Assembly (NCBI RefSeq): GCF_004322755.1
Contig: NZ_CP036401.1
Coordinates: forward strand, 4,464,001-4,528,000
DNA: 64,000 nucleotides
Direction of reading: 5' to 3'
Source of the DNA: Pseudoduganella albidiflava
Lineage (GTDB): Bacteria; Pseudomonadota; Gammaproteobacteria; Burkholderiales; Burkholderiaceae_D
Positions 1 through 64,000 of this stretch are shown here, piece after piece (position 1 is the stretch's first letter; every line of letters begins with the position of its first letter). The translations under genes and the position numbers were made by a program. Below the pieces are notes generated by a model, which was given only the letters and a program-made list of their open reading frames with translations, made no database searches and had not been told where the DNA came from.

Positions 1-25
1 ACTGTTCACATAAGGCTTGTATCAT
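1..25 (-). CDS. 5' end of an unidentified gene cut by the left edge
   Basis: On the minus strand an ATG (complement of 23-25) follows a CAGGAG ribosome-binding site (complement of 32-37) at a spacing of 6 nt and opens MIQALCEQ before the sequence ends. The start signal is good, but eight codons cannot identify a product. It would be transcribed leftward, away from the window. Confidence 0.35.
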
Positions 26-161
26 TGAAGACTCCTGTAGAGGTATCGGGTCTCCTGCATGTTTTTTTTGATACTTTACCTGCTGACCAGCTGACACGGC
101 AGGCTTGAATGCCTGTGCGGATGTAGGACGTTGCCTCGCCAGCGCGGTTTTCCCGGTTGCG

Positions 162-314
162 CTACCTTTCCGCGGCGTGCGCCAATGCGACACAGCGACG
201 CGCCAGGATGGCGGTGGGATCGAGCAATTCCACGGTCCGGCCGCCGATCGCGAACGCCGGGTGCTCCGGCAGGATCAGCGGCAGTTCGGTACAGCCTTCC
301 ACCGTGCAGCCCTG
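162..314 (-). pseudogene. C-terminal fragment of an Asp/Glu racemase family gene
   Basis: The minus strand encodes about 50 codons ending in TAG that carry the C-terminal signature of the aspartate/glutamate racemase family: GCTELPLIL, with the second catalytic cysteine context, then a tail ending LLDPTAILARRCVALA. The N-terminal four-fifths is absent. Upstream lies the end of the TonB receptor gene and its hairpin, and no start codon or ribosome-binding site precedes the fragment. It reads as a remnant left by a deletion or rearrangement. The in-frame stretch of the expected length and the intact motif suggest recent loss. Confidence 0.6.
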
Positions 315-334
315 CGGCGCCGGGCACGATTGCA

Positions 335-357
335 GCCCGGCCGCGCCGTGGCCGGGC
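335..357 (-). terminator. Hairpin directly after the TonB receptor stop codon
   Basis: A perfect 8-bp stem (GCCCGGCC / GGCCGGGC) with a 7-nt loop begins at the receptor stop codon. There is no T-run after it on the minus strand, so it is either a weak or factor-assisted terminator or an mRNA 3'-end stabiliser. Confidence 0.45.
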
Positions 358-3062
358 TACATCCGCCAGCGCAGCGACAGCCCGACCACGCGGTCATAGC
401 GCCGCACGTCGCGCGGGTTGCTGGCAATGCCGTGGTAGTCGTTGTAGGTGCGGTCGGTGATGTTTTCCACGTCCAGCGTCACACCCATGTTGTCGTTGAA
501 GCGGTACGACAGCGACGCGTCCGCCGTCTTGATCGGTTCCACGATCAGGTCGAAGCCCAGGGCACGGTAGTTGTAGGCGTCGACGAACTGGCTACGGTAG
601 TTCCAGGCCAGCCGCGCCGACCACGGGCCACGCTCGTACAGGCCGACGAGGTTGTAGGCATTCTTCGACATGCCGACGAACGGATTGCGCACGCTGCCTT
701 CCAGCAGGTGGCCCTTCATGTACGTGTAGTTCGCCTCCAGCCCGAAGCCGCCCAGCCAGCCCGGCAGGAAGTCGTAGAACTGCCGGTAGCCGATCTCGAT
801 ACCCTTCAGCTGGCCCTCGTTGACGTTGCGCGGACGGTCCATGCGGTATTCACGGCCGCCGATGGTTTCCATGCCGAAGCGGCGCACGATGTAGTTCTCG
901 AAATCGTGCTTGAACAGCGTGGTGGTGAGGCTGCCGGTCGGCGCGAAATACCATTCCAGCGCCACGTCGTAGTTCTTGCCGACCACCGGCTTCAGGTCCG
1001 GGTTGCCGCCATTGCCCTCGTAGATGCCCTGGCCGTTCGGCGCGGTGCCCAGCGTTTCGCCGGGATTGAAGTCGCCGAAGTTGGGGCGCTGGATCGCCTT
1101 GCCGGCATTGAAGCGGGCGATCAGGTCCGGCGTCAGCAGCGCCTTCAGGGTCAGGTTGGGCAGGATGTCGTTGTCGCTGGTATTGCGGTGCGCCGGTACC
1201 GGATTGTTCTGCACATTGGAGAAGCCGTTCACGTCCAGCTCGGTTTTTACATAGCGCACGCCGGCCGTGCCCTCCACAGGGATACCGCCTACCGCGAAGC
1301 CGAACTTGGTCTTGGCGTAGAAGGCCGTGGTGTCTTCCATATTGCTGTAGCGCGAGTACGGCCACGGTTCGGTCATGCCGTCGCGCAGATACATCTTGCG
1401 GACCGCGTCGATGTTGGCGTGCATGTAGTCGCCGCACAGGGTCAGCCACTGGTTCATGCCGTAGTCCTCGGACAGCTGCATCGACGGGCAGACCGCCCCG
1501 CCCGGCAGCGCCGATACCGCTGGCAGATTGGCGTGCGCCGGCACGAAGTTGTTGCTCTCGTGCTGGTACGACGCCTTGCGCGAGGCCACGCGCACCCCGG
1601 TGGAGAACTCGCGGAACAGGTGGTCCTCGCCATTGTCCCAGGTGGCGTCGGCACGCCAGTCGGTGGACTGGCCGCGCGAGCCGGACCAGTTGTCGGTGAA
1701 CGCGCCCAGGCGGTAGCTGTTCGGGTTCATCATGTCGGTACCCGGATAATCGAACCACGCGCCGCCGTTGACGTAGGTGCGCGCCGTGATGGTCTGCGGG
1801 TCGGCCAGCAGTTCCATGATCGGCATTTCCTGCTTCCAGCGGCTGATGGTGCGCGCCAGTTCCGCGGTCACGCGCAGCTTCGGCGTCACATCCCAGCGTG
1901 CACCGATGGCGCCCTGGTGGCCTTCCGAATCGTCGCGCGGCGCCTGGCTGCCGCTGGCGGCGAAGAAGTGGTAGTTGCCGGCGGGCCTGGTGGCCGTCAC
2001 GCTGTCGACCTGGCTGGTGCCGGGGAACAGCGTATAGGTGGGGTTGGTGTACTGCCCGGCACCCCACTCCACGCCGCCGCTCGGTGTCCATGGCTGGGCA
2101 TTCCAGCCCAGGTGGCCGGTGAAGAACTGGCGCTCGGCATCGTGGTCGATGCGCGTGGACCAGCCTTCGGCGAACAGTTCCACCTCGCGCACGGGGCGCC
2201 ATTGCACCGCCCAGTTGCCAGCGTAGCGCATCCGCTCGCCCTGGTAGTTCACGTGGCCCACGTCGAACGGGCCGGTGACGGTGCGGTTGCCGGCCACCGG
2301 GTGCTCGGGCGCCGAATTCCACGTTACTTCATCGTGGTAATTGCCCTTCTGGTACGACAGGCCGGCCAGCACGCCCACCTCGCCGAACGCGCCCTTCCAG
2401 CGGTTCGACAGCATGCCCGACACCTGCGGATCGTTGGTGTTGGACTTGTCGCGGTGCTCGATGCGGCCATTCAGGTTGGCCGTGAAGCCCTTGAAGTCGA
2501 ACGGGCGCGAGGTGCGCACGTCGATCACGCCGGCCGTGCCGCCCTCCACCATCTCGGCGCCCTGGGTCTTGTACACGTCGATCCGCTGCAGCATCGTGGT
2601 GGGGATGTCGGACAGGTACAGGTTGCGCCCGCTTGAGGTGAACACCTCGCGGCCATTGAGCAGCGTCGCCAGGCCCGGCAGGCCGCGCACGATCACGCCA
2701 TTGGCTTCGCCGAACTCGCGGCGGATCTGCACGCCGGTCACCCGGCCGAGGATCTCGGCCACGTTCTTGTCCGGGAACTTGCCGGCCTCCTCGGCCACGA
2801 TCGAATCGACCACTTCATCGGAATTGCGCTTGATCGCCTGCGCGCTCTGCGCCGCCTTGCGCACGCCGGTGACGATGACGGCGTTGACGGGTTGCGCTTT
2901 CTGCGCTTCCGCCAGTTCCTTCTCGGCCGCGACCTGCGCATCCTGCGCCAGCGCCGGCGCGGCGGCCAGCAGTCCGGCGCCGGCCAGCGCTGCGGCGACA
3001 ATGTTGAGGGCAAAGGGGTTCCTGCGGGCGTCGCTCGCGCGGCCCGGACACGGGTGGTTCAT
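357..3062 (-). CDS. TonB-dependent receptor, TIGR01782-like (carbohydrate-type) family
   Basis: A 901-residue outer-membrane receptor. A signal peptide (about residues 1-40) ends at APALAQ. The plug domain starts with VIVTGVRKAAQSAQ and continues with DSIVAEEAGKFPDKNVAEIL, the wording typical of the Xanthomonas/Caulobacter TonB receptor family (TIGR01782), many of whose members import plant oligosaccharides. VIVRGL and LLNGREV follow in the plug, and the remainder is a beta-barrel. It ends RWRM rather than with the usual terminal Phe. The substrate cannot be read from sequence. A sugar is inferred from the family and from the pectin locus 14 kb away. ATG start at 3062. Confidence 0.9.
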   Translation of the reverse strand: MNHPCPGRASDARRNPFALNIVAAALAGAGLLAAAPALAQDAQVAAEKELAEAQKAQPVNAVIVTGVRKAAQSAQAIKRNSDEVVDSIVAEEAGKFPDKNVAEILGRVTGVQIRREFGEANGVIVRGLPGLATLLNGREVFTSSGRNLYLSDIPTTMLQRIDVYKTQGAEMVEGGTAGVIDVRTSRPFDFKGFTANLNGRIEHRDKSNTNDPQVSGMLSNRWKGAFGEVGVLAGLSYQKGNYHDEVTWNSAPEHPVAGNRTVTGPFDVGHVNYQGERMRYAGNWAVQWRPVREVELFAEGWSTRIDHDAERQFFTGHLGWNAQPWTPSGGVEWGAGQYTNPTYTLFPGTSQVDSVTATRPAGNYHFFAASGSQAPRDDSEGHQGAIGARWDVTPKLRVTAELARTISRWKQEMPIMELLADPQTITARTYVNGGAWFDYPGTDMMNPNSYRLGAFTDNWSGSRGQSTDWRADATWDNGEDHLFREFSTGVRVASRKASYQHESNNFVPAHANLPAVSALPGGAVCPSMQLSEDYGMNQWLTLCGDYMHANIDAVRKMYLRDGMTEPWPYSRYSNMEDTTAFYAKTKFGFAVGGIPVEGTAGVRYVKTELDVNGFSNVQNNPVPAHRNTSDNDILPNLTLKALLTPDLIARFNAGKAIQRPNFGDFNPGETLGTAPNGQGIYEGNGGNPDLKPVVGKNYDVALEWYFAPTGSLTTTLFKHDFENYIVRRFGMETIGGREYRMDRPRNVNEGQLKGIEIGYRQFYDFLPGWLGGFGLEANYTYMKGHLLEGSVRNPFVGMSKNAYNLVGLYERGPWSARLAWNYRSQFVDAYNYRALGFDLIVEPIKTADASLSYRFNDNMGVTLDVENITDRTYNDYHGIASNPRDVRRYDRVVGLSLRWRM

Positions 3063-3173
3063 GGTGCTTGTCTCCTGATGTTTTACTTATCGTTATCGCC
3101 ACGGCAACGCGTGGCCTGCGGCGATGTTAGAACGCCTCGCCGATGCGAATCCAATTGCTTTTTGTTCAAGTAC

Positions 3174-3191
3174 GATACCGGTATTGGTATC
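3174..3191. promoter_or_regulatory. Palindromic operator candidate upstream of the TonB receptor
   Basis: GATACC-GGTATT-GGTATC is an inverted repeat with 6-bp arms, 112 bp upstream of the receptor start in otherwise unremarkable sequence. Its form resembles LacI- or GntR-type operators. No regulator gene is adjacent, so the assignment rests on symmetry and position only. Confidence 0.35.
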
Positions 3192-3254
3192 TCAACAATG
3201 CAAGCGCCGTTGTTTTACAACCAGCGCGGCAGTGGTAAGCCCCTGTTTTCACGC

Positions 3255-3321
3255 ATATTTCCTGAAACCGGGGTCTGACCCCGTTTTTTGGAAATATTTC
3301 CTGAAACCGGGGTCTGACCCC
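3255..3321. repeat. Two perfect 28-bp direct repeats with palindromic core
   Basis: Units at 3255-3282 and 3294-3321 are identical (period 39) and each carries the palindrome GGGGTCTGACCCC. The second unit folds into a hairpin just after the mnhG stop codon and may help end that transcript. The GGGTCTGACCCC core is also present in the dispersed elements at 35.8, 46.9 and 55.8 kb, but the flanks differ, so this appears to be a separate repeat family. Confidence 0.75.
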
Positions 3322-3335
3322 GGTTCCAGGCAACA

Positions 3336-3734
3336 CTAGCGTGGTTCGGCAGGGCCTTCGGTGGCGTTGTCGGGAAGGGTGTACACCTGCCCCGCCGTGA
3401 CGCCGGAGTCGGCCTTCCTGGCGCGCAGGTCGCGGTAGACGGCGGCGCGCATGATGGTCATGGAGACCACGGGCGCCGTCAGCAGGATGAACACGGCGAT
3501 GATGAGTTCGTGGATCACCAGCCGCGATTGCGCCACCGTGAAGTACAGCATCGACGCCAGCAGCACGCAGCCGGCGCCCAGCGTGACGGTGATGGCGGGG
3601 CCGTGCATGCGCTGGTAGAAGGTGCGCAGGCGCAGCAGGCCGAGTGCCCCGACGAGGATGATGGTGGCACCCAGCACCAGCAGCAGCGCCACCGGCAGCG
3701 CCGCCCAGCCGGGCAGCTGTTCGATGCCGCTCAT
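3336..3734 (-). CDS. mnhG: Multisubunit Na+(K+)/H+ antiporter subunit G
   Basis: A 132-residue small membrane subunit of the Mrp-type antiporter. Three hydrophobic segments include ALLLVLGATIILVGALGLL and a second ending LASMLYF. The family pattern LRLRTFYQRMHGP follows the first helix. The start at 3734 (MSGIEQLPGW) was chosen because it gives the ATGA overlap with mnhF; longer readings have no family similarity at the N-terminus. Last gene of the operon, with a hydrophilic C-terminal tail. Confidence 0.92.
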   Translation of the reverse strand: MSGIEQLPGWAALPVALLLVLGATIILVGALGLLRLRTFYQRMHGPAITVTLGAGCVLLASMLYFTVAQSRLVIHELIIAVFILLTAPVVSMTIMRAAVYRDLRARKADSGVTAGQVYTLPDNATEGPAEPR

Positions 3735-4009
3735 TCGATGATCTCCCCGCGCATCAGGAACTTGGCCATGGCGATGGTCGACACGAAGCCCACCAGCGCG
3801 ACCAGGATCGCCACCTCGAAATACACCTGCGTGCCGAAGCGGATGCCCAGCACGATCGCCAGCAGCATGCCGCACATCCACAGCGTGTCGAGCGCCAGCA
3901 CGCGGTCGTGCGCGGCGGGGCCGATCAGCAGCCGCAACGCGCACAAGGCCATCGCCATCAGCACGCACACCACGGCGTAGGCGATCGCCACTTCAAGCAG
4001 GGTTTCCAT
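3731..4009 (-). CDS. mnhF: Multisubunit Na+(K+)/H+ antiporter subunit F
   Basis: A 92-residue protein with three transmembrane helices and the subunit F signature RLLIGPAAHDRVLALDTL between helices 1 and 2. Start at METLLEVA (4009), preceded by GGAG seven bases upstream. A longer in-frame start six codons upstream is less likely. The reading frame overlaps mnhE by 17 nt and mnhG by 4 nt, consistent with translational coupling in the operon. Confidence 0.92.
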   Translation of the reverse strand: METLLEVAIAYAVVCVLMAMALCALRLLIGPAAHDRVLALDTLWMCGMLLAIVLGIRFGTQVYFEVAILVALVGFVSTIAMAKFLMRGEIIE

Positions 4010-4511
4010 GGTCGTTCTCCGTTTCAAAAATCAGCATCAGCGGACGCTCGTAGCGGGTCCTGATCGTGTCGATCCACCACGCTTCGTCGTGCAGGTCGAA
4101 CACGTGCAGCGCCAGTTCGTACCGTTCCGGCAGGATTTCCACCCACACGGTGCCCGGTGTCATGTTGATCAGGCAGGACAGCATCGCCAGTCCGTAGGGG
4201 TCGCGCATCGCCAGCGGCACGCGGATGAACTGCGAGTTCACGCGGGCGTAATCCTTGAACAGGATGACCCGGCAGACGCCGAAGCATGAGCGCACGATCT
4301 CCACCGTGGCCATCGCCATCAGCTTCAGGAACACGGCCGGCCTGCGCAGCCGCGGATAGCCGAGCGGCTGCAGGCGGCGCGTCAGCAGCGGCACGGCGAT
4401 GCCGAGCGCCGCGCCGAACAGCACGTTCGCCGGGTCGAGCGCCTGGTTGAGCAGCAGCCACAGGGCGCACAGCGCCAGCGACGCGACGGGGTGCGGCAGC
4501 CAGCGCGTCAT
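3993..4511 (-). CDS. mnhE: Multisubunit Na+(K+)/H+ antiporter subunit E
   Basis: A 172-residue subunit of the Mrp complex. N-terminal hydrophobic segments (SLALCALWLLLNQ and LFGAALGIAVPLL) are followed by the family's cytoplasmic domain with RVPLAMRDPYGLAMLSCLINMTPGT, in which the CLINMTPGT block is diagnostic. The start codon overlaps the mnhD stop as ATGA. Together with A, C, D, F and G it builds the membrane antiporter. Confidence 0.92.
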   Translation of the reverse strand: MTRWLPHPVASLALCALWLLLNQALDPANVLFGAALGIAVPLLTRRLQPLGYPRLRRPAVFLKLMAMATVEIVRSCFGVCRVILFKDYARVNSQFIRVPLAMRDPYGLAMLSCLINMTPGTVWVEILPERYELALHVFDLHDEAWWIDTIRTRYERPLMLIFETENDHGNPA

Positions 4512-6169
4512 GGCGCCTCCCCTGCGGAAGCACTGCCAGGAACATTCGCGGGAAGAGGCGCCGGAACAGGGCGCGTGCCCAGCACGCGATCGATGTACAG
4601 CGCCGGGCGGTGGATGTCCTCGCTGGCGCGCGCCAGGTAATCGAACACGGGCCGTGCCTGCACCGTCAGCAGCACCGAGACGAGCAGCAGCGCCGCCACG
4701 GGCACCACTTCGGCCGCGTGCAGCGCCGGCGGTGCCACCGCCTCGGTGGCCCAGAAGGTGCGCACGCCGAACCGCATCAGCGAGACGATGGCGGCCAGGC
4801 CGGAAACGAACACCAGCGCCATCAGCGTCCAGCCGGCGGGGCCGATCGCCGGCGCGTCCGGGCCCGGGTTGACCAGCGCGTGGAACATGCCGAACTTGGC
4901 GACGAAGCCGGACAGCGGTGGCAGGCCCGCGATGGTCAGCGCGCACGCCGCGAACGCCAGCGACAGGAAGGCCATCGCCGCCGGCACGCCCCTGCCCTTC
5001 GGCTCGGCGGGCGTGTCTTCGACGGCGAAGGCTTCCGCTGTCAGCGCCAGCATCGCCGCGCCCGGCGTGCGGATCCGGTCGACCAGCTCGATCAGCAGCA
5101 CGAACGCGGCGATCGCGATGGTGGAAGCGATGAAGTAGTACAGCGCGGCGGTGACCAGCGATGGCTGCCCGTAGCCGATCACGGCCAACAGCGTGCCGGA
5201 CGACACGATGGCCGCGTAGCCCGCCAGGCGGCCGGCCGTGTCCGTGGCCAGCATGCCCGCCGCGCCGAACACGATCGTCGCCATGCCGCCCCACGCCAGC
5301 GCCTCGTAGCCATAGCGTGCCGCCGCGCCGGCGCCATCGCCGAACAGGAGCAGCCAGAGACGCAGGATCACGTAGGCCCCCACCTTCGTCATCAGCACCA
5401 GCATCACGGCCACCGGCGGCGAGGCGGCCGCATACGTGGTGGGCAGCCAGAAGCCCAGTGGCCACATGGCCGCCTTGACGAGGAAGGCCAGCGCCAGCAC
5501 CGCGACGCCGGTTTGCAGCAGGACGAGAGTGGAGGACTGCCCGCCGGCGGCCAGCGCGGCGATGCGTTGCGCCATGTCGGCCATGTTCAGCGTGCCGGTG
5601 GTTGCATAGAGCAGCGCGGTGCCGACCAGGAAGAACAGCGCGGCCACCAGGTTGACGGCGATGTACTGCAGGCTGGCACGCAGGCGTTCCACGTTATACC
5701 CGTGCAGCACCAGCCCGTACGACGCGGCCAGCATCACCTCGAAGAACACGAACAGGTTGAACAGGTCGTGCGTCAGGAAAGCGCCGTTGATGCCCATCAG
5801 CAGGAACTGGAACAGCGTATGGAAATGCACGCCGATGCGGCTCCAGCGCGGCTGCGCGTAATGCAGCGCGGCCAGCGCCAGCACGGCCGTCAGCACCAGC
5901 ATGCCGGCCGACAGCCGGTCCGCCACCAGGGCGATGCCGAACGGCGCGGCCCAGTTGGCGGCCAGGTAGACGCCGATGCCACCGGGCCAGCCACCGTCGG
6001 CCAGCGCGGCCAGCGCCAGCGCATTGGCCAGCAGCGCCAGGGCGCTGGCGTAGGCGGCGGCGAACTTCAGGCGGTGCCAGCCCTGCGTGAGCGGCGCCAG
6101 CGCCGCGCCGCACAGCAGCGGCAGCACGATCGGCACCACGACGAGGTGCTGGGTCCAGGCCAGGCTCAT
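4508..6169 (-). CDS. mnhD: Multisubunit Na+(K+)/H+ antiporter subunit D
   Basis: A 553-residue polytopic protein homologous to NuoL/M/N-type proton-translocating subunits. The proton antiporter core, about residues 130-420, contains HDLFNLFVFFEVMLAASYG and KAAMWPLGFWLPTTYAAASPP, with the conserved Glu and Lys of the channel. Start MSLAWTQHL at 6169 gives an ATGA overlap with mnhC. An upstream in-frame extension reads through mnhC and was rejected. It exchanges Na+ or K+ for protons with subunit A in the inner membrane. Confidence 0.94.
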   Translation of the reverse strand: MSLAWTQHLVVVPIVLPLLCGAALAPLTQGWHRLKFAAAYASALALLANALALAALADGGWPGGIGVYLAANWAAPFGIALVADRLSAGMLVLTAVLALAALHYAQPRWSRIGVHFHTLFQFLLMGINGAFLTHDLFNLFVFFEVMLAASYGLVLHGYNVERLRASLQYIAVNLVAALFFLVGTALLYATTGTLNMADMAQRIAALAAGGQSSTLVLLQTGVAVLALAFLVKAAMWPLGFWLPTTYAAASPPVAVMLVLMTKVGAYVILRLWLLLFGDGAGAAARYGYEALAWGGMATIVFGAAGMLATDTAGRLAGYAAIVSSGTLLAVIGYGQPSLVTAALYYFIASTIAIAAFVLLIELVDRIRTPGAAMLALTAEAFAVEDTPAEPKGRGVPAAMAFLSLAFAACALTIAGLPPLSGFVAKFGMFHALVNPGPDAPAIGPAGWTLMALVFVSGLAAIVSLMRFGVRTFWATEAVAPPALHAAEVVPVAALLLVSVLLTVQARPVFDYLARASEDIHRPALYIDRVLGTRPVPAPLPANVPGSASAGEAP

Positions 6170-6510
6170 TCTTCGGGCTCCTCGCCATCGACATGGTCGG
6201 TGCCGGCCAGGCCGCGCGCGCCGATCATCACCACCAGGTACAGTGCCGTGGTGGCGAAGCCGATCACGATCGCCGTCAGCACCAGCGCCTGCGGCACCGG
6301 ATCGGCCAGCGCCGCGGGATCCGCCATCGTGCCCGCCGGTGTCAGCGGCGGCCGGTCGACGGCCAGGCGCCCCATCGCGAAGATGAACAGGTTGACGGCA
6401 TACGACATCAGCATCAGCCCGGTCAACACCTGGAAGGTGCGCGGGCGCAGCACCAGCCAGATGCCGGCGCCGAAGACGATGCCGATGCCGAGGGCGAGTA
6501 CGGCTTCCAT
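6166..6510 (-). CDS. mnhC: Multisubunit Na+(K+)/H+ antiporter subunit C
   Basis: A 114-residue NuoK-like subunit with three helices: LGIGIVFGAGIWLVL, GLMLMSYAVNLFIFAMG and ALVLTAIVIGFATTALYLVV. The pattern LMSYAVNLFIF and the following DP-PQALVLTAIVI are family hallmarks. The start codon shares one base with the stop codon of the A subunit (TAATG) and the end overlaps mnhD by 4 nt, so translation is coupled. Confidence 0.93.
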   Translation of the reverse strand: MEAVLALGIGIVFGAGIWLVLRPRTFQVLTGLMLMSYAVNLFIFAMGRLAVDRPPLTPAGTMADPAALADPVPQALVLTAIVIGFATTALYLVVMIGARGLAGTDHVDGEEPEE

Positions 6511-9437
6511 TACTGGATCTCCTTCGGTGGCGGGATGGCGCTGACGGCGGCGGCAAGGTCGGCGCCGCGCACCGCCCCGGGTTGCGGGCGGCGGGCACGC
6601 AGCGACTGGTGGGCCAGCGCCACCAGGATCAGCATCGTGGTGCCGACCACCACCAGGAACACGCCCAGGTCGAACAGGAAGGCCGACGGCACGTGCAGTT
6701 CGCCCAGCACCGGCAGCGTGACATGCGCGGTATGGCTGGTCAGGAACGGGTAGCCGAACAGCCAGGCGCCCAGGCCGGTGCCGCAGGCGCATGCCAGGCC
6801 CCAGCCGATCCAGCGGTGCGGCCGCAGCCGCAGGCGCGATTCCACCCAGTCGGTGCCGGCCACCATGTATTGCACGATCAGCGTGGCGGCGAAGATCAGG
6901 CCGGCCACGAAGCCGCCGCCCGGCAGGTTATGGCCGCGCATGAAGAAGTACACGGCGATCACGCCCATCACGGGCAGCAGGAAGCGCAGGTACACCGCCT
7001 GCACCATCAGGTAGCCGTCGCGCGCCTGCTGCGCCGGTTTCTGGCCGATCGCCGGGTCGACGTCGCTGGCCTGCTGCATCGGGATGGCGATGCTTTCCGG
7101 TGCCGGGCGGAAGCGGCGCAGCAGCGCGTAGACCGTCAGCGCCACCGCCGACAGCACGGTGATCTCGCCCATCGTGTCGAAGCCGCGGAAGTCGACCAGC
7201 AGCACGTTGACGACGTTGGCGCCGCCGCCCTCGGGCAGCGCGCGCAGCACGAAGAAATCGCGGATGCTGGGCACGCCCGGCCGGGTCAGCACCGCATAGC
7301 TGGCCGCGGCCAGCGCCAGCCCGCCCGACACGGCGATGGCCGCATCGCGCGCACGCCGCAACTGCGTCTTCGCCGGAGCCCGCCCGGCCAGGTGCGCGGG
7401 CTGGCGGCGCGGTGGCAGCCAGCGTAGGCCGAGCAGCACCAGCACCGTGGTCACCGTCTCCACCATCAGCTGGGTCAGCGCCAGGTCGGGCGCCGACAGC
7501 CACAGGAAGGTCACGCAGGTCACCAGCCCGGTGCCGCCGGCCAGCGCCAGCGCGGCCAGCCGGTGGTACTTGGCTTGCCAGGCGGCGGCCAGCGCGCAGC
7601 CGGCACCGATCAGCCACAGTAGCGCCAGCAGCGGGTCGGCCATGCCGGGCGCTGGCAGCGGCAAGGCCGCCATGGGCCAGGCCAGCAGCAGCGGCACGGC
7701 CACGAAGGCGGCCAGCAGCACGCGCAACTGGGGCTGCAGGCGGCGCGTGCCGGCCACGGCCACCAGCCGCGCGGCGCCCTGCGACAGCCCGAACATCACG
7801 TTTTCATAGAATTGCGCGCCCTTCAGGCGGTGCAGCACGGGCACGCGGTCGCGCTCGGCCAGGCCGAAACGCTTGCGCAGCAGCAGGTACACCGCCACGC
7901 CGCCGGTCAGCGCCACAAAGCTCATCAGGAGCGGCAGGTTGACGCCGTGCCAGATGGCGAGATCGTAGTCGGGTACCGTGGGGCCCAGCACGGAGCGCGC
8001 CGCCACCCCCAGCACGTCGCCGACCACCCGCTCCGGCATCACGCCCACGGCGATACACAGCAGCACCAGCAATTCGATCGGTGCGCGCATCCAGCGCGCC
8101 GGCTCGTGCGGCTCGGAGGGCAAGCCCTTCGCCAGCGGCCCGAAGAACACGCTGATGAAGCGCAGCGAATACACCACGCTGAACAAGCCCATCAGCACGG
8201 CCGCAACCGACATCCACCAGTTGTCGCTGCCGCCCACGATCATCGTCTCGGCAAAGAACATTTCCTTGGACAGGAAACCGTTCATCAGCGGCACCCCGGC
8301 CATGGCGGCGCTGGCCACCACCGCCAGCGCCGCCGTATGCGGCATCGCCCGCCGCAGGCCGCGCAGCACGCGCATGTCGCGCGAGCCGGTTTCATGGTCG
8401 ACGATGCCCACCGCCATGAACAGCGAGGCCTTGAACACGGCGTGGTTCATCGTGTGGAAGATGGCCGCCACGACCGACAGCGGCGTGCCGATGCTGAGCA
8501 GCACCGTGATCAGGCCCAGGTGGCTGATCGTCGAATACGCCAGCAGGCCCTTCATGTCCCACTGGAAGATGGCGAACCAGGAACCCAGCAGCAGCGTGCA
8601 CACGCCGGCCGTGCCGAGCAGCCAGGTCCACTCTTCCGTGCCGGCCAGCGCGGGCCACAGCCGGATCAGCAGGAAGATTCCCGCCTTGACCATCGTGGCC
8701 GAATGCAGGTAGCTCGAGACGGGCGTGGGCGCGGCCATCGCGTGCGGCAGCCAGAAGTGGAACGGGAATTGCGCGCTCTTCGTCAGCGCGCCGAGCGCCA
8801 CCAGCACCAGGGCGGGTACGTACCAGGCGTGCGCGCGGATCGCGTTGCCGGCGGCCAGCACCTTCTCCAGCTCGTAGCTGCCGGCGATGTGCCCGAGCAG
8901 CAGCACGCCCGCCAGCAGGCACAGGCCGCCGGCGGTGGTGACGGTGAACGCCATGCGCGCGCCGCGCCTTGCATCGTTGCGCTCCTGCCAGTAGCCGATC
9001 AGCAGGAACGAGGTAGCGCTCGTCAATTCCCAGAACACCACCAGCTGGATCAGGTTGCCGGACAGGACCACGCCCAGCATGGCCCCCATGAACGCCATCA
9101 CGCAGGCATAGAAGCGGTGGGCCGGATCGCGCCGCGACAGGTAGTAGCGCGCATACAGCAGCACCAGCAGGCCGATGCCCAGCACCAGCATCGTGAAGAC
9201 CCACGCCAGGCCATCCATGCGCAGGATGATCTCGAGTCCGAACGCGGGCAGCCAGGCAAAGCGGATCGTAGGCACGGCCCCGCCGGCGATGAGGCCGAAC
9301 TGGCTGGCCGCCAGCACCAGCGCGACCAGGCTGGCGATGCCCGCCACGGCGGCGGGACGGACGCGCGAGCCGCCCGGCATGCAGGCGGTCATCAGGGCCG
9401 CGGCGAACGGCAGAAGGAACAGCAGCAGCAGGAGCAT
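6510..9437 (-). CDS. mnhA: Fused A/B subunit of the multisubunit cation/proton antiporter
   Basis: 975 residues. The NuoL-like A domain (about 1-650) includes the conserved HFWLPHAMAAPTPVSSYLHS and HTMNHAVFKASLFM blocks. A hydrophobic linker region follows, and from about residue 790 there is an MnhB-like domain (MRGHNLPGGGFVAGLIFA). Fusion of A and B with genes C, D, E, F and G following is the group-2 (Pha-type) arrangement. In rhizobial and other relatives these systems give Na+/K+ and alkaline-pH tolerance; which ion is moved here is not decidable. It follows the stress protein gene after 45 nt. Confidence 0.94.
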   Translation of the reverse strand: MLLLLLFLLPFAAALMTACMPGGSRVRPAAVAGIASLVALVLAASQFGLIAGGAVPTIRFAWLPAFGLEIILRMDGLAWVFTMLVLGIGLLVLLYARYYLSRRDPAHRFYACVMAFMGAMLGVVLSGNLIQLVVFWELTSATSFLLIGYWQERNDARRGARMAFTVTTAGGLCLLAGVLLLGHIAGSYELEKVLAAGNAIRAHAWYVPALVLVALGALTKSAQFPFHFWLPHAMAAPTPVSSYLHSATMVKAGIFLLIRLWPALAGTEEWTWLLGTAGVCTLLLGSWFAIFQWDMKGLLAYSTISHLGLITVLLSIGTPLSVVAAIFHTMNHAVFKASLFMAVGIVDHETGSRDMRVLRGLRRAMPHTAALAVVASAAMAGVPLMNGFLSKEMFFAETMIVGGSDNWWMSVAAVLMGLFSVVYSLRFISVFFGPLAKGLPSEPHEPARWMRAPIELLVLLCIAVGVMPERVVGDVLGVAARSVLGPTVPDYDLAIWHGVNLPLLMSFVALTGGVAVYLLLRKRFGLAERDRVPVLHRLKGAQFYENVMFGLSQGAARLVAVAGTRRLQPQLRVLLAAFVAVPLLLAWPMAALPLPAPGMADPLLALLWLIGAGCALAAAWQAKYHRLAALALAGGTGLVTCVTFLWLSAPDLALTQLMVETVTTVLVLLGLRWLPPRRQPAHLAGRAPAKTQLRRARDAAIAVSGGLALAAASYAVLTRPGVPSIRDFFVLRALPEGGGANVVNVLLVDFRGFDTMGEITVLSAVALTVYALLRRFRPAPESIAIPMQQASDVDPAIGQKPAQQARDGYLMVQAVYLRFLLPVMGVIAVYFFMRGHNLPGGGFVAGLIFAATLIVQYMVAGTDWVESRLRLRPHRWIGWGLACACGTGLGAWLFGYPFLTSHTAHVTLPVLGELHVPSAFLFDLGVFLVVVGTTMLILVALAHQSLRARRPQPGAVRGADLAAAVSAIPPPKEIQ

Positions 9438-9482
9438 CGTCAGGCTCCGGCGACGCGGTCGTTACCGGAGAGGGCTGTCCGC

Positions 9483-10382
9483 TCAGCCATCGTCACCGCC
9501 ATCTTCGCGGCCATCCAGCGCGCGCACCAGCAGCACATCGCACGGCAACTGCTGCATCAGGTCTTCGCTCTTGCTGCCGATGAACACCCGCGCCACGGCC
9601 GACTGCCGGTGCACGCCCAGCACCACCAGCCCGATCCCCTCTTCGACGACATGGCGCGTGAGGGCTTCCGTGACCAGCCCGTGGCCCGCCGCGATGCGAA
9701 TGCGCGCGCGCTCGGCCAGGGCCAGCGGGCAGCGTTCGAGGAAGCGCTCGCTTTTTTCCTGCACTTCCCGCATGGCGTCGGCAGGCATGACCGGAGCCGC
9801 GTCCGCCCCCTCTTCCAGCACGTGCAGCAGCGTGACCGGACGGCCGGGGAACAGGCGGATGGCGGTATCGAGCGCCCGGCGCGACGCGGCTGAAAAATCG
9901 TTCGCGACCAGGATGCGGCCATAGCTGCCGCGGGCGCGCTGCCGCACCACGAGCAGCGGATGGGCCAGTTCCTGCGCCAGGCGCGCCGCGGTCGAGCCCA
10001 GGATGATCTCCTGCACGGGCGCATGCGTCGAGGCGCCGATCACGACCAGCGCATCGGTGAACGTGGCCGCGGCGTCGAGGATGGCATCGGTCACGTCGCC
10101 ATCGAGCACCTGCAGGGCCGGCACCAGGCCCGTGCCGGCGAATTCCTCGGCCAGTTCGGCGCGCGCGGCCGGCGCGAAGGCATGGCCGGTATTGCCGCCG
10201 TCCAGCCAGGCCGAGACTTCCTCGGGCGTGCTGGGGCCTTCCTGCACGACCAGCACGGTGAGATCGGCGCGCCATTCGAGGGCCAGCTGTTTCGCGCGGT
10301 CCAGCGGGCGGTCGCAGCGGGCGGTCATGTCGGTGGCCAGCAGCAGGCGCCGCGGCGGTGGATTGTCGGTTGGATCGTTCAC
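9483..10382 (-). CDS. Universal stress protein with two UspA domains
   Basis: 299 residues in two tandem UspA folds (about 1-148 and 155-290). Each begins with a beta strand motif (LLLATDMT; RILVANDFS) and ends with the nucleotide-loop region: VIGAS...ILGSTAA and VLGVHR...FIGSKSED. The nucleotide-binding glycines are partly conserved. It is the first gene of an apparent operon with the antiporter, and a Usp fused or linked to cation transport is a common pairing for stress adjustment. ATG at 10382. Confidence 0.9.
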   Translation of the reverse strand: MNDPTDNPPPRRLLLATDMTARCDRPLDRAKQLALEWRADLTVLVVQEGPSTPEEVSAWLDGGNTGHAFAPAARAELAEEFAGTGLVPALQVLDGDVTDAILDAAATFTDALVVIGASTHAPVQEIILGSTAARLAQELAHPLLVVRQRARGSYGRILVANDFSAASRRALDTAIRLFPGRPVTLLHVLEEGADAAPVMPADAMREVQEKSERFLERCPLALAERARIRIAAGHGLVTEALTRHVVEEGIGLVVLGVHRQSAVARVFIGSKSEDLMQQLPCDVLLVRALDGREDGGDDG

Positions 10383-10533
10383 ATCACTCCTTGTCGCTCA
10401 ACAGGTAACAAGTGTCGACACTGTAACGTTTCCTGGCGATCGATGACCACGCGTTAGGCCGGCGGAGCCGATCCAGTACGACGGCGGATGGCCGCGGGGT
10501 CGTGCCGGCGGGCGCGCGCCGCTGGCGCCTGTT

Positions 10534-10576
10534 GTGACAAAGCACGCATTTTTTGCGGGTGGCGGTTTGCTATGCT
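10534..10576 (+). promoter_or_regulatory. Promoter candidate upstream of the GNAT-GFA operon (twin of 12905-12946)
   Basis: Begins GTGACAAAGC and ends TTTGCTATGCT, 82 bp before the GNAT start codon. TATGCT fits a -10 box. The -35 is not clear, with GCATTT about 18 bp upstream the best candidate. A closely similar block of nearly the same length sits at the same distance upstream of the DUF1877-fosA pair, which supports function. Confidence 0.5.
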
Positions 10577-10658
10577 TCCCGGCTGTTGCATCAGCAAAAT
10601 GACAAGCGCCGGCAAATCCGCCTTCCGCAAGGGCGGACCGCACATCGAGGGGACCATC

Positions 10659-11117
10659 ATGACAGTACGACGCTATGCCAGCGGCGACTTTCCGGCAATC
10701 TGCCGCATCTACGAGGACGCCAGGCGCGCCGAACTGCAATTCGAGGCGGGCAGTGTCGAGATCACGCCACTGGACCGGGACCCGGCCCTCCTCGCGGCTT
10801 TCCACGAATCGACCGTGTCCGTGTTCGAGGCCGGCGAGGTGGTCGGCTTCGCCGCTGTCCACGGCGCGCAGTTGCGGGCGCTGTTCGTCCTGGGCGATGC
10901 GCGCGGAACGGGCGTCGGTACCAGCCTGTTGCGCAGTGTCCTCGACAGTACGCCAGGGCTCGTCCTGAACGTGGCGAAATCCAATGCCGGCGCGCGGCGG
11001 TTCTATGCAAGGCATGGCTTCGTCGCCGTCGGCAGCGTGACGCGGCAGTATGGCGGCGCCGCCATCGACTATGTAACGATGGCAACCGGTAACGGCCTGC
11101 CCGGAGCCCGGCAATGA
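10659..11117 (+). CDS. GNAT family N-acetyltransferase
   Basis: 152 residues. The acetyl-CoA-binding motif A reads LRALFVLGDARGTGVGTSLL (about 70-89), followed by the family's NVAKSNAGARRFYARHGF. The start MTVRRYAS was chosen because GAGGGG lies 7 nt upstream; an in-frame extension to 10488 lacks family similarity. The substrate is unknown. The gene overlaps the next one by 4 nt, so it forms an operon with the GFA protein. Confidence 0.88.
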   Translation: MTVRRYASGDFPAICRIYEDARRAELQFEAGSVEITPLDRDPALLAAFHESTVSVFEAGEVVGFAAVHGAQLRALFVLGDARGTGVGTSLLRSVLDSTPGLVLNVAKSNAGARRFYARHGFVAVGSVTRQYGGAAIDYVTMATGNGLPGARQ

Positions 11118-11524
11118 CAAGCTCGATGAAGACCTACCACGGCAGCTGCCATTGCGGCGCGGTGCGCTTCGAAGCCGACATCGACCTGGCCCGGGGCACG
11201 CTGCGCTGCAACTGTTCGATCTGCCTGAAGGCGCGCTTCTGGCCGGCCATCGTGCAGCCGGATGCTTTCAGGCTCCTGGCCGGCGCGGCCGAGCTCACGG
11301 AATACCGGTTCCTGACGAAGCGGGACCAGCACCTGTTCTGCCGCCATTGCGGCGTGCGGCCGTTCGTCATCGGCCGTTCGCCCAGGTGGGGCGAATTCTA
11401 CGGCGTGAATGTGACATGCCTGGACGACGCCACCGCCGAGGAACTGGCCAACGCGCCCATCACCTACCTCGACGGCAAGAACGATGACTGGGAAACGCCG
11501 CCGGTGGAGATTGGACACCTGTGA
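11114..11524 (+). CDS. GFA/CENP-V domain protein (glutathione-dependent formaldehyde-activating-like)
   Basis: 136 residues with the complete zinc-ligand set of the family: CHCGAVRF (structural and catalytic Cys), CNCSIC in the middle and CRHCGVRPF. Members bind two zinc ions, and some condense formaldehyde with glutathione, but most are of unknown substrate, so detoxification is only an inference. Translationally coupled to the upstream GNAT gene through ATGA. Confidence 0.88.
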   Translation: MTSSMKTYHGSCHCGAVRFEADIDLARGTLRCNCSICLKARFWPAIVQPDAFRLLAGAAELTEYRFLTKRDQHLFCRHCGVRPFVIGRSPRWGEFYGVNVTCLDDATAEELANAPITYLDGKNDDWETPPVEIGHL

Positions 11525-11600
11525 CCGGCATGCTTGTACTTGGCCGCTTGTATGGCCCGCTTGTATCTGGCCGGCTTGTATTTGGCACTCGTATTCGGCC
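11525..11600. repeat. Imperfect short tandem repeats downstream of the GFA gene
   Basis: Four degenerate units of 15-17 bp built on GGCCxGCTTGTAT follow the stop codon directly. There is no ORF. This is one of several short tandem arrays placed at gene ends in this window. Confidence 0.6.
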
Positions 11601-11682
11601 TCCAATAAATCGCGCCAGCGGGCTGGACCGGGCAGCCGCCGTGGACTAAGCTGTCCGCTCACCTATCCATTGGAGGAACGCC

Positions 11683-12162
11683 ATGGTTGCGAAGAACACC
11701 ATCTGTCTCTGGTTCGATGGCACGGCACTGGACGCCGCACTGTTTTACGCGGAGACCTTCCCCGACAGCGCCATGGGCGCCGTCCACCGGGCGCCCGGCG
11801 ACTACCCCGCGGGCCAGGAAGGCGACGTGCTGACCGTTGAGTTCACCGTGGCCGGCATCCCCTGCATCGGCCTCAATGGCGGGCCGGAATTCAGGCACAG
11901 CGAAGCGTTCTCTTTCCAGATCGCCACCGACGACCAGGAGGAAACCGACCGCCTGTGGAACGCGATCGTCGGCAACGGCGGCCAGGAAAGCCAGTGCGGC
12001 TGGTGCAAGGACCGGTGGGGCCTGTCGTGGCAGATCACGCCGCGCGCGCTGGTCGCGGCGTTCACCGATCCCGACCGGGCCGCGGCCAAGCGCGCCTTCG
12101 AAGCGATGATGGGCATGCGCAAGATCGACATCGCCACGATCGAGGCGGCGCGGCGCGGTTGA
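11683..12162 (+). CDS. VOC/PhnB-like superfamily protein
   Basis: 159 residues of the glyoxalase-fold family often misannotated as 3-demethylubiquinone 3-methyltransferase. Typical features are the opening NTICLWFDGTALDAALFYAETF, the ending-strand pattern SFQIATDDQEETDRLWNAI and CGWCKDRWGLSWQITP. These proteins lack an established reaction. The start ATG follows GGAGG at 11673-11677. Convergent with the next gene. Confidence 0.85.
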   Translation: MVAKNTICLWFDGTALDAALFYAETFPDSAMGAVHRAPGDYPAGQEGDVLTVEFTVAGIPCIGLNGGPEFRHSEAFSFQIATDDQEETDRLWNAIVGNGGQESQCGWCKDRWGLSWQITPRALVAAFTDPDRAAAKRAFEAMMGMRKIDIATIEAARRG

Positions 12163-12184
12163 CGCCCGCGCCCGCCGGCGGCGG

Positions 12185-12670
12185 TCAGCGATCGGGGGTG
12201 GCGGCCGGTACCGGGCGCCGCCTGATGAGCGCACTGCCATCCATCGGCCAGCTTTTTGCTTCCCGCCTGGCTTTCTTCAGCCATGCGAACGTTGCATCGA
12301 TCATGGCCACCTGGATTTCCGCCTCCCGGACAGCCGCTTCGTCGCCGCGCTTGCGGATGTACGCGACCAGGCCCTGGACCACCGCATCGGCCTGCAGCTT
12401 CAGGATATCGATATCGGTGGCGCTTTTCACGAAGCCGAAGCAGCACGGCCCGTCCATGAATTCGGGATCGTTGAAATAGCACTGATAGGCCGCCTCGACC
12501 AGCAACGCGTCCATATCCGCGGGGCCACGCCCCTGGCCGACGTCGACGCCGGCCAGCTGGCCGAGGGCGGCGATGCCCGCGCACATCTGCTGTTCGGCGT
12601 CGCCCCACCCCCGGAGCCTGGTACGGTTTGCAGCGGGCAGTTCATTCGGCACTTCGTTCTTGTCGTTCAC
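12185..12670 (-). CDS. Hypothetical protein, 161 residues
   Basis: A soluble, mostly helical protein without signal peptide or membrane segment. Its composition and codon use match the neighbours, and an AGGAG-type site precedes the ATG at 12670. No family was recognised. Two Cys pairs (QMCAG and GPCCFG) stand out. Convergent with the VOC gene 22 bp away. The upstream 357-bp gap contains no further gene. Confidence 0.75.
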   Translation of the reverse strand: MNDKNEVPNELPAANRTRLRGWGDAEQQMCAGIAALGQLAGVDVGQGRGPADMDALLVEAAYQCYFNDPEFMDGPCCFGFVKSATDIDILKLQADAVVQGLVAYIRKRGDEAAVREAEIQVAMIDATFAWLKKARREAKSWPMDGSALIRRRPVPAATPDR

Positions 12671-12904
12671 GGTTGGTTCTCCTCATGGCAAGGGTTACTC
12701 GGCAGTGAGTGAGACAACGACCAGTTCGATTGGTTCCTGCCCCGTCCAGGCTGGCGTCGCCATCCGCCTTGCGGTGCTTCGGCAAGTCAGGAGTGCTTCT
12801 GCAAGCCTGCTTCTGCAAGCCTTCGGCGGCGCCGTCATCCGCGATCACGGTCCCAGTCCTTCATCCTTCTCTCGTTCGGTTAGTTGCATTTGCCGAGACA
12901 TGCC

Positions 12905-12946
12905 GTGACAATGCGTGCATTTCTGCCGCGTGCATTTTGCTATGCT
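12905..12946 (+). promoter_or_regulatory. Promoter candidate upstream of DUF1877-fosA (twin of 10534-10576)
   Basis: Starts GTGACAATGC and ends TTTTGCTATGCT, 81 bp before the DUF1877 start. Its resemblance over 42 bp to the block upstream of the GNAT-GFA operon, with the same leader length, suggests the same promoter class. The rest of the 357-bp gap (12671-13027) shows no gene. Confidence 0.5.
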
Positions 12947-13027
12947 CGCCACTCGTTCGCTCTGGCCGGCAATTACAATGCCCGCGCCAGGGTCGCGGCC
13001 CCTTTCACCTTACCCAACGGAGTTCTC

Positions 13028-13504
13028 ATGTCGATGATCGGCCACTTTCTCGCCGTGCCACAAACCGAACTGGAGGCGCTGCGCGCCGATCCGGAGCAGA
13101 TCGACGAGGTCCTGTTCACCCAGCATGAAGACGACGCGCTGGACATCGAAAAAGCCTGGCACGGCATCCATTTCCTGCTGACGGGCCAGGTCGGCCCCGC
13201 CGCCGGCCCCCTGGGCAACGTTGTGTTCGGGCAGGCCCCCATCAGCGAGGAAGATCTGGGCTATGGCCCGGCGATGGGCACCGACGCGGCGGACGTGGCG
13301 GCGATCGCGGCGGCGCTCGACGGGGTGACGGACGATGAACTGCGCGCCCGCTTCGACCCCGCCGCGATGGACGAGGTGTACCCCAACATCTGGGATGAAG
13401 GCGAGGAAGCGATGGACTACCTCGCCACGCACCTGCAAAGCCTGCGCGCGTTCTACCGGGATGCGGCGGCCCGGGGCCACGCCGTCATCACCTGGCTGGG
13501 CTGA
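13028..13504 (+). CDS. DUF1877 family protein
   Basis: 158 residues. The order of conserved blocks matches DUF1877: MIGHFLAVP at the start, LDIEKAWHGIHFLLTG, YGPAMGTDAADVAAIAAAL and a C-terminal LQSLRAFYRDAAARG. The family's function is unknown, and related proteins occur in stress and toxin-immunity contexts. CGGAG precedes the ATG by 7 nt; longer frames upstream run through the promoter. Followed after 13 bp by the FosA-like gene. Confidence 0.85.
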   Translation: MSMIGHFLAVPQTELEALRADPEQIDEVLFTQHEDDALDIEKAWHGIHFLLTGQVGPAAGPLGNVVFGQAPISEEDLGYGPAMGTDAADVAAIAAALDGVTDDELRARFDPAAMDEVYPNIWDEGEEAMDYLATHLQSLRAFYRDAAARGHAVITWLG

Positions 13505-13517
13505 ACGGCGGGACGGC

Positions 13518-13928
13518 ATGATTTCCGCGCTCAACCACATCACGCTGTCCGTCTCCGACCTGGAGACGTCGTTCGCTTTCTATGCCGAGACGCTGGGCTT
13601 CCGGCCGCGGGCGAAATGGGCGCGGGGCGCCTACCTGTCCGCCGGCGAACTGTGGCTGTGCCTCACGCTCGACAGGCAATGCCGGAGCGGGCCGCTGGCC
13701 GAATACACCCATATCGCCTTCACCGTGGACGAGGCGCGGTTCGCGGCCCATGCCGCCGCGCTGGAAGCTCGCGGCGTCACGCCATGGCAGCAGAACAGCA
13801 GCGAAGGCGATTCGCTGTATTTCCTCGACCCGGACGGGCACAAGCTGGAGATCCACGCCGGCAGCCTGGCATCGCGCCTGGCATCGCTGCGCGTGGCGCC
13901 CTATGACGGGTTGACGCTGTTCGACTGA
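13518..13928 (+). CDS. fosA: FosA-like glutathione transferase (VOC fold)
   Basis: 136 residues collinear with fosfomycin-inactivating FosA, which opens the epoxide of fosfomycin with glutathione using Mn2+ and K+. Metal ligands are in place (His7 in NHIT, His65 in YTHIAF, Glu111 in KLEIH), as are Thr9, Trp46, the K+ loop NSSEGDS and Arg120. The family WKQNRSEG reads WQQNSSEG here, so the active-site Lys and the following Arg are Gln91 and Ser94. Phosphonate binding may therefore be altered. A native housekeeping copy is likely, and resistance is not demonstrated. Confidence 0.82.
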   Translation: MISALNHITLSVSDLETSFAFYAETLGFRPRAKWARGAYLSAGELWLCLTLDRQCRSGPLAEYTHIAFTVDEARFAAHAAALEARGVTPWQQNSSEGDSLYFLDPDGHKLEIHAGSLASRLASLRVAPYDGLTLFD

Positions 13929-13950
13929 ACGCGCCAGCCCGACCGGCGCG

Positions 13951-16170
13951 CTAGGCTTCCAGCACGAACGCCGCGGCCTGGAAGTCCCCCGCCATGTCCA
14001 CCGCCAGCCCGTGCCCCATCCAATAGGCGCCGCTGGCCCGCTTCGGCGTCTGCGCCACGGCCTTGCCTGCAATCGCGCGCAGCGCATAGGTCTTGTTCGG
14101 ATCGAGACCGCGCAATTGAATGCGCGGCGGTGCCTCGCGCAAGCCGCTCGAATGCAGGAACGCGAAGAGCACGGCCTGGCCGCCGTCCTGCGCCACCGAC
14201 AGCGTGGCCGAGCGGCGCGAGCCGCCTTGTGGCGACACCAGCCGGTACAGCTTGCCCTGCTGGACGGCCTTGCGGATGGTCTTGTATTCGGCGACGAGCT
14301 GCCGGGCCTTGGCGAAGTCCTCGTCCTTCCAGTGATTCAGGTTGGCGCCGATGCCCAGGCCGCCCTGCATGGCGGACAGGAAGCGGTATTCCAGCGACGT
14401 CACGCGCCGGTTGACGAAGTTCGGCGCATCGGTCACCCAGGCCATCATGATGGCCGGCGTGTAGGCGCGCGTAAAACCGTCCTGTATCAGCAGGCGGTCG
14501 AACGGATCGGTGTTATCGGACGTCCACACCTGCTCGGTCAGCGCCATGATGCCCAGGTCGACACGGCCGCCGCCGCTGGCGCAGGATTCGATTTCCACCT
14601 TCGGGTGGCGCCGGCGCAGCTCGCCCAGAAGCTTGTACAAATTGTCGACATAGGCCACGTACAGCCGCTGCTGCTCGGCCGGCGCCACTTCCGGCCAGCC
14701 CGGTTCCGACCATGCGCGGTTGTGGTCCCACTTCAGGAAGGCGATGTCGTGCTCCTTCAGCAGGCGGTCCAGCATGGCCAGGAGGTGCTCGTACACGTCC
14801 TTGCGCGCCAGGTTCAGCACCAGCTGGGTGCGCGCTTCGGAGCGCGGCCGGCCGGGGAAGTGGATCACCCAGTCCGGGTGGGCGCGATACAGGTCGCTGT
14901 CGGGGTTGACCATCTCCGGCTCCACCCAGAGGCCGAACTCCATGCCGAGATCCCGCACGCGCCGGATCAGCGGCTGCAGGCCGTTCGGGAACTTCTTGCG
15001 GTTGACGACCCAGTCGCCCAGGCCGGCCTTGTCGCTGCTGCGCGAGCCGAACCAGCCGTCGTCCATCACGAAGCGTTCCACGCCGATGCTGGCCGCCTTC
15101 TCCGCCAGCGCGGTCTGCCCCGCCTCGTCGACGGCGAACAGCGTGGCTTCCCAGGAGTTGTAGAGAACCGGCCGCAGGCGCGGGGTCGGGGCGCCCGGCA
15201 GGATCTTCTCCCGCTGGTAGCGGTGGAACACGCGCGATGCGCCGCCGAAGCCTTCGCTGGAATAACCGGCGTGGAACACGGGCGATGCCAGCTTCTCGCC
15301 CGGCTTCAGGCGATAGGCGAAATCGAACGGGTTGTAGCCGGCCGTCGTGCGCAGGCCGCCCAGCGCATCCATGTCGACATGGATGCGCCACGAGCCGCTC
15401 CAGCCCAGCGCGCCGAACCATACCGGGCCGGCCTCCTCTTCCGTCGCGCCGCGGCTGATGGCGATCCACGGGTTGGCCTGGTGCGACGTCACGCCCTTGC
15501 GGGTTTCGATCACGATCGAGCCGGGCACGATCGGGCGCGTCTGCAACGCGAACTCGCCCGCCCAGCGGCCGGTGAGGTAGGAGACCCGGTAATCGTCGCT
15601 GTACGGCAGGTTGATGGCGGCCGCCGCCAGCTGGTCGACCTGGATCCAGCTGGCGGTGCGGTTCTCCACCACGGCCGAGCGGGCCAGGATGCCGGTGGCG
15701 GCATCCATCGCATAGGTCAGCGTGACGTGCACCGCGCGGCTCACGTCCTTCAGCCGGATGACGATGCGGTCGCCGTCGACACGGTGGTCGACATGGCGCA
15801 GCACGAGATCGCGCACGCCGTCGGGAAACGTCACCTTCAGGGCCGGCTCCACGGTCAGCCCGCCGCCGAAGCCCGGATATTCGAACGGCGTGAGGTTGAC
15901 CGGCATTTCGTTGGACGAGTTTTCCGGCACCGGCACGGGCGCCGGCAGCTTGTCCTCGGGTGCCAGCGCGCTGCCCCAGTACAGCGCCTGCAACTGGCCA
16001 TCCTGGTTGACACCGAACGCGTACGTCACACCGGCGCCATCGAGCCGGAACACCTTGCCGGCTTCATCGACCGAAGGCCGGGCCCATGCCGGGCCGCCGA
16101 GGGCGATGCCGGCGAGGCCGCCGAGAAGTTGCGTGCACAGGGTACGGCGGCGCTGGTCGATGTCGCTCAT
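13951..16170 (-). CDS. Alpha-galactosidase, glycoside hydrolase family 36
   Basis: 739 residues. A Tat/Sec-like N-terminus (RRRTLCTQLLGGLAGIALG) is followed by the N-terminal beta-sandwich and the (beta/alpha)8 barrel. Family motifs: DDGWFGSR, FLKWDHNR with the nucleophilic Asp, and ESCASGGGRVDLG with the acid/base Asp. It releases alpha-1,6-galactose from oligosaccharides such as raffinose or galactomannan side chains, probably in the periplasm. It lies 15 bp downstream of the GntR gene on the same strand, so the two are probably co-transcribed with the adjacent pectin locus in view. Confidence 0.93.
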   Translation of the reverse strand: MSDIDQRRRTLCTQLLGGLAGIALGGPAWARPSVDEAGKVFRLDGAGVTYAFGVNQDGQLQALYWGSALAPEDKLPAPVPVPENSSNEMPVNLTPFEYPGFGGGLTVEPALKVTFPDGVRDLVLRHVDHRVDGDRIVIRLKDVSRAVHVTLTYAMDAATGILARSAVVENRTASWIQVDQLAAAAINLPYSDDYRVSYLTGRWAGEFALQTRPIVPGSIVIETRKGVTSHQANPWIAISRGATEEEAGPVWFGALGWSGSWRIHVDMDALGGLRTTAGYNPFDFAYRLKPGEKLASPVFHAGYSSEGFGGASRVFHRYQREKILPGAPTPRLRPVLYNSWEATLFAVDEAGQTALAEKAASIGVERFVMDDGWFGSRSSDKAGLGDWVVNRKKFPNGLQPLIRRVRDLGMEFGLWVEPEMVNPDSDLYRAHPDWVIHFPGRPRSEARTQLVLNLARKDVYEHLLAMLDRLLKEHDIAFLKWDHNRAWSEPGWPEVAPAEQQRLYVAYVDNLYKLLGELRRRHPKVEIESCASGGGRVDLGIMALTEQVWTSDNTDPFDRLLIQDGFTRAYTPAIMMAWVTDAPNFVNRRVTSLEYRFLSAMQGGLGIGANLNHWKDEDFAKARQLVAEYKTIRKAVQQGKLYRLVSPQGGSRRSATLSVAQDGGQAVLFAFLHSSGLREAPPRIQLRGLDPNKTYALRAIAGKAVAQTPKRASGAYWMGHGLAVDMAGDFQAAAFVLEA

Positions 16171-16185
16171 GGGTGGCTTGTCTCG

Positions 16186-17115
16186 CTATCGTTGGTTTGG
16201 GGGTGTTGGCTGGGCCTTTTGTTCCCTGGCCCGGATGCCCTGCAGCAGGGTGCTGCGGGACGAATTCAGGTGAATGCGCATGGCCTCGCGCGCGCCGGAG
16301 AAATCGCGCCGCGCCAGCGCCTGCAGGATGTCCAGGTGCTCGTGCGCCGCGTACTGGTTGCGGGCCAGTTCCTCGTCCTTGTCCCACTGGTAGTGATAGT
16401 GGAACACCAGCGATACCACGTCGTACAGGCTCTTCGCGAAGCGGTTGTGCAGCAGGCCGATGAGGAAGGTGTGGAAGTCGCGGTCGAGGGCGGGAAAATC
16501 CTTGTGCCGGGCCGGCATCACGGAGCCCAGCTGCTCGTGGCGGGCGATCAGGTCGGCCAGGTGCGCGAAGGCGGGATCGTCCGGCGGCAGCAGCGCGAAC
16601 TGGTCGATGGCGGCGAACTCGAACATCTGCCGCACGTCGGCCAGCTCCATCGCGAACGAGCGGTCGAACGCGCACAGGCGCCAGCCGCCGCGCGGCTTCT
16701 TCTCGATCAGGCCCGAGCGGGAAAACTCGATGAGGAACTCGCGCACGCTGATCGTGCCGGTGCCGGATGCGCGGGCCAGTTCGGCCTCGGAGAATTCCGC
16801 GCCGGGCGGCATGTCGCGCTGGTAGATGCGCTCCATCAGCACTTCGCGGATGCGGTCCGAGCCGGGCTGCAATTCGGCGATATCGAAATAATCCTTGCGG
16901 CGCGGCTTGCGCAGCAGGCGGCGTTCCTTCAGGTCGCCGATCAGGCCCTGGGCATGCAGGTGCGCCAGCACGCTGCGCACCGCGGTGCGGCTGCCCTCGA
17001 CCAGTTCGGCCATGTGCTGCTCGGTCGGCAGCGGTTCGCCGATCGCCACGTGATCGGCGATATGCTGGAGCAGCACGTTGGTGCTGCGCTTGAAGACGAG
17101 TGGTGGTCTGGCCAT
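16186..17115 (-). CDS. GntR family regulator with two winged-helix domains
   Basis: 309 residues. A first GntR-type winged helix (about 5-68: PLPTEQHMAELVEGSRTAVR) is followed directly by a second (about 78-145: EFSEAELARASGTGTISVRE) and then an FCD-like helical effector domain (about 155-290) with the His/Asp/Asn metal or ligand positions. Two DNA-binding heads in one GntR chain are unusual. It is divergent from the pectinase operon and upstream of the alpha-galactosidase, so control of both is likely. The shared 375-bp intergenic region holds two tandem-repeat arrays that could be its targets. Confidence 0.88.
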   Translation of the reverse strand: MARPPLVFKRSTNVLLQHIADHVAIGEPLPTEQHMAELVEGSRTAVRSVLAHLHAQGLIGDLKERRLLRKPRRKDYFDIAELQPGSDRIREVLMERIYQRDMPPGAEFSEAELARASGTGTISVREFLIEFSRSGLIEKKPRGGWRLCAFDRSFAMELADVRQMFEFAAIDQFALLPPDDPAFAHLADLIARHEQLGSVMPARHKDFPALDRDFHTFLIGLLHNRFAKSLYDVVSLVFHYHYQWDKDEELARNQYAAHEHLDILQALARRDFSGAREAMRIHLNSSRSTLLQGIRAREQKAQPTPPNQR

Positions 17116-17191
17116 GTGGTCTCGAAGAGGTATTCAATAAATTATAGCCCGGGATGTGCGGCGGAGGCGGAAACCCGGCCGGTCGCCTGGA

Positions 17192-17276
17192 TGGTTACCG
17201 GATCGGTCACCGCGTGGTTACCGGGTTGGTTACCGCGTGGTTACCGGGTTCGTTACCCGACTGGTGACCGGTGATC
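17192..17276. repeat. Tandem array of seven GGTnACC units between GntR and pectin operon
   Basis: Units of 11-13 bp repeat the near-palindromic GGTTACCG (variants GGTCACC, GTTACCC, GGTGACC). The array begins 77 bp upstream of the GntR start codon. Regular spacing near one helical turn would suit cooperative protein binding, but slippage alone could also produce it. Confidence 0.75.
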
Positions 17277-17385
17277 GCCGGCTGGCCGGCGAACTGGTCA
17301 CCTTCTTGAGCAAGTGCGCCGGCGGCGTGCAGCACGCCGAAACATCGCTACACTGTGTCCGTTATTTATTAAGTACTGCCAAGCT

Positions 17386-17433
17386 CATGTACTTCATCAT
17401 GTACTTCATCATGTACTTCATCATGTACTTCAA
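17386..17433. repeat. Four 12-bp tandem repeats (CATGTACTTCAT) before the pectin operon
   Basis: Three perfect copies and one with a final A lie 57 bp upstream of the first GH28 start, flanked on both sides by AAGTACTGCC (17371-17380) and similar sequence (GTACTGCC at 17442, AAGTACTGCC at 17457). They sit in the expected promoter region of the operon and are a candidate operator array for the divergent GntR regulator. Confidence 0.8.
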
Positions 17434-17490
17434 TGTATCAGGTACTGCCATTCATCAAGTACTGCCGAACCAAGCCGACAAGGACCGCCA

Positions 17491-18885
17491 ATGCGACTGA
17501 CCATCCTCGCCACCTCCCTGCTGTTCGCCGCCGCCGGCGCCTGCGCGGCCGATTTCAACGTGCGCGACTACGGCGGCAACGGCGATGGCGTGACGATGAA
17601 CACCGCCGCCATCCAGAAGACCATCGACGCCGCCGCGAAGGAGGCCGGCACGGTGGTCTTCCCGGCCGGGACGTATCTTACCGGCGCCGTCTTCGTCAAG
17701 TCCGGCGTCACGCTGAAACTCGACAAGGGCGTGACCCTGCTCGGATCGCGCAACATCGCCGACTATCCGCTGATGCCGACCCGCATCGCCGGCATCGAGA
17801 TGACGTGGCCCGCGGCGCTCGTGAACATCTACCGGCAGGACAACGCGGCCATCGTCGGCGAAGGCACCATCGATGGCGACGGCAAGCCGTTCTGGGACTA
17901 CTACTGGGCGCTGCGCAAGGAGTACCAGCCGCGCGGCCTGCGCTGGGCATCCGACTACGACGCCCGCCGCCCCCGCCTGGTGCAGGTGTTCGACGCATCG
18001 AACGTGAAAGTGGGCGGCGGCTTGCTGATGCGCCGGGCCGGGTTCTGGACCGTGCACGTGTGCTATTCGTCCGACGTGACGGTCGATGGCGTCACCATCC
18101 GCAACAACGACGATGGCAAGGGGCCGTCCACGGACGGCATCGACATCGATTCGTCGCGCAAGGTGCTGGTGGCGAACGCAGACATCTCCGTCAACGACGA
18201 TGCCGTGGTGCTGAAGGCGGGCCGCGACGCCGATGGCCTGCGCGTGAACCGCCCGACCGAGGACGTGGTGATCCGCGACGTGATCGTGCGCGCCTCGAAG
18301 GGCGGCATCACCTTCGGCAGCGAAACCTCGGGAGGCTTTCGCAATATCGAAGCCTACAACATGACATTCGACGAGAACACGCCGGTCGGCATCCTGTTCA
18401 AGTCCGCCCACACGCGCGGCGGCTTCGGCGAGAACCTGCGCCTGCACGACATCACGATGAAGGGCACGCCGATCGTCATGCGCATCAACATGAACTGGAA
18501 TCCGAACTACAGCTACGCCGCCATTCCGCCCGGCGAGAAGGACGTGCCGCCGCACTGGAAGGTGATGGCGACACCGGTGCCGAAGGAAAAGGGCATCGCG
18601 CGCTTCAGCGACGTGAAGATCTGGAACATCAAAGCCACCGGTGCGAAGAGCGCGTTCGAGGTGGCCGGCATCGCCGAGGCGCCGCTGCAGCGCTTCGCGT
18701 TCGACGGCATCGACATCGAAGCGAAGAGCGGCGGCTACATCCGGCAGGCGCGGGACTGGCGCTTCACCAACACGAAGCTGACCCTGCCGGCCGGAGCGCC
18801 GGTGGAAGTGGGCAAGGACAGCCGCGTGGACGGCCTGCCGGCCGGCACCTTCGTGGTCCGCGATCCGGTGAAAAAGGAAGGTTGA
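17491..18885 (+). CDS. Exported polygalacturonase-like enzyme, GH28
   Basis: 464 residues with signal peptide 1-20 (ending ACAA). The fold opens with FNVRDYGGNGDG, followed by a right-handed beta-helix. Catalytic region: STDGIDIDSS, NDDAVVLKAG with the Asp pair, KGGITFGSE in place of the usual GHG block, and LFKSAH where most members have RIK. The set matches the exo-type and rhamnogalacturonan-acting GH28 subgroups more than classical endopolygalacturonases. The start ATG at 17491 precedes the signal peptide; in-frame codons upstream merely translate the tandem repeats. First gene of a four-gene operon. Confidence 0.9.
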   Translation: MRLTILATSLLFAAAGACAADFNVRDYGGNGDGVTMNTAAIQKTIDAAAKEAGTVVFPAGTYLTGAVFVKSGVTLKLDKGVTLLGSRNIADYPLMPTRIAGIEMTWPAALVNIYRQDNAAIVGEGTIDGDGKPFWDYYWALRKEYQPRGLRWASDYDARRPRLVQVFDASNVKVGGGLLMRRAGFWTVHVCYSSDVTVDGVTIRNNDDGKGPSTDGIDIDSSRKVLVANADISVNDDAVVLKAGRDADGLRVNRPTEDVVIRDVIVRASKGGITFGSETSGGFRNIEAYNMTFDENTPVGILFKSAHTRGGFGENLRLHDITMKGTPIVMRINMNWNPNYSYAAIPPGEKDVPPHWKVMATPVPKEKGIARFSDVKIWNIKATGAKSAFEVAGIAEAPLQRFAFDGIDIEAKSGGYIRQARDWRFTNTKLTLPAGAPVEVGKDSRVDGLPAGTFVVRDPVKKEG

Positions 18886-18891
18886 ACAGCG

Positions 18892-21042
18892 ATGACGAAA
18901 CGCCCTATCTTCGCCTGCCTGCCCTTTGCCGCCTGCGTGCCCCTGGTCTCCTGCCTGCCCTTCATCGCCATGGCCGCGCCGGCGGCACCGATCGACCGCC
19001 AGGCCGTCGTCGCGCGGCACAACCCGCAGCTTGCGGCGATCGACTTCATGTCCCCGCTCAGCGTGGGCAACGGCCGCTTCGCCTTCACGGCCGACGTGAC
19101 CGGCCTGCAGACCCTGCCGGACCACTACCACCGCGAAGGCACGCCGACCGAGACGGGAGCGCGCTGGTCGTGGCACGAACACGCCAACCCGAACGGCTAC
19201 AAGCTGTCGGACGTGAATCGCGAGTACACGGCCTGGGGCCGCACCGTGGGCTACCCGATGAACACGAAGATCCCGGCCGGCCAGTGGCTGCGGGAAAACC
19301 CGCACATCCACCCGCTGCCGCAGATCGGCTTCGTGATGACCGGTGCCGGTGCGCGCGCTCTGGTCCCTGCCGACATCACCTCCGTCGACCAGCGGCTGGA
19401 CATGTGGAAGGGGCAGCTGGACAGCCGCGTGCGCATGCTGGGCCAGCCGGTCAGCGTCGGCAGCACCGTCAGCCCCGACAGCGACACGCTGGCGCTGCGC
19501 ATCCGTTCGCCGCTGCTGGCCAGCGGCCGCGTGGCCGTGCGCATCGCCCTGCCCTACGGCTACCAGCCGGGCGCCCACCACAACCCGCCGCTCGACTGGT
19601 CGCAGCCGGACGGGCACCAGAGCAAGGTGCTGGAACAGTCCGGCCGCAAGCTGGTGGTCGAGCACACCCGCGACACCGCCCGCTACGCGATGACGGTGGC
19701 CAGCGGCGCGCCCCTGAAGATCACCAAGGCCGGCGCCCACGTGTTCGAGATTGCTCCGCAATCCGGCGAGACGCTGGAGCTGACGGTCTCGTTCGCGAAG
19801 GATGGCATCGCCCCGGCGCAGGACGTGGCCAGCGTGTTCGCCGCCAGCGGCGCGCATTGGGACAAATTCTGGCGCAGCGGCGCCGCCATCGATTTCGCGG
19901 GCAGCAAGGATCCCCGCGCGGCCGAGCTGGAACGCCGGGTGGTGCTGTCGCAATACCTGGCCGCGATCCAGCTGGGCGACGAGATGCCGGCCTCGGAGAG
20001 CGGGCTGACGACATCGACCTGGTATGGCAAGCACCACACGGAAATGGTGTGGTGGCATACCGCCCACTTCGCGCTGTGGGGCCGCCCTGAATTCACGGCG
20101 CGCACGCTGACCTGGTTCCAGCGCACCTTGCCGGTGGCCCGCGCGGTGGCGGCGGAGCGGGGACTGAAAGGCGCGCGCTGGATGAAGATGACGGGGCCGG
20201 GCGGGCGCGAAAGCCCGGGCGGCAACCCACTGATCATCTGGAACCAGCCGCACCCGATCCACCTGGCCGAACTGCTGTACCGCGCCGCCCCCACGAGGGA
20301 AACGCTGGAACGCTACCGCGAACTGGTGTTCGACACGGCCGACTGCATGGCGTCGATGCTGCACTGGGACGACAAGGGCCAGCGCTACGTACTCGGCCCG
20401 CCATTGTGGATCGCCCAGGAAATCTACGACCAGGCCACCAGCATGAACCCGACCTATGAACTGAGCTACTGGGCGCGCGGCCTGGAAATCGCCCAGCAGT
20501 GGCGCGAACGCCTCGGCATGCCGCGCGACGCCGGCTGGGAGCAGCGCAGGACGAAACTGTCGAAACTGCCGCAGAAGGATGGCAAGTACGTGGCGATCGA
20601 ATCGAACCCGGACACCTGGGACAACGTCGACAGCCGCCACGATCACCCGTCGTTCCTGATGGCGCTGGGCCAGCTGCCGGGCGATGGCGTGAACCGCAAG
20701 GTCATGCGCAACACGCTCGACGCGGTACTGGCCAGCTGGGACTGGCAAACCAAGATCTGGGGCTGGGATTACCCGATGATCGCGATGACGGCGGCGCGCC
20801 TGGATGCGCCCGAGCTGGCGGTTGGCGTGCTACTGAAATCGGATGGCCCGAACAATGGCTACACGCGGGCCGGCCACAACCCGAACAAGCGGCTGCCGGT
20901 CTACCTGCCCGGCAACGGCTCGCTGCTGGCCGCCGTGGCGCTGATGGCGGGCGGCTGGGATGGCGCCACGCGGCCCACGCCGGGATTCCCGGCCGACGGC
21001 AGCTGGGTCGTCAAAGCCGAAGGGTTCATGCCGCTGCCATGA
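18892..21042 (+). CDS. Exported six-hairpin glycosidase of unclear family
   Basis: 716 residues with signal peptide (about 1-28, cut after AMAAP). The N-terminal domain (about 35-290) is beta-rich and contains FMSPLSVGNGRFAFTADVTG, a phrase shared by GH65- and GH95-like enzymes. The C-terminal two-thirds looks like an (alpha/alpha)6 barrel with KHHTEMVWWHTAHFALWGR and an Asn/Asp-rich SNPDTWDNVDSRHDHPSF block. The catalytic acids are not certain. It lies 6 bp after the GH28 gene and before a second GH28 and an acetylesterase, so a role in trimming pectic side chains is inferred. No established name fits. Confidence 0.72.
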   Translation: MTKRPIFACLPFAACVPLVSCLPFIAMAAPAAPIDRQAVVARHNPQLAAIDFMSPLSVGNGRFAFTADVTGLQTLPDHYHREGTPTETGARWSWHEHANPNGYKLSDVNREYTAWGRTVGYPMNTKIPAGQWLRENPHIHPLPQIGFVMTGAGARALVPADITSVDQRLDMWKGQLDSRVRMLGQPVSVGSTVSPDSDTLALRIRSPLLASGRVAVRIALPYGYQPGAHHNPPLDWSQPDGHQSKVLEQSGRKLVVEHTRDTARYAMTVASGAPLKITKAGAHVFEIAPQSGETLELTVSFAKDGIAPAQDVASVFAASGAHWDKFWRSGAAIDFAGSKDPRAAELERRVVLSQYLAAIQLGDEMPASESGLTTSTWYGKHHTEMVWWHTAHFALWGRPEFTARTLTWFQRTLPVARAVAAERGLKGARWMKMTGPGGRESPGGNPLIIWNQPHPIHLAELLYRAAPTRETLERYRELVFDTADCMASMLHWDDKGQRYVLGPPLWIAQEIYDQATSMNPTYELSYWARGLEIAQQWRERLGMPRDAGWEQRRTKLSKLPQKDGKYVAIESNPDTWDNVDSRHDHPSFLMALGQLPGDGVNRKVMRNTLDAVLASWDWQTKIWGWDYPMIAMTAARLDAPELAVGVLLKSDGPNNGYTRAGHNPNKRLPVYLPGNGSLLAAVALMAGGWDGATRPTPGFPADGSWVVKAEGFMPLP

Positions 21043-21069
21043 ACGGGCACCGGCCAATGCTTCAATGAG

Positions 21070-22932
21070 ATGAATGAGATGACCGATTTGACCGATTCGA
21101 CCGATTCGACCGATGTGACCAATGTGACCAGCACGCGGCGCCGCCGCTTCTTGCGCGGCACCTCCGCCGCCGGCGCCCTGCTTGCCACCGGCGCCGCGCC
21201 CCTGGCGAAGATTGCCACCGCGGCCACCGCGGCCACCGCGGCCGATCCATGGCAGCGTGCCCAGGAGATCGTCGACCGCTGCCGGCGCCCCCTCGCCTTC
21301 CGCAACGAGGATTTCCCCATCACCGCGTTCGGCGCGAAAAGCTGCGCCACGGTGCCGGCGAAATCCGTGTGGCGCACCGAGATCCTGGACGTGGCGACCC
21401 CGGCGCCCGGTTCGCCCGACTGCTATCCGGCCATCGCCGCCGCCATTGCCGCCGCGAGCCGCGCGGGTGGCGGCCGCGTGCTGGTCCCGGCCGGCAACTG
21501 GTACTGCAAGGGCCCGATCGTGCTGAAGTCGAACGTGCACGTGCACCTGGCCGCCAGCGCGCAGGTGTATTTCAGTGCCGACCCGGCCGATTACGCGAAA
21601 TACGGCGACATCGACTGCGGCAAGGCCGGCAAGCTGGTGCTGTCGCGCTGGCAGGGCAACGACGTGCTGAATTATTCGCCGCTGGTGTACGCGTACAACC
21701 AGTCCAATATCGCGCTGACCGGCGAAGACGCTACCAGCGTGCTCAATGGCCAGGCCGGCGTGCACGTGGATGCGGGCGCCGGCCCGTGGTGGGACTGGAT
21801 CGACCGCAAGGAAGGCAAGGTCAATGCCGGCAGCGTCAATCCGCGCAACCTGCCGCTGGAACAGGTGGTGCCGGACTTGCCGGCCGCGCAGCGCGCGCTG
21901 ATCCAGGGCACGCACCCACGCTGGAATGGCGATACGCGCTACCTGCCGGCGCTGTCCGAGGCGGGCGTGCCGGTGGCCAGGCGCATCTTCGGCATCGGCC
22001 ACTTCCTGCGCCCCTGCATGATCGAACTGATCGGCTGCACCGACGTGCTGCTGGAACGCTACCACGTGGTGGCGTCGCCGTTCTGGCTGCACCACCCGGT
22101 GAACTGCCGCAATGTGCGCTTCGCCAGCGTGAACATGGAAAGCACGGGGCCGAACAACGACGGCTTCGATCCCGAATCCTGCGATACCGTGCTGGTCGAG
22201 CACTGCACGTTCAACACGGGCGACGACTGCATCGCCATCAAGTCCGGCAAGAACCGCGACACGCAGCTGGGCCCCACGCGCAACGTGGTGATCCAGGATT
22301 GCGTGATGAACAGCGGCCATGGCGGCGTGACGCTGGGCAGCGAGATGGCCGCCGGCATCGAGCACGTGTACGCGCAGCGCATCGAGTTCCGCAACGCCTA
22401 CTGGGCCACCGACCCGCTGCGCAGCGCCATCCGCCTGAAGACCAACATGAACCGCGGCGGCTTCCTGCGCCACCTGTACGTGCACGACGTGACCGTGCCG
22501 AACGGCGTCGACGCGCGCGCCCGCAAGAGCGCGCCGCCCGATGCCGCCAACGCCTTCCGGGGCCTGGCCACCGGCAGCGGCGCCATCGTGACCATCGACT
22601 GCAACTATGCCGCCGGCGACGACGCCGTGCGTACCCGGCCGCCACAGGTGTCGGACATCCACATCTCGAACCTGCGCGCCGGGAACGCCAGGATGGCCGA
22701 CGGCGCGTACTCGTGCTGGCAGGCGGTGCTGATCCTCGGGCCGGTCGCCGCCAGCTATAACGGGCCGGCCGGCACGGCGATCCTGCCGGTGTCGAACGTG
22801 ACGATCACCGATTGCGACTTCGGCACGCCGCGCAACGGCAAGGAGCCGGTCTTCCTGCACAACGCGAAAGACGTGGTGCTGGCGAACGTGAAGATCGGCG
22901 GCCAGGTCGTCAACCGGAAACTGGCGGGCTGA
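21070..22932 (+). CDS. Exported polygalacturonase, GH28, with Tat-like signal
   Basis: 620 residues. A Thr/Asp-rich leader is followed by RRRRFLRGTSAAGALLATG, a twin-arginine-type signal. The beta-helix shows all four GH28 motifs: NNDGFDPES, NTGDDCIAIKSG, NSGHGGVTLGSE and AIRLKTN. It should hydrolyse alpha-1,4-galacturonan or related chains. The leader is encoded by five tandem 9-bp units (21081-21125), so the true start may be later; none was clearly better. Third gene of the operon. Confidence 0.9.
   Translation: MNEMTDLTDSTDSTDVTNVTSTRRRRFLRGTSAAGALLATGAAPLAKIATAATAATAADPWQRAQEIVDRCRRPLAFRNEDFPITAFGAKSCATVPAKSVWRTEILDVATPAPGSPDCYPAIAAAIAAASRAGGGRVLVPAGNWYCKGPIVLKSNVHVHLAASAQVYFSADPADYAKYGDIDCGKAGKLVLSRWQGNDVLNYSPLVYAYNQSNIALTGEDATSVLNGQAGVHVDAGAGPWWDWIDRKEGKVNAGSVNPRNLPLEQVVPDLPAAQRALIQGTHPRWNGDTRYLPALSEAGVPVARRIFGIGHFLRPCMIELIGCTDVLLERYHVVASPFWLHHPVNCRNVRFASVNMESTGPNNDGFDPESCDTVLVEHCTFNTGDDCIAIKSGKNRDTQLGPTRNVVIQDCVMNSGHGGVTLGSEMAAGIEHVYAQRIEFRNAYWATDPLRSAIRLKTNMNRGGFLRHLYVHDVTVPNGVDARARKSAPPDAANAFRGLATGSGAIVTIDCNYAAGDDAVRTRPPQVSDIHISNLRAGNARMADGAYSCWQAVLILGPVAASYNGPAGTAILPVSNVTITDCDFGTPRNGKEPVFLHNAKDVVLANVKIGGQVVNRKLAG
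21081..21125. repeat. Five 9-bp tandem repeats inside a signal-peptide leader
   Basis: Units of GACCGATTC (variants TTT, TGT, and CAATGT) follow each other without gaps. As 9 is a multiple of 3 they add whole T-D-S/L/V triplets to the N-terminus of the GH28 protein, so copy-number change would alter the leader without a frameshift. Confidence 0.85.
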
Positions 22933-22933
22933 C

Positions 22934-23734
22934 ATGCGGCGCCGCCTGTCCCTGCTGGCCGCATGCGCCGCCGGTGCCGCCCTCGGCACCGTGGTGCACA
23001 CCGTCCACGCCGCTCCCCTGCCGCCGATCCGCGTGATCCTGGTGGGCGACTCCACCGTGGCACCCGGCAACGGCTATGGCGACGCGCTGTGCGCCCGCTT
23101 CGTGCCCGAGGTAGCCTGCGTGAACCTGGGCGCGAACGGCCGCAGCTCGAAGAGCTTCCGGACCGAGGGCCGCTGGGACAAGGTGCAGGAATTGCTGCGC
23201 GAAACGGGCCGCTTCCATGCTCAATATGTGCTGGTGCAGTTCGGCCACAACGACCAGCCGGGCAAGCGGCATGCGACGGACCTGGTAACCGAGTTCCCCG
23301 CCAACATGGCACGCTATGCGCGCGACGTGCGGGCGCTGGGCGGCGTGCCTGTCCTCGTCACGCCGCTGACCCGCCGCACGTTCAAGGGACCGTACCTGCG
23401 CGATACGCTGGCGCCGTGGGGCGCGGCCACCCGCCGGGCCGCCGCGGCGGAGAACGTGGCCGTGCTCGACCTGAATGCCCGCAGCGCCGCGGCCGTGCAG
23501 GCGATGGGCCAGGCCGAAGCGGACACGCTGGCCGAGGAACCGGCGCCACCGCCCGCGCCGGACGGCAAGCAGGGCAAGAGCAAGTTCGACTGGACGCACC
23601 TGGGGCCGAAGGGCGCCGCCCTGTTCGGCGCGATGGTTGCCGGGGAACTGGCGCAGGCGGTGCCCGCCATCGCGCCTTATCTGGCATCACAACCGGATAT
23701 AGCCCCGGCGCCACAGCCGAAGCAACGGCAGTAG
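22934..23734 (+). CDS. Rhamnogalacturonan acetylesterase-like SGNH hydrolase (CE12)
   Basis: 266 residues with signal peptide (about 1-26). SGNH blocks are all present: VGDST (Ser), GANGRSS (Gly/Asn), FGHND (Asn) and DWTHLG with the catalytic Asp and His. Family CE12 enzymes remove acetyl groups from rhamnogalacturonan so that GH28 enzymes can act, which fits the preceding genes. The start codon lies 1 nt after the stop of the previous gene. A Pro/Lys-rich insert precedes the Asp-His block. Confidence 0.88.
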   Translation: MRRRLSLLAACAAGAALGTVVHTVHAAPLPPIRVILVGDSTVAPGNGYGDALCARFVPEVACVNLGANGRSSKSFRTEGRWDKVQELLRETGRFHAQYVLVQFGHNDQPGKRHATDLVTEFPANMARYARDVRALGGVPVLVTPLTRRTFKGPYLRDTLAPWGAATRRAAAAENVAVLDLNARSAAAVQAMGQAEADTLAEEPAPPPAPDGKQGKSKFDWTHLGPKGAALFGAMVAGELAQAVPAIAPYLASQPDIAPAPQPKQRQ

Positions 23735-23779
23735 CCACAGCTCTCGCCATCGCCATGACCCTCGCCATCGCCGGGCCGG

Positions 23780-26257
23780 TCAGCCGCCGGGCTGCCCGAC
23801 ATTCGCCAGGATCGCGAACAGGTCGTCGATATCGACCGGCTTGACGAGGTGATGGTCGAAGCCGGCGGCGGCCGTCTGGATGCGGTCGCTCTGCAACCCG
23901 TAGCCGGTGATGGCGACCAGCACGGCGTGGGCCGTCTCGGGCTGGGCCCGCAGCCGCCGGGCCAGTTCGTTGCCATCCATGCCCGGCAGGCCGATATCGA
24001 GCAGAAACACGTCGCAGCCGCTCGCCGCGCTCAGCGCCAGCGCCTCGCTGGCATCGTATTCGACGATGACTTCGTGCCGGGCCGATTCGAGCAGCATGGC
24101 CAGGACGGATGCCGCATCGGCATTGTCGTCGACCACCATGATGCGCAGCGCAGGGCCGCCGCTGCGTGGCCGCGGCGCCTCCTGGGGCGGTGCCGCGGCC
24201 TGTTCTTCCTGCGCGGCCAGCCGCGGCAGGCACACGGTAAACCTGCTGCCCTGCCCCAGGCCCGGGCTGCTGCAGGTGACCGTGCCGCGATGCAGGTGCA
24301 CCAGGCTCTTCACCAGCGCGAGCCCCAGCCCGAGACCGCCCAGCGAGCGGTCGGACGAGCGCTCGGCCTGCGAGAACAGGTCGAACGCGCGGGCCGCCAG
24401 CGAAGGCGCCATGCCGATGCCGGTGTCGGTGATGTGGAACAGCACGTGATCGGGCCGCACCTCGGTGCGCAGGCCGATATGCCCGCCCTCCGGGGTGTAC
24501 TTGGCGGCATTGTTGAGCAGGTTCGCGAAGACCTGCACGAGCCGGTTCCGGTCGCCCGAAACCAGCGGGATGTCCGGCGTCAGCTCCAGTCCCAGGTGAT
24601 GGCGGCGCGTGCGGATCAGCGGCGTGACCTGTTCGATCGCGTCGGTGACGATGCGGTGGATGTCGATCGGCTGCATGTCCAGTTCGACCAGGCCGCGCGT
24701 GACGCGCGACACGTCGAGCAGGTCGTCCACCAGGCTGGTCATGTGCCGCACCTGCCGGCCGATCACCTGGCTGGTCTGCCGCATCCGCGCCTCGTCGACC
24801 TTGCCCAGTTGCAGGAGCTCGGCCGCGGCGCTGATGGGCGCCAGCGGATTGCGCAGTTCATGGGCCAGCATGGCCAGGAACTCGTCCTTGCGGCGGTCCG
24901 TTTCGCGCAGCTTCTCGTCCGACTTCCTGCGCGCGGTGACGTCGCGGAAAAACACTGCCAGGCCGCCGTCCAGGGCGGGATAGGCGCGCACTTCCATCCA
25001 GATCTCGCCCTGCGGCGTGGCGCACGGCACCTCGATCACGCCGGACCGGCAATCGTCCATCACCTGCCGGTACAGCGCCTCCAGCGGCGTTCCCAGCAGG
25101 CCGGGCCACACTTCCCAGTGGCTGCGGCCGATGACGTCGGCCGCCGTCTTGTGCGTCAGGCGCAAACCTTCGCCGTTCATGCGCACGATGCGCCACGCCG
25201 TATCGAGCATGGCGAAGCCTTCGGCCATGTTGTCGAAGATGTACTCGCTCTGGTCGCGCTCGCGGCGCAGTTCGGCCTGCGCGCCGACGTTCTCCACCGC
25301 GGACCAGGTGCGCTCCAGCATGTCCTCGGCCATGCCGATCTGCGCCTTCGTCCAGACATGCGGCGCCGAGTCGTGGGCACTGAGGATCACGCGCAGCCGG
25401 CCATTCTTCAGCAGCGGGATCGCCAGCACGGCGCGCACGCCGAGGGCGGCGTAGGCGTGCGCGAACGGCGCGCTGCGCTCGTCGGCGACGACATCGCTGA
25501 TGATCAGGTGCCTGCCTGCCCGCGCGCCCTGCGCCGCGAAGGCGCCGTAGTCGTCCAGGCGCACCGTGACGCCGGCCATCGACGGCAGGTGGCCGTTGCT
25601 CCAGTCCCGCCCGATGCTGCCCGCCTCGCCCGCGTCGTCGACGGTCAGGTACACCACGCGATCGACGCCCATGTATTCACCCAGCAGCGCGCTGGCACCG
25701 GCGACGACGTCGCCCGGATCCGTCAGCTCCCGGATCAGGTCGCCCAGCCGGAGCTGGAATTCGCGGCGGCGGTTCGACACCATGGCGGCCGTGCTGTCGA
25801 CCGCGGGATTGAGGATGCCGGCGACCTCGCCCCGCGCGCCGAACACCGGATACAGCGCATAGCTGAAGTACGCCGTCTCGGGCACGCCGTTGCGCACCAC
25901 GGTGAAGCGGATATCGGTCAGATTGCAGGCCTTGCCGGCCAGCGCCTCGGCCAGGATGGGGGCGAAGCCCTCGCGCAGTTCTTCCCAGCTGCCCCAGAAC
26001 GGCGTGGCCAGCGCGGCAGGATGCTTGTCGCCGAGCACGTGGAGATAGGCGTCGTTGTAGAAGTACAGGCAGTCCGGTCCCCAGTAGAAGGCTGTCGGCG
26101 CGGCGGCGTCCAGCACCATCTCGATGGTGCTGCGGATTTCCCTCGGCCACGCCTCGGGTTGCCCGTAGGGAAAGTTGCTCCAGTCACGGGCACGCAGCAG
26201 TGCGCGGACCACGCCCTCGCCGGCAAACGACGGGCGGAATGCAGGGGGATTTTCCAT
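23780..26257 (-). CDS. Hybrid sensor histidine kinase (PAS-GAF-PAS-HisKA-HATPase-REC)
   Basis: 825 residues from MENPPAFRP. A PAS-like domain (about 15-150) is followed by a GAF domain (about 160-315), a second PAS (about 330-440), the phospho-accepting H-box FLAMLAHELRNPL, an HATPase with NLLNNAAKYTPEGG, DTGIGM and GGLGLGLALV, and a C-terminal receiver with VVDDNADAA and LLDIGLPGMDG (phospho-Asp). There are no membrane segments, so it senses a cytoplasmic signal. A GTG 45 nt upstream would lengthen it. Divergent from the malonate locus, though a functional link is unproven. Confidence 0.9.
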   Translation of the reverse strand: MENPPAFRPSFAGEGVVRALLRARDWSNFPYGQPEAWPREIRSTIEMVLDAAAPTAFYWGPDCLYFYNDAYLHVLGDKHPAALATPFWGSWEELREGFAPILAEALAGKACNLTDIRFTVVRNGVPETAYFSYALYPVFGARGEVAGILNPAVDSTAAMVSNRRREFQLRLGDLIRELTDPGDVVAGASALLGEYMGVDRVVYLTVDDAGEAGSIGRDWSNGHLPSMAGVTVRLDDYGAFAAQGARAGRHLIISDVVADERSAPFAHAYAALGVRAVLAIPLLKNGRLRVILSAHDSAPHVWTKAQIGMAEDMLERTWSAVENVGAQAELRRERDQSEYIFDNMAEGFAMLDTAWRIVRMNGEGLRLTHKTAADVIGRSHWEVWPGLLGTPLEALYRQVMDDCRSGVIEVPCATPQGEIWMEVRAYPALDGGLAVFFRDVTARRKSDEKLRETDRRKDEFLAMLAHELRNPLAPISAAAELLQLGKVDEARMRQTSQVIGRQVRHMTSLVDDLLDVSRVTRGLVELDMQPIDIHRIVTDAIEQVTPLIRTRRHHLGLELTPDIPLVSGDRNRLVQVFANLLNNAAKYTPEGGHIGLRTEVRPDHVLFHITDTGIGMAPSLAARAFDLFSQAERSSDRSLGGLGLGLALVKSLVHLHRGTVTCSSPGLGQGSRFTVCLPRLAAQEEQAAAPPQEAPRPRSGGPALRIMVVDDNADAASVLAMLLESARHEVIVEYDASEALALSAASGCDVFLLDIGLPGMDGNELARRLRAQPETAHAVLVAITGYGLQSDRIQTAAAGFDHHLVKPVDIDDLFAILANVGQPGG

Positions 26258-26424
26258 GTGCGCATTCTGACATGGTTGCAGCCTGAAATCTGTCTCTTCC
26301 ACGCTGGCCGTGCGCCGGAAAAACAGGCTGGCTGAACCGCCGATATTTCCGCTCAGAGTAAACGTCGGCCTGCGGCAGTAATTGATCCGGGCGCCTTTCC
26401 ACGTTACCTTGGCTGCACGATATT

Positions 26425-26457
26425 AAAAGAGCAAAATAAAAGAGCAAAAAAAGAGCA
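26425..26457. promoter_or_regulatory. Three AAAAGAGCA motifs upstream of the malonate locus
   Basis: Copies at 26425, 26438 and 26449 form an A-rich block in the divergent gap between the sensor kinase and the MatC-type carrier, about 95-125 bp before the carrier start. An UP-element-like or regulator-binding role is possible. The evidence is repetition and position only. Confidence 0.4.
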
Positions 26458-26551
26458 TGCCCGCGCCACGACCTGCCCGGCCGGGGAATGCATGGAGACA
26501 TATCACCCGCGGTCCGGCCTCGGCCGGCACCGCAATCCCAGGAGTAATGCC

Positions 26552-27979
26552 GTGTCCACTCACCTGATTGCCATTTGCGTGCTGGCGCTGATGTTCGTCG
26601 TCGCCACCGCGCTGCCCATCAACATGGGCGTCATCGCCTTCGTCGGTGCCTTCCTGGTCGGTACGCTGGTCGCCGGCATGCAGGCCAAGGGCATCATGGC
26701 CGGTTTTCCGGCCGAACTGTTCCTTACCCTCGTCGGCATCACGTTCCTGTTCGCCCAGGCCCAGAACAACGGCACCATCGACTGGCTGGTGCGGCTGGCC
26801 GTGCGCGCGGTCGGCGGGCGCATCGCCGCCATTCCCTGGGTGATGTTCGCGGTGACCGCCCTGCTCACCTCGGTCGGCGCCGTCAGCCCGGCGGCGGTGG
26901 CCATCATCGCGCCGATCGCGCTGGGCTTCGCCGCCAAGTACCACATCAATCCCCTGATGATGGGCCTGATGGTGATCCACGGCGCCCAGGGCGGCGGCTT
27001 CTCGCCGATCAGCATCTACGGCGGCATCACCAACAAGGTGGTCAACGAAGCCGGGCTGCCGATCTCGGAACTGACCACCGCCTTCGTCAGCCTGGGCGTC
27101 AACTTCGCCGTCTCGCTGCTGCTGTTCTTCGTGTTCGGCGGCATGAAGCTGATGCGCCAGCAGGTGCCGAAGGCGGCCGCCGGGCGCAACGATCCGATGC
27201 CGCCGTTCGGCGCGACCGTCGCGGTGGCGGCGCAGGGACCGCAGATCTACGGCGACGCCGAAAACGAGGCGGCCAGCGAGGAACGGCTCACGCGGGAGCG
27301 CTCGACTGCGGCCGTGGGCGCCATCGGCACCCCGGGTGGCGCGGGCAGCGGTGCCGGCCCCGCCGCCGGCGTGGCGCTGAACGAAGGCGCGACCTTCCAG
27401 CAGATCGTCACCGTGGCCGGCCTGGTCGCGCTGGCCGTGCTGACGCTGCTGTACAAGCTCGATATCGGCTTTGTCGCCATCTCGATCGGCCTGGTGATCT
27501 CGCTGATGTCCCCGCAGGTGCAGAAACGCGCCATCGGCCAGGTGTCGTGGCCGGAGATCATGCTGATCGTGGGCGTCAGCACCTATGTCGGCGTGATGCA
27601 GAAGATGGGCACCATCAGCTGGGTGGGCGACAGCGTGGCCAGCCTGACCTCGCCGCTGGTGGTGGCGCTGCTGCTGCTGTTCGTCGGCGCCATCGTGTCG
27701 GCGTTCGCGTCGTCGACCGCCGTGCTGGGCTCCCTGATCCCGCTGGCCGTGCCGTTCCTGCAGGCCGGCACCGGGGTCGACCCGATCGGCTTCATCGCCG
27801 CCATGGCGGTGGCCTCCACCATCGTCGACGTCAGCCCGTTCTCGACCAACGGCGCGCTGGTGCTGGCCAGCGCCCAGCATATCGACCGCGACGTATTCCT
27901 GCGCCAGCTGATGATCTATGGCGGTATCGTGACGCTGGTCGCGCCGGTCGTGGTCTGGCTGCTGTTCGTGGTGCTGTGA
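26552..27979 (+). CDS. MatC-type dicarboxylate/malonate carrier
   Basis: 475 residues with about a dozen hydrophobic segments and the MatC N-terminal domain (LIAICVLALMFVVATALPIN). The repeated discontinuous elements SVGAVSPAAVAIIAP and STIVDVSPFSTNGALV are typical of this permease family. The central loop (about 205-285) is long and Gly/Ala rich. Start GTG at 26552, with AGGAG at 26539-26543. Placed immediately upstream of mdcA, it most likely imports malonate in place of the MdcL/MdcM pair used by other malonate operons. Confidence 0.88.
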   Translation: MSTHLIAICVLALMFVVATALPINMGVIAFVGAFLVGTLVAGMQAKGIMAGFPAELFLTLVGITFLFAQAQNNGTIDWLVRLAVRAVGGRIAAIPWVMFAVTALLTSVGAVSPAAVAIIAPIALGFAAKYHINPLMMGLMVIHGAQGGGFSPISIYGGITNKVVNEAGLPISELTTAFVSLGVNFAVSLLLFFVFGGMKLMRQQVPKAAAGRNDPMPPFGATVAVAAQGPQIYGDAENEAASEERLTRERSTAAVGAIGTPGGAGSGAGPAAGVALNEGATFQQIVTVAGLVALAVLTLLYKLDIGFVAISIGLVISLMSPQVQKRAIGQVSWPEIMLIVGVSTYVGVMQKMGTISWVGDSVASLTSPLVVALLLLFVGAIVSAFASSTAVLGSLIPLAVPFLQAGTGVDPIGFIAAMAVASTIVDVSPFSTNGALVLASAQHIDRDVFLRQLMIYGGIVTLVAPVVVWLLFVVL

Positions 27980-28017
27980 CCGCCCCCCGTGACCGCCACA
28001 TTAACCTGGGATAATCC

Positions 28018-29685
28018 ATGAATTCACCCGAAGGCCGCTGGACTACCCAGCAACGCAACCGCGATGCCCGCCTGGCGCGCGCCCGCGAAGCCCTGGGCGA
28101 TGCGCTGGACGGCAAGATCGTCGCCGCATCGCATATCGCCGAGCTGCTGCACCAGGTGCTCGAACCGGGCGACCGGGTCTGCCTGGAAGGCAATAACCAG
28201 AAGCAGGCCGATTTCCTCGGCAAGGCACTGGCCAGGCTCGATCCGGCGCGCGTCAACAACCTGCACATGCTGCTGTCGGTGCTGTCGCTGCCCGAGCATC
28301 TCGACGTGTTCGAGAAAGGCATCGGCGCGCGGCTGGACTTCTCGTTCTCCGGCCCGCAGGCCAGCCGCCTGGCCCGGCTGGCGCAGGCCGGCAAGCTCAA
28401 TATCGGCGCCATCCATACCTACCTGGAACTGTTCGCGCGCTACTTCGTCGACCTGACGCCGCGCGTGGCGCTGGTGGCGGCCGAGATGGCCGACCGCGAG
28501 GGCAACCTGTACACGGGGCCGAACACGGAGGACACGCCGGCCATCGCCGAGGCCACCGCCTTCAAGAGCGGCATCGTGATCGCCCAGGTCAACCGCATCG
28601 TCGACAAGCTGCCGCGCGTGGACATTCCCGCGGACTGGGTCGGCTACGTGGTGCAGTCGCCCACGCCCTACTACATCGAGCCGCTGTTTACCCGCGACCC
28701 GGCGCTGATTTCCGAGATCCAGGTGCTGATGGCGATGATGGCCATCAAGGGCATCTATGCCGAATACAGCGTCGAGCGCCTGAACCACGGCATCGGCTTC
28801 GATACCGCCGCCATCGAGCTGCTGCTGCCGACCTATGCGGCCAGCCTGGGCCTGAAGGGCAAGATCGCCCGCCACTGGGCGCTCAATCCGCACCCGGCAC
28901 TGATCCCGGCCATCGAGGCGGGCTTCGTCGAATCGGTACATTCGTTCGGCTCCGAGCTGGGCATGGAAAACTACCTGCGCGCCCGGCCCGACGTGTTCTT
29001 CACGGGCCCGGACGGCTCGATGCGCAGCAACCGCGCCTTCTCGCAGGCGGCCGGCCACTATGCCTGCGACATGTTCATCGGCTCCACGCTGCAGATCGAC
29101 CTGCAGGGCAACTCGTCGACGGCGACGCTGGGCCGCATCGCCGGCTTCGGCGGCGCGCCGAACATGGGCGCCGACGCGCGCGGGCGGCGCCACCCCAGCC
29201 CGGCCTGGCTGAAGGCGGGCGAACAGGCCCGCGCCGGCCGCAACATGATCCCGCGCGGGCAGAAGCTGGTGGTGCAGATGGTCGAGACCTTCCGCGAGCA
29301 CATGGCGCCGGCCTTCGTCGAGCGGCTCGACGCCTGGCAGCTGGCCGAGCAGGCCGGCATGGCGATCCCGCCCGTGATGATCTACGGCGACGACGTCACG
29401 CATATCCTGACCGAGGAAGGCATCGCCAACCTGCTGCTGTGCCGTGGCGACGAGGAACGCGAACAGGCCATCCGCGGCGTGGCCGGCTACACGCCGGTGG
29501 GCCTGGGCCGCGACAAGCGCATGGTGGAAAACCTGCGCGACCGCGGCATCATCCGCCGCCCGGAAGACCTGGGCATCGACAAGCGCCTGGCCACGCGCGA
29601 CCTGCTGGCGGCCAGGAACATGAAAGACCTGGTGCGCGCCTCGGGCGGGCTGTACGATCCGCCGAAACGTTTCAGGAACTGGTAA
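28018..29685 (+). CDS. mdcA: Malonate decarboxylase alpha subunit (acetyl-S-ACP:malonate ACP transferase)
   Basis: 555 residues matching MdcA along the whole length, from GDRVCLEGNNQKQADFLGKA to GLYDPPKRFRNW. It moves the acyl carrier protein from acetate to malonate, making malonyl-S-ACP for decarboxylation in the biotin-independent cytoplasmic enzyme. It is the first of seven mdc genes, 38 bp after the carrier. Confidence 0.96.
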   Translation: MNSPEGRWTTQQRNRDARLARAREALGDALDGKIVAASHIAELLHQVLEPGDRVCLEGNNQKQADFLGKALARLDPARVNNLHMLLSVLSLPEHLDVFEKGIGARLDFSFSGPQASRLARLAQAGKLNIGAIHTYLELFARYFVDLTPRVALVAAEMADREGNLYTGPNTEDTPAIAEATAFKSGIVIAQVNRIVDKLPRVDIPADWVGYVVQSPTPYYIEPLFTRDPALISEIQVLMAMMAIKGIYAEYSVERLNHGIGFDTAAIELLLPTYAASLGLKGKIARHWALNPHPALIPAIEAGFVESVHSFGSELGMENYLRARPDVFFTGPDGSMRSNRAFSQAAGHYACDMFIGSTLQIDLQGNSSTATLGRIAGFGGAPNMGADARGRRHPSPAWLKAGEQARAGRNMIPRGQKLVVQMVETFREHMAPAFVERLDAWQLAEQAGMAIPPVMIYGDDVTHILTEEGIANLLLCRGDEEREQAIRGVAGYTPVGLGRDKRMVENLRDRGIIRRPEDLGIDKRLATRDLLAARNMKDLVRASGGLYDPPKRFRNW

Positions 29686-29695
29686 GGACACACGC

Positions 29696-30010
29696 ATGGA
29701 AACCCTTCAATTCAGGTTCGAGCAGGGCAGCCGCCCGCTGGCCGGCACGGCCCAGCTGGTCGGCGTGGTCGGCTCGGGCAATCTCGAAGTGCTGATCGAG
29801 CCGGCGGCGCTGGCCGGCGCCTGCGAAATCGAGGTGCGCACCGCCGCCGTGGGCTTCGGCGCGACATGGCAGGCCGTGATGACGGACTTCCACGCACGCT
29901 GGAGCCTGGCCGACGCGCGCATCTGCATCAACGACATGGGCGCCACGCCGGCCGTGGTCAGCCTGCGGCTGGACCAGGCGGCGCAATCGCTGGCGGGAGG
30001 CACGCCATGA
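29696..30010 (+). CDS. mdcC: Malonate decarboxylase acyl carrier protein (delta subunit)
   Basis: 104 residues. Ser27 in VGVVGSGNLEVL sits where the family carries the 2'-(5''-triphosphoribosyl)-3'-dephospho-CoA group added by the MdcG and MdcB products. The ending WSLADARICINDMGATP is typical. It begins 10 bp after mdcA and overlaps mdcD by ATGA. Confidence 0.95.
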   Translation: METLQFRFEQGSRPLAGTAQLVGVVGSGNLEVLIEPAALAGACEIEVRTAAVGFGATWQAVMTDFHARWSLADARICINDMGATPAVVSLRLDQAAQSLAGGTP

Positions 30011-30906
30011 GCAGCTACCTGGAACTCACCGCGCGCCAGCGCATCCCCGCCCTGTTCGATCCCGGCAGCTTCGAGGAATTCCTGCCGCCGTCGGCGCGCA
30101 TCGTCAGCCCGCACCTGGCGCAGCTCGACGCCCCCGTGTCGTTCGACGACGGCGTCATCGTCGGGCGCGGCCTGCTGGGCGGCCAGGTGGTGTTCGGCGC
30201 GGCGCAGGAAGGCGGCTTCATGGGCGGTTCGGTCGGCGAGGTGCATGGCGCCAAGCTGGTCGGCATGCTGCGCCGCGCCATCGACGAACAGGCCCACGCG
30301 GTACTGCTGCTGCTCGAATCGGGCGGCGTGCGGCTGCACGAGGCCAATGCCGGCCTGATCGCGGTGTCCGAAGTGATGCGCGCCATGCTCGATGCGCGCG
30401 CGGCGAACATTCCCGTGGTGGCCCTGGTGGGCGGCGCCAACGGCTGCTTCGGCGGCATGGGCATCTCGGCGCGCTGCGCCAACACGGTGATCATGTCGGA
30501 AGAAGGCCGGCTGGCGATGTCCGGCCCCGAAGTGATCGAGACCGCCAACGGTGTCGAGGAGTTCGACTCGCGCGACCGCGCGCTGGTGTGGCGCACCACC
30601 GGCGGCAAGCACCGCTACCTGCTGGGCGACTGCCAGGTGCTGGTGCCGGACGACACCGCCGCCTTCCGCGCCGCCGCCTTGCAGGCCATCGCGGAGATCC
30701 GCGCGGGCAGCGCCAGCCTGAGCCTGGAGGGCCTGCTGGAAGAACAGGACCTGCTGGCGCGCCGCCTGCGCGACACCGCCGGGCTGCCCGATCCGGTCGA
30801 CGTGTGGCGGCAACTGGGCGTGCCCGATCCGGCCGCCGTGCCGATGCTGGACACGGACGCCTTCATGCAACTGGCGGCACCGCACCGCGCGGGAGGACCA
30901 CGATGA
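30007..30906 (+). CDS. mdcD: Malonate decarboxylase beta subunit
   Basis: 299 residues of the carboxyltransferase (crotonase-like) fold. GGFMGGSVGEVHGAKLVG and the oxyanion region ANGCFGGMGISARCAN are diagnostic. With MdcE it decarboxylates malonyl-S-ACP to acetyl-S-ACP. The start at 30007 was set by the 4-nt overlap with mdcC; an in-frame extension inside mdcC was rejected. Confidence 0.95.
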   Translation: MSSYLELTARQRIPALFDPGSFEEFLPPSARIVSPHLAQLDAPVSFDDGVIVGRGLLGGQVVFGAAQEGGFMGGSVGEVHGAKLVGMLRRAIDEQAHAVLLLLESGGVRLHEANAGLIAVSEVMRAMLDARAANIPVVALVGGANGCFGGMGISARCANTVIMSEEGRLAMSGPEVIETANGVEEFDSRDRALVWRTTGGKHRYLLGDCQVLVPDDTAAFRAAALQAIAEIRAGSASLSLEGLLEEQDLLARRLRDTAGLPDPVDVWRQLGVPDPAAVPMLDTDAFMQLAAPHRAGGPR

Positions 30907-31619
30907 CCTGGCAAACTTTGGCAAACCAGCTGTTCCCCGGCGGGCACGACATCGCCGAACACGACAACTTCCTGTCCGGCAGCGGCCAGGTCGACGGCCA
31001 GACCGTGGCCGTGATCGGCACCACCGAGCACGTGCCGATTGGCATCGAGATCGCCCTGGCCCAGGCCCAGGCGATCCTGCAGACCGTGCAGCGGCATCCC
31101 GGCCGGCCGATCCTGATCCTGGTCGATACGCAGGGCCAGCGCCTGCGCCACCGCGACGAGATGTTGGGCATCAACAGCTACATGGCCCACCTGGGCAAGT
31201 GCGTCGACCTGGCGCGGCGCCGCGGCCATGCCGTGATCGGGCTGGTGTACGACCAGGCCCTGTCCGGCGGCTTCATCACCAGCGGCCTGATCGCCAGTGC
31301 CTGCTACGCGCTGCCCCAGGCCACCATCCGCGTGATGGGCCTGCCGGCGATGGCGCGCATCACCAAGGTGCCGGAAGAGCGGCTGACCGAGCTGGCGCGG
31401 GACAATCCCGTGTTCGCGCCGGGGCCGGAAAACTACCTGCGCATGGGCGGCCTGCACGCCATCTGGGCGGACGACCTGGCCAACCGGCTGGCCGAGGCGC
31501 TGGCCAGTGCCGACCCGGCCGATGGCCGCATGGCGCTGGGCCAGGACCGGGGCGGCCGCCTGCTGGCGCAGCCCGTCGCCGAGGCAGTCAGGACGGGTGG
31601 CCATGTTCGCCCGGCATGA
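30903..31619 (+). CDS. mdcE: Malonate decarboxylase gamma subunit
   Basis: 238 residues of the second carboxyltransferase-like subunit. LVDTQGQRLRHRDEMLGINSYMAHLGKC and YDQALSGGFITSGLIA are conserved blocks. It pairs with MdcD. The start overlaps the mdcD stop (ATGA) and the end overlaps mdcG by 17 nt. Confidence 0.95.
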   Translation: MTWQTLANQLFPGGHDIAEHDNFLSGSGQVDGQTVAVIGTTEHVPIGIEIALAQAQAILQTVQRHPGRPILILVDTQGQRLRHRDEMLGINSYMAHLGKCVDLARRRGHAVIGLVYDQALSGGFITSGLIASACYALPQATIRVMGLPAMARITKVPEERLTELARDNPVFAPGPENYLRMGGLHAIWADDLANRLAEALASADPADGRMALGQDRGGRLLAQPVAEAVRTGGHVRPA

Positions 31620-32283
31620 TCTCGTGTGGCTGGCGGAGCGGGGCTGGCGGCAGGTGCGCGCCGGCGTGGCGCCAGAAGTGTTGATGGCGCTGGATGCGTG
31701 GCGCAATGCCGGCTGGCCCGCCGTGGTGCGGCGCGCGGAAGTCGACGCGGCACCGGGCCAGGTGGCGATCGGCTTCGCCCTGCCTCCGCGGCCCGGCGAT
31801 GGCCGCAAGGTGCGCATCGGCGCTTGCGTCGACATGACCGATATCGTCCGCCGCGCGCCCGCCCTGCCCCTTGTGGACGCCCTCGGCGCGGTGCCCGACG
31901 GCTGGCGCGCGGCGCTGGTGGCGCTGGCACGCGAGGCTGGCGGCGCGGGGCTCGACCTGGCCGTGTACGGCTCGGTGGCCCTGGCCGCGCTCACTGGGCA
32001 GCGCTATGTCACGCCGGCGTCGGACATCGATCTGCTGCTGCGTCCTGCGGACCGCGCGCAACTGGCGGCCGGCCTGGCGCTGGTAGCCCGGCTCGCGGCG
32101 CGCCTGCCGCTCGATGGCGAAGTGGTCTTCCCGGATGGGCGCGCGGTGGCATGGAAGGAGCTGCGCATGGCCCTCGGTGCCACGCCCGGCACGCGCGTGC
32201 TGGCGAAAAGCCTGGAGCGGGTGGCCCTGGCCGTGGCGGACGACCTGCTGGCCACGCTGGAGGATGCGCGATGCCTGAACTGA
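31603..32283 (+). CDS. mdcG: Phosphoribosyl-dephospho-CoA transferase (holo-ACP synthase)
   Basis: 226 residues with a nucleotidyltransferase core: YGSVALAALTG and the metal-binding SDIDLLL. It attaches the prosthetic group to Ser27 of MdcC. The start MFARHDLVW overlaps mdcE, and the C-terminus overlaps mdcB by 13 nt. The family-typical end ATPGTRVLAKSLERVAL is present. Confidence 0.93.
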   Translation: MFARHDLVWLAERGWRQVRAGVAPEVLMALDAWRNAGWPAVVRRAEVDAAPGQVAIGFALPPRPGDGRKVRIGACVDMTDIVRRAPALPLVDALGAVPDGWRAALVALAREAGGAGLDLAVYGSVALAALTGQRYVTPASDIDLLLRPADRAQLAAGLALVARLAARLPLDGEVVFPDGRAVAWKELRMALGATPGTRVLAKSLERVALAVADDLLATLEDARCLN

Positions 32284-33239
32284 ACGCGGCGCTGCTGCCC
32301 GTCCGGCGGCCGCCTGCCCTCCGCCTTGCAGCCGACCGCGCGTTTTGCCAGCGCGTGGCGCGCCTGGCGGTGCGCAGCCTGTATGCGGAACTGGCGCTGT
32401 ATCCCAAGCCCGGCCTGGTCTCCCTGGTCGACAACGGCAGCCACGAGGACATGACGGCGGCCACCTTCATGCGCAGCCTGTTCGCGCTGCGCCGCTATTT
32501 CCTGCGCATCGCCGAAGCCGGCATGGCCGATGCGCCCTTCCATGATTTGAAACGCCTGGGCATCGAGGCCGAGGCGCGCATGCTGCGCGCCACCGGCGGC
32601 ATCAACACCCACCGCGGCGCCATCTTCTGCCTCGGCATGCTGTGCGCCGCCATCGGGCGGTGCCGGGCGAGCGGCATCGCGCTGGCGCCAGCGGCGATCC
32701 AGGCCGCGCTGTTGCGACATTGGGGGGCCGCGCTCGGCGCCCACAGCGCCGACCTGGCCACGCCGTCGCATGGCACGGCGGCACTGCTGCGCTATGCCGC
32801 CAGCGGCGCCCGCGAAGAAGGCGCTCGCGGCTTTCCTTCCGTGTTCGCGGTCGGCTTGCCGGCATTGCGGCATGCGCTCGCCGCCGGCCGCGACACGCGG
32901 CGCGCACGGATCGATGCGCTGTTCGCGCTGATGGCGCATGTCAGCGACACCAACGTCTATCACCGCGGCGGCCCTGGCGGCGCACTGGCCGTGCGGCGCC
33001 AGGCCCGCGCCTTTGTCGCCCATGGCGGTACTGCCGCGCCGGATTGGGAAGCACGCGCGCTGGCCTGCCACCGCAGCTTCGTTGCCGCGCGCCTGTCGCC
33101 CGGCGGCGCGGCCGACCTGCTCGGCGCCGTCTGCCTGGTGCAGGCGGCCTGCTTGACTGAGGCGGCCTGCTTGACTGAGGCGGCTTGCTTGACTCAGGCG
33201 GCTTGCGGCGGGCAGGCGGGCTGCGGAGGGCACGCCTGA
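32271..33239 (+). CDS. mdcB: Triphosphoribosyl-dephospho-CoA synthase with repetitive Cys-rich tail
   Basis: 322 residues of the CitG/MdcB family: YPKPGLVSLVDNGSHEDM, GGINTHRGAIF and HVSDTNVYHRGG. It makes the prosthetic-group precursor from ATP and dephospho-CoA. Start MPELNAALL at 32271. The last 35 or so residues are an unusual run of Q/E-A-A-C-L-T repeats encoded by 18-bp tandem units (33141-33225), beyond the point where the family normally ends. Confidence 0.93.
   Translation: MPELNAALLPVRRPPALRLAADRAFCQRVARLAVRSLYAELALYPKPGLVSLVDNGSHEDMTAATFMRSLFALRRYFLRIAEAGMADAPFHDLKRLGIEAEARMLRATGGINTHRGAIFCLGMLCAAIGRCRASGIALAPAAIQAALLRHWGAALGAHSADLATPSHGTAALLRYAASGAREEGARGFPSVFAVGLPALRHALAAGRDTRRARIDALFALMAHVSDTNVYHRGGPGGALAVRRQARAFVAHGGTAAPDWEARALACHRSFVAARLSPGGAADLLGAVCLVQAACLTEAACLTEAACLTQAACGGQAGCGGHA
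33141..33225. repeat. 18-bp tandem repeats at the 3' end of mdcB
   Basis: Three full units of CAGGCGGCCTGCTTGACT (first base C or G; two SNP variants) and two degenerate ones run up to the stop codon. They are in frame and encode the Ala-Ala-Cys-Leu-Thr repeats of the MdcB tail. Confidence 0.85.
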
Positions 33240-33240
33240 C

Positions 33241-34170
33241 ATGGCGGCCCGGCTCGTCGTGCTGTGCCCTGGCCAGGGCGCCCAGCATCCCGCCATGTTC
33301 GACCTGGCGCGCACCGATCCGGCCGCCGGCCGCCTTCTCGACGACTGGTTCGCTGATCCGGTGCTGGCCGAGCCGCTGGGAGCGGCCATCGAGGGTACCG
33401 CGGGTTTCGCCAACCGCATCGCGCAGCCGTCGATCGTCGCCGCGACGCTGGCCATGTGGACGGCGCTGGCCGATGCGTTGCCGCAGCCGGCACTGGTGGC
33501 CGGCTACAGTATCGGCGAGCTGTCGGCCCATGCCGTCGCGGGCGCGCTGGCACCTTCCGCCACTGTGAAGTTGGCGCTCGAACGCGCGGCGCTGATGGAT
33601 GCCTGCGTGGCGAACGGCGTGCCGCAGGCCATGGTGGCGCTCTCCGCCATGCCCAAGGGTACGGCCGCCCCGCTGATGCACCGCTTCGGTTTTCATGCCG
33701 CCATCGTGACCGGCGAGGACAGCCTGGTCGCAGGCGGGCCCGCCGCGCAGCGCGACAGCCTTGCCGAAGCCGCCGTCGCGGCGGGCGGCCGCGCCACCGT
33801 GCTGCCGGTCGAGGTGGCGTCGCATACGCCGCTGCTGGCCGGCGCCGTCACACCGTTCGCCGCATTGCTGGCTCGCCAGCAGTGGAGCGCTCCCCTCTTT
33901 CCGGTCCTGTCCGGCATATCGGCCGAGCCGGTGTGGGATGCCGCGCGCGCCAAGGACGACCTGTCGCGGCAGATCGCCGAACCGATCCGCTGGATGGAAT
34001 GCATGGACGCCTGCGCGGAAGCCGGCGCCACCGTCGCGCTGGAATTGGGCCCGGGTGCCGCGCTGTCGCGCATGTTGCAAGCTCGCCACCCCGCGATCGC
34101 CTGCCGTTCCGTCACAGAATTTCGTTCCCTGGACGGAATACGTAGCTGGCTGGGGAGGCAGCTCGACTAG
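33241..34170 (+). CDS. mdcH: Malonyl transferase subunit (epsilon) of malonate decarboxylase
   Basis: 309 residues of the FabD-like acyltransferase fold: GQGAQHPAM, the nucleophilic Ser in GYSIGEL, and the catalytic His in VASHTPLL. It transfers malonyl from malonyl-CoA to the carrier protein, starting the cycle. The last gene of mdcACDEGBH; it begins 1 nt after mdcB. No MdcR-type regulator follows. Confidence 0.95.
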   Translation: MAARLVVLCPGQGAQHPAMFDLARTDPAAGRLLDDWFADPVLAEPLGAAIEGTAGFANRIAQPSIVAATLAMWTALADALPQPALVAGYSIGELSAHAVAGALAPSATVKLALERAALMDACVANGVPQAMVALSAMPKGTAAPLMHRFGFHAAIVTGEDSLVAGGPAAQRDSLAEAAVAAGGRATVLPVEVASHTPLLAGAVTPFAALLARQQWSAPLFPVLSGISAEPVWDAARAKDDLSRQIAEPIRWMECMDACAEAGATVALELGPGAALSRMLQARHPAIACRSVTEFRSLDGIRSWLGRQLD

Positions 34171-34207
34171 CATTCACCGCCGCTATAACTGATATTGCAT
34201 TTGAGAA

Positions 34208-34235
34208 TTGGAATTCCGGGCAGGTCGCCTATATA
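34208..34235 (+). promoter_or_regulatory. Promoter candidate for the 46-residue ORF
   Basis: TTGGAA at 34208-34213 and TATATA at 34230-34235 are separated by 16 bp, 70 bp before the small ORF. The surrounding DNA is AT-richer than the neighbours. The spacing is acceptable for sigma-70. Confidence 0.45.
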
Positions 34236-34304
34236 ACGGTAGCATCGGGTCGCGTTGCGATCCCCACAGCAATCGCTTATTGCACCGTTATCCGGGAGTC
34301 CATC

Positions 34305-34445
34305 ATGAAAAACGTCATCGCCACCGCCGTGCGCACCCTGCTCTCCGCCGCCCATGGCCGCGCCATGCTGGCACTGCGCAGGCAGGCCGAAATCGCCCAG
34401 CCAGCCCGGCTGGACTACCGCCTGAATGCCGGCGGCTGGAACTGA
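34305..34445 (+). CDS. Small protein of 46 residues
   Basis: MKNVIATAVRTLLSAAHGRA opens a basic, amphipathic sequence that ends NAGGWN. A GGGAG ribosome-binding site lies 7 nt upstream, a promoter candidate lies 70 bp upstream, and a clean intrinsic terminator follows 32 bp after the stop codon. This complete transcription unit is the main argument for a real gene. No family was recognised; there is no clear signal peptide. Confidence 0.6.
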   Translation: MKNVIATAVRTLLSAAHGRAMLALRRQAEIAQPARLDYRLNAGGWN

Positions 34446-34476
34446 TCCGGCAACGCTCTTCCAGCGCCGTTCCAGG

Positions 34477-34503
34477 GCCGCCGCGATGGCGGCTTTTTCT
34501 TTT
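34477..34503 (+). terminator. Intrinsic terminator after the 46-residue ORF
   Basis: A 6-bp GC stem (GCCGCC / GGCGGC) with 5-nt loop is followed by TTTTTCTTTT. Confidence 0.85.
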
Positions 34504-34534
34504 CCGTCGATCGCAACACTTTGCAAAACAAGAA

Positions 34535-34565
34535 GCCTGCGACGCAACGTTGCGGGCTTTTTTGT
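34535..34565 (+). terminator. Second terminator-like hairpin
   Basis: GCCTGC and GCGGGC pair (one wobble) around GACGCAACGTT, followed by TTTTTTGTTT. It may back up the previous terminator. Its core resembles the terminator after tRNA-Val at 43547-43580. Confidence 0.65.
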
Positions 34566-34590
34566 TTCTTGGCAGGCGCGCAATACCTGC

Positions 34591-34793
34591 CCCTGACACG
34601 TGCTCGACATGACCGGCGCCTGCCCCGCGCCACGCGGCGCCTCCAGCGACCACCGGCTGGGCCCGTGTCAGCGTGCCTGACCCCCTGACACGGGCTCGAC
34701 ATTACCGGTGCCTAGTCCCGAGACACGCTGCGCCGCAAGCGAACACCGGCTGAGCCCGTGTCAGCGTGCCTGACCCCCTGACACGGGCTCGAC
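34591..34793. repeat. 2.2 copies of a 91-bp palindromic tandem repeat
   Basis: Copies at 34591-34680 and 34681-34773, with a third partial to 34793, share CCCCTGACACGGGCTCGAC, ACCGGCTG and GCCCGTGTCAGCGTGCCTGA. Within a copy, CTGACACGGGCTC and GAGCCCGTGTCAG form a perfect 13-bp inverted repeat around a 40-50 nt centre, so each copy can form a long stem. It is noncoding and may be a REP/BIME-like mosaic. Confidence 0.85.
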
Positions 34794-34816
34794 CATTGGA
34801 GGGGTCGGTTTTGTTA

Positions 34817-34868
34817 GTGAAGTCTTGACTTCACCATTCAATCTTCCTAAACTGAAGTCTCAACTTCA
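34817..34868 (+). promoter_or_regulatory. ArsR-type promoter with two operators
   Basis: GTGAAGTC-TT-GACTTCAC (34817-34834) is a perfect palindrome, and TGAAGT-N4-ACTTCA is repeated at 34853-34868, the centres 35 bp apart. A sigma-70 promoter TTGACT-17-TAAACT (34825-34830 and 34848-34853) lies inside this pair, so a bound repressor would block polymerase. The distal gene of the operon encodes an ArsR protein, the presumed repressor. Confidence 0.85.
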
Positions 34869-34880
34869 CTATCGGAGGGC

Positions 34881-35360
34881 ATGATGGCTCAAGCAGCGCA
34901 GTTCGACACTTTCACCTTGGAGCGTACGTTTGCCGCCCCGCCGGCGCGCGTGTTCCGGGCGTTCAGCGATCCGCGCGAGAAGAAGCGCTGGTTTGCCGAG
35001 GGCGCCCAGCATGAAATCGAGCAGTACGACATGCAATTCGAAGTGGGCGGACGCGAACTGGCGCGCTACCGCTTCAAGCCCGGCACGCCCTTCGCCGGCG
35101 TGGCGCTGGCATCGGACGGGTACATCCTCGATATCGTGCCGCAACAGCGCATCGTTGCCGCCGCCACGATGGCGATGGGCGAACGGCGCTTCTCCGCTTC
35201 GTTGCACACCTTCGAGTTCTTCAGCGACGGCCCCGACGCCACGCGCCTCGTCTTCACCCATCAGGCGATGTATGGCGACGGTGCGGACGGCCCGGACCTG
35301 CGACGGATCGGCTGGCAGCAGTTGCTGGACCAGTTGCACGCTGCCCTGGCGGTCGAATAA
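34881..35360 (+). CDS. SRPBCC/AHSA1 domain protein
   Basis: 159 residues with the START-like fold of the Aha1 C-terminal family: FTLERTFAAPPARVFRAFSD at the front and the family's repeated RIVAAATMAMGERRFSASL. It binds hydrophobic ligands in some homologues, and the substrate is unknown. GGAGGG lies directly upstream. Paired with an ArsR gene 8 bp downstream, a common pairing in which the two are co-repressed. Confidence 0.9.
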   Translation: MMAQAAQFDTFTLERTFAAPPARVFRAFSDPREKKRWFAEGAQHEIEQYDMQFEVGGRELARYRFKPGTPFAGVALASDGYILDIVPQQRIVAAATMAMGERRFSASLHTFEFFSDGPDATRLVFTHQAMYGDGADGPDLRRIGWQQLLDQLHAALAVE

Positions 35361-35368
35361 GGCCCGGC

Positions 35369-35716
35369 ATGAACGGAGTACACGCAATGCAGGCGGACGC
35401 GGCGGACCAGGTTTTCGCCGCGCTGGGCGACGCCACCCGCCGCGCGATCGTCAAGCGGGTGGCCCAGGGGCCGCAATCGGTCAGCGCCCTGGCCGCCGCG
35501 CTGGATGTCACGCTGACCGCCATCTCCCAGCATCTGCACGTGTTGCAAACCTGCGGCTTGCTGCGGACGCGCAAGGTCGGCCGCGTCCGGATGTGCGAGC
35601 TCGACGCACAAGGACTCGACGTCCTCGCACAATGGGTGGCGGTCAACCGCCGGATGTGGGAACAGCGTTTCGATGCACTGGATGCGTTGTTGCAGAAGAA
35701 CCCGGAAGGGAAATGA
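35369..35716 (+). CDS. ArsR family transcriptional repressor
   Basis: 115 residues. The winged helix (about 12-90) contains ALGDATRRAIVKRVAQGP, SVSALAAALDVTLTAISQHL as recognition region and a wing with RTRKVGRVRMCEL. The metal-binding Cys pairs of ArsR/CadC are missing, as in the AHSA1-linked subgroup. It probably binds the two palindromes at 34817-34868 and represses its own operon. Confidence 0.92.
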   Translation: MNGVHAMQADAADQVFAALGDATRRAIVKRVAQGPQSVSALAAALDVTLTAISQHLHVLQTCGLLRTRKVGRVRMCELDAQGLDVLAQWVAVNRRMWEQRFDALDALLQKNPEGK

Positions 35717-35812
35717 AGCGACGGCTCACCATGCCACGGCTTGCCGCCGCCACCCCATAGCGCCGGTCGGGCGACTGCGCCTTGCAGGCCTTGACCGCCA
35801 ACACGATCAGTC

Positions 35813-35951
35813 AGTAATGCCGTTAAGTTAAGCCGACCCCTAGGGCAAATTCCGGGGTCAGACCCGCCGGGTCTGACCCCAGCCCTTCGCCGTTGGGGGT
35901 GAATGCCTGCGCTTTCAATATGTCAGGTAACGCTTAACTTAACGGCATTAC
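35813..35951. mobile_element. Non-autonomous repeat element, copy 1
   Basis: 139 bp with 20-bp perfect terminal inverted repeats (GTAATGCCGTTAAGTTAAGC), bounded by 8-bp target duplications GATCAGTC at 35805-35812 and 35952-35959. The core carries GGGGTCAGACCC and its complement as a stem. The right-hand duplication covers the stop codon of the phosphatase gene. No ORF. An 8-bp duplication and a GTAA end fit IS66-family transposition. Confidence 0.85.
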
Positions 35952-35953
35952 GA

Positions 35954-38056
35954 TCAGTCGGTACTTCCCAGACGCTGCTCGGCAGCCGCCGCGGCGGAGG
36001 CTTCCTGCCCCGGCGCCAGGAACCGGGTCGACGGCCGGCCATCGGCGTTGTGCTGGACGATGCGCACCGGCCGCCCTTGAGCGTCGAGCCACACCTGGCC
36101 GATGCCGGCGCCGTTCCAGACCCGCTCGCCTTGATGGCGCGCGTCCGGCAGGCGCGGCGTGATGGCGAGATCGCGGCGCTGGGTGAACAGGTTCAGCGGC
36201 GAGCGCGGCGAATACAGCCAGCGATTGAGGCGGTCGAGCCAGTTGAGCAGGCCACGCGGGAATTCGTTCTTGATGCCGCTGCTGGTGATCTGCCAGATAT
36301 GCGGCGTGCGGTCCGATTCGCGCACCTCGACATCGTAGGCGAAGGAATAGTGCACGTCGCCCGACAGGACCACGTAATTGCCCGGGGTGCGCGAATGCCG
36401 GAAGATATTGAGCATGCTGCTGGCGGCTCCGCGGTGCGCCATCCAGTTCTCGGCGTCGACGATCAGGGCCTGGCCGATGAAGGTGGCAACCCTCTGCACC
36501 ACCTCGATCAGCTTGACCCCGAACATGGGCGCCGCCGAGACGATGACGGCGGCCGATTCGTCCAGCAACTCGTGCTGCAGCTCGGTCAGCGCTTCCCAGT
36601 CCATCAGGCCCGACGGATGGCTGGGCCGGCGCCGGTTACGCCAGCGCCGGGTGCGCGTATCGAGCACGATGATCGCGGGCTTGGTCCGTATGACGAAATC
36701 CCACTGGCGGAAAGCCAGCAGGCGCCCGATCAGCGCGTCCTGGACCGGCGCATCCAGTCGATTGTCAGCACAAGCACCATCGTCCGGCGCCGCCGTGGCG
36801 GCCAGCACCGCCATGTCCTCCAGCGCCGCCTTAAACACATCGGGGCGGTTGCCCCAGCCCTGGCACAGCATGTAGGCGATCAGCGCGTTGCCCACGATGC
36901 GGCGCGAGAACGGGTGCCCGTAGGCGGCAGCTTCCCACTTGGCCGACAGGTTCCAGTCATCGGTGACGTCATGGTCGTCGAAGATCATCAGGGTCTGCAC
37001 GTGCGCGAGCAGCCGCGCGGCCCGAGGCAGGCTGCCGCAAAAGCCCTCCATCGCCTTCGACTCGCGCCGCCAGCGCTCCGCATGCCTGGGTTCCAGCGCG
37101 GGCGGCGGCGCAACCGCCACCAGTTGCCATGGCACGGGCGACCAGACCAGCAGGTACATGGCCATCATCTCGGCCAATGTCATCAGGTGGTTTTGCGCAT
37201 TGGCCGTGGTGAAGATCGGCTTTTCCTTGCCGCCAAAGAAGCGGTCGCGCAGCGCCTCGTTGGAGTGGGCGGCAGGCAGCAACTCCTCGCGCCGGTAGTA
37301 ACTGGCCGGATGGCGGTACAGCTCTTCGCTGTCGGCGACCACGGCGCCTTCCAGGCATTCGGCGAACAGGCCCAGGCGCCGGATCAGCGCATGGATCGCC
37401 ACCAGCGTGGGGCCCGCCACATCGTCGGCATACACCTGGTCGCCGCACATGATGAGCATGGCGGGCCGCTCGTCGGGGCGTTCGATGCATTCGGCCAGCA
37501 AGGCATCGCCGCGCGCCAGGCCGTCCGGCGCTGGAAAATGCGGCTTGCGGCACGAGCCATACAGGATATTGTCGCTGCGGCTGCGCAGCACCATGTTCGG
37601 CCGCGCCGCCCCTTCATGCAGCAGGTGCGGCGCCCACTGCCCGATGCCGGCCTCTTCGCCGTCACCCTGCGTGATGAGCAAGTCATACTCGATGACCGTG
37701 TCTTGCGGGAGCGGCTCGGGCAGCGGCACATCGATCAGGTGCACGAAGGCGTGCCGGCCGACAGGAACCACGCGGCAGTGGCTTTCGTCCAGGAGCAGGC
37801 GCCACGACGCGCCTCCCCTGGGTGCCAGCAGCAGGGTCAGCTCGAGCGGCACGCTGCCGACCAGCCACAGCACCAGGCGGCCCGGTTCGAGTCGGCGCAG
37901 GATGGGACCGGCAAGTACGGGCGGGAGGCCGTCAGGGGCAGGAATCTGGATCAATCTGGTGCGCTGTCTGGGTGAATGAACAGGCCAGTGTAGCAGACGC
38001 GCCGGAGGACTTGGAGGTGCACACAGCTCATCCGTACGCAAGCCCGGGCAGTCCAT
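35954..38056 (-). CDS. PhoD-like metallophosphatase
   Basis: 700 residues. Metal-binding blocks of the PhoD/PAP fold: GSCRKPH, CGDQVYADDVAGP, FDDHDVTDDWN and SGDVHYSFAYDVE. These proteins hydrolyse phosphomono- or diesters with metal ions. There is no signal peptide at the annotated start, and a shorter start near 37955 (LIQIPAPDG) is possible because the first 30 residues look atypical. The 3' end abuts a mobile element that duplicated the stop region. Confidence 0.8.
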   Translation of the reverse strand: MDCPGLRTDELCAPPSPPARLLHWPVHSPRQRTRLIQIPAPDGLPPVLAGPILRRLEPGRLVLWLVGSVPLELTLLLAPRGGASWRLLLDESHCRVVPVGRHAFVHLIDVPLPEPLPQDTVIEYDLLITQGDGEEAGIGQWAPHLLHEGAARPNMVLRSRSDNILYGSCRKPHFPAPDGLARGDALLAECIERPDERPAMLIMCGDQVYADDVAGPTLVAIHALIRRLGLFAECLEGAVVADSEELYRHPASYYRREELLPAAHSNEALRDRFFGGKEKPIFTTANAQNHLMTLAEMMAMYLLVWSPVPWQLVAVAPPPALEPRHAERWRRESKAMEGFCGSLPRAARLLAHVQTLMIFDDHDVTDDWNLSAKWEAAAYGHPFSRRIVGNALIAYMLCQGWGNRPDVFKAALEDMAVLAATAAPDDGACADNRLDAPVQDALIGRLLAFRQWDFVIRTKPAIIVLDTRTRRWRNRRRPSHPSGLMDWEALTELQHELLDESAAVIVSAAPMFGVKLIEVVQRVATFIGQALIVDAENWMAHRGAASSMLNIFRHSRTPGNYVVLSGDVHYSFAYDVEVRESDRTPHIWQITSSGIKNEFPRGLLNWLDRLNRWLYSPRSPLNLFTQRRDLAITPRLPDARHQGERVWNGAGIGQVWLDAQGRPVRIVQHNADGRPSTRFLAPGQEASAAAAAEQRLGSTD

Positions 38057-38192
38057 CGCGCCGGAAGCGCCGCCGGCCAGCTCGGTGATCAGCGCCCGCG
38101 GCGGTGGCGGGCCAAGACGACGGACGGTCAGCTAATATTAGCAATGCCGCCCCGGCGCAGGCCGTGGAGAAGCTTCCCGCCGACGCGGGCCG

Positions 38193-38259
38193 GTCGCAAC
38201 GCGCCAGTGTGCGATGTTGGTGTGCTCCGAGGACCCGCTACCGGTTTTATCAGGCGCTC
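38193..38259. repeat. Left copy of the degenerate direct repeat flanking the islet
   Basis: Begins GTCGCAA, contains CAGTGT and CGATGT, and ends TATCAGGCGCTC. It aligns with 41945-42008 at roughly 70 percent by eye. With the motif array it fills the 332-bp gap 38057-38388, which has no gene. Confidence 0.6.
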
Positions 38260-38268
38260 TAGATCGCA

Positions 38269-38436
38269 CTAAAACCGTCCCCTTCAGTCTAAAACGGTCT
38301 TCAATCAGTGCCGCGCTCGATTTTTTAGACCAGAATCGCCTTTTTCGTGCGAAGCATGGACTGGATTAGACTGCCCAGCATGGTTATTTCAGATCGTTTT
38401 AGACCGGCTTGCTGTCGCATTGGACCGTTTTAGCAG
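38269..38436. repeat. Iterated TTTTAGACC motif, left cluster
   Basis: Six occurrences in both orientations: 38269 (CTAAAACC), 38287-38299 (GTCTAAAACGGTC), 38323-38331, 38363-38372 (GGATTAGACT), 38395-38407 and 38423-38436. The fullest form is near GATCGTTTTAGACCGG. The last two lie in the 3' end of the RAMA-like ORF. Confidence 0.65.
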
Positions 38437-38868
38437 GAGGTCTGCTTCACGCGCCCGGCAGTTGTCGGCCCGAACCCAGCCATCATCGCCGGGAAAGCGC
38501 AGCCAGATGAAGCGCCAGGCGTTCCGCCCCCTGGCGTGGCGATTTGCGAACTGCGATGGCGTCAGTGTCGCGCCGTCATCCGAAACAATGTGGTCGCCGC
38601 CAACTTTGGCAAACCCTGCGGTTTGGCCATAAGTGGTGCGCAATATCGTTCCCTCTGGCAGGAACAACGTCTTCCATTGAAAGCCCCTCAAGGCCGGGCC
38701 ATTCTCGCGCAAGGATTGTCGAATGGTTTCCGTTGCCAGCCAGCGCCTGACCAGTTCAGCCAAGAAAGCATCCACTTTGGCGCCTGGGCGGGTCTCGGCG
38801 AGATGTAATTCCAGTTGCAGAAAATCCTGCACGGGAAGATATACCGGTTGTTTCGCCTCATATTCCAT
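38389..38868 (-). CDS. RAMA-like domain protein of unknown role
   Basis: 159 residues from MEYEAKQPVYL, preceded by AGAGGA. The N-terminal third (about 1-58) is helical, resembling ribbon-helix-helix/arm domains. The C-terminal part has the RAMA-type pattern: LFLPEGTILRTTY, FAKVGGDHIVSDDGATLTPS, then NAWRFIWLRFPGDDGW. RAMA domains are linked to restriction-modification and DNA-associated proteins. The codon use is less GC-rich than flanking genes. It lies between two clusters of the TTTTAGACC motif, which may be its control region. Confidence 0.7.
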   Translation of the reverse strand: MEYEAKQPVYLPVQDFLQLELHLAETRPGAKVDAFLAELVRRWLATETIRQSLRENGPALRGFQWKTLFLPEGTILRTTYGQTAGFAKVGGDHIVSDDGATLTPSQFANRHARGRNAWRFIWLRFPGDDGWVRADNCRAREADLLLKRSNATASRSKTI

Positions 38869-38933
38869 GATCAATCCTCTCTAAATGGGTTTAATACTTT
38901 GACCGAGGGACAGGAATAAGATTGTTTTAGACT

Positions 38934-39056
38934 TCGGAATGCTTGATATGGATCGAATTAGATTTCGGACGTTCACTTTTAGACCATATTCACTGCCGAG
39001 ACGCGTGAACGAGAGCGAATTGGATGATTATCGATCTCTTTCGACCGATTTAGACC
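38934..39056. repeat. Iterated TTTTAGACC motif, right cluster
   Basis: Four occurrences: 38934-38942, 38955-38968 (GAATTAGATTTCGG), 38976-38985 and 39047-39056 (GATTTAGACC), upstream of the RAMA-like gene. With the left cluster they give ten copies in 0.8 kb. Confidence 0.65.
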
Positions 39057-39153
39057 AACCGTGAAATTGTGGGAAGCCCACTGTGGGTGCCGAGGATGGA
39101 CGCGTTTTTCAAGATCCAGCAATCGCTCGAGCCTTCGCCCGCACGTCGGACGT

Positions 39154-39432
39154 CTATAACTCAGCATCGTGGACTTCTTTCCCAAGCGCCGCCGTGAGCT
39201 TGGCGCACAGTTTGGTCATCCATCCCCTGAAAAACAGTGGGTCGACATTTCCTTCAACCAGCAGGCCGCTTGGCTCGGCGGAAGCCGCAATGAAGCGCTC
39301 GCTGCCCCAGGGGCCGAACCAGGATGAATGCTCATCAAGCCACCCATTCATGGATCGATACACCGCGGAGACCTTAACCCAGTCAGCACCGGAAAGGTCA
39401 TAAGGAAGATTCAGAGTAATCGAGTGGATCAC
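39154..39432 (-). CDS. Hypothetical protein, 92 residues
   Basis: A coherent small protein with a GTG start at 39432 and no strong ribosome-binding site. Sequence landmarks are YRSMNGWLDE, SWFGPWGS and ASAEPSGLLVEGN. I recall this pattern in small orphan proteins near toxin-immunity loci, but no named family is certain. Lower GC than the surrounding chromosome. No toxin gene is adjacent. Confidence 0.55.
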   Translation of the reverse strand: MIHSITLNLPYDLSGADWVKVSAVYRSMNGWLDEHSSWFGPWGSERFIAASAEPSGLLVEGNVDPLFFRGWMTKLCAKLTAALGKEVHDAEL

Positions 39433-39611
39433 AGGATGGTCTGATGCGAGCTCGGTCTGCTCTTGGAGAGACGCCGTTCAGTGTACGACCGCTTCCTCCC
39501 CGAAGCAATTACCGGAAGGGCGCCAAGCCGATCTATCGTCACGAGACATATCTGTGTTGCTTGCGACTAATGCATCGACGCTGGCCTGGCTCCCTAATTG
39601 CTAAGCACAAA

Positions 39612-39929
39612 TTAGTCGGCCTCGCACCAGCACCACACAGCGCCGGCTTCATACCCTCTCGAGCATCGGGTGCATCCGCCTAGCCCGGCACATTGTCGAC
39701 TGCTCGTAGTCACGCACCTCGGAAATCGGTCCATCTTTGACACAATATTTTCCGCTTCCTCAGCGCTACCGCGTGAATTGGTAAGCAACTCAAGCAGCTC
39801 AGCGCGTGACATTGCAGCTAGAAATGTCTTGCCATCGATCTCGATGCGTTTGAAACCATATTGCGAAACCACAACCGGCATGGCTTCTCCAGTGACAACC
39901 CCATCAAATAGTTCCGCCTCGGTAGTCAT
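39612..39929 (-). CDS. Small protein with six-cysteine tail
   Basis: 105 residues. Start ATG at 39929 with GAGGAAAA upstream, a good signal. The N-terminal 68 residues are ordinary (VSQYGFKRIEIDGKTFLAAM). The last 36 residues hold six Cys: FPRC, RQC, GGC, TRC and WCWC, spaced like a disulfide or metal knuckle. No signal peptide is present. It could be a precursor of a modified peptide, a metal-binding protein or an orphan immunity-type protein. Confidence 0.6.
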   Translation of the reverse strand: MTTEAELFDGVVTGEAMPVVVSQYGFKRIEIDGKTFLAAMSRAELLELLTNSRGSAEEAENIVSKMDRFPRCVTTSSRQCAGLGGCTRCSRGYEAGAVWCWCEAD

Positions 39930-39991
39930 TTGATTTTCCTCGTCTCAAACATTGTGGGTCTTAGAGTTTAGGCTAAGTTAGCGAAAAAAAT

Positions 39992-40250
39992 GTAAGCGAT
40001 TGTCGTGTAGGTGAGCGTCGGCGGTACGCGATTTAAGTTAAGCGTCTGCTCAGCAGCGTCTTGAGCACCGAGAGTTAAAGGGAGATGATGCTTGCCACAC
40101 CGCTGGGAAGCGAAGTTCAGCTGGCCAGCTTGGCGGCACAGTTCCAGGGCAGGAAGTAGTCGACACGGTTTACAGGATGATCGGCGATATGCGTTAGCAC
40201 ATGGCGCAGCTAGGCTTCGGGCTCGATACCGTTCAGCCAGTCCCAGCAGC
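39992..40250 (-). pseudogene. IS66-family transposase (TnpC) 3' remnant
   Basis: On the minus strand the codons before the stop at 40117-40119 read LRHVLTHIADHPVNRVDYF and then LPWNCAAKLAS, the characteristic end of IS66 transposase; upstream DWLNGIEPEA is followed by a TAG (40210-40212) where Trp is usual. Nothing further upstream survives. A GTAAGCGATTGTCG sequence at 39992 has the form of an IS66 terminal inverted repeat. TTAAGTTAAGCGT at 40033-40045 matches the inner terminal repeat of the 140-bp elements in this window. Confidence 0.72.
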
Positions 40251-40261
40251 GCTTTGAGCGC

Positions 40262-40551
40262 TCCATATGCCAAACCCACAAAGATCGTCGTGAGCAACGT
40301 AACAGCTAGACACTGCACGCCAGCGACACTGGGTTGGATGTCCACGATTCACAGCCGTACCGAGGCCTGCAAATCTCGCCTTCGACAACAATCGCATACA
40401 GATCGCTTCCTATCCAGACCGCAAGCGCGATGGACACCGGCAACACGACAGGCGACACCAGCACAAGCATACCGGACGGCACTGGCTGATTGCTCGGCGT
40501 GGATCGCGACGGAACGTTATCACTCGAATTGCCTAGCTTGGGGGCGGCCAA
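40262..40551 (-). pseudogene. Possible decayed two-helix membrane protein
   Basis: One frame gives a hydrophobic segment (MLVLVSPVVLPVSIALAVWI) from a TTG start. A second frame adds QCLAVTLLTTIFVGLAYGAL after a shift near 40330, and this runs into the IS66 fragment. The combination suggests a frameshifted and truncated gene, but a chance hydrophobic stretch is possible. Confidence 0.3.
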
Positions 40552-40697
40552 GCGGTTTCGTTGCCTCTTCCTGGACCTAATCTAACTTCCGATGATGAAT
40601 TTGCGGGGGGCCGCTGAAACGGCGGCCGACAGGAATCGCAACAGTATGCGCGCGTCGATGAAGGGCTATCCATTGGCCTCGAAGGTCAAAGGACCAC

Positions 40698-40722
40698 TTA
40701 TGGCCGAAAACGGCCGTTTTCT
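40698..40722. terminator. Terminator-like hairpin in a gene-free stretch
   Basis: GGCCG-AAAA-CGGCC followed by GTTTTCT lies in 40552-40819, where no gene was found. It could terminate rightward transcription, but no rightward gene exists here. Confidence 0.4.
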
Positions 40723-40819
40723 ACAGAAAAGCCTTTTGGTACACGGAAAAGTTTCTGAGTATTACACAAGGCCGCTCCTGCCCCAAAACAGCGTTCGCTC
40801 AGCACGGCTGTTACCAATT

Positions 40820-41164
40820 TCAGGGATGCGAAAATAATACCTTGATTGCTGCATCATGCTGACCAGCTAGCAACGCAATTTCTGCTGGGACGACGACCTC
40901 GCTCCAAGATAACCGTGCATGGACGGACACTATTAGATACAGCTCACAGTAGGAACCAGCTAACTCCGTTTTGATCCATGTAAGAGTGCTGCACATTGTA
41001 TCAAGAGTTATGGGAAGGGAAATATACCTACTTTTATCTGTAGGTCGCATACCTCCACGACGACACTCGAAGCGAATGGCTATTCGTTCGAAAGTTTGAG
41101 AATCGATCCCATGAACTACGATGAAATAGGCAAGCTGGTCGTCTTTGTTAGCTGTTGTAATCAA
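40820..41164 (-). CDS. Hypothetical protein, 114 residues, faintly DUF4279-like
   Basis: TTG start, in-frame stop just upstream and no ribosome-binding site. The C-terminal half (ELYLIVSVHARLSWSEVVV, then ALLAGQHDAAIKVLF) resembles DUF4279 proteins, whose function is not settled, some being tied to toxin immunity. The N-terminus does not match well. It may be a truncated copy. Confidence 0.45.
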   Translation of the reverse strand: MITTANKDDQLAYFIVVHGIDSQTFERIAIRFECRRGGMRPTDKSRYISLPITLDTMCSTLTWIKTELAGSYCELYLIVSVHARLSWSEVVVPAEIALLAGQHDAAIKVLFSHP

Positions 41165-41332
41165 GGTTCTTTAGCCCAGCATCCAGACCGGGATTTTATT
41201 CGTGTTAATTCTGATCGGTTCGACTTCTGGCCGAACTCGCCGTTTGTCACAGGAAAGCACGCAGTCGAACCGAAAAGTCACATACTATCACCATAGGTGG
41301 CGCCTGTCCGTTCCAGCGATCGCATAGCGAAA

Positions 41333-41872
41333 CTACATGACGCCCCACCACATTTGCCGGGCTCCGGGCTCTGGTTTGAGCTGGTGCGACACCGATGTCA
41401 CTGTCTCAAGCAAAGCGGTCACCTCTGCTGGCTTTTTTCCGCGCATCGTAGAAAACCCCGCAGTATTGACAATCGCCTGTTTGAAGGCGCTAAGCTCATT
41501 GGCGTCCCAACAAGCAAATGCCCAAGTTCCGGCTGGAATTACGTGTTTGATAACGTCCATGTCCCATTTATAGCAAATGCGCAAGCGCAGTCTATGAACT
41601 GGCGAAGGCGCCAAAATAGGGTCAAATGGAAGCCGGAGAAGTCTGACTAGGCCAATCTCGAGACGAGTTCCACGCCCGTGATCCGTTACGCCCTCATAGC
41701 ACGCGATCCCATCTCCATCCTCAGCAAGTACATTGCAGAACCTAGTGGCGGTCCAAAACTCTGCCATAGCGTCGAACGCAGTCGGCAAATTTAGGGATGA
41801 AAGCTTGAGCGATTTGGCGCGAAGGAAAGATCGAAACTCTTTCTCGACTTGAGAAGATTCTTTTATAAGCAT
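41333..41872 (-). CDS. Hypothetical protein, 179 residues
   Basis: A soluble protein starting MLIKESSQVEKEF at an ATG without a clear ribosome-binding site. Notable are LEIGLVRLLRLPFDPILAPS and the Trp-containing FACWDANELSAFKQAI. The composition and length suggest a real gene, but I recognise no family. It is the rightmost of the islet's orphan genes, all read leftward. Confidence 0.55.
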   Translation of the reverse strand: MLIKESSQVEKEFRSFLRAKSLKLSSLNLPTAFDAMAEFWTATRFCNVLAEDGDGIACYEGVTDHGRGTRLEIGLVRLLRLPFDPILAPSPVHRLRLRICYKWDMDVIKHVIPAGTWAFACWDANELSAFKQAIVNTAGFSTMRGKKPAEVTALLETVTSVSHQLKPEPGARQMWWGVM

Positions 41873-41912
41873 GGGCTAATTATAGAAAGAAGGCGAATCT
41901 GACCGGCGGTCC

Positions 41913-41949
41913 GCGACAGTCCGCTTCTGGCCCAAAAGCGGCCTGTCGC
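41913..41949. repeat. Long hairpin near the right islet boundary
   Basis: GCGACAG-T-CCGCTT pairs with AAGCGG-C-CTGTCGC: 13 of 14 positions match around a 9-nt loop. It overlaps the start of the right direct repeat. Confidence 0.7.
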
Positions 41950-42008
41950 AATGGCTCAGTGTACGATGTCGTTGCTCTAAGGACAAGTAACCTGTCTATC
42001 AGGCGCTC
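41945..42008. repeat. Right copy of the degenerate direct repeat flanking the islet
   Basis: Begins GTCGCAA, contains CAGTGTACGATGTC and ends TATCAGGCGCTC. It is the counterpart of 38193-38259. The AT-richer islet lies between the two. Confidence 0.6.
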
Positions 42009-42031
42009 CAGGCAATAACCTTTGAAACGTG

Positions 42032-42056
42032 AAAAAAAGGGGCCATTGGCCCCTTT
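42032..42056 (-). terminator. Intrinsic terminator of the sugar dehydrogenase gene
   Basis: On the minus strand AAAGGGGCC-AAT-GGCCCCTTT forms a 9-bp stem followed by further T residues, 95 bp after the stop codon. Confidence 0.88.
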
Positions 42057-42150
42057 ACCGAGTACTGAAGTCAACGATGTGCCCGGGCGATTATCTGGCT
42101 GTAACCACGCTGGAGTCGTGGCATGCCCGCGCCACACAATTCCCCCTGCC

Positions 42151-43266
42151 CTACTTCTTCGGTGTCAGCATCAGCAGCCGGCCCCGCGAACCGTCTTCCA
42201 GCAACCATAGCGCGCCATCCGGCCCGGTACGCACGGCGCGGATGCGTTCGCCCATGTCCCAATGGTCCGCCTTGCTCGCGTTCTCGCCGTCGAGGGCGAT
42301 GCGGTCCAGCGACTGGCCCGACAGACCGGTGATGAAGAGGGAATTTTTCCACTTCGGGAACAGGTCCGCATCGTAGTAAGCCAGGCCGCCCGGTGAAATG
42401 GCCGGGTCCCAGGACACTTTCGGGGCCTCGAAGCCGTCGCCGGGCGCGTGGTCGGGGATGTCCCGGCCGTCATAGTGGCTGCCATTCGATGCCTTCGGCC
42501 AGCCATAGTTGAGGCCTGGCTTGATCAGGTTGATCTCGTCGCCATGGCGCGGGCCCATTTCCATTTCCCACAGGCGCCCCTGCCTGTCGAAGGCGATGCC
42601 CAGCAGGTTGCGGTGGCCATACGACCAGACGGCTGCATGGAAGCCCTTGGCCGCGAGCGGATTGCCGGCGGCCGGCGTGCCGTCGAGGTTCAGGCGCAGC
42701 ACCTTGCCGAGCGTCGATCTGGGGTCCTGCGCCGGATCGAAAAGCTGGCGGTCGCCGCTGGTGAAGAAGAGATGCTTGCCATCCGGCGAGAAGCCGATAC
42801 GGCCCGAGTAGTGCCCGCCGGTCGACGCATCGTGGCCGCGGAAAATGGCCTTTGTATCCTTGAGCGTGCCGCCTGCCTGGTCCAGTGTCGCGGTGGCGAG
42901 CACGACCCGGCTGCCGGCACCAGGGGCCGCCTCGGAGTAGCTGAAGTAGAGTCGCTTGCTGGCCGCGAAATCGGGAGCGGGCACGATGTCCATGAGCGCA
43001 CCCTGGCCCCTGCTGCTGACGGCGGGTGTGCCGGACACGGTCCGCCTGGCACCGGTTGCGGGATCGAAGAGGATCATCGTCCCTTCCTTTTGGGTCACCA
43101 GCATCTTCCCATCGGGCAGGAATGCCATGGCCCATGGGTTCTTGAAGGTGCCCACAGGCTTGACTTCGAAAGGCAGGCCGGCTGCGGATGCACTGGCCGG
43201 CGCGGCGACGAACGCGAGCAGGGTGAGCGAGAAAGTGGTGGCGAGGCCGAGCATGCTCGATTTCAT
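42151..43266 (-). CDS. Exported PQQ-dependent sugar dehydrogenase-like protein
   Basis: 371 residues from MKSSMLGLAT with signal peptide (about 1-28, ending ASASAA). It is a six-bladed beta-propeller of the soluble glucose/sorbosone dehydrogenase family (Asd/YliI type): GTFKNPWAMAFLPDGKMLVTQKEG, GQGALMDIVPAPDF, WSYGHRNLLGIAFD, and EMEMGPRHGDEINLIKPGLNYGWP. Whether it uses PQQ cannot be judged. It would oxidise sugars in the periplasm. A longer in-frame start upstream has no family support. Confidence 0.88.
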   Translation of the reverse strand: MKSSMLGLATTFSLTLLAFVAAPASASAAGLPFEVKPVGTFKNPWAMAFLPDGKMLVTQKEGTMILFDPATGARRTVSGTPAVSSRGQGALMDIVPAPDFAASKRLYFSYSEAAPGAGSRVVLATATLDQAGGTLKDTKAIFRGHDASTGGHYSGRIGFSPDGKHLFFTSGDRQLFDPAQDPRSTLGKVLRLNLDGTPAAGNPLAAKGFHAAVWSYGHRNLLGIAFDRQGRLWEMEMGPRHGDEINLIKPGLNYGWPKASNGSHYDGRDIPDHAPGDGFEAPKVSWDPAISPGGLAYYDADLFPKWKNSLFITGLSGQSLDRIALDGENASKADHWDMGERIRAVRTGPDGALWLLEDGSRGRLLMLTPKK

Positions 43267-43546
43267 GTTGTCCAGATCTCCATTGATGCCAGGTTGTAGG
43301 GGCGAAAGGTAGGCCGATGCGCACCGGGCGGGTACTTCACGACCGTGCGCCCCCTTCCCCACGTGCCGCGAGATATGCGCCGGCGCTGTTGATCCACGGG
43401 GGCGGTGGAAAGTGTAGAGCAAAACGCCCATTGCGGACGCTGCGCTGGTCGCGGCCGGCTCGCGCCGCGCCTGAGGCGAGCGGCAGCGCGCAGTGATGCC
43501 ACCCAGGCAGCCGACCAGCCTTATTTTCGCGCTTCACCGCGCCAAA

Positions 43547-43580
43547 CAAAAAAGGCCTGCAACCAAACGTTGCAAGCCTT
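43547..43580 (-). terminator. Terminator of tRNA-Val
   Basis: Read on the minus strand, AAGGC(T)TGCAAC-GTTTG-GTTGCA(G)GCCTT forms a 12-bp stem with one mismatch, followed by a T-run, 58 bp after the tRNA end. The 371-bp gap 43267-43637 otherwise holds only the tandem repeat. Confidence 0.85.
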
Positions 43581-43584
43581 AAGT

Positions 43585-43630
43585 GATCAAACTGAGTGGT
43601 CAAACTGAGTGATCAAACCGACTGATCAAA
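43585..43630. repeat. 13-bp tandem repeat between tRNA-Val and its terminator
   Basis: GATCAAACTGAGT, GGTCAAACTGAGT, GATCAAACCGACT and a partial fourth copy. It lies within the primary tRNA transcript. Confidence 0.75.
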
Positions 43631-43637
43631 AGAATCC

Positions 43638-43712
43638 TGGTGGGAAGTGCAAGTTTCGAACTTGCGACCCCTGCAGTGTGAATGCAGTGCTCTACCCCTG
43701 AGCTAACCTCCC
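43638..43712 (-). tRNA. tRNA-Val(CAC)
   Basis: 75 nt with the 3' CCA encoded. The acceptor stem GGGAGGT/ACTTCCC has one G-T wobble, the D-arm holds AGCTCAGGGGTAGAGC, the anticodon stem CTGCA/TGCAG closes loop TTCACAC with anticodon CAC, and the T-arm is GCAAG-TTCGAAA-CTTGC. Single gene with its own promoter and terminator. Confidence 0.96.
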
Positions 43713-43725
43713 TGAAAGAGGCATG

Positions 43726-43754
43726 ATTGTAGTGACACCCTTGCGTACCGTCAA
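43726..43754 (-). promoter_or_regulatory. Promoter of tRNA-Val
   Basis: On the minus strand TTGACG (43749-43754) and TACAAT (43726-43731) are separated by exactly 17 bp and end 13 bp before the mature 5' end. Confidence 0.85.
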
Positions 43755-43987
43755 GACCCTTTTCGCCATTGTGCCTGCGAACGGGATGGCGACACGCCAT
43801 TGCCAGTGTTCCCGAAGCCCATCCACCGGCACGCGCCCACGCTCGAGTGTTGCGCACAAGCAAAAATTTGACGGGGAAAATGTGTCGGGTGCTCTATAAT
43901 TTCGTGACACGCGCATCAGCCCGTGCCTTTCCACTCTGTCACCGCCCTGGCGACGGCGGCGGAAAAGACGGCAGCCGCAGGAACGAT

Positions 43988-45919
43988 ATGACCAGAAGAG
44001 CCAGCTTTTCACGCGCAGGACTCGTCGCAGTGATGGTGGGTGCGGCGCCGGCCCACGCCATGGAGTCCTTCGGCAACCGCTTCGCCGACATGTCGCTCGA
44101 ACAGCTCAGCGATGTCGTCGTGACGTCGGTGTCGCGGCAGGAGGAACGGCTCAGCGACACGGCCGCTTCCATCTTCATCATCAGCGGCGGCGACATCCGG
44201 CGCAGCGGCGCGCAGTCCCTGCCCGAGGCGCTGCGCCTGGCGCCGAACCTGCAGGTGGCCCAGGTCGATGCGCGCAACTGGGCCGTCACCGCGCGCGGCT
44301 TCAATACCCCGTTCGAGAACAAGCTGCTGGTAATGATCGACGGCCGCAGCATCTACACGCCGCTGTTTTCCGGTGTGTTCTGGGATGCCCAGGACGTGGT
44401 GATGGAAGACATCGAACGCATCGAAGTCATCAGCGGGCCCGGCGCGACGATCTGGGGCGCCAACGCCGTCAACGGCGTCATCAATGTCATCACGCGCTCG
44501 TCGGCCGACACCCAGGGCGGACAGTTCGCAGCGGCCGGCGGCGGGCAGGACAAGAATGCCTCGCTGCGCTACGGCGGCACGCTGGCCGGCGGCGGCACTT
44601 ACCGCGTGTACGGGAAGTACCATCAGCTGGACAATACCCTGACCGCCACCGGAATTGACACCAACACCGGCATGCACCGCACCCAGGCCGGCTTTCGCGC
44701 CGACTGGAAGCTGCGGGACAGCGAGCTGACCGTGTCCGGCGACGCCTACCAGGGCAAGCTGGGCCAGCTGGCCGCCTTGCCCGTGCAGACTTCCGGCGCC
44801 AACCTGCTGGGCCGGCTGACGCGCAAACTGTCGCCCGACGCTAATCTGCGCCTGCAGCTCATCCTGGACCACACCGAGCGGAACCAGCCGGGGGCGTTCG
44901 TCGAGCGCCTGTCCACGCTGGACCTGGAAGCCCAGCACGACGTGCGCCTCGGCGAACGCAACCTGCTGACATGGGGCGGCGGCTTCCGCCAGAGCTGGGA
45001 CAGGGTAACGAACTCGCCCGGCCTGGGCTTCCTGCCCGGCGACCTGAACCTGCGCTGGTCGAACCTGTTCGTGCAAAACGAATACGCCGTCTCGCCGGCG
45101 CTGAAAGTGACCGCCGGCGCAAAGGTCGAGCACAACATCTACACGGGCGCCGAATACCTGCCCAGCCTGCGCCTGGCGTGGACACCGGGCGCGGACCAGC
45201 TGGTCTGGGGCAGCGTGGCCCGCACCGTGCGCGCGCCATCGCGCTTCGACCGCGACCTGCACTCGCCGAGCGCGCCGATGAACGCCGGCGGGCGCGCGGT
45301 CTACCTGATCGGCGGCGGCCCCGACTTCCAGTCCGAAGTGGCCAGGGTCGTCGAACTGGGCTACCGCGCACAGCCCGCCGCCACGCTGTCCTGGTCGGCC
45401 ACGGCGTACTACAGCCGCTACGACAGGTTGCGCACGCTCGAGCCCCAAGCCAGCCCCACCGCGCCGGCGCTGCTGCAGTTCCAGAACCTGCGGGAAGGCA
45501 CCACGCGGGGCATCGAGATGTGGGGCCAGTGGCAGGCCACGCCGGCCTGGCGGATCAACGCCGGCCTGGTGTTGCAGAACGTGCACACCTCCCTGCTGCC
45601 GGGCAGCCAGGACACCAGCGCCAGCAGCGGCCTGACGACCAACGACCCGAAGCGCCATTGGCTGCTGCGCACCTCGCACGACCTGACCGACGACAGCGCG
45701 CTGGACCTAACGCTGCGCTATGTGGGAGCGCTGCCGGATCCGGCCGTGCCATCGTATTACGAGCTCGATGGGCAGTGGACGTGGAGCCCGCGCCCGAATC
45801 TCGACGTAGCACTGGTCGGGCGCAACCTGCTGCATCGCTCCCACCCCGAGTTCGGCGACAATCCCGGGCGCAGCATGTTCAGGCGCAGCGTGCTGCTGAA
45901 GCTGACGCTGCGTTTCTAG
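43988..45919 (+). CDS. TonB-dependent receptor, colicin/BtuB-like
   Basis: 643 residues. Start ATG at 43988 with AGGAA upstream. Signal peptide (about 1-24, ending AHAM). The plug domain has DVVVTSVSRQEERLSDTAAS, LPEALRLAPNLQVAQVDARN, the ARGF motif and IERIEVISGPGATIWGANAVNGVINVIT, and the barrel ends LLKLTLRF with the typical terminal Phe. It resembles receptors for vitamin B12, catecholates or unknown small solutes. A TATAAT lies at 43895-43900 without a proper -35. No TonB or transporter gene is near. Confidence 0.9.
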   Translation: MTRRASFSRAGLVAVMVGAAPAHAMESFGNRFADMSLEQLSDVVVTSVSRQEERLSDTAASIFIISGGDIRRSGAQSLPEALRLAPNLQVAQVDARNWAVTARGFNTPFENKLLVMIDGRSIYTPLFSGVFWDAQDVVMEDIERIEVISGPGATIWGANAVNGVINVITRSSADTQGGQFAAAGGGQDKNASLRYGGTLAGGGTYRVYGKYHQLDNTLTATGIDTNTGMHRTQAGFRADWKLRDSELTVSGDAYQGKLGQLAALPVQTSGANLLGRLTRKLSPDANLRLQLILDHTERNQPGAFVERLSTLDLEAQHDVRLGERNLLTWGGGFRQSWDRVTNSPGLGFLPGDLNLRWSNLFVQNEYAVSPALKVTAGAKVEHNIYTGAEYLPSLRLAWTPGADQLVWGSVARTVRAPSRFDRDLHSPSAPMNAGGRAVYLIGGGPDFQSEVARVVELGYRAQPAATLSWSATAYYSRYDRLRTLEPQASPTAPALLQFQNLREGTTRGIEMWGQWQATPAWRINAGLVLQNVHTSLLPGSQDTSASSGLTTNDPKRHWLLRTSHDLTDDSALDLTLRYVGALPDPAVPSYYELDGQWTWSPRPNLDVALVGRNLLHRSHPEFGDNPGRSMFRRSVLLKLTLRF

Positions 45920-46001
45920 GCGTGGCGGCCATCAATTCCCGTCATGCATCCGCTGATGGACATGGCAAGGAGGACGCTTCGGAACGCACGCGGGTCCGGC
46001 C

Positions 46002-46895
46002 TCAGGTCTTCAGCCGGAGCGCGTCGATCACGAGCGTGACCGCGCGGGACGAATTCCGCCGGCTCGGGTAGTAGGCATGCAGCGCGGGGAAGCGCGGGCA
46101 CCAGTCTTCCATCACGCTCACCAGCCGCCCCATGCTCACGTGCGGGCCGGCCATGTCGGCGGGAACGAAGGCCAGGCCGCAGCCCGTCAAGGCCGCGTCG
46201 AGCATATGGCCGGCACTGTTGCAGACGACTTGCCCCCGCACGCGCATTTCCAGCTTTTGCCCGTCCTTCTCCAGTTCCCATGCGTAGATGCCGCCGCTGC
46301 TCGCCAGCCGCAGGGTGACGCAGTTGTGCTTCATCAGGTCCGCCGGCATGGCCGGTTTCGGGTGCCAGCCGAAATAGCCGGGCGAGCCGACGATCGCCAT
46401 CGGCACCTCGCCGGTCAGCCGGACCGCGATCATGTCCTTCTCGACCTGGTCGCCGTAACGCACGCCGATGTCGAAGCGCTCGGCGGCGATGTCGACCAGC
46501 CGGTAGTCAGAACTGATCTCCACATGCAGGTCGGGGTAGCGCGGCAGGATCGGCGCGATCCGGGGCCACAGCACGCTGCTGACCACGTGATCGATCGCCG
46601 TGATGCGTACCGTGCCCGCGGGCTTGTCGCCCAGGTCGCTGACGGCCGCGATCTCGGCCTCAATCTCTTCGAGGCGGGGGCCGACGTTCTGCAGCAGCCG
46701 TTCTCCCGCCTCCGTCGGCGAGACGCTGCGTGTGGTCCTGGTCAGCAGGCGTACGCCCAGGCGCCCTTCCAGGCCGCGGATGATGTGGCTGAGTGCGGAC
46801 TGCGTCATGCCGAGCCTGGCCGCGGCACGCGTAAAGCTGCGTTCCCGGGCCACGGCGAGGAAGACGATGATGTCATTGATATTGTCGCGTGCCAT
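46002..46895 (-). CDS. LysR family transcriptional regulator
   Basis: 297 residues from MARDNINDI with GGAG 6 nt upstream. The winged helix reads ITFLAV-type (FLAVARERSFTRAAARLGMTQSALS) and is followed by the substrate-binding domain with SSVLWPRI and YGDQVEKDMIAVRL. It belongs to the subgroup next to efflux or oxidoreductase genes. The divergent MFS gene is the likely target. A 137-bp mobile element sits in the shared promoter region, 46 bp from this start. Confidence 0.92.
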   Translation of the reverse strand: MARDNINDIIVFLAVARERSFTRAAARLGMTQSALSHIIRGLEGRLGVRLLTRTTRSVSPTEAGERLLQNVGPRLEEIEAEIAAVSDLGDKPAGTVRITAIDHVVSSVLWPRIAPILPRYPDLHVEISSDYRLVDIAAERFDIGVRYGDQVEKDMIAVRLTGEVPMAIVGSPGYFGWHPKPAMPADLMKHNCVTLRLASSGGIYAWELEKDGQKLEMRVRGQVVCNSAGHMLDAALTGCGLAFVPADMAGPHVSMGRLVSVMEDWCPRFPALHAYYPSRRNSSRAVTLVIDALRLKT

Positions 46896-46948
46896 GCGCA
46901 CTCCGGCCGGTGTGGGGAAAAACAGGTCTGGGGGCAAATTCGCCAGGC

Positions 46949-47085
46949 AGTGATGCGGCTTGGATAAGCCCACCCCAAGTGCAAATTCCGGGGTCAGACC
47001 CGGCGGGTCTGACCCCTGCCCTTCGCTGTTGGGGTGAATGCATATGCGCTCAATATGTCGGTAACGCTTAACTTAACGGCACTGC
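46949..47085. mobile_element. Non-autonomous repeat element, copy 2
   Basis: 137 bp with target duplications CGCCAGGC at 46941-46948 and 47086-47093 directly at its ends. The right end reads GCTTAACTTAACGGCACTGC and the left end AGTGATGCGGCTTGGATAAGC, a degenerate inverted repeat. The core has the GGGGTCAGACCC stem. It separates the LysR gene from the divergent MFS gene and supplies most of the 354-bp gap. Confidence 0.85.
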
Positions 47086-47249
47086 CGCCAGGCAGTATTT
47101 TATGACGCCGCCTAAGCAATGGAGCGCCGTATTCATGAACCTGGTTCATATGGGCAAGCAATTCCGGGGCCGTTGCGCGCCCTGCTTCACCCTTACCATT
47201 CCCCGCTGTTCGGCGTGACAACGCCCGTGAATATCGAAGGGAATCCCGC

Positions 47250-48470
47250 ATGCATGGTCCAGCCGCCTTACTCTCCACCGATCGTCCCGCCGCCTGGGGC
47301 GGCGTCTTCGCCATGACGCTGTGCGTCTTCGCGCTGATCGCCTCGGAGTTCATGCCGGTCAGCCTGCTGACGCCGATCGCCGGGGCCCTGCATGTCAGCC
47401 AGGGCATGGCGGGACGGGGCATCGCCATCTCCGGCGCCTTTGCCGTCGTCACGAGCCTGTTCATTTCGGCGCTGGCCGGCAGCATGGACCGCAAGACGCT
47501 GCTGCTCCTGCTGACGGGCGCCATGGGCCTGTCCGGCGCCATCGTCGCGCTGGCGCCCAGCTACGCCGTCTACATGGCCGGCCGCGCACTGATCGGCGTC
47601 GCCGTCGGCGGCTTCTGGGCCATGTCGGCGGCCACTGCCATGCGCTTGGTGCCGCTCCAGCAGGTTCCGCGTGCATTGGCGATCTTCAATGGCGGCAACG
47701 CACTGGCCACGGTCGTCGCGGCGCCCCTCGGCGCCTACCTGGGTTCGGTCATCGGCTGGCGCGGCGCCTTCCTGTGCCTGGTGCCGGTATCGCTCGTCGC
47801 GCTGGCCTGGCAGTGGGTCAGCCTGCCTTCGATGCCGGCCGCGCCGCAGGCGGCAGGTGCGCGACGGCCGCTGGCGATCTTCAGGCTGTTGCGCAATCCG
47901 GTCGCCAGCCTGGGCATGCTGGCCGTCGGCCTGTTCTTCATGGGGCAATTCACGCTGTTCACCTATGTGCGGCCGTTTCTCGAAACCGTGACCCGGGTCG
48001 ATACGGGCAACCTGTCGCTGATCCTGCTTGTGATCGGTCTCACGGGATTCCTCGGCACGCTGTTCGTCGGCACCGTGCTGCAACGCGGCTTCTACCCGAC
48101 GCTGGCGGCAATCCCCGTGCTGATGGGGGCCGCGGCCATTGCCCTGGCCGCTTTTGGCAGCCAGGCGGGCATCGTCGTTGCACTGCTGGGCTTCTGGGGC
48201 TTGATCGCTACGGCGGCGCCAGTGGGCTGGTGGGCGTGGATACCGCGCACTTTCCCGCGGGATGCGGAAGCTGGCGGCGGCTTGATGGTGGCGGTGATCC
48301 AGTTGTCGATCGCCCTCGGATCGACCATCGGGGGCGTGCTGTTCGATGGCAGCGGCTACCGGAGCGCCTTCACGGCCAGCGCCGCCATGCTGCTGGGCGC
48401 CGCCGTGCTGGTGTGGCTGACGGCACGTAGCCAGGCGCGGCAGGCTGGCGGCAGCGGAGCGGTCGCGTGA
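47250..48470 (+). CDS. MFS transporter, DHA1-type exporter
   Basis: 406 residues with 12 predicted helices. N-terminal motif FALIASEFMPVSLLTPIAGAL and the helix-2/3 loop with GSMDRKTLLLL are typical of the AraJ/YdhP sugar and drug efflux group. RALIGVAVGGFWAM matches antiporter motif C-like sequence. AGGGAA precedes the ATG. Divergent from LysR. Substrate unknown. Confidence 0.9.
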   Translation: MHGPAALLSTDRPAAWGGVFAMTLCVFALIASEFMPVSLLTPIAGALHVSQGMAGRGIAISGAFAVVTSLFISALAGSMDRKTLLLLLTGAMGLSGAIVALAPSYAVYMAGRALIGVAVGGFWAMSAATAMRLVPLQQVPRALAIFNGGNALATVVAAPLGAYLGSVIGWRGAFLCLVPVSLVALAWQWVSLPSMPAAPQAAGARRPLAIFRLLRNPVASLGMLAVGLFFMGQFTLFTYVRPFLETVTRVDTGNLSLILLVIGLTGFLGTLFVGTVLQRGFYPTLAAIPVLMGAAAIALAAFGSQAGIVVALLGFWGLIATAAPVGWWAWIPRTFPRDAEAGGGLMVAVIQLSIALGSTIGGVLFDGSGYRSAFTASAAMLLGAAVLVWLTARSQARQAGGSGAVA

Positions 48471-48505
48471 CCGGCCGATGCAGCCTTCATGGCGCCATCA
48501 GACCC

Positions 48506-49357
<852 letters not shown>

Positions 49358-49418
49358 GTTTCAGTCCCTTCGTATCCATGCCAGCCCCGCGGCAACTCCA
49401 CCGCGGCGCGTTGATACC

Positions 49419-49500
49419 GTACAGTTTCCTTCCCGTACAGCTTCCACTCCAGTACAGCTTCCACTCCAGTACAGCTTCCACTTCCGCACAGCTTCATTCC
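49419..49500. repeat. Five 15-17-bp tandem repeats in the hydrolase promoter region
   Basis: Units of GTACAGCTTCCACTCCA (two identical, three variants) fill the space between the hydrolase start (49357) and its promoter region. They would form part of the mRNA leader. Confidence 0.85.
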
Positions 49501-49509
49501 ATATATATT

Positions 49510-49527
49510 GGTGACTACTCACTCATT
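49510..49527 (-). promoter_or_regulatory. Secondary TetR operator candidate before the hydrolase gene
   Basis: GGTGACT-ACTC-ACTCATT keeps one perfect half-site of the 50132-50149 palindrome and 4 of 7 bases of the other. It lies between TTAAAT and TATATA boxes spaced 17 bp on the minus strand, so TetR could also control the hydrolase gene. Confidence 0.5.
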
Positions 49528-49541
49528 TAAATGGCAAAGGG

Positions 49542-50117
49542 TCAAGAGGACGGCAGGAAAATGCGCGCGTAGGCGTTGAAGCCGCTGAGCTTGTACTCGG
49601 CGGCGCGCGCCGGTTCGCGCGTGGCGAAGTCCAGCGTGGCATCGGCGATCGCGATGATGATGGCATCGTCGAAGGCGGGATGCAGGTCCTGGAACAGTCC
49701 GCTGTTCATGCTGGTGGCTTCCACCAGGCCCAGGTCCGGGAACAGCGACAGTTCGGCCGCGCGCGTCTGCGGCGTCAGGATATCGGTCACGGCCAGCTGG
49801 TTGATGGCCCTGATCCATGACGGATGCGCCAGGCCCCAGTCGATGTAGGCGTTCCACTGCTGGCGGGCGCGCTGGACCAGCGGCTGCGCGGGATCGAGCG
49901 CTTCCGCCAGGGCCGCGCACATGTGGCCGAACAGATGCAGGTACAGCTCGTTCAGCAGTGCTTCCTTGGTGGGGAAATATCGGAACAGCGTGCCTTCGGC
50001 CACGCCGGCCATGGCCGAGATCATGGCCGTCGGCGCGCCGACGCCCCGCTGCGCCACGGCTTCGGCGGCCGCGTGCAGCAGTTGAAGGCGTTTTTCTTCG
50101 CTCTTGGGTCGGGCCAC
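49542..50117 (-). CDS. TetR/AcrR family repressor
   Basis: 191 residues. The helix-turn-helix (about 1-55) reads LLHAAAEAVAQRGVGAPTAM and GVAEGTLFRYFPTKEALLNEL. The C-terminal ligand domain is not recognisable. The downstream hydrolase gene (185 bp away, same strand) and the palindrome over its own promoter suggest local, auto-repressed control. Confidence 0.92.
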   Translation of the reverse strand: MARPKSEEKRLQLLHAAAEAVAQRGVGAPTAMISAMAGVAEGTLFRYFPTKEALLNELYLHLFGHMCAALAEALDPAQPLVQRARQQWNAYIDWGLAHPSWIRAINQLAVTDILTPQTRAAELSLFPDLGLVEATSMNSGLFQDLHPAFDDAIIIAIADATLDFATREPARAAEYKLSGFNAYARIFLPSS

Positions 50118-50131
50118 GGATCGGCTAGATG

Positions 50132-50175
50132 AATGAGTGTGTACTCATTATACGGGGCATGAAGCGTCGCGGCAA
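50132..50175 (-). promoter_or_regulatory. tetR promoter with overlapping operator
   Basis: TTGCCG (50170-50175) and TATAAT (50147-50152) are 17 bp apart on the minus strand. The perfect palindrome AATGAGT-GTGT-ACTCATT (50132-50149) overlaps the -10 and start site, the classical arrangement for auto-repression. Confidence 0.85.
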
Positions 50176-50224
50176 CGGTGCGCGGCAACCGTGCGCGGCA
50201 ATAATGTCCGGCATCGACCGGACG

Positions 50225-50256
50225 CCAGGCGAGCCGTCGTGGAACGGCTCGCCTGG
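50225..50256 (-). terminator. Strong hairpin after the RTX gene
   Basis: A perfect 13-bp stem (CCAGGCGAGCCGT and complement) with a 6-nt loop starts 17 bp after the stop codon. There is no T-run, so it may act as a factor-aided terminator or 3'-end protector. Confidence 0.6.
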
Positions 50257-50272
50257 CGGGGTGCCGGGTCTG

Positions 50273-53200
50273 TTACATCACCACGTCGCCCGCATTGAAC
50301 TCCGTGATGCCGACCAGCCGGATCGCGAACTCCGCCGCGCTGTCGGCATTGGTGTTCCCGTAGAGCACACCGTCGGCGAAGCGCAGCTGCCCTGCCTGGG
50401 TGAATGCGGCAGCGCTGGCGATGAAGCCGGTGAACGCTTCGTTGCCGGTGGTCGCCGTGTTGGCGTCGAGCGTGGCCAGGTCGACCTTGTCCGCACCGCG
50501 CACGAAGTCGCCGATGACGTCCCAGGTGCTGGCCGTAATGCCCGAATCGGCCAGCGCATTGAAGTCGAACGTATCGTTGCCGCCGCCGCCCTTGAGCATG
50601 TCGGCGCCGCCCCCGCCCGTGATCACGTTGGCGGCGGCGTTGCCCGTGATCGTGTTGGCTTGCGCGCTGCCGGTGCCGTTGATTGCCGCGCTGCCGGCCA
50701 GCAGCAGGGTTTCCACGTTCGCTTCCAGCACGAAGCTGGCGCTACTCTGCACCGTGTCGCTGCCGCCGCCGGTGTACTCGATTGCCCGGTCGGCGCTGTC
50801 GCCGACGAGATACAGGTCGTCGCCGTTGCCGCCGGCGAGGTAGTCGGCATGGGCACCGCCATCGAGGGTGTCGTTGCCCTCTTCGCCGTACAGCGTGTCG
50901 ACGTCCGTTCCACCGTCGAGCTTGTCGTTCCCGGCGCCGCCGTACAGCATGTCGTCGCCGCCCAGGCCCGACAGCACATCGTCCGTCGCGTAACCGTGGC
51001 GCACGTCGTTCCCGGCCGTGGCAAGCTGCACTTTCGCCTTCACGGTCGCCACGTCCCAGATCGTGCCGTCGGCGAACCTGATCTGCTCGACCTGGTAGCC
51101 ACCCGTGGCGTCCGCGCTGAAGTAGCTGGCAACGCGCAGCTCTTCGCCGGTGCCGTTCAGCGCCAGCACCAGCGCCGTGCCGTCGCGCGTGAGCGCCACG
51201 TTCGTGGTGGCGATGCCGGCGCCCAACTGGATCGCGTCGATCTTGCCCGCCGTGCCGTCGTAGGAGGAGATCGTGTCCCTGCCGGCGCCCCAGCCGAACA
51301 GGTAGGTATCGTTGCCCGTGCCACCGTCGAGCGCATCGTCGCCCGCGCCACCGTCGAGCTGGTCGTTGCCGGCATAGCCGTACAGCGAGTCGCGGTCGGT
51401 GCCGCCCTGCAGCGTGTCGTTGCCGTTGCCGCCGTCGAGCCGGTCGTCGTGGGCGCCGCCCACCAGGCTGTCGTCGCCGTCCTCGCCGTACAGCGTGTCG
51501 TTGTCCGCGCCGCCATCGAGCTTGTCGTTGCCGGCGGCCCCGTACAGCGTGTCGGCGCCACCCAGGCCGGCCAGCACGTCGCCCGTCGCGTAACCATGGC
51601 GCACGTCGTTCCCGGCCGTGGCCACCTGCACCTTCGCCTTCACGGCCGCGATATTCCAGATGGTGCCGTCGGCGAACCTGATCTGCTCGACCTGGTAGCC
51701 ACCCGTGGCGTCGGCGCTGAAGTAGCTGGCGACCCGCAGCTCGTCGCCGGTGCCGTTCAGCGACAGCACCAGCGACGAATTGTCGCGGGTGAGCGTCACG
51801 TTGGTCGCGAGGATGCCCGTGCCCAGCTGGATCGCATCCACCTTGCCCGCGGTGGCGTCGTAGGCGCTGATCGTATCGCGGCCCGCGCCCCAGCCGAACA
51901 GGTAGGTGTCGTTGCCGGTGCCGCCGTCGAGCGCATCGTCGCCAGCGCCGCCGTCGAGCTGGTCGTTGCCGGTGTTGCCATACAGCGTGTCGCGGTCGGT
52001 GCCGCCCTGCAGCGTGTCGTTGCCGATGCCGCCGTCCAGGCGGTCGTCGTGGGCGCCGCCGGCCAGGCTGTCGTCGCCGTCCTCGCCGTACAGCGTGTCG
52101 TTGTCCGCGCCGCCATCGAGCTTGTCGTTGCCGGCCGCGCCGTACAGCGTGTCGTTGCCGCCCAGGCCCGCCAGCACGTCGGCCACCGCATAGCCGTAGA
52201 GCACCTCCGTCCCGGCTGTCGCGACCTGTACCCTGGCCTTCACCGTCGCCACGTCCCAGCTGGTGCCATCGGCGAACTTGATCCGTTCGACCTGGTAACC
52301 GCCCGCGCCGTCGCCGTGGAAGTAATTGGTGACGCGCAGCTCGTCGGTCGTGCCATTGATCTTCAAGACCAGGCTCCAGCCGTCACGCGAGGCCGTCACG
52401 TTCGCGGCCGACACGCCGGTGCCCAGCTGGATCGTGTCGACCTTGCCCGCCGTGATGTCGTGCGAGCTGATCGTATCCCTGCCCGAGCCCACCCCGAACA
52501 GGTAGGTATCGCTGCCCGCGCCACCGTCCAGGAGGTCGTTGCCCGCCCCGCCATCGAGGCGGTCGCCGCCGGCGTAGCTGTACAGCGAGTCGTTGCCGCC
52601 GCCGCCGGTCAGGGTGTCCCCCGCCGCCGTGCCGGAGAGTGTCTTCGACGGGATGACGGCCGGCGTGGTCAGCCGTGCCTTGACCGCCGCCACATCCCAG
52701 GCAGTGCCGTCGGCGAACTGGATCGTTTCCACCGCCGACGCCGTGGTGCCTTCGCTGGTGAAGTAACCCTGGATCGTCAGCTGGTCGTCGGTGCCGTTGA
52801 GCTTGAGCACCAGGTCACTGGACGAACGCAGCAGCGTGACGCCGGCCGGGGTGACGCCGGTACCGAGCAGTACCTTGTCGGCATCCGTGCCCAGCGCATC
52901 GCTGTCGTAGTTGTAGACGGTATCCTGGCCGCTGCCCTTGCCGAACAGGTACACGTCGGCACCCGTGCCGCCGGCCAGGTAATCCTTGCCCGCGCCGCCA
53001 TCGAGGCGGTCGCCACCCGCGTCACCGTACAGCTCGTCGTCCCCGGTGCCGCCGGCCAGCGTGTCGTTGCCGCCGCCACCCCAGCCACGGTCGTTGCCGG
53101 CGTCGCCGCCCAGGCTGTCGTTGCCTTCGTCGCCGTACACCGTGTCGGCACCGTTGCCGCCGGCGACCGTATCGTTGCCGCCGTTGCCCTGGACGCCGTC

Positions 53201-54538
53201 GTTGCCGTCCAGGCCGGACAGGCTGTCCGCCGTGCCGTAGCCGGTGATCGCATCGTGGCTGGCCGTGCCGGCCAGCACCTTGCTCTTCACCATGGCCGTG
53301 TCCCAGCTGGTGCCATCGGCGAACTCGATCGTTTCCACCGCCGACGCCGTGGAGCCGTCGGTGGTGAAATAGTTCTGGATCGTCAGCTGGTCGTTCGTGC
53401 CGTTGAGCTTCAGCACCAGGTCGCTATTCGAGCGCAGCAGCTTCACGCCGGCCGTGGTGATGCCGGTGCCGAGCAGCACCTTGTCGGCATTGGCGCCCAC
53501 CGCGTCGCCGTCGTGGTTGTAGACGGTATCCTGGCCGCTGCCCTTGCCGAACACGTACACATCGGCGCCCGTGCCGCCGGCCAGGTAATCCTTGCCGGTC
53601 CCGCCATCGAGCCGGTCCGCGCCCGCTTCGCCGTACAGTTCATCGTCGCCGCTGCCGCCGGCAACGGCATCGTCGCCGGCGCCACCCTGGGCGCGGTCGT
53701 TGCCGGCATCGCCGCCAAGGGTGTCGTTGCCATCGTCGCCATACAGCGTATCGGCCCCGGTGCCGCCGGCCACGGTGTCGTCGCCGCCCTGGCCCTGGAT
53801 GTTGTCGCTGCCGTCCAGGCCGGCCACGCTGTCGGCGCCGGCGAAGCCGACGATCGTGTCGGCACCGGCCGTGGCGGCCAGCACCCTGCTCTTCACGGCC
53901 GCCACGTCCCACGTGGTGCCATCGGCGAACTGGATGGTTTCGACGGCCGACGCGGTGGCGCCGTCGCCGCTGAAATAGCCCTGGACCGTCAGCTGGTCGC
54001 CGGTGCCGTTGATCTTCAGCACCAGGTCGCCGTACGAGCGCAGCAGTGTCACGCCGGTGGTGGCGATGCCGGCACCGAGCAGCACCTTGTCGGCGTTCAC
54101 GCCGACGGCATCGCTGTCGTAGTTGTAGACCGTATCCACGCCACTGCCCTTGCCGAACAGGTACACGTCCGCGCCCGCGGCGCCCGCCAGGTAATCCTTG
54201 CCCGCGCCGCCATCGAGCCGGTCCGCGCCAGCTTCGCCGTACAGGTCGTCGTCGCCGGTGCCGCCCGTCATGACATCGTCGCCCGTGCCGCCGTTCAGGC
54301 GGTCATTCCCGCTGTCGCCGGCGATGCTGTCGTGGTCGGCGTCGCCATACAGCAGGTCCGCACCGGTACCGCCCAGTATCGTATCGTTGCCGATCTGGCC
54401 CCGGATGGTGTCATTGCCGCCCAGGCCGGACAGGCTGTCCGCGCCAATGCTGCCGGGAATCGAATCGTTGCCGTCCGTGCTGGCCAGCAGCGGTACCGGA
54501 TTCAATGCGGCTGCGCCGGGCGTGATATTCGAGGTCAT
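50273..54538 (-). CDS. Very large RTX (hemolysin-type calcium-binding) protein
   Basis: 1421 residues made almost only of GGxGxDxLx nonapeptide calcium-binding repeats arranged in six tandem modules. Each module ends with a beta-rich block (DVYLFGKGSGVDTVYNYDSD to FADGTTWDVAAVK) of the haemolysin-related C-terminal type, and a distinct last region ends FNAGDVVM. There is no classical signal peptide; such proteins leave by type I secretion through an uncleaved C-terminal signal. No ABC exporter is in the window. No enzymatic domain was seen, so a surface or matrix role is inferred. Modules five and six are nearly identical at DNA level. Confidence 0.9.
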   Translation of the reverse strand: MTSNITPGAAALNPVPLLASTDGNDSIPGSIGADSLSGLGGNDTIRGQIGNDTILGGTGADLLYGDADHDSIAGDSGNDRLNGGTGDDVMTGGTGDDDLYGEAGADRLDGGAGKDYLAGAAGADVYLFGKGSGVDTVYNYDSDAVGVNADKVLLGAGIATTGVTLLRSYGDLVLKINGTGDQLTVQGYFSGDGATASAVETIQFADGTTWDVAAVKSRVLAATAGADTIVGFAGADSVAGLDGSDNIQGQGGDDTVAGGTGADTLYGDDGNDTLGGDAGNDRAQGGAGDDAVAGGSGDDELYGEAGADRLDGGTGKDYLAGGTGADVYVFGKGSGQDTVYNHDGDAVGANADKVLLGTGITTAGVKLLRSNSDLVLKLNGTNDQLTIQNYFTTDGSTASAVETIEFADGTSWDTAMVKSKVLAGTASHDAITGYGTADSLSGLDGNDGVQGNGGNDTVAGGNGADTVYGDEGNDSLGGDAGNDRGWGGGGNDTLAGGTGDDELYGDAGGDRLDGGAGKDYLAGGTGADVYLFGKGSGQDTVYNYDSDALGTDADKVLLGTGVTPAGVTLLRSSSDLVLKLNGTDDQLTIQGYFTSEGTTASAVETIQFADGTAWDVAAVKARLTTPAVIPSKTLSGTAAGDTLTGGGGNDSLYSYAGGDRLDGGAGNDLLDGGAGSDTYLFGVGSGRDTISSHDITAGKVDTIQLGTGVSAANVTASRDGWSLVLKINGTTDELRVTNYFHGDGAGGYQVERIKFADGTSWDVATVKARVQVATAGTEVLYGYAVADVLAGLGGNDTLYGAAGNDKLDGGADNDTLYGEDGDDSLAGGAHDDRLDGGIGNDTLQGGTDRDTLYGNTGNDQLDGGAGDDALDGGTGNDTYLFGWGAGRDTISAYDATAGKVDAIQLGTGILATNVTLTRDNSSLVLSLNGTGDELRVASYFSADATGGYQVEQIRFADGTIWNIAAVKAKVQVATAGNDVRHGYATGDVLAGLGGADTLYGAAGNDKLDGGADNDTLYGEDGDDSLVGGAHDDRLDGGNGNDTLQGGTDRDSLYGYAGNDQLDGGAGDDALDGGTGNDTYLFGWGAGRDTISSYDGTAGKIDAIQLGAGIATTNVALTRDGTALVLALNGTGEELRVASYFSADATGGYQVEQIRFADGTIWDVATVKAKVQLATAGNDVRHGYATDDVLSGLGGDDMLYGGAGNDKLDGGTDVDTLYGEEGNDTLDGGAHADYLAGGNGDDLYLVGDSADRAIEYTGGGSDTVQSSASFVLEANVETLLLAGSAAINGTGSAQANTITGNAAANVITGGGGADMLKGGGGNDTFDFNALADSGITASTWDVIGDFVRGADKVDLATLDANTATTGNEAFTGFIASAAAFTQAGQLRFADGVLYGNTNADSAAEFAIRLVGITEFNAGDVVM

Positions 54539-54773
54539 GTTTATTCATCTCCCTGATGATGTGTTCTGGATGCGGCCTGCGCCGGTACCGATCGGCGGCC
54601 GGGCCAATAAGGATTAATCGATCTCTGGTGGCGTCGCTGAATGCGCATGCCCTGTACCGATTCACGCGAATGGTTCGCGCAATCGAGGAAGGGGGGCGTA
54701 TTCATTCTCCGCAGTGTTTTCCTCGCCGACCTCAGGCGAGTAGGGAGGGATTAAATCCGACGTGATGTTATAT

Positions 54774-54848
54774 CGTCAATTGTCGAGAAGATATTAATAA
54801 CGTCCATTACGTTTAGGCACATTTCATGACAATCCGAGACAATTGACG
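54774..54848. promoter_or_regulatory. Inverted repeat pair in the RTX/NTF2 divergent promoter
   Basis: CGTCAATTGTC at 54774-54784 and its exact complement GACAATTGACG at 54838-54848 lie 64 bp apart, in an AT-rich stretch (54770-54830) of the 424-bp gap. Each arm contains the CAATTG palindrome. A shared operator or loop-forming regulator site is possible; no gene is present in the gap. Confidence 0.5.
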
Positions 54849-54962
54849 GGGTTCAGGGTGAATAAGCAGGTTGAATCAGCGGGCTGAGAATTACATCGGG
54901 GAGTTGCCAAAAAGTCCAGTCTCGCAGGTATGATGAACGACCAAAAAACAGGAGACAATTCA

Positions 54963-55748
54963 ATGACGTATAAAACTTCCGCGCGCACCTTCATGTTTTC
55001 CCTGCTGGCCGCGGCACCCCTGTTCGCCGCCGCCCAGGCCACTCCCCAATCCCAGGTGGAAGCGGCCGAAGCGGCGTTCTGGCAAGCCTATAACGCCTGC
55101 GACCACGCGACGATCGCCAGCCGACTGGCCGGCGACGTCGAGTTCTACCATGACATGGGTGGCGCGCTGAAGGGCAAGGACAGCCTGGGCGCGGCCGTGC
55201 GCAACAACATTTGCGGCAATCCGCAGGAGAAGACGCGCCGCCAGGCCGGCGAGTCCCAGGTCTTCCTGCTCAAGCAGGGCGCCCAGGTGTACGGCGCGCT
55301 GGTCAGCGGCACCCACACTTTCCACATCAAGCGCGGCACGGCCGCGGAAGCGACGGAGGGCAAGGCACGCTATTCGCACGTGTGGCTGCAGAAGAGCCCG
55401 GGCACATGGGAACTGTCGCGCGCGGTCAGCTATGACCACCAGCCGTTCGGCGCGGCGCCGGCCACCGCGGCCGCCAAGAGCGCGCTGACCGCGGCACAGA
55501 TCGAACGCTATGTCGGCGAGTTCACCGGCCAGGGCATGCCGCCACTGGCGTTCTCGCGCGCGGGCAACGACCTGACCGTGGCGTACGAAGGCAAGAACCT
55601 GGTGCTGCATCCGCTGGACAAGCCGCACACTTTCCTCGTCAAGGAAAACAATGCCGAGGTCGAGTTCATGGCGGATGCCAGCGGCCACGCCACGGCGCTC
55701 GTGGTGCGCATGAACGGCAGCCCGATCGGCGAAGCCAAGCGCAAGTAA
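54963..55748 (+). CDS. Exported NTF2-like (DUF4440) protein
   Basis: 261 residues with signal peptide (about 1-25, ending AAAQ). The NTF2-like domain (about 30-150) starts VEAAEAAFWQAYNACDHATI and has HVWLQKSPGTWELSRAVSYDH. The C-terminal region (about 175-261) resembles the small beta-domain found after beta-lactamase-like proteins (DUF3471-like). GGAG precedes the ATG by 8 nt. No reaction is known. Confidence 0.82.
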   Translation: MTYKTSARTFMFSLLAAAPLFAAAQATPQSQVEAAEAAFWQAYNACDHATIASRLAGDVEFYHDMGGALKGKDSLGAAVRNNICGNPQEKTRRQAGESQVFLLKQGAQVYGALVSGTHTFHIKRGTAAEATEGKARYSHVWLQKSPGTWELSRAVSYDHQPFGAAPATAAAKSALTAAQIERYVGEFTGQGMPPLAFSRAGNDLTVAYEGKNLVLHPLDKPHTFLVKENNAEVEFMADASGHATALVVRMNGSPIGEAKRK

Positions 55749-55781
55749 GGGAGCGAACGCCGGCGCAGGCTCCGCAAGGCA

Positions 55782-55983
55782 GTAGTGCCGCTAAGTTAAG
55801 CGTTATCCGACAGATTGGAGCGCATGCATTCACCCCAACAGCGAAGGGCTGGGGTCAGGAGGGAGTGCTGGCCTGCATGCCAGCACCGTTCCGCAGGCGC
55901 GAAGCATGCTTCGCGAAACCCCTGCTTCACCCCGGCGGGTCTGACCCCGGAATTTGCACTTGGGGTGGGCTTATCCAAGCACT
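55782..55983. mobile_element. Non-autonomous repeat element, copy 3, with nested insert
   Basis: 202 bp, inverted relative to copy 2. The left end reads GTAGTGCCGCTAAGTTAAGC and the right end GGGCTTATCCAAGCACT, and the flanks GCAAGGCA and GTCAGGCA agree at 6 of 8 bases. About 76 bp (55858-55933) interrupt the central stem and carry the hairpin GTGCTGGC-N6-GCCAGCAC and an 18-bp palindrome CGCGAAGCATGCTTCGCG. The right flank covers the stop codon of the MerR gene. Confidence 0.8.
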
Positions 55984-55984
55984 G

Positions 55985-56449
55985 TCAGGCATTCTTCGCC
56001 AGCACCCTGCCGGCATCGGCCGCGAGCCCGGCGCTGCCACTGGCACTGGCGCTGGCACTGGCGCCGCAGGCCGGCTCCACGGCCACCTCCTCCGCATTCC
56101 GGTAGAAACCGATCTTTTCCCGCAAGACCCCGGCCGCCCCGCGCATCGCGTCGATGTCCGCGAGCACCTCGGCAAGGTGCGCTTCCAGCATCGCGCGGCG
56201 CTCCGGGATGGTCGATTCACCGGCCGCGCGCAGCCTGGCGAACGCACGCATCTTGCTGACCGGCATGCGCGTGGTGCGCAGCCGCAGCAGGAATTCGATC
56301 CAGGCCAGGTCGGCCGCCGCGTAGCGCCGCTGGCCGCCGCCGGCCCGGCGCACGGGGGCGATCAGGCCGATGCGTTCGTAGTAGCGCAGCGTATGCGCGG
56401 TCAGGCCGGTGCGTTGGGCAACTTCATCGATGGAGAGGTGTGGTTCCAT
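55985..56449 (-). CDS. MerR family transcriptional regulator
   Basis: 154 residues. The winged helix reads HLSIDEVAQRTGLTAHTLRYYERIGLIAP, followed by the RRYAAADLAWIEFLLRL wing and coiled-coil. An Ala/Ser-rich C-terminal tail (residues 128-145) separates it from metal-sensing MerR proteins, and no Cys ligand pattern is present. It probably binds the 22-bp palindrome at 57202-57223 and activates the carboxymuconolactone decarboxylase-like gene, 155 bp upstream on the same strand. Confidence 0.9.
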   Translation of the reverse strand: MEPHLSIDEVAQRTGLTAHTLRYYERIGLIAPVRRAGGGQRRYAAADLAWIEFLLRLRTTRMPVSKMRAFARLRAAGESTIPERRAMLEAHLAEVLADIDAMRGAAGVLREKIGFYRNAEEVAVEPACGASASASASGSAGLAADAGRVLAKNA

Positions 56450-56509
56450 GCGCGCTCACGGGAAAGTGGATGGGCTGCTGCCCCGCTACTGTATGACCAG
56501 TGGAGCTCG

Positions 56510-56593
56510 GGCACAAGCATCGGCACAAGCATTGGCACGAGCATCGCCACCAGCATCGCCAGAAGTATCGGCCCATGCATCGGCCCAAGCGTC
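56510..56593. repeat. Seven 12-bp tandem repeats before the MerR gene
   Basis: Units of GGCACAAGCATC and variants (third to seventh progressively diverged) fill the gap between the decarboxylase-like gene and the MerR gene. They lie in a transcribed spacer. Confidence 0.85.
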
Positions 56594-56604
56594 GGCGCGG
56601 CGCT

Positions 56605-57120
56605 TCAGCGGCCCGGGGCAGCGGCCGGCTGCGCCGCGTCCGTCGCAGCCTTCATCGCGGATGTCTGCACGCCCTTCTTCTCGAACACTTCCCTGGCCGC
56701 GGCGATACCGTTCAAGGCACTGGGAAAGCCCGCGTAGACGGCCATCTGCATGATGATTTCAACGATCTCATCGGGCTTGCAACCCACGTTCAGCGCGCCT
56801 TCGACATGCACCTTCAACTGCGGCTGGGCATTGCCGAGCGCGGTCAGGGCCGCCACGGTGGCCAGCTCCCGCGTGCACAGCGACACCCCGGGGCGCGAAA
56901 ACACATCGCCATAGGCGAAATCGACGATCCAGTCGCCCAGTTCCGGCGACGTGCGCCGGATCGTTTCCACCACCGTGCGCCCTTCCGCGCCGGTGATCTT
57001 GGCCAGCGCCGCCTCGCCCCGCGCCCGTCGCGCATCGTTCTCCGCCGCCGTGGCCGGTGCTCCGGCCAGTGCGCTTGCCACCATCAATCCCGCCGAGATC
57101 GCTGTCGTCGTGTTCACCAT
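56605..57120 (-). CDS. Exported carboxymuconolactone decarboxylase family protein
   Basis: 171 residues with signal peptide (about 1-25, cut near APATA). The CMD domain holds ELGDWIVDFAYGDVFSRPGV, LCTRELATVAALTALGNAQPQ and GCKPDEIVEIIMQMAVYAGFPSALNG. The CxxC of the AhpD type is absent. True CMD enzymes act on protocatechuate intermediates, but this exported variant probably does something else. Its promoter is the MerR-type site. Confidence 0.88.
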   Translation of the reverse strand: MVNTTTAISAGLMVASALAGAPATAAENDARRARGEAALAKITGAEGRTVVETIRRTSPELGDWIVDFAYGDVFSRPGVSLCTRELATVAALTALGNAQPQLKVHVEGALNVGCKPDEIVEIIMQMAVYAGFPSALNGIAAAREVFEKKGVQTSAMKAATDAAQPAAAPGR

Positions 57121-57194
57121 GGTTGTTGCCCTTCCCTCGAAGCCGTGGTTGTCCGCGCCGCCGGGCGCGGGTGCATGGGGTCACGCACGTCCAC

Positions 57195-57225
57195 AGGCTA
57201 AGACTTCGAGCGCGCTCGAAGTCAA
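57195..57225 (-). promoter_or_regulatory. MerR-type promoter of the CMD gene
   Basis: TTGACT (57220-57225) and TAGCCT (57195-57200) are 19 bp apart on the minus strand, with the 22-bp palindrome 57202-57223 (GACTTCGAGCG and complement) between them. The long spacer and central palindrome are hallmarks of MerR-activated promoters. Confidence 0.85.
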
Positions 57226-57236
57226 GCGGCATGTCC

Positions 57237-57334
57237 GGTGACTTAAGCTCGGTGACTTAAGCTCGGTGACTTAAGCTCGGTGACTTAAGCTCGGTGACTT
57301 CAGGTCGGTGACTTCAGGTTGCCGGCTTCAGGTT
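57237..57334. repeat. Seven 14-bp tandem repeats at the 3' end of the GGDEF-EAL gene
   Basis: GGTGACTTAAGCTC (four perfect), then GGTGACTTCAGGTC, GGTGACTTCAGGTT and GCCGGCTTCAGGTT. The array runs from the MerR-type promoter into the stop codon of the GGDEF-EAL gene. Confidence 0.85.
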
Positions 57335-60024
57335 GCCGGTACCGCGTTCGCCTGCAATTCCAGGCTGTCGGGCAGCTGTTCCGCCGGCACCGGCCGGAAC
57401 AGGTAGAACCCCTGCAGTTCATCGCACTGCAGCGCTTCGAGGATGCGCGCCTGCTCGGCCGTCTCGACGCCCTCGGCCACCACGCGCATGCCCAGCGAAT
57501 GGGCCATCGTGATGATGGCGCGGAAGAACACTTCGCCGTTTTCATCCACGCCCAGCCGGCTGGTGAACGACTTGTCGACTTTCAGCACGTCGAACGACAT
57601 GTTGTGCAGCATGGACAGCGACGAGTAGCCGGTGCCGAAATCGTCGACCAGCAGTTTCACGCCGAGCGCGTGGATGGCTTGCAGGTTGTCGGCCGTGCGC
57701 ACCGGGTCGACCACCATCGACGACTCGGTGAGCTCGATCTCGACGGACGAGGCATCGATGGCGTGCCGGGCCAGCGCACTGGCGATGCTTTCGCGGATGT
57801 CGCGTTCGTTGAACTGCCGGCTCGACACATTGATGGACACCGGCACGCCGCCGTAGACGCCATGTTCCCATTGGGCGATCTGGGTGCAGACCAGGTCGAT
57901 CACCAGTTCGCCCAGGTTCAGGATCAGCCCGGTTTCCTCGGCCAGGCCGATGAATTCGTCCGGCCCCAGCAAGCCTTCGGCCGGGTGGTTCCACCGCACC
58001 AGCGCTTCCAGGCTCGTCACCTTGCCGCTCTTGCAGTCCACCCGCGCCTGGTAATGCATGACGAACTGGTTTTCCGCGATGGCGGCGCGCAATTCCTTCT
58101 CGCGCCGGGTGCGCAGGCGCATCGCCTCGTAGAACGCCGGGTTGAACAGGTGATAGCGGTTCTTGCCCGAGGTTTTCGCCTGGTACATCGCCAGGTCGGC
58201 ATGCTGGTACAGGGTCTCCATGTCCTTCGCATCCACCGGGTACAGGCTGATGCCGATCGACGTGCCGACCGACGCGGTACCCTTCGACGTGGAGAACGGC
58301 GCATGGAACGCGTGCAGGATGCGTTCGGCCACCTGCTCGGCCTCCGCCTGGCTGCCGGCCAGTTCCAGCACGACGACGAATTCGTCGCCGCCGAGGCGCA
58401 CCACGTGGTCCATCGGCCGCACCGATACCTTCAGGCGCCGGCCCACGTGCTGCAGCACCTCGTCGCCGGCGCCATGCCCGAAGGTGTCGTTGACGAGCTT
58501 GAAGCCATCGAGGTCGACGAACAGCACGGCCACCTTGGCGCCGGCCTTGTCGGCCCGCTCCAGCATGGCCGGCAGGTGCGCGCGGATCCAGGCCCGGTTC
58601 GGCAGGCCGGTCAGCGTGTCCTCATTGCCGCGCCGTTCCAGGTCCGCCAGGTGCGACTTTTCCAGCGTGACGTCGCGCACGGTAATGGCCAGCACGCCAT
58701 CCGACCTGACCACGCCCACGCGCAACTGCTGCGCTTCCTGGCGGCTGCCTGCGTCGAGCAGGAAATCGTCGTCCGCCGAACCCAGCCGGAAAGCCTTGTC
58801 GAGCAATTGCTTGAACGGTCCCGTGGCCAGGCCGCCGCGCAGGCCGCCCAGGTGCGCGCCAGTCACCGCCTGCCTGGACGAGCCGAGGAAGCCGGCGCCA
58901 CGCTCGTTGCAATCGACCACGCAGTAATCCTTGATGACGCTGCCCGTGCCATGCACCGGCTGGCAGATGAAGAACCCTTCCGTGCCGCCTTCCGTTGCCT
59001 TGCGGTAGGCGGCCTGGGACAGTTCGAGCTGGCGGCGCTCGCGGTGGAAACGGGTCGACATCATCGTGGCGATGATCACGAACACGGCCAGCACGAGGTT
59101 GGCGCCCGCGGCCACGCGCAGCGAGGCGCTGCGGCGCTCGTTCAGGGCCGCCAGCGTATCGGACTGGTCGGCGGCCGCCACCATCACGACCGGAAAGCCA
59201 TCCACCCGCCGCCACGATACGAACCGGCTGACGCTATCGCCGAAATCCCTGCCCGACACATGCATCTCGCCTTGCGGGGTATCCAGCGCAAAGCGCAGCG
59301 ATGGCGGAAACGGCGCGAACTGCCGGGCACCGCCACCGGCCCGGAACGCCCTGGCCATGCCGTCGAGCCCGACCGACGTGACGAAGCCGTACCTGCCAAG
59401 CACGCTGCTGTCGTACGCCGGAATCAGCGCATCGCTGTCGAGCGCGACAACGACCATGCCGGCCAGGCTGCCGCTGGCGTCGAGGATCTTGCGCGAAAAG
59501 CGGGTGAAGGGGCGGTCCTGCCCCGCCATCCTGCGGGGCGGGCCGATGTACATCGTGTCCGCCGGATTGCGATTCTGCTCGACGAAGAACGGCTGGCGCA
59601 CGAGGTTGGCCAGCTCTTCCTGCGACCAGGCCGACGGACTGTTGGTGAACAGCATCTCCCCTGCGGGACTGACCACGGAAATGTTGAGGATGGCCTTGTC
59701 GGGCCCGACCACTTCATCGAGCGCTCCCTGCTCGGGCTTGCCGCCGACGGCCTGCCAGTGCGAGCCCACCAGCACCAGGACCTGGTCGATCATCGTCAGG
59801 TCGCGCGACAGCTGGGCCGCCTGGCTGGCGGCGACGCGGCTTGCCGCGTCGTAGGCACCGCGTTCGAACTGCAGGCGTTCCGCGTCGAGCACCTGGATGA
59901 GGTAGATCCAGCAGGTGCAGGCAACGACCAGCCCGAAGAAGGGCCAGGCGAAAATCGGCAGGGCCGCGGCCCGTGTCGTGCGCAGGGCGCGCGACGCGAG
60001 CGCAATGCTCTTTGACCCGTCCAT
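57328..60024 (-). CDS. GGDEF-EAL cyclic-di-GMP protein with periplasmic sensor
   Basis: 898 residues. Two membrane segments (about 22-42 and 305-325) bound a large periplasmic Cache-like sensor. A cytoplasmic PAS-like stretch (about 340-460) precedes the diguanylate cyclase domain with intact GGDEF (VVRLGGDEFVVVLE) and the phosphodiesterase domain with intact SLEALVRWNHP, ELTES and VDDFGTGYSSL. Both catalytic sets are complete, so it could make or degrade c-di-GMP, and which dominates cannot be told. Tandem 9-bp repeats follow at 60059. Confidence 0.93.
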   Translation of the reverse strand: MDGSKSIALASRALRTTRAAALPIFAWPFFGLVVACTCWIYLIQVLDAERLQFERGAYDAASRVAASQAAQLSRDLTMIDQVLVLVGSHWQAVGGKPEQGALDEVVGPDKAILNISVVSPAGEMLFTNSPSAWSQEELANLVRQPFFVEQNRNPADTMYIGPPRRMAGQDRPFTRFSRKILDASGSLAGMVVVALDSDALIPAYDSSVLGRYGFVTSVGLDGMARAFRAGGGARQFAPFPPSLRFALDTPQGEMHVSGRDFGDSVSRFVSWRRVDGFPVVMVAAADQSDTLAALNERRSASLRVAAGANLVLAVFVIIATMMSTRFHRERRQLELSQAAYRKATEGGTEGFFICQPVHGTGSVIKDYCVVDCNERGAGFLGSSRQAVTGAHLGGLRGGLATGPFKQLLDKAFRLGSADDDFLLDAGSRQEAQQLRVGVVRSDGVLAITVRDVTLEKSHLADLERRGNEDTLTGLPNRAWIRAHLPAMLERADKAGAKVAVLFVDLDGFKLVNDTFGHGAGDEVLQHVGRRLKVSVRPMDHVVRLGGDEFVVVLELAGSQAEAEQVAERILHAFHAPFSTSKGTASVGTSIGISLYPVDAKDMETLYQHADLAMYQAKTSGKNRYHLFNPAFYEAMRLRTRREKELRAAIAENQFVMHYQARVDCKSGKVTSLEALVRWNHPAEGLLGPDEFIGLAEETGLILNLGELVIDLVCTQIAQWEHGVYGGVPVSINVSSRQFNERDIRESIASALARHAIDASSVEIELTESSMVVDPVRTADNLQAIHALGVKLLVDDFGTGYSSLSMLHNMSFDVLKVDKSFTSRLGVDENGEVFFRAIITMAHSLGMRVVAEGVETAEQARILEALQCDELQGFYLFRPVPAEQLPDSLELQANAVPAT

Positions 60025-60058
60025 CCATTCTCCCTGTGGCAGCTACTGTCCATGCACG

Positions 60059-60130
60059 TTTGCCGCCTGTGCCGCTTGTTCCGCCTGTGCCGGGTTTTGC
60101 CACATCTGCCACATCTGCCACATCTGCCAC
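60059..60130. repeat. 9-bp tandem repeats upstream of the GGDEF-EAL gene
   Basis: GCCGCCTGT-type units followed by three perfect GCCACATCT units (60099-60125) and a partial. They lie in the 254-bp gap 60025-60278, which has no gene. Confidence 0.75.
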
Positions 60131-60278
60131 GTTGGCACGTGTGCCTTGCTTGCGCGCCCCGGTCCCGTCGGGGCTAAAACCTCGACCGTGGATGGGTGAA
60201 GGATACGCGCACGGCTTGCAAGCCGCAAGCGCACGGGAGCGGGCCGCGCCACCGGTCCGGCGGCGGCCATGGAAGAGC

Positions 60279-61118
60279 TCAGCGGATCCGTTCCAGCTTG
60301 TCGCGCAGCGTGGCCGCCGACAGCTCGCCGGCGTGGCGCAGCACCAGCCGCCCGGCACCGTCGTAGAACAGCGTGGTGGGATAGGCCGCCGAGCCGGTGG
60401 CGGTGGCCAGCCGCCCGGCCGGATCGGTGACCACGTTCTGCAAGCGCAGACCCTGGCCCGCCAGGAAACGCCGCACCGTGTCGGCCGATTCGCGCTGGTT
60501 GACGAACACGAAGGCGATGTCCGGATTGGCCGCCTGCGCGGCGTGCAGCGCCGGCATTTCGCGCCGGCATGGCGGGCACCACGTGGCCCACAGGTTCACC
60601 ACCAGCGGCTTGCCGGCAAAGCGCGCCAGGGCGATCTCGGTGCCGTCGAGCTGGCGCACCGTGACGTCGGGCAGCGGCGCATGTGCCGGCGCCATGGCCT
60701 GCAGCGCCAGCGTGCCGCCGCCCCACAGCGCCAGCCCGGCCAGCACCGATGCCAGCAGCGGGCGCCGCAAGGCGTCGCTGCGCCTTGCCACCTCCGCGCC
60801 GATGACGCAGGCGGCGACCAGGCCGAGCGCCGGTTCGAAGCCGCCATCGCGGATGTCGAACGCGGTCCATGGCGCGGCGGCATAGATGTCGCGGTGCTTC
60901 AACACGAACACCAGCCGCGCGCAGACAAAGCCGGCAATGATCATTTTCCACACCAGCGGGCCGGCATCCACGCCGCGCCGGCGGTGGAACCAGCCCGCCA
61001 CGCCGGTCGCCAGCAGGATGGCCAGCAATACGAGCAGCACGTGGGTGGAGAACACCAGCGGGCCCAGCGCGAGTGTGCCCAGGTCCGTGCTCGTGGTTAC
61101 GCTTGTGGCTGTACTCAT
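60279..61118 (-). CDS. Membrane protein with C-terminal TlpA-like thioredoxin domain
   Basis: 279 residues. Four hydrophobic segments in the N-terminal 140 residues are reminiscent of prolipoprotein-transferase-like membrane domains. They are followed by a TlpA/ResA-type domain with WCPPC (Trp180-Cys184) and the cis-Pro region AAYPTTLFYDG. It probably reduces disulfides outside the cytoplasm. Start MSTATSVTT overlaps the CGNR gene by ATGA. Confidence 0.85.
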   Translation of the reverse strand: MSTATSVTTSTDLGTLALGPLVFSTHVLLVLLAILLATGVAGWFHRRRGVDAGPLVWKMIIAGFVCARLVFVLKHRDIYAAAPWTAFDIRDGGFEPALGLVAACVIGAEVARRSDALRRPLLASVLAGLALWGGGTLALQAMAPAHAPLPDVTVRQLDGTEIALARFAGKPLVVNLWATWCPPCRREMPALHAAQAANPDIAFVFVNQRESADTVRRFLAGQGLRLQNVVTDPAGRLATATGSAAYPTTLFYDGAGRLVLRHAGELSAATLRDKLERIR

Positions 61119-61720
61119 GCGGCGGCCCCCTGGCTGGCTTTCTTCCTGAACTGGGCTGCCTTGTGGCGGTTGCCGCACAGCGCCATGCTGCACCAGCGGC
61201 GCTTGTGCGCCTTGGTGCGGTCGTAGAACCACAGCACGCAGTCCGGGTGCTCGCATTGCCGGACCAGGGCGAAGTCGCCGTCCGCCAGCAGTTGCGCCAC
61301 CGCCTCGGCCACGGGGCCCAGCAGCGCCGCGATGGTGTCGCCGCGCGGCACGCGGCCCAGTACCAGCCGGCCTTCGCGGTCCCGCGCCAGGTGCGGCGCG
61401 CTGAGATAGGCGTGCAGGTAGGCGTTCAAGGCGCCAGCATCGGCCGGCTTGCCTTCCTTGTGCCGGCCGACCAGTTCGCGCGCCAGCGCGCGCAACGCGC
61501 GTGCCTGCGCCAGCAGCGCGGCCGGATCGACCGGGGCGCCCGGCGCCGGAACGATGCCCTGCCGCGCCAGCCAGCGCAGCACGTCGTCGCCCGTGTGCCA
61601 GAACTCGACGGCTGCGCCATCGGCGCGGGCTTCGGTATTGAGCAGGTCCAGTGCCAGGTGATCGGCCAGCAGCGGCGGCCCGGCTGGATCAACGGTGCGG
61701 CCGGTGTCGGCATTCGTCAT
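61115..61720 (-). CDS. CGNR zinc-finger/ABATE regulator
   Basis: 201 residues with the ABATE helical domain and the C-terminal zinc finger CEHPDC-N12-WCSMALCGNRHKA, the defining CGNR motif. Known as a putative stress-induced transcription regulator family. It is operonic with the thioredoxin-like gene. Direct repeats in the divergent promoter (61746-61811) are plausible targets. Confidence 0.88.
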   Translation of the reverse strand: MTNADTGRTVDPAGPPLLADHLALDLLNTEARADGAAVEFWHTGDDVLRWLARQGIVPAPGAPVDPAALLAQARALRALARELVGRHKEGKPADAGALNAYLHAYLSAPHLARDREGRLVLGRVPRGDTIAALLGPVAEAVAQLLADGDFALVRQCEHPDCVLWFYDRTKAHKRRWCSMALCGNRHKAAQFRKKASQGAAA

Positions 61721-61724
61721 CGAG

Positions 61725-61811
61725 TAACCTCTTAAAATTAATTTGACAGGTTATCAGAAGCGGAGCACACTCCGTCTCACGTAACCCAATAAATTGAATT
61801 ATACAGGTTAT
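61725..61811. promoter_or_regulatory. Direct-repeat operator candidates in the CGNR/hydrolase divergent gap
   Basis: ACAGGTTAT occurs at 61746-61754 and 61803-61811 with similar AT-rich flanks, and the inverse TAACCT at 61725-61730. The first copy overlaps a TTGACA at 61744-61749, which could be the -35 of the rightward gene. They are candidate binding sites for the CGNR protein. Confidence 0.5.
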
Positions 61812-61846
61812 TCAACCCACCCGGCCCTGCCCGACAAGGAGAAACC

Positions 61847-62749
61847 ATGAATGCCCCGACCGCCAATGACGAAGTCACTACCGTGCCAGGCGCCACGCAA
61901 GTCCATTACCGCACCATGGAAGTCGACGGTGTCGACCTGTTCTACCGCGAGGCCGGCGCGCCGGATGCCCCGGCCGTGCTGCTGTTGCACGGCTTCGGCG
62001 CTTCCTCGTACATGTTCCGCGCACTGATCCCGCAACTGGCCGGCCGCTACCACGTGATCGCGCCGGACCTGCCGGGCTTCGGGCAGACCAGCGTGCCGGA
62101 GGGATTTGCCTGGACATTCGACAACCTGGCCGCGGTGATCGACGCGTTCACCCGCGCCAGGGGCCTGGAGCGCTACGCCATCTACGTGTTCGACTACGGC
62201 GCCCCGGTCGGCTGGCGCCTGGCGGTGAGCAACCCGGAACGGATCACCGCGATCGTGAGCCAGAACGGCAATGGCTATGAGGAGGGACTGAGCAAGGGCT
62301 GGGCGCCCATGCGCCGGGCCTGGGCCGAGCCGACGCCGGCCAACCGCGAAGCCCTGCGCGCTTTCAACACGCTGGACCTGCTGCGCTGGCAGTACGTGGA
62401 GGGAGTGAAGGATGTGTCGCTGGTCGCGCCGGAAACCTGGCAACTGGCCCACGCGGCGATCGAGCGCATCGGCGTCGACGCGCAGATGGACTTGCTGGTC
62501 GACTATGGCAGCAACATCGCGCACTACCCGCAGCTGCACGCCTTCCTGCGGCGCTACCAGCCGCCCATGCTGGCGATCTGGGGCCGCAACGATCCGTTCT
62601 TCCTCCCGGCCGGCGCCGAAGCATTCCGGCGCGATAACGGCAAAGCCGAGGTGCGCTTCGTCGATTCGGGCCACTTCGCCATCGAGACGCATGGCGCGGA
62701 GATCGGCGCGGCCATGCTGGCGTTCCTGGACCGCAGTATCGCGCGCTGA
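61847..62749 (+). CDS. Haloalkane dehalogenase-like alpha/beta hydrolase
   Basis: 300 residues. Oxyanion HGFGASS at about 48-54, the nucleophile elbow VFDYGAPVG with Asp116 in place of Ser (as in haloalkane and fluoroacetate dehalogenases), WGRNDPFF and the catalytic His in VDSGHFAIETHG. An Asp nucleophile also occurs in epoxide hydrolases. The real substrate is unknown. Divergent from the CGNR gene. Confidence 0.9.
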   Translation: MNAPTANDEVTTVPGATQVHYRTMEVDGVDLFYREAGAPDAPAVLLLHGFGASSYMFRALIPQLAGRYHVIAPDLPGFGQTSVPEGFAWTFDNLAAVIDAFTRARGLERYAIYVFDYGAPVGWRLAVSNPERITAIVSQNGNGYEEGLSKGWAPMRRAWAEPTPANREALRAFNTLDLLRWQYVEGVKDVSLVAPETWQLAHAAIERIGVDAQMDLLVDYGSNIAHYPQLHAFLRRYQPPMLAIWGRNDPFFLPAGAEAFRRDNGKAEVRFVDSGHFAIETHGAEIGAAMLAFLDRSIAR

Positions 62750-62768
62750 GGTAGCGGGGCCGAACCGG

Positions 62769-64000
62769 TCAGTGCGCCAGCAGCAGGTCGCGCTGACCGG
62801 CTCCCCTCGGGCGCGCCGCAGGGATCTCGCGCAGCTGGAAGCTGCCGACCGCCTGCGACAGGCCGGCCGCCTGCTGGCGCAGGCTTTCGGCGGCGGCCGC
62901 GGCCTGTTCGACGAGGGCTGCGTTCTGCTGGGTGATATCGTCCATCATCGTGACGGCGCGGCTGATTTCCTGGATGCCCGTGCTCTGCTCGGCGCTGGCG
63001 CTGGTGATGCCGGCCATGATGCTTTCCAGCTGGCGCACCGCATCAACCACCTGCCCCATCGTCTTGCCCGCCTCGTCGACCATGCGCGCGCCCTGCTCCA
63101 CCGTGCCCGCCGAATCGCCGATCAGTTCCTTGATCTCGCGCGCCGCCGCGGCGCTGCGCTGCGCCAGGTTGCGCACTTCGGAGGCCACCACGGCGAAACC
63201 GCGGCCCTGTTCGCCCGCGCGGGCCGCTTCCACCGCCGCATTCAGCGCCAGGATATTGGTCTGGAAGGCAATGCCGTCGATCACGCTGGTGATGTTGCCG
63301 ATGCGCGTGGAGCTTTCGCGGATCGCGCCCATCGTGCCGACCACCTTCGACACCACCTCGCCACCTTGTGCGGCAATGGCCGAGGCGTTGGCGGCAAGCC
63401 GGTTCGCCTCGCCGGCGTCGTTGGCGTTGCGCTGCACCGCGTGGGTCAGCGATTCCATCGAGCTGGCGGTTTCCTGCAGCGAGCTGGCCTGCGATTCGGT
63501 ACGGGCCGACAGGTCGGCATTGCCGCGCGCGATCTCGCCGGTGGCCACCGCCATTTCATCGGTGCTGGCGTGGATCTGGCCGATCATGCCGGCCAGGTTG
63601 CCGTTGATGGTGGCGATGGCGCGCATCAGGATACCCACTTCATCGTCGTGCGCGACGGGGATCTCCTCGGTCAGGTCGCCCTGCGCGATCCGCGCGGCGG
63701 TGGCCGTGGCGCTGGCCAGGTTGCGTGCGATATAGCGGTACACCAGCAGCAGGCACAGCACGGTGCCGCCCACCGACAGGGCCAGCAGCACCACCGCCAT
63801 GGCGAAAGCGGTGCGCGTTTCGCTTTCCGCCTGGGCCACCGATGCCGACGTGCGGGCATCGAGCATGGCCAGGAATTCATTCAGGGGCTGCATGATGCGC
63901 GCCTTGTTCTGGTGGTAGGTGGTGTCGTGCATGATGCGGCGCGCCATCTCCATGTCCGGCTCGCCTTCGCGCGTGAAACCGCCCTTGCCATCGTCGAAGC
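62769..64000 (-). CDS. Methyl-accepting chemotaxis protein, N-terminus beyond right edge
   Basis: The open reading frame continues to the right edge ([21 protein letters not shown]) and ends at 62769. The visible part includes the end of a four-helix-bundle ligand domain, a membrane segment ([22 protein letters not shown]), HAMP ([16 protein letters not shown]) and the signalling domain with [33 protein letters not shown]. Methylation-site helices flank it. No pentapeptide tether is seen at the C-terminus. Confidence 0.95.

Follow-up and report, generated by a model that had tools for sequence, protein, structure and literature searches.

Several components of the locus described here are already known. 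The IS4 subgroup of insertion sequences (IS) comprises elements of 1400-1650 bp with ends of the type -AATR and target duplications of 10-13 bp (Table 1 of PMC2266710), and some of its members show what is described as spectacular insertion specificity in target arms (PMC2266710); the word "terminator" is absent from the text of that survey, figures aside. ISRm22, an IS4-family element, was reported inserted at the axis of REP palindromes in Sinorhizobium meliloti (PMC1525189). REPINs and their RAYTs have likewise been described, as inverted-doublet hairpins that lie beside RAYT genes and are dispersed in the genome (PMC3116915, PMC2817692). Prokaryotic MITEs are small, non-coding, and TIR-bounded repeats that can insert in each other, and one of them, QMITE2, contains a REP used as a target by IS1111 (PMC10969869); the terms IS4 and REPIN each have 0 occurrences in the text of that review. 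Among titles and abstract starts of the open-licence PMC literature, where REPIN and IS4 were not combined as a query, neither IS4 targeting of terminators nor a REPIN enclosed by IS4 ends was mentioned, which is no proof of absence.

The window (the whole 64,000-nt stretch of Pseudoduganella albidiflava DNA analysed here) contains a repeat that combines features of these systems. We read it as a MITE with IS4-subgroup ends around the hairpin core of a RAYT-linked REPIN, which would be moved in trans by an IS4-subgroup transposase (probability roughly 0.82), a reading based at the sequence level on TIR identity, duplication length, target consensus, and cores beside RAYT genes. No such transposase was found in the host genome, which counts against it. 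The element has the end type and duplication length of the IS4 subgroup (PMC2266710), but is 135 bp long and non-coding; in being small, non-coding, and TIR-bounded it resembles other prokaryotic MITEs (PMC10969869). It shares with REPIN/RAYT systems (PMC3116915, PMC2817692) the inverted-doublet hairpin, the position beside RAYT genes, and the dispersal in the genome; unlike in those systems, IS4-like ends enclose most of the sampled cores, and 11-bp duplications flank the copies. As with ISRm22, an IS4-family element is found at REP axes, whereas ISRm22 is described with 6-bp repeats and REPs only (PMC1525189), and not with a REP-bearing MITE or terminator targets.

A sequence-only reading of the window had described a non-autonomous repeat with target duplications, present in three non-coding copies that share inverted ends and a hairpin (GGGGTCAGACCC/GGGTCTGACCCC). 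The three related copies and the kind of element are borne out (Table 1), but three is not the total size of the family, given at least 45 full copies in the host genome. In an alignment of 39 copies (model orientation), the element consists of TAATGCCGTTAAGTTAAGC, a ~30-nt spacer, a ~66-nt palindromic core, and an inverted right end, with a mean column identity of 90% and pairwise identities of 74-98% (mean 87%). The TIR word has 4 matches in the window versus 0.42 expected, and the hairpin word 9 versus 0.46; the single Rfam match in the window is a tRNA. Copy 2 has a LysR-type ORF (-) on one side and an MFS-type ORF (+) on the other, both named by eye, and copy 3 shows no convincing duplication by inspection. 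Bounds of copies 1 and 2 come from the model search, with genome coordinates converted to window positions. Copy 1's second duplication (35951-35961) covers the stop codon of the PhoD-like ORF. The CGCGAAGCATGCTTCGCG palindromic repeat that interrupts copy 3 also occurs within hairpins of other copies (L018, L023, L029, L039, and L045), and one such word lies near the RAYT gene L015 and may mark another REPIN.

Table 1. Positions in the window of the three copies and of related features
Feature	Position	Strand	Remarks
Copy 1, full element	35815..35950	-	136 bp; model R1 match and sequence inspection
Copy 1 target duplication, first	35804..35814	.	11 bp; 10/11 identical to second
Copy 1 target duplication, second	35951..35961	.	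11 bp; overlaps 3' end of PhoD-like ORF 35954-38056 (-)
Copy 1 palindromic core, read as REPIN	35836..35901	-	contains GGGTCAGACCC and GGGTCTGACCC
Copy 2, full element	46951..47084	-	134 bp; model R1 match
Copy 2 target duplication, first	46940..46950	.	11 bp; 10/11 identical to second
Copy 2 target duplication, second	47085..47095	.	11 bp
Copy 3, right end decayed, core interrupted	55783..~55987	+	right bound by inspection
Second repeat inside copy 3's core, with CGCGAAGCATGCTTCGCG	55859..55934	+	bounds by inspection
Two intact GGGGTCTGACCCC repeat units, landing-site kind	3271..3321	.	
IS66 remnant, unrelated to the element	~40039..40233	.	

Across the 7.4-Mb host genome, where a first BLAST search gave at least 40 places, a covariance model gave the family size stated above. 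Hairpin cores with up to 2 mismatches numbered 190 (0 for a reversed control), and TIR-like sites, also with up to 2 mismatches, 107 (17 with the reversed pattern). We sampled 35 cores, namely the first 36 listed places minus one beside the RAYT gene L012, all of them exact matches within the first 1.45 Mb. An IS4-like end or spacer was recognisable at 27 of the 35 and absent at 8, which by inspection comprise 2 decayed elements and ~6 cores that look bare. Genus-wide, the same model with stricter filters matched in 20 of 74 genomes, the host included. With a length of ~135 bp, no transposase inside, and many copies, the element resembles an IS4-subgroup MITE in these respects.

To determine the length of the target duplication, we used the 42 distinct host-genome copies for which both ends could be cut out; 13 further hits lacking an end, some of them chance matches and some repeats of one place, were set aside. 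Flank identity at a shift of 11 was 0.68 versus 0.42 in shuffled pairs, each of the 11 positions lying between 0.57 and 0.81, whereas shifts 6-10 and 12-15 stayed close to their shuffles. The best shift was 11 in 24 copies, and 12 of the 42 had no detectable duplication. The target duplication is 11 bp, within the 10-13 bp of the IS4 subgroup, and not 8 bp as the sequence-only reading had proposed, probably from setting the element ends differently.

The ends of the element (TAATGCCGTTAAGTTAAGC; TAATGCC..., of the -AATR type) resemble those of E. coli IS4 (TAATGCCGATCAGTTAAG/TAATGCCAGTCAGTTAAG), which starts with TAATGCCGATCAGTTAAG. Three IS4 queries found no IS4-subgroup transposase in the host genome, and partners were found in other genomes only. 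IS4-subgroup elements of the same genus and family are ~1.42 kb long; their TIR is TAATGCCGTTCAGTTAAG in what we call group A, and TAATGCCGTTAAGTTAAG(C/G) or a close variant of it in group B. Nterm_IS4 and DDE_Tnp_1 domains were present in the three proteins taken as representatives, whose scores of 236-258 bits exceed the NCBIfam IS4 cut-off of 115. In an element from a related genus (L168, genome G288), each end reads TAATGCCGTTAAGTTAAGC and so matches the TIR of the window element at 19/19 bases; duplication length and target (GGGTCWGACCC) are also the same. That the candidate with the identical TIR sits in another genus speaks against our reading; a same-genus element, L071, shares 18/19 TIR bases. 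Duplications measure 10-11 bp at the 13 IS sites with this REP-type word. On these comparisons, the best mobiliser candidate is IS4 and not IS66. Two resident PF01609 genes (L066 and L067) were rejected as partners, both being without matching ends, as was a 402-aa IS4-family IS in G020 (L123), whose three copies have common bounds well inside the matching ends; this IS had therefore inserted into another repeat. At L123, the IS with the 402-aa frame occupies 734-2295; the repeat around it has IS4-like ends and contains a GGTGTCGGACACC word, so that a further chimera, with a different core, may be present here.

Where does the element land? The majority base at each position of the host-genome duplications (24 copies with at least 8/11 matching bases) spells GGGTC(T/A)GACCC. 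A copy of the duplication lies within 3 mismatches of GGGTCWGACCC in 16 of these 24, versus 0.4% of random 11-mers; the other 8 lie beyond that limit, window copy 1 being among the poor fits. Group B IS share the target word, with 13 sites within 3 mismatches, including four of the more distant IS of genome G398. The word forms the centre of dispersed repeats, those at 3271-3321 among them, and L043 has an interrupted repeat unit next to one that is intact. When the empty sites of the 42 copies were reconstructed, their stem score was 4.67 versus 3.02 in neighbouring DNA; a stem score of at least 5 was reached in 13/42 versus 9.7%, and 6/42 were terminator-like versus 0.6%. This palindromy, together with the small number of terminators, indicates that the element targets a palindromic word, which is a terminator in some cases only.

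When compared with seven listed repeat words, 10 of the 42 targets matched, versus 3.3% at random. Since the RAYT gene L013 has GGGGTCWGACCCC repeats on both flanks and L014 has GGAGCCTGTCACC-like repeats, some of the landing sites, at least, belong to REP families. Each intact core contains two exact target words; L055 is a nested copy that sits in the target word of another copy, and L136 (genome G019) sits in a REPIN-like repeat. At the copy 2 locus, a core was present in 0 of 11 loci from relatives. The interval between the flanking genes is 224 bp in G084 (L265) versus 394 bp here, a weak case for an empty site; clean empty sites in relatives were not demonstrable because the intergenic DNA does not align. 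In the mechanism that we propose, the element would have been inserted in trans by an IS4-subgroup DDE transposase that the host genome no longer seems to encode. This enzyme would have recognised the ~19-bp TIRs, cut its target with a stagger of 11 bp, and favoured GGGTCWGACCC palindromes, which are dispersed REP-type repeats in their own right. With GGGTCAGACCC and GGGTCTGACCC in the core, each insertion would add two potential landing sites, and we infer that carrying its own target could benefit the element. The partner lineage would be a target-specialised branch of the IS4 group, the common target of that group being an intrinsic terminator stem-loop.

The core itself is built as a REPIN is, from two inverted palindromic repeats forming a hairpin of ~66 nt (alignment and fold), and in the same genome a hairpin of this type begins ~6 bp past the stop of the RAYT gene L012 (L012/L214). 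Hairpins of the core layout lie within ~200 bp of all seven best-scoring L012 homologue places in the genus (own 100%, others 50-64% identity). They were found by script in G000, G070, G012, G073, G033, and G034, and by eye in G019, where both arms of the stem are changed (GGGGTACGACCC/GGGTCGTACCCC); the six other genomes of this set have from 33 to at least 45 model matches each. Other observations fit less well. The script found a hairpin at 17 of 30 RAYT loci fetched, many of them with another loop design and in genomes that gave no model match. G028, G064, and G020 have 41-44 model matches each, yet their RAYTs are only ~48-49% identical to L012. L012 itself scores 71 bits, below the NCBIfam cut-off of 80 and above the Pfam Y1_Tnp cut-off. 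As for the REP head GT(A/G)G, GTGG was seen by eye at one core end only, with no clear head on both sides. The RAYT evidence is mixed, and on balance we consider it likely that the core is a REPIN. The genome also holds three resident RAYT genes that each have their own flanking repeat family, L011 with GGTGCCTGACCCC-like repeats and L013 and L014 with those named above.

The same layout recurs in other genomes. From eight of them we sampled 27 places among the better-scoring matches, a choice that favours full-length matches. Both IS4-like ends (by script, up to 5 mismatches per end) were present at 18/27 places, in six same-genus genomes (G020, G070, G073, G028, G012, and G019), and an 11-bp duplication (at least 10/11) at 10/27, in G073, G019, G012, and G020. 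Spacers mostly differ between genomes: those of G000 and G020 are alike and that of G073 is unlike both, while a few other pairs gave p values of 0.003-0.04, uncorrected for 36 comparisons. These layouts suggest a route by which a REPIN may have come between IS4 ends. Group B IS and MITEs would insert into GGGTCWGACCC, the REPIN hairpin arm; repeated insertion at REPIN-rich places would bring IS4 ends next to REPINs, and an end pair around a REPIN would become a mobile unit. With two exact target words, each such element could in turn receive further copies. A chimera of this kind would be an example of the merging of two non-autonomous repeats that are not related, and of a mobile repeat with targets for itself inside.

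We weighed three other accounts of the element. The sequence-only reading had suggested mobilisation in trans by an IS66 transposase, on account of an IS66 remnant in the same window with a stretch, TTAAGTTAAGCG, that it shares with the element. The remnant is real, but its link to the element is not supported: the end of an intact IS66 relative reads GTAAGCGTC, so the common letters reflect the terminus of IS66 itself. IS66 makes 8-bp duplications, as against 11 bp over 42 copies here (10/11 in copies 1 and 2), a difference that already refutes IS66 unless the majority of copies have been misread. The element showed neither an 8-bp duplication nor ends like those of the resident IS66, and that mismatch refutes the link in the terms the earlier reading had set for itself. 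With IS4 elements at hand whose ends do match, we find mobilisation by IS66 scarcely credible. It is also highly improbable, if a little less so, that a RAYT moves the whole element and that the IS4-like ends are a relic. The core does adjoin RAYT genes, and RAYT genes are still in the genome, but RAYTs and IS200/IS605 elements are described as making no larger target duplication (PMC2817692), and an 11-bp duplication at the IS4 ends fits 24 of the 42 copies. Closer to our own reading is a plain IS4-subgroup MITE, in which the inner hairpin would be no working REPIN but simply a palindrome, or a landing site that became trapped. The IS4 target word is the hairpin arm, which makes chance enclosure of target DNA possible, and with IS4-like features at 27 of the 35 sampled cores, the core may spread only by IS4. 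Against this stand the ~6 of 35 sampled cores that look bare and the core layout that adjoins RAYT genes in seven genomes, with both arms of the stem altered in G019, and we judge the plain MITE unlikely. The reading of a REPIN core between IS4-subgroup ends is the one we retain.

To examine target choice in full-size IS4-subgroup elements, we extracted 63 two-ended copies (21 + 42) and used 54; nine were dropped for incomplete flanks or Ns (L074, L151, L154, L170, and L188) or flanks matching at less than 80% (L152, L163, L164, and L174). Thirteen of the 54 sites lie in the GGGTCWGACCC word, and the other 41 come from 19 genomes, many copies being near-identical IS of one genome at different sites. 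A terminator test (stem score of at least 5, an axis no more than 2 bp away from the centre of the duplication, and an A- or T-tract) was passed by 39 of these 41 sites (17 genomes) versus 0.59% of 3240 random positions at the same loci. The hairpin axis minus the duplication centre averaged -0.09 bp (sd 0.48). An earlier symmetry test with the axis fixed at the duplication centre gave a stem of at least 7 in only 16/41, missing hairpins shifted by half a base or more. Of the two failures, L176 is a terminator by eye, its tracts pairing as part of the stem, and L186 is a group B element at an ordinary site. The stems at the 41 sites have no common sequence. Since loop and inner stem fall within the duplication, this part of the hairpin is doubled.

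The consensus target of IS4 is AAA-N20-TTT, and a 1984 paper is said to have placed IS4 in the pheST attenuator. Terminators might accordingly be hit for their tracts, the target of the group being only the spacing of an A- and a T-tract. A motif AAA-N18..22-TTT is indeed centred on the duplication at 37/41 sites versus 8/5400 random positions. Yet a stem of at least 5, scored without the tracts and as the best of overlapping motif matches, forms inside the motif in all 37, versus 98/472 other motif occurrences, and IS at the REP-type word seldom keep the tracts (2/13); we consider spacing alone a somewhat unlikely explanation. Selection against insertions elsewhere could add to the terminator pattern. 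We tentatively propose, at a little short of even odds, that IS4-subgroup transposases, that of E. coli IS4 included, choose their target not for its base sequence but for its terminator architecture (a palindromic stem-loop with an A-tract before and a T-tract after it), that at least two lineages have narrowed to REP-type palindromes, and that RAYT-linked REPINs enclosed in IS4 ends in several species form a doubly parasitic repeat equipped with landing sites of its own. Here a classical IS group lands within about half a base pair of the hairpin axis in terminators that are unrelated in sequence. Whether a DDE transposase can be guided to its target by structure thus becomes open to direct test, for which E. 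coli IS4 is a ready model. The terminator result also offers a possible reading of the target-arm specificity apparently left unexplained in the 2008 IS4 survey (PMC2266710).

For E. coli IS4, we fetched 17 loci, a small and unsystematic sample, and analysed 16, with L197 omitted as the same site as L068. By the same test, seven of 10 distinct insertions were terminator-like (L198, L276, L280, L284, L285, L287, and L196), at bamD (two), typA, mug, eno/ygcG, metK, and glcA; the two at the bamD terminator have opposite directions. Of the three others, one is the K-12 site at nanX, and the remaining two lie within genes, an IS66 gene and a sulfatase-like one. A further insertion, L288, has letters that pass the test but was left uncounted, its right flank being that of the nanX site and its flanks forming no duplication. 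In a tree of 32 transposases, in which L186 was unlabelled and the short proteins L165 and L166 were left out, terminator-targeting rows occur in both deep clades. Targeting of the REP-type word requires at least 2 changes on well-supported branches (shuffled mean 7.3), consistent with at least two origins in this set. The G398 elements (L189-L192), a distant IS4 lineage with 41% identity to L103, also target GGGTCWGACCC, apparently independently of group B.
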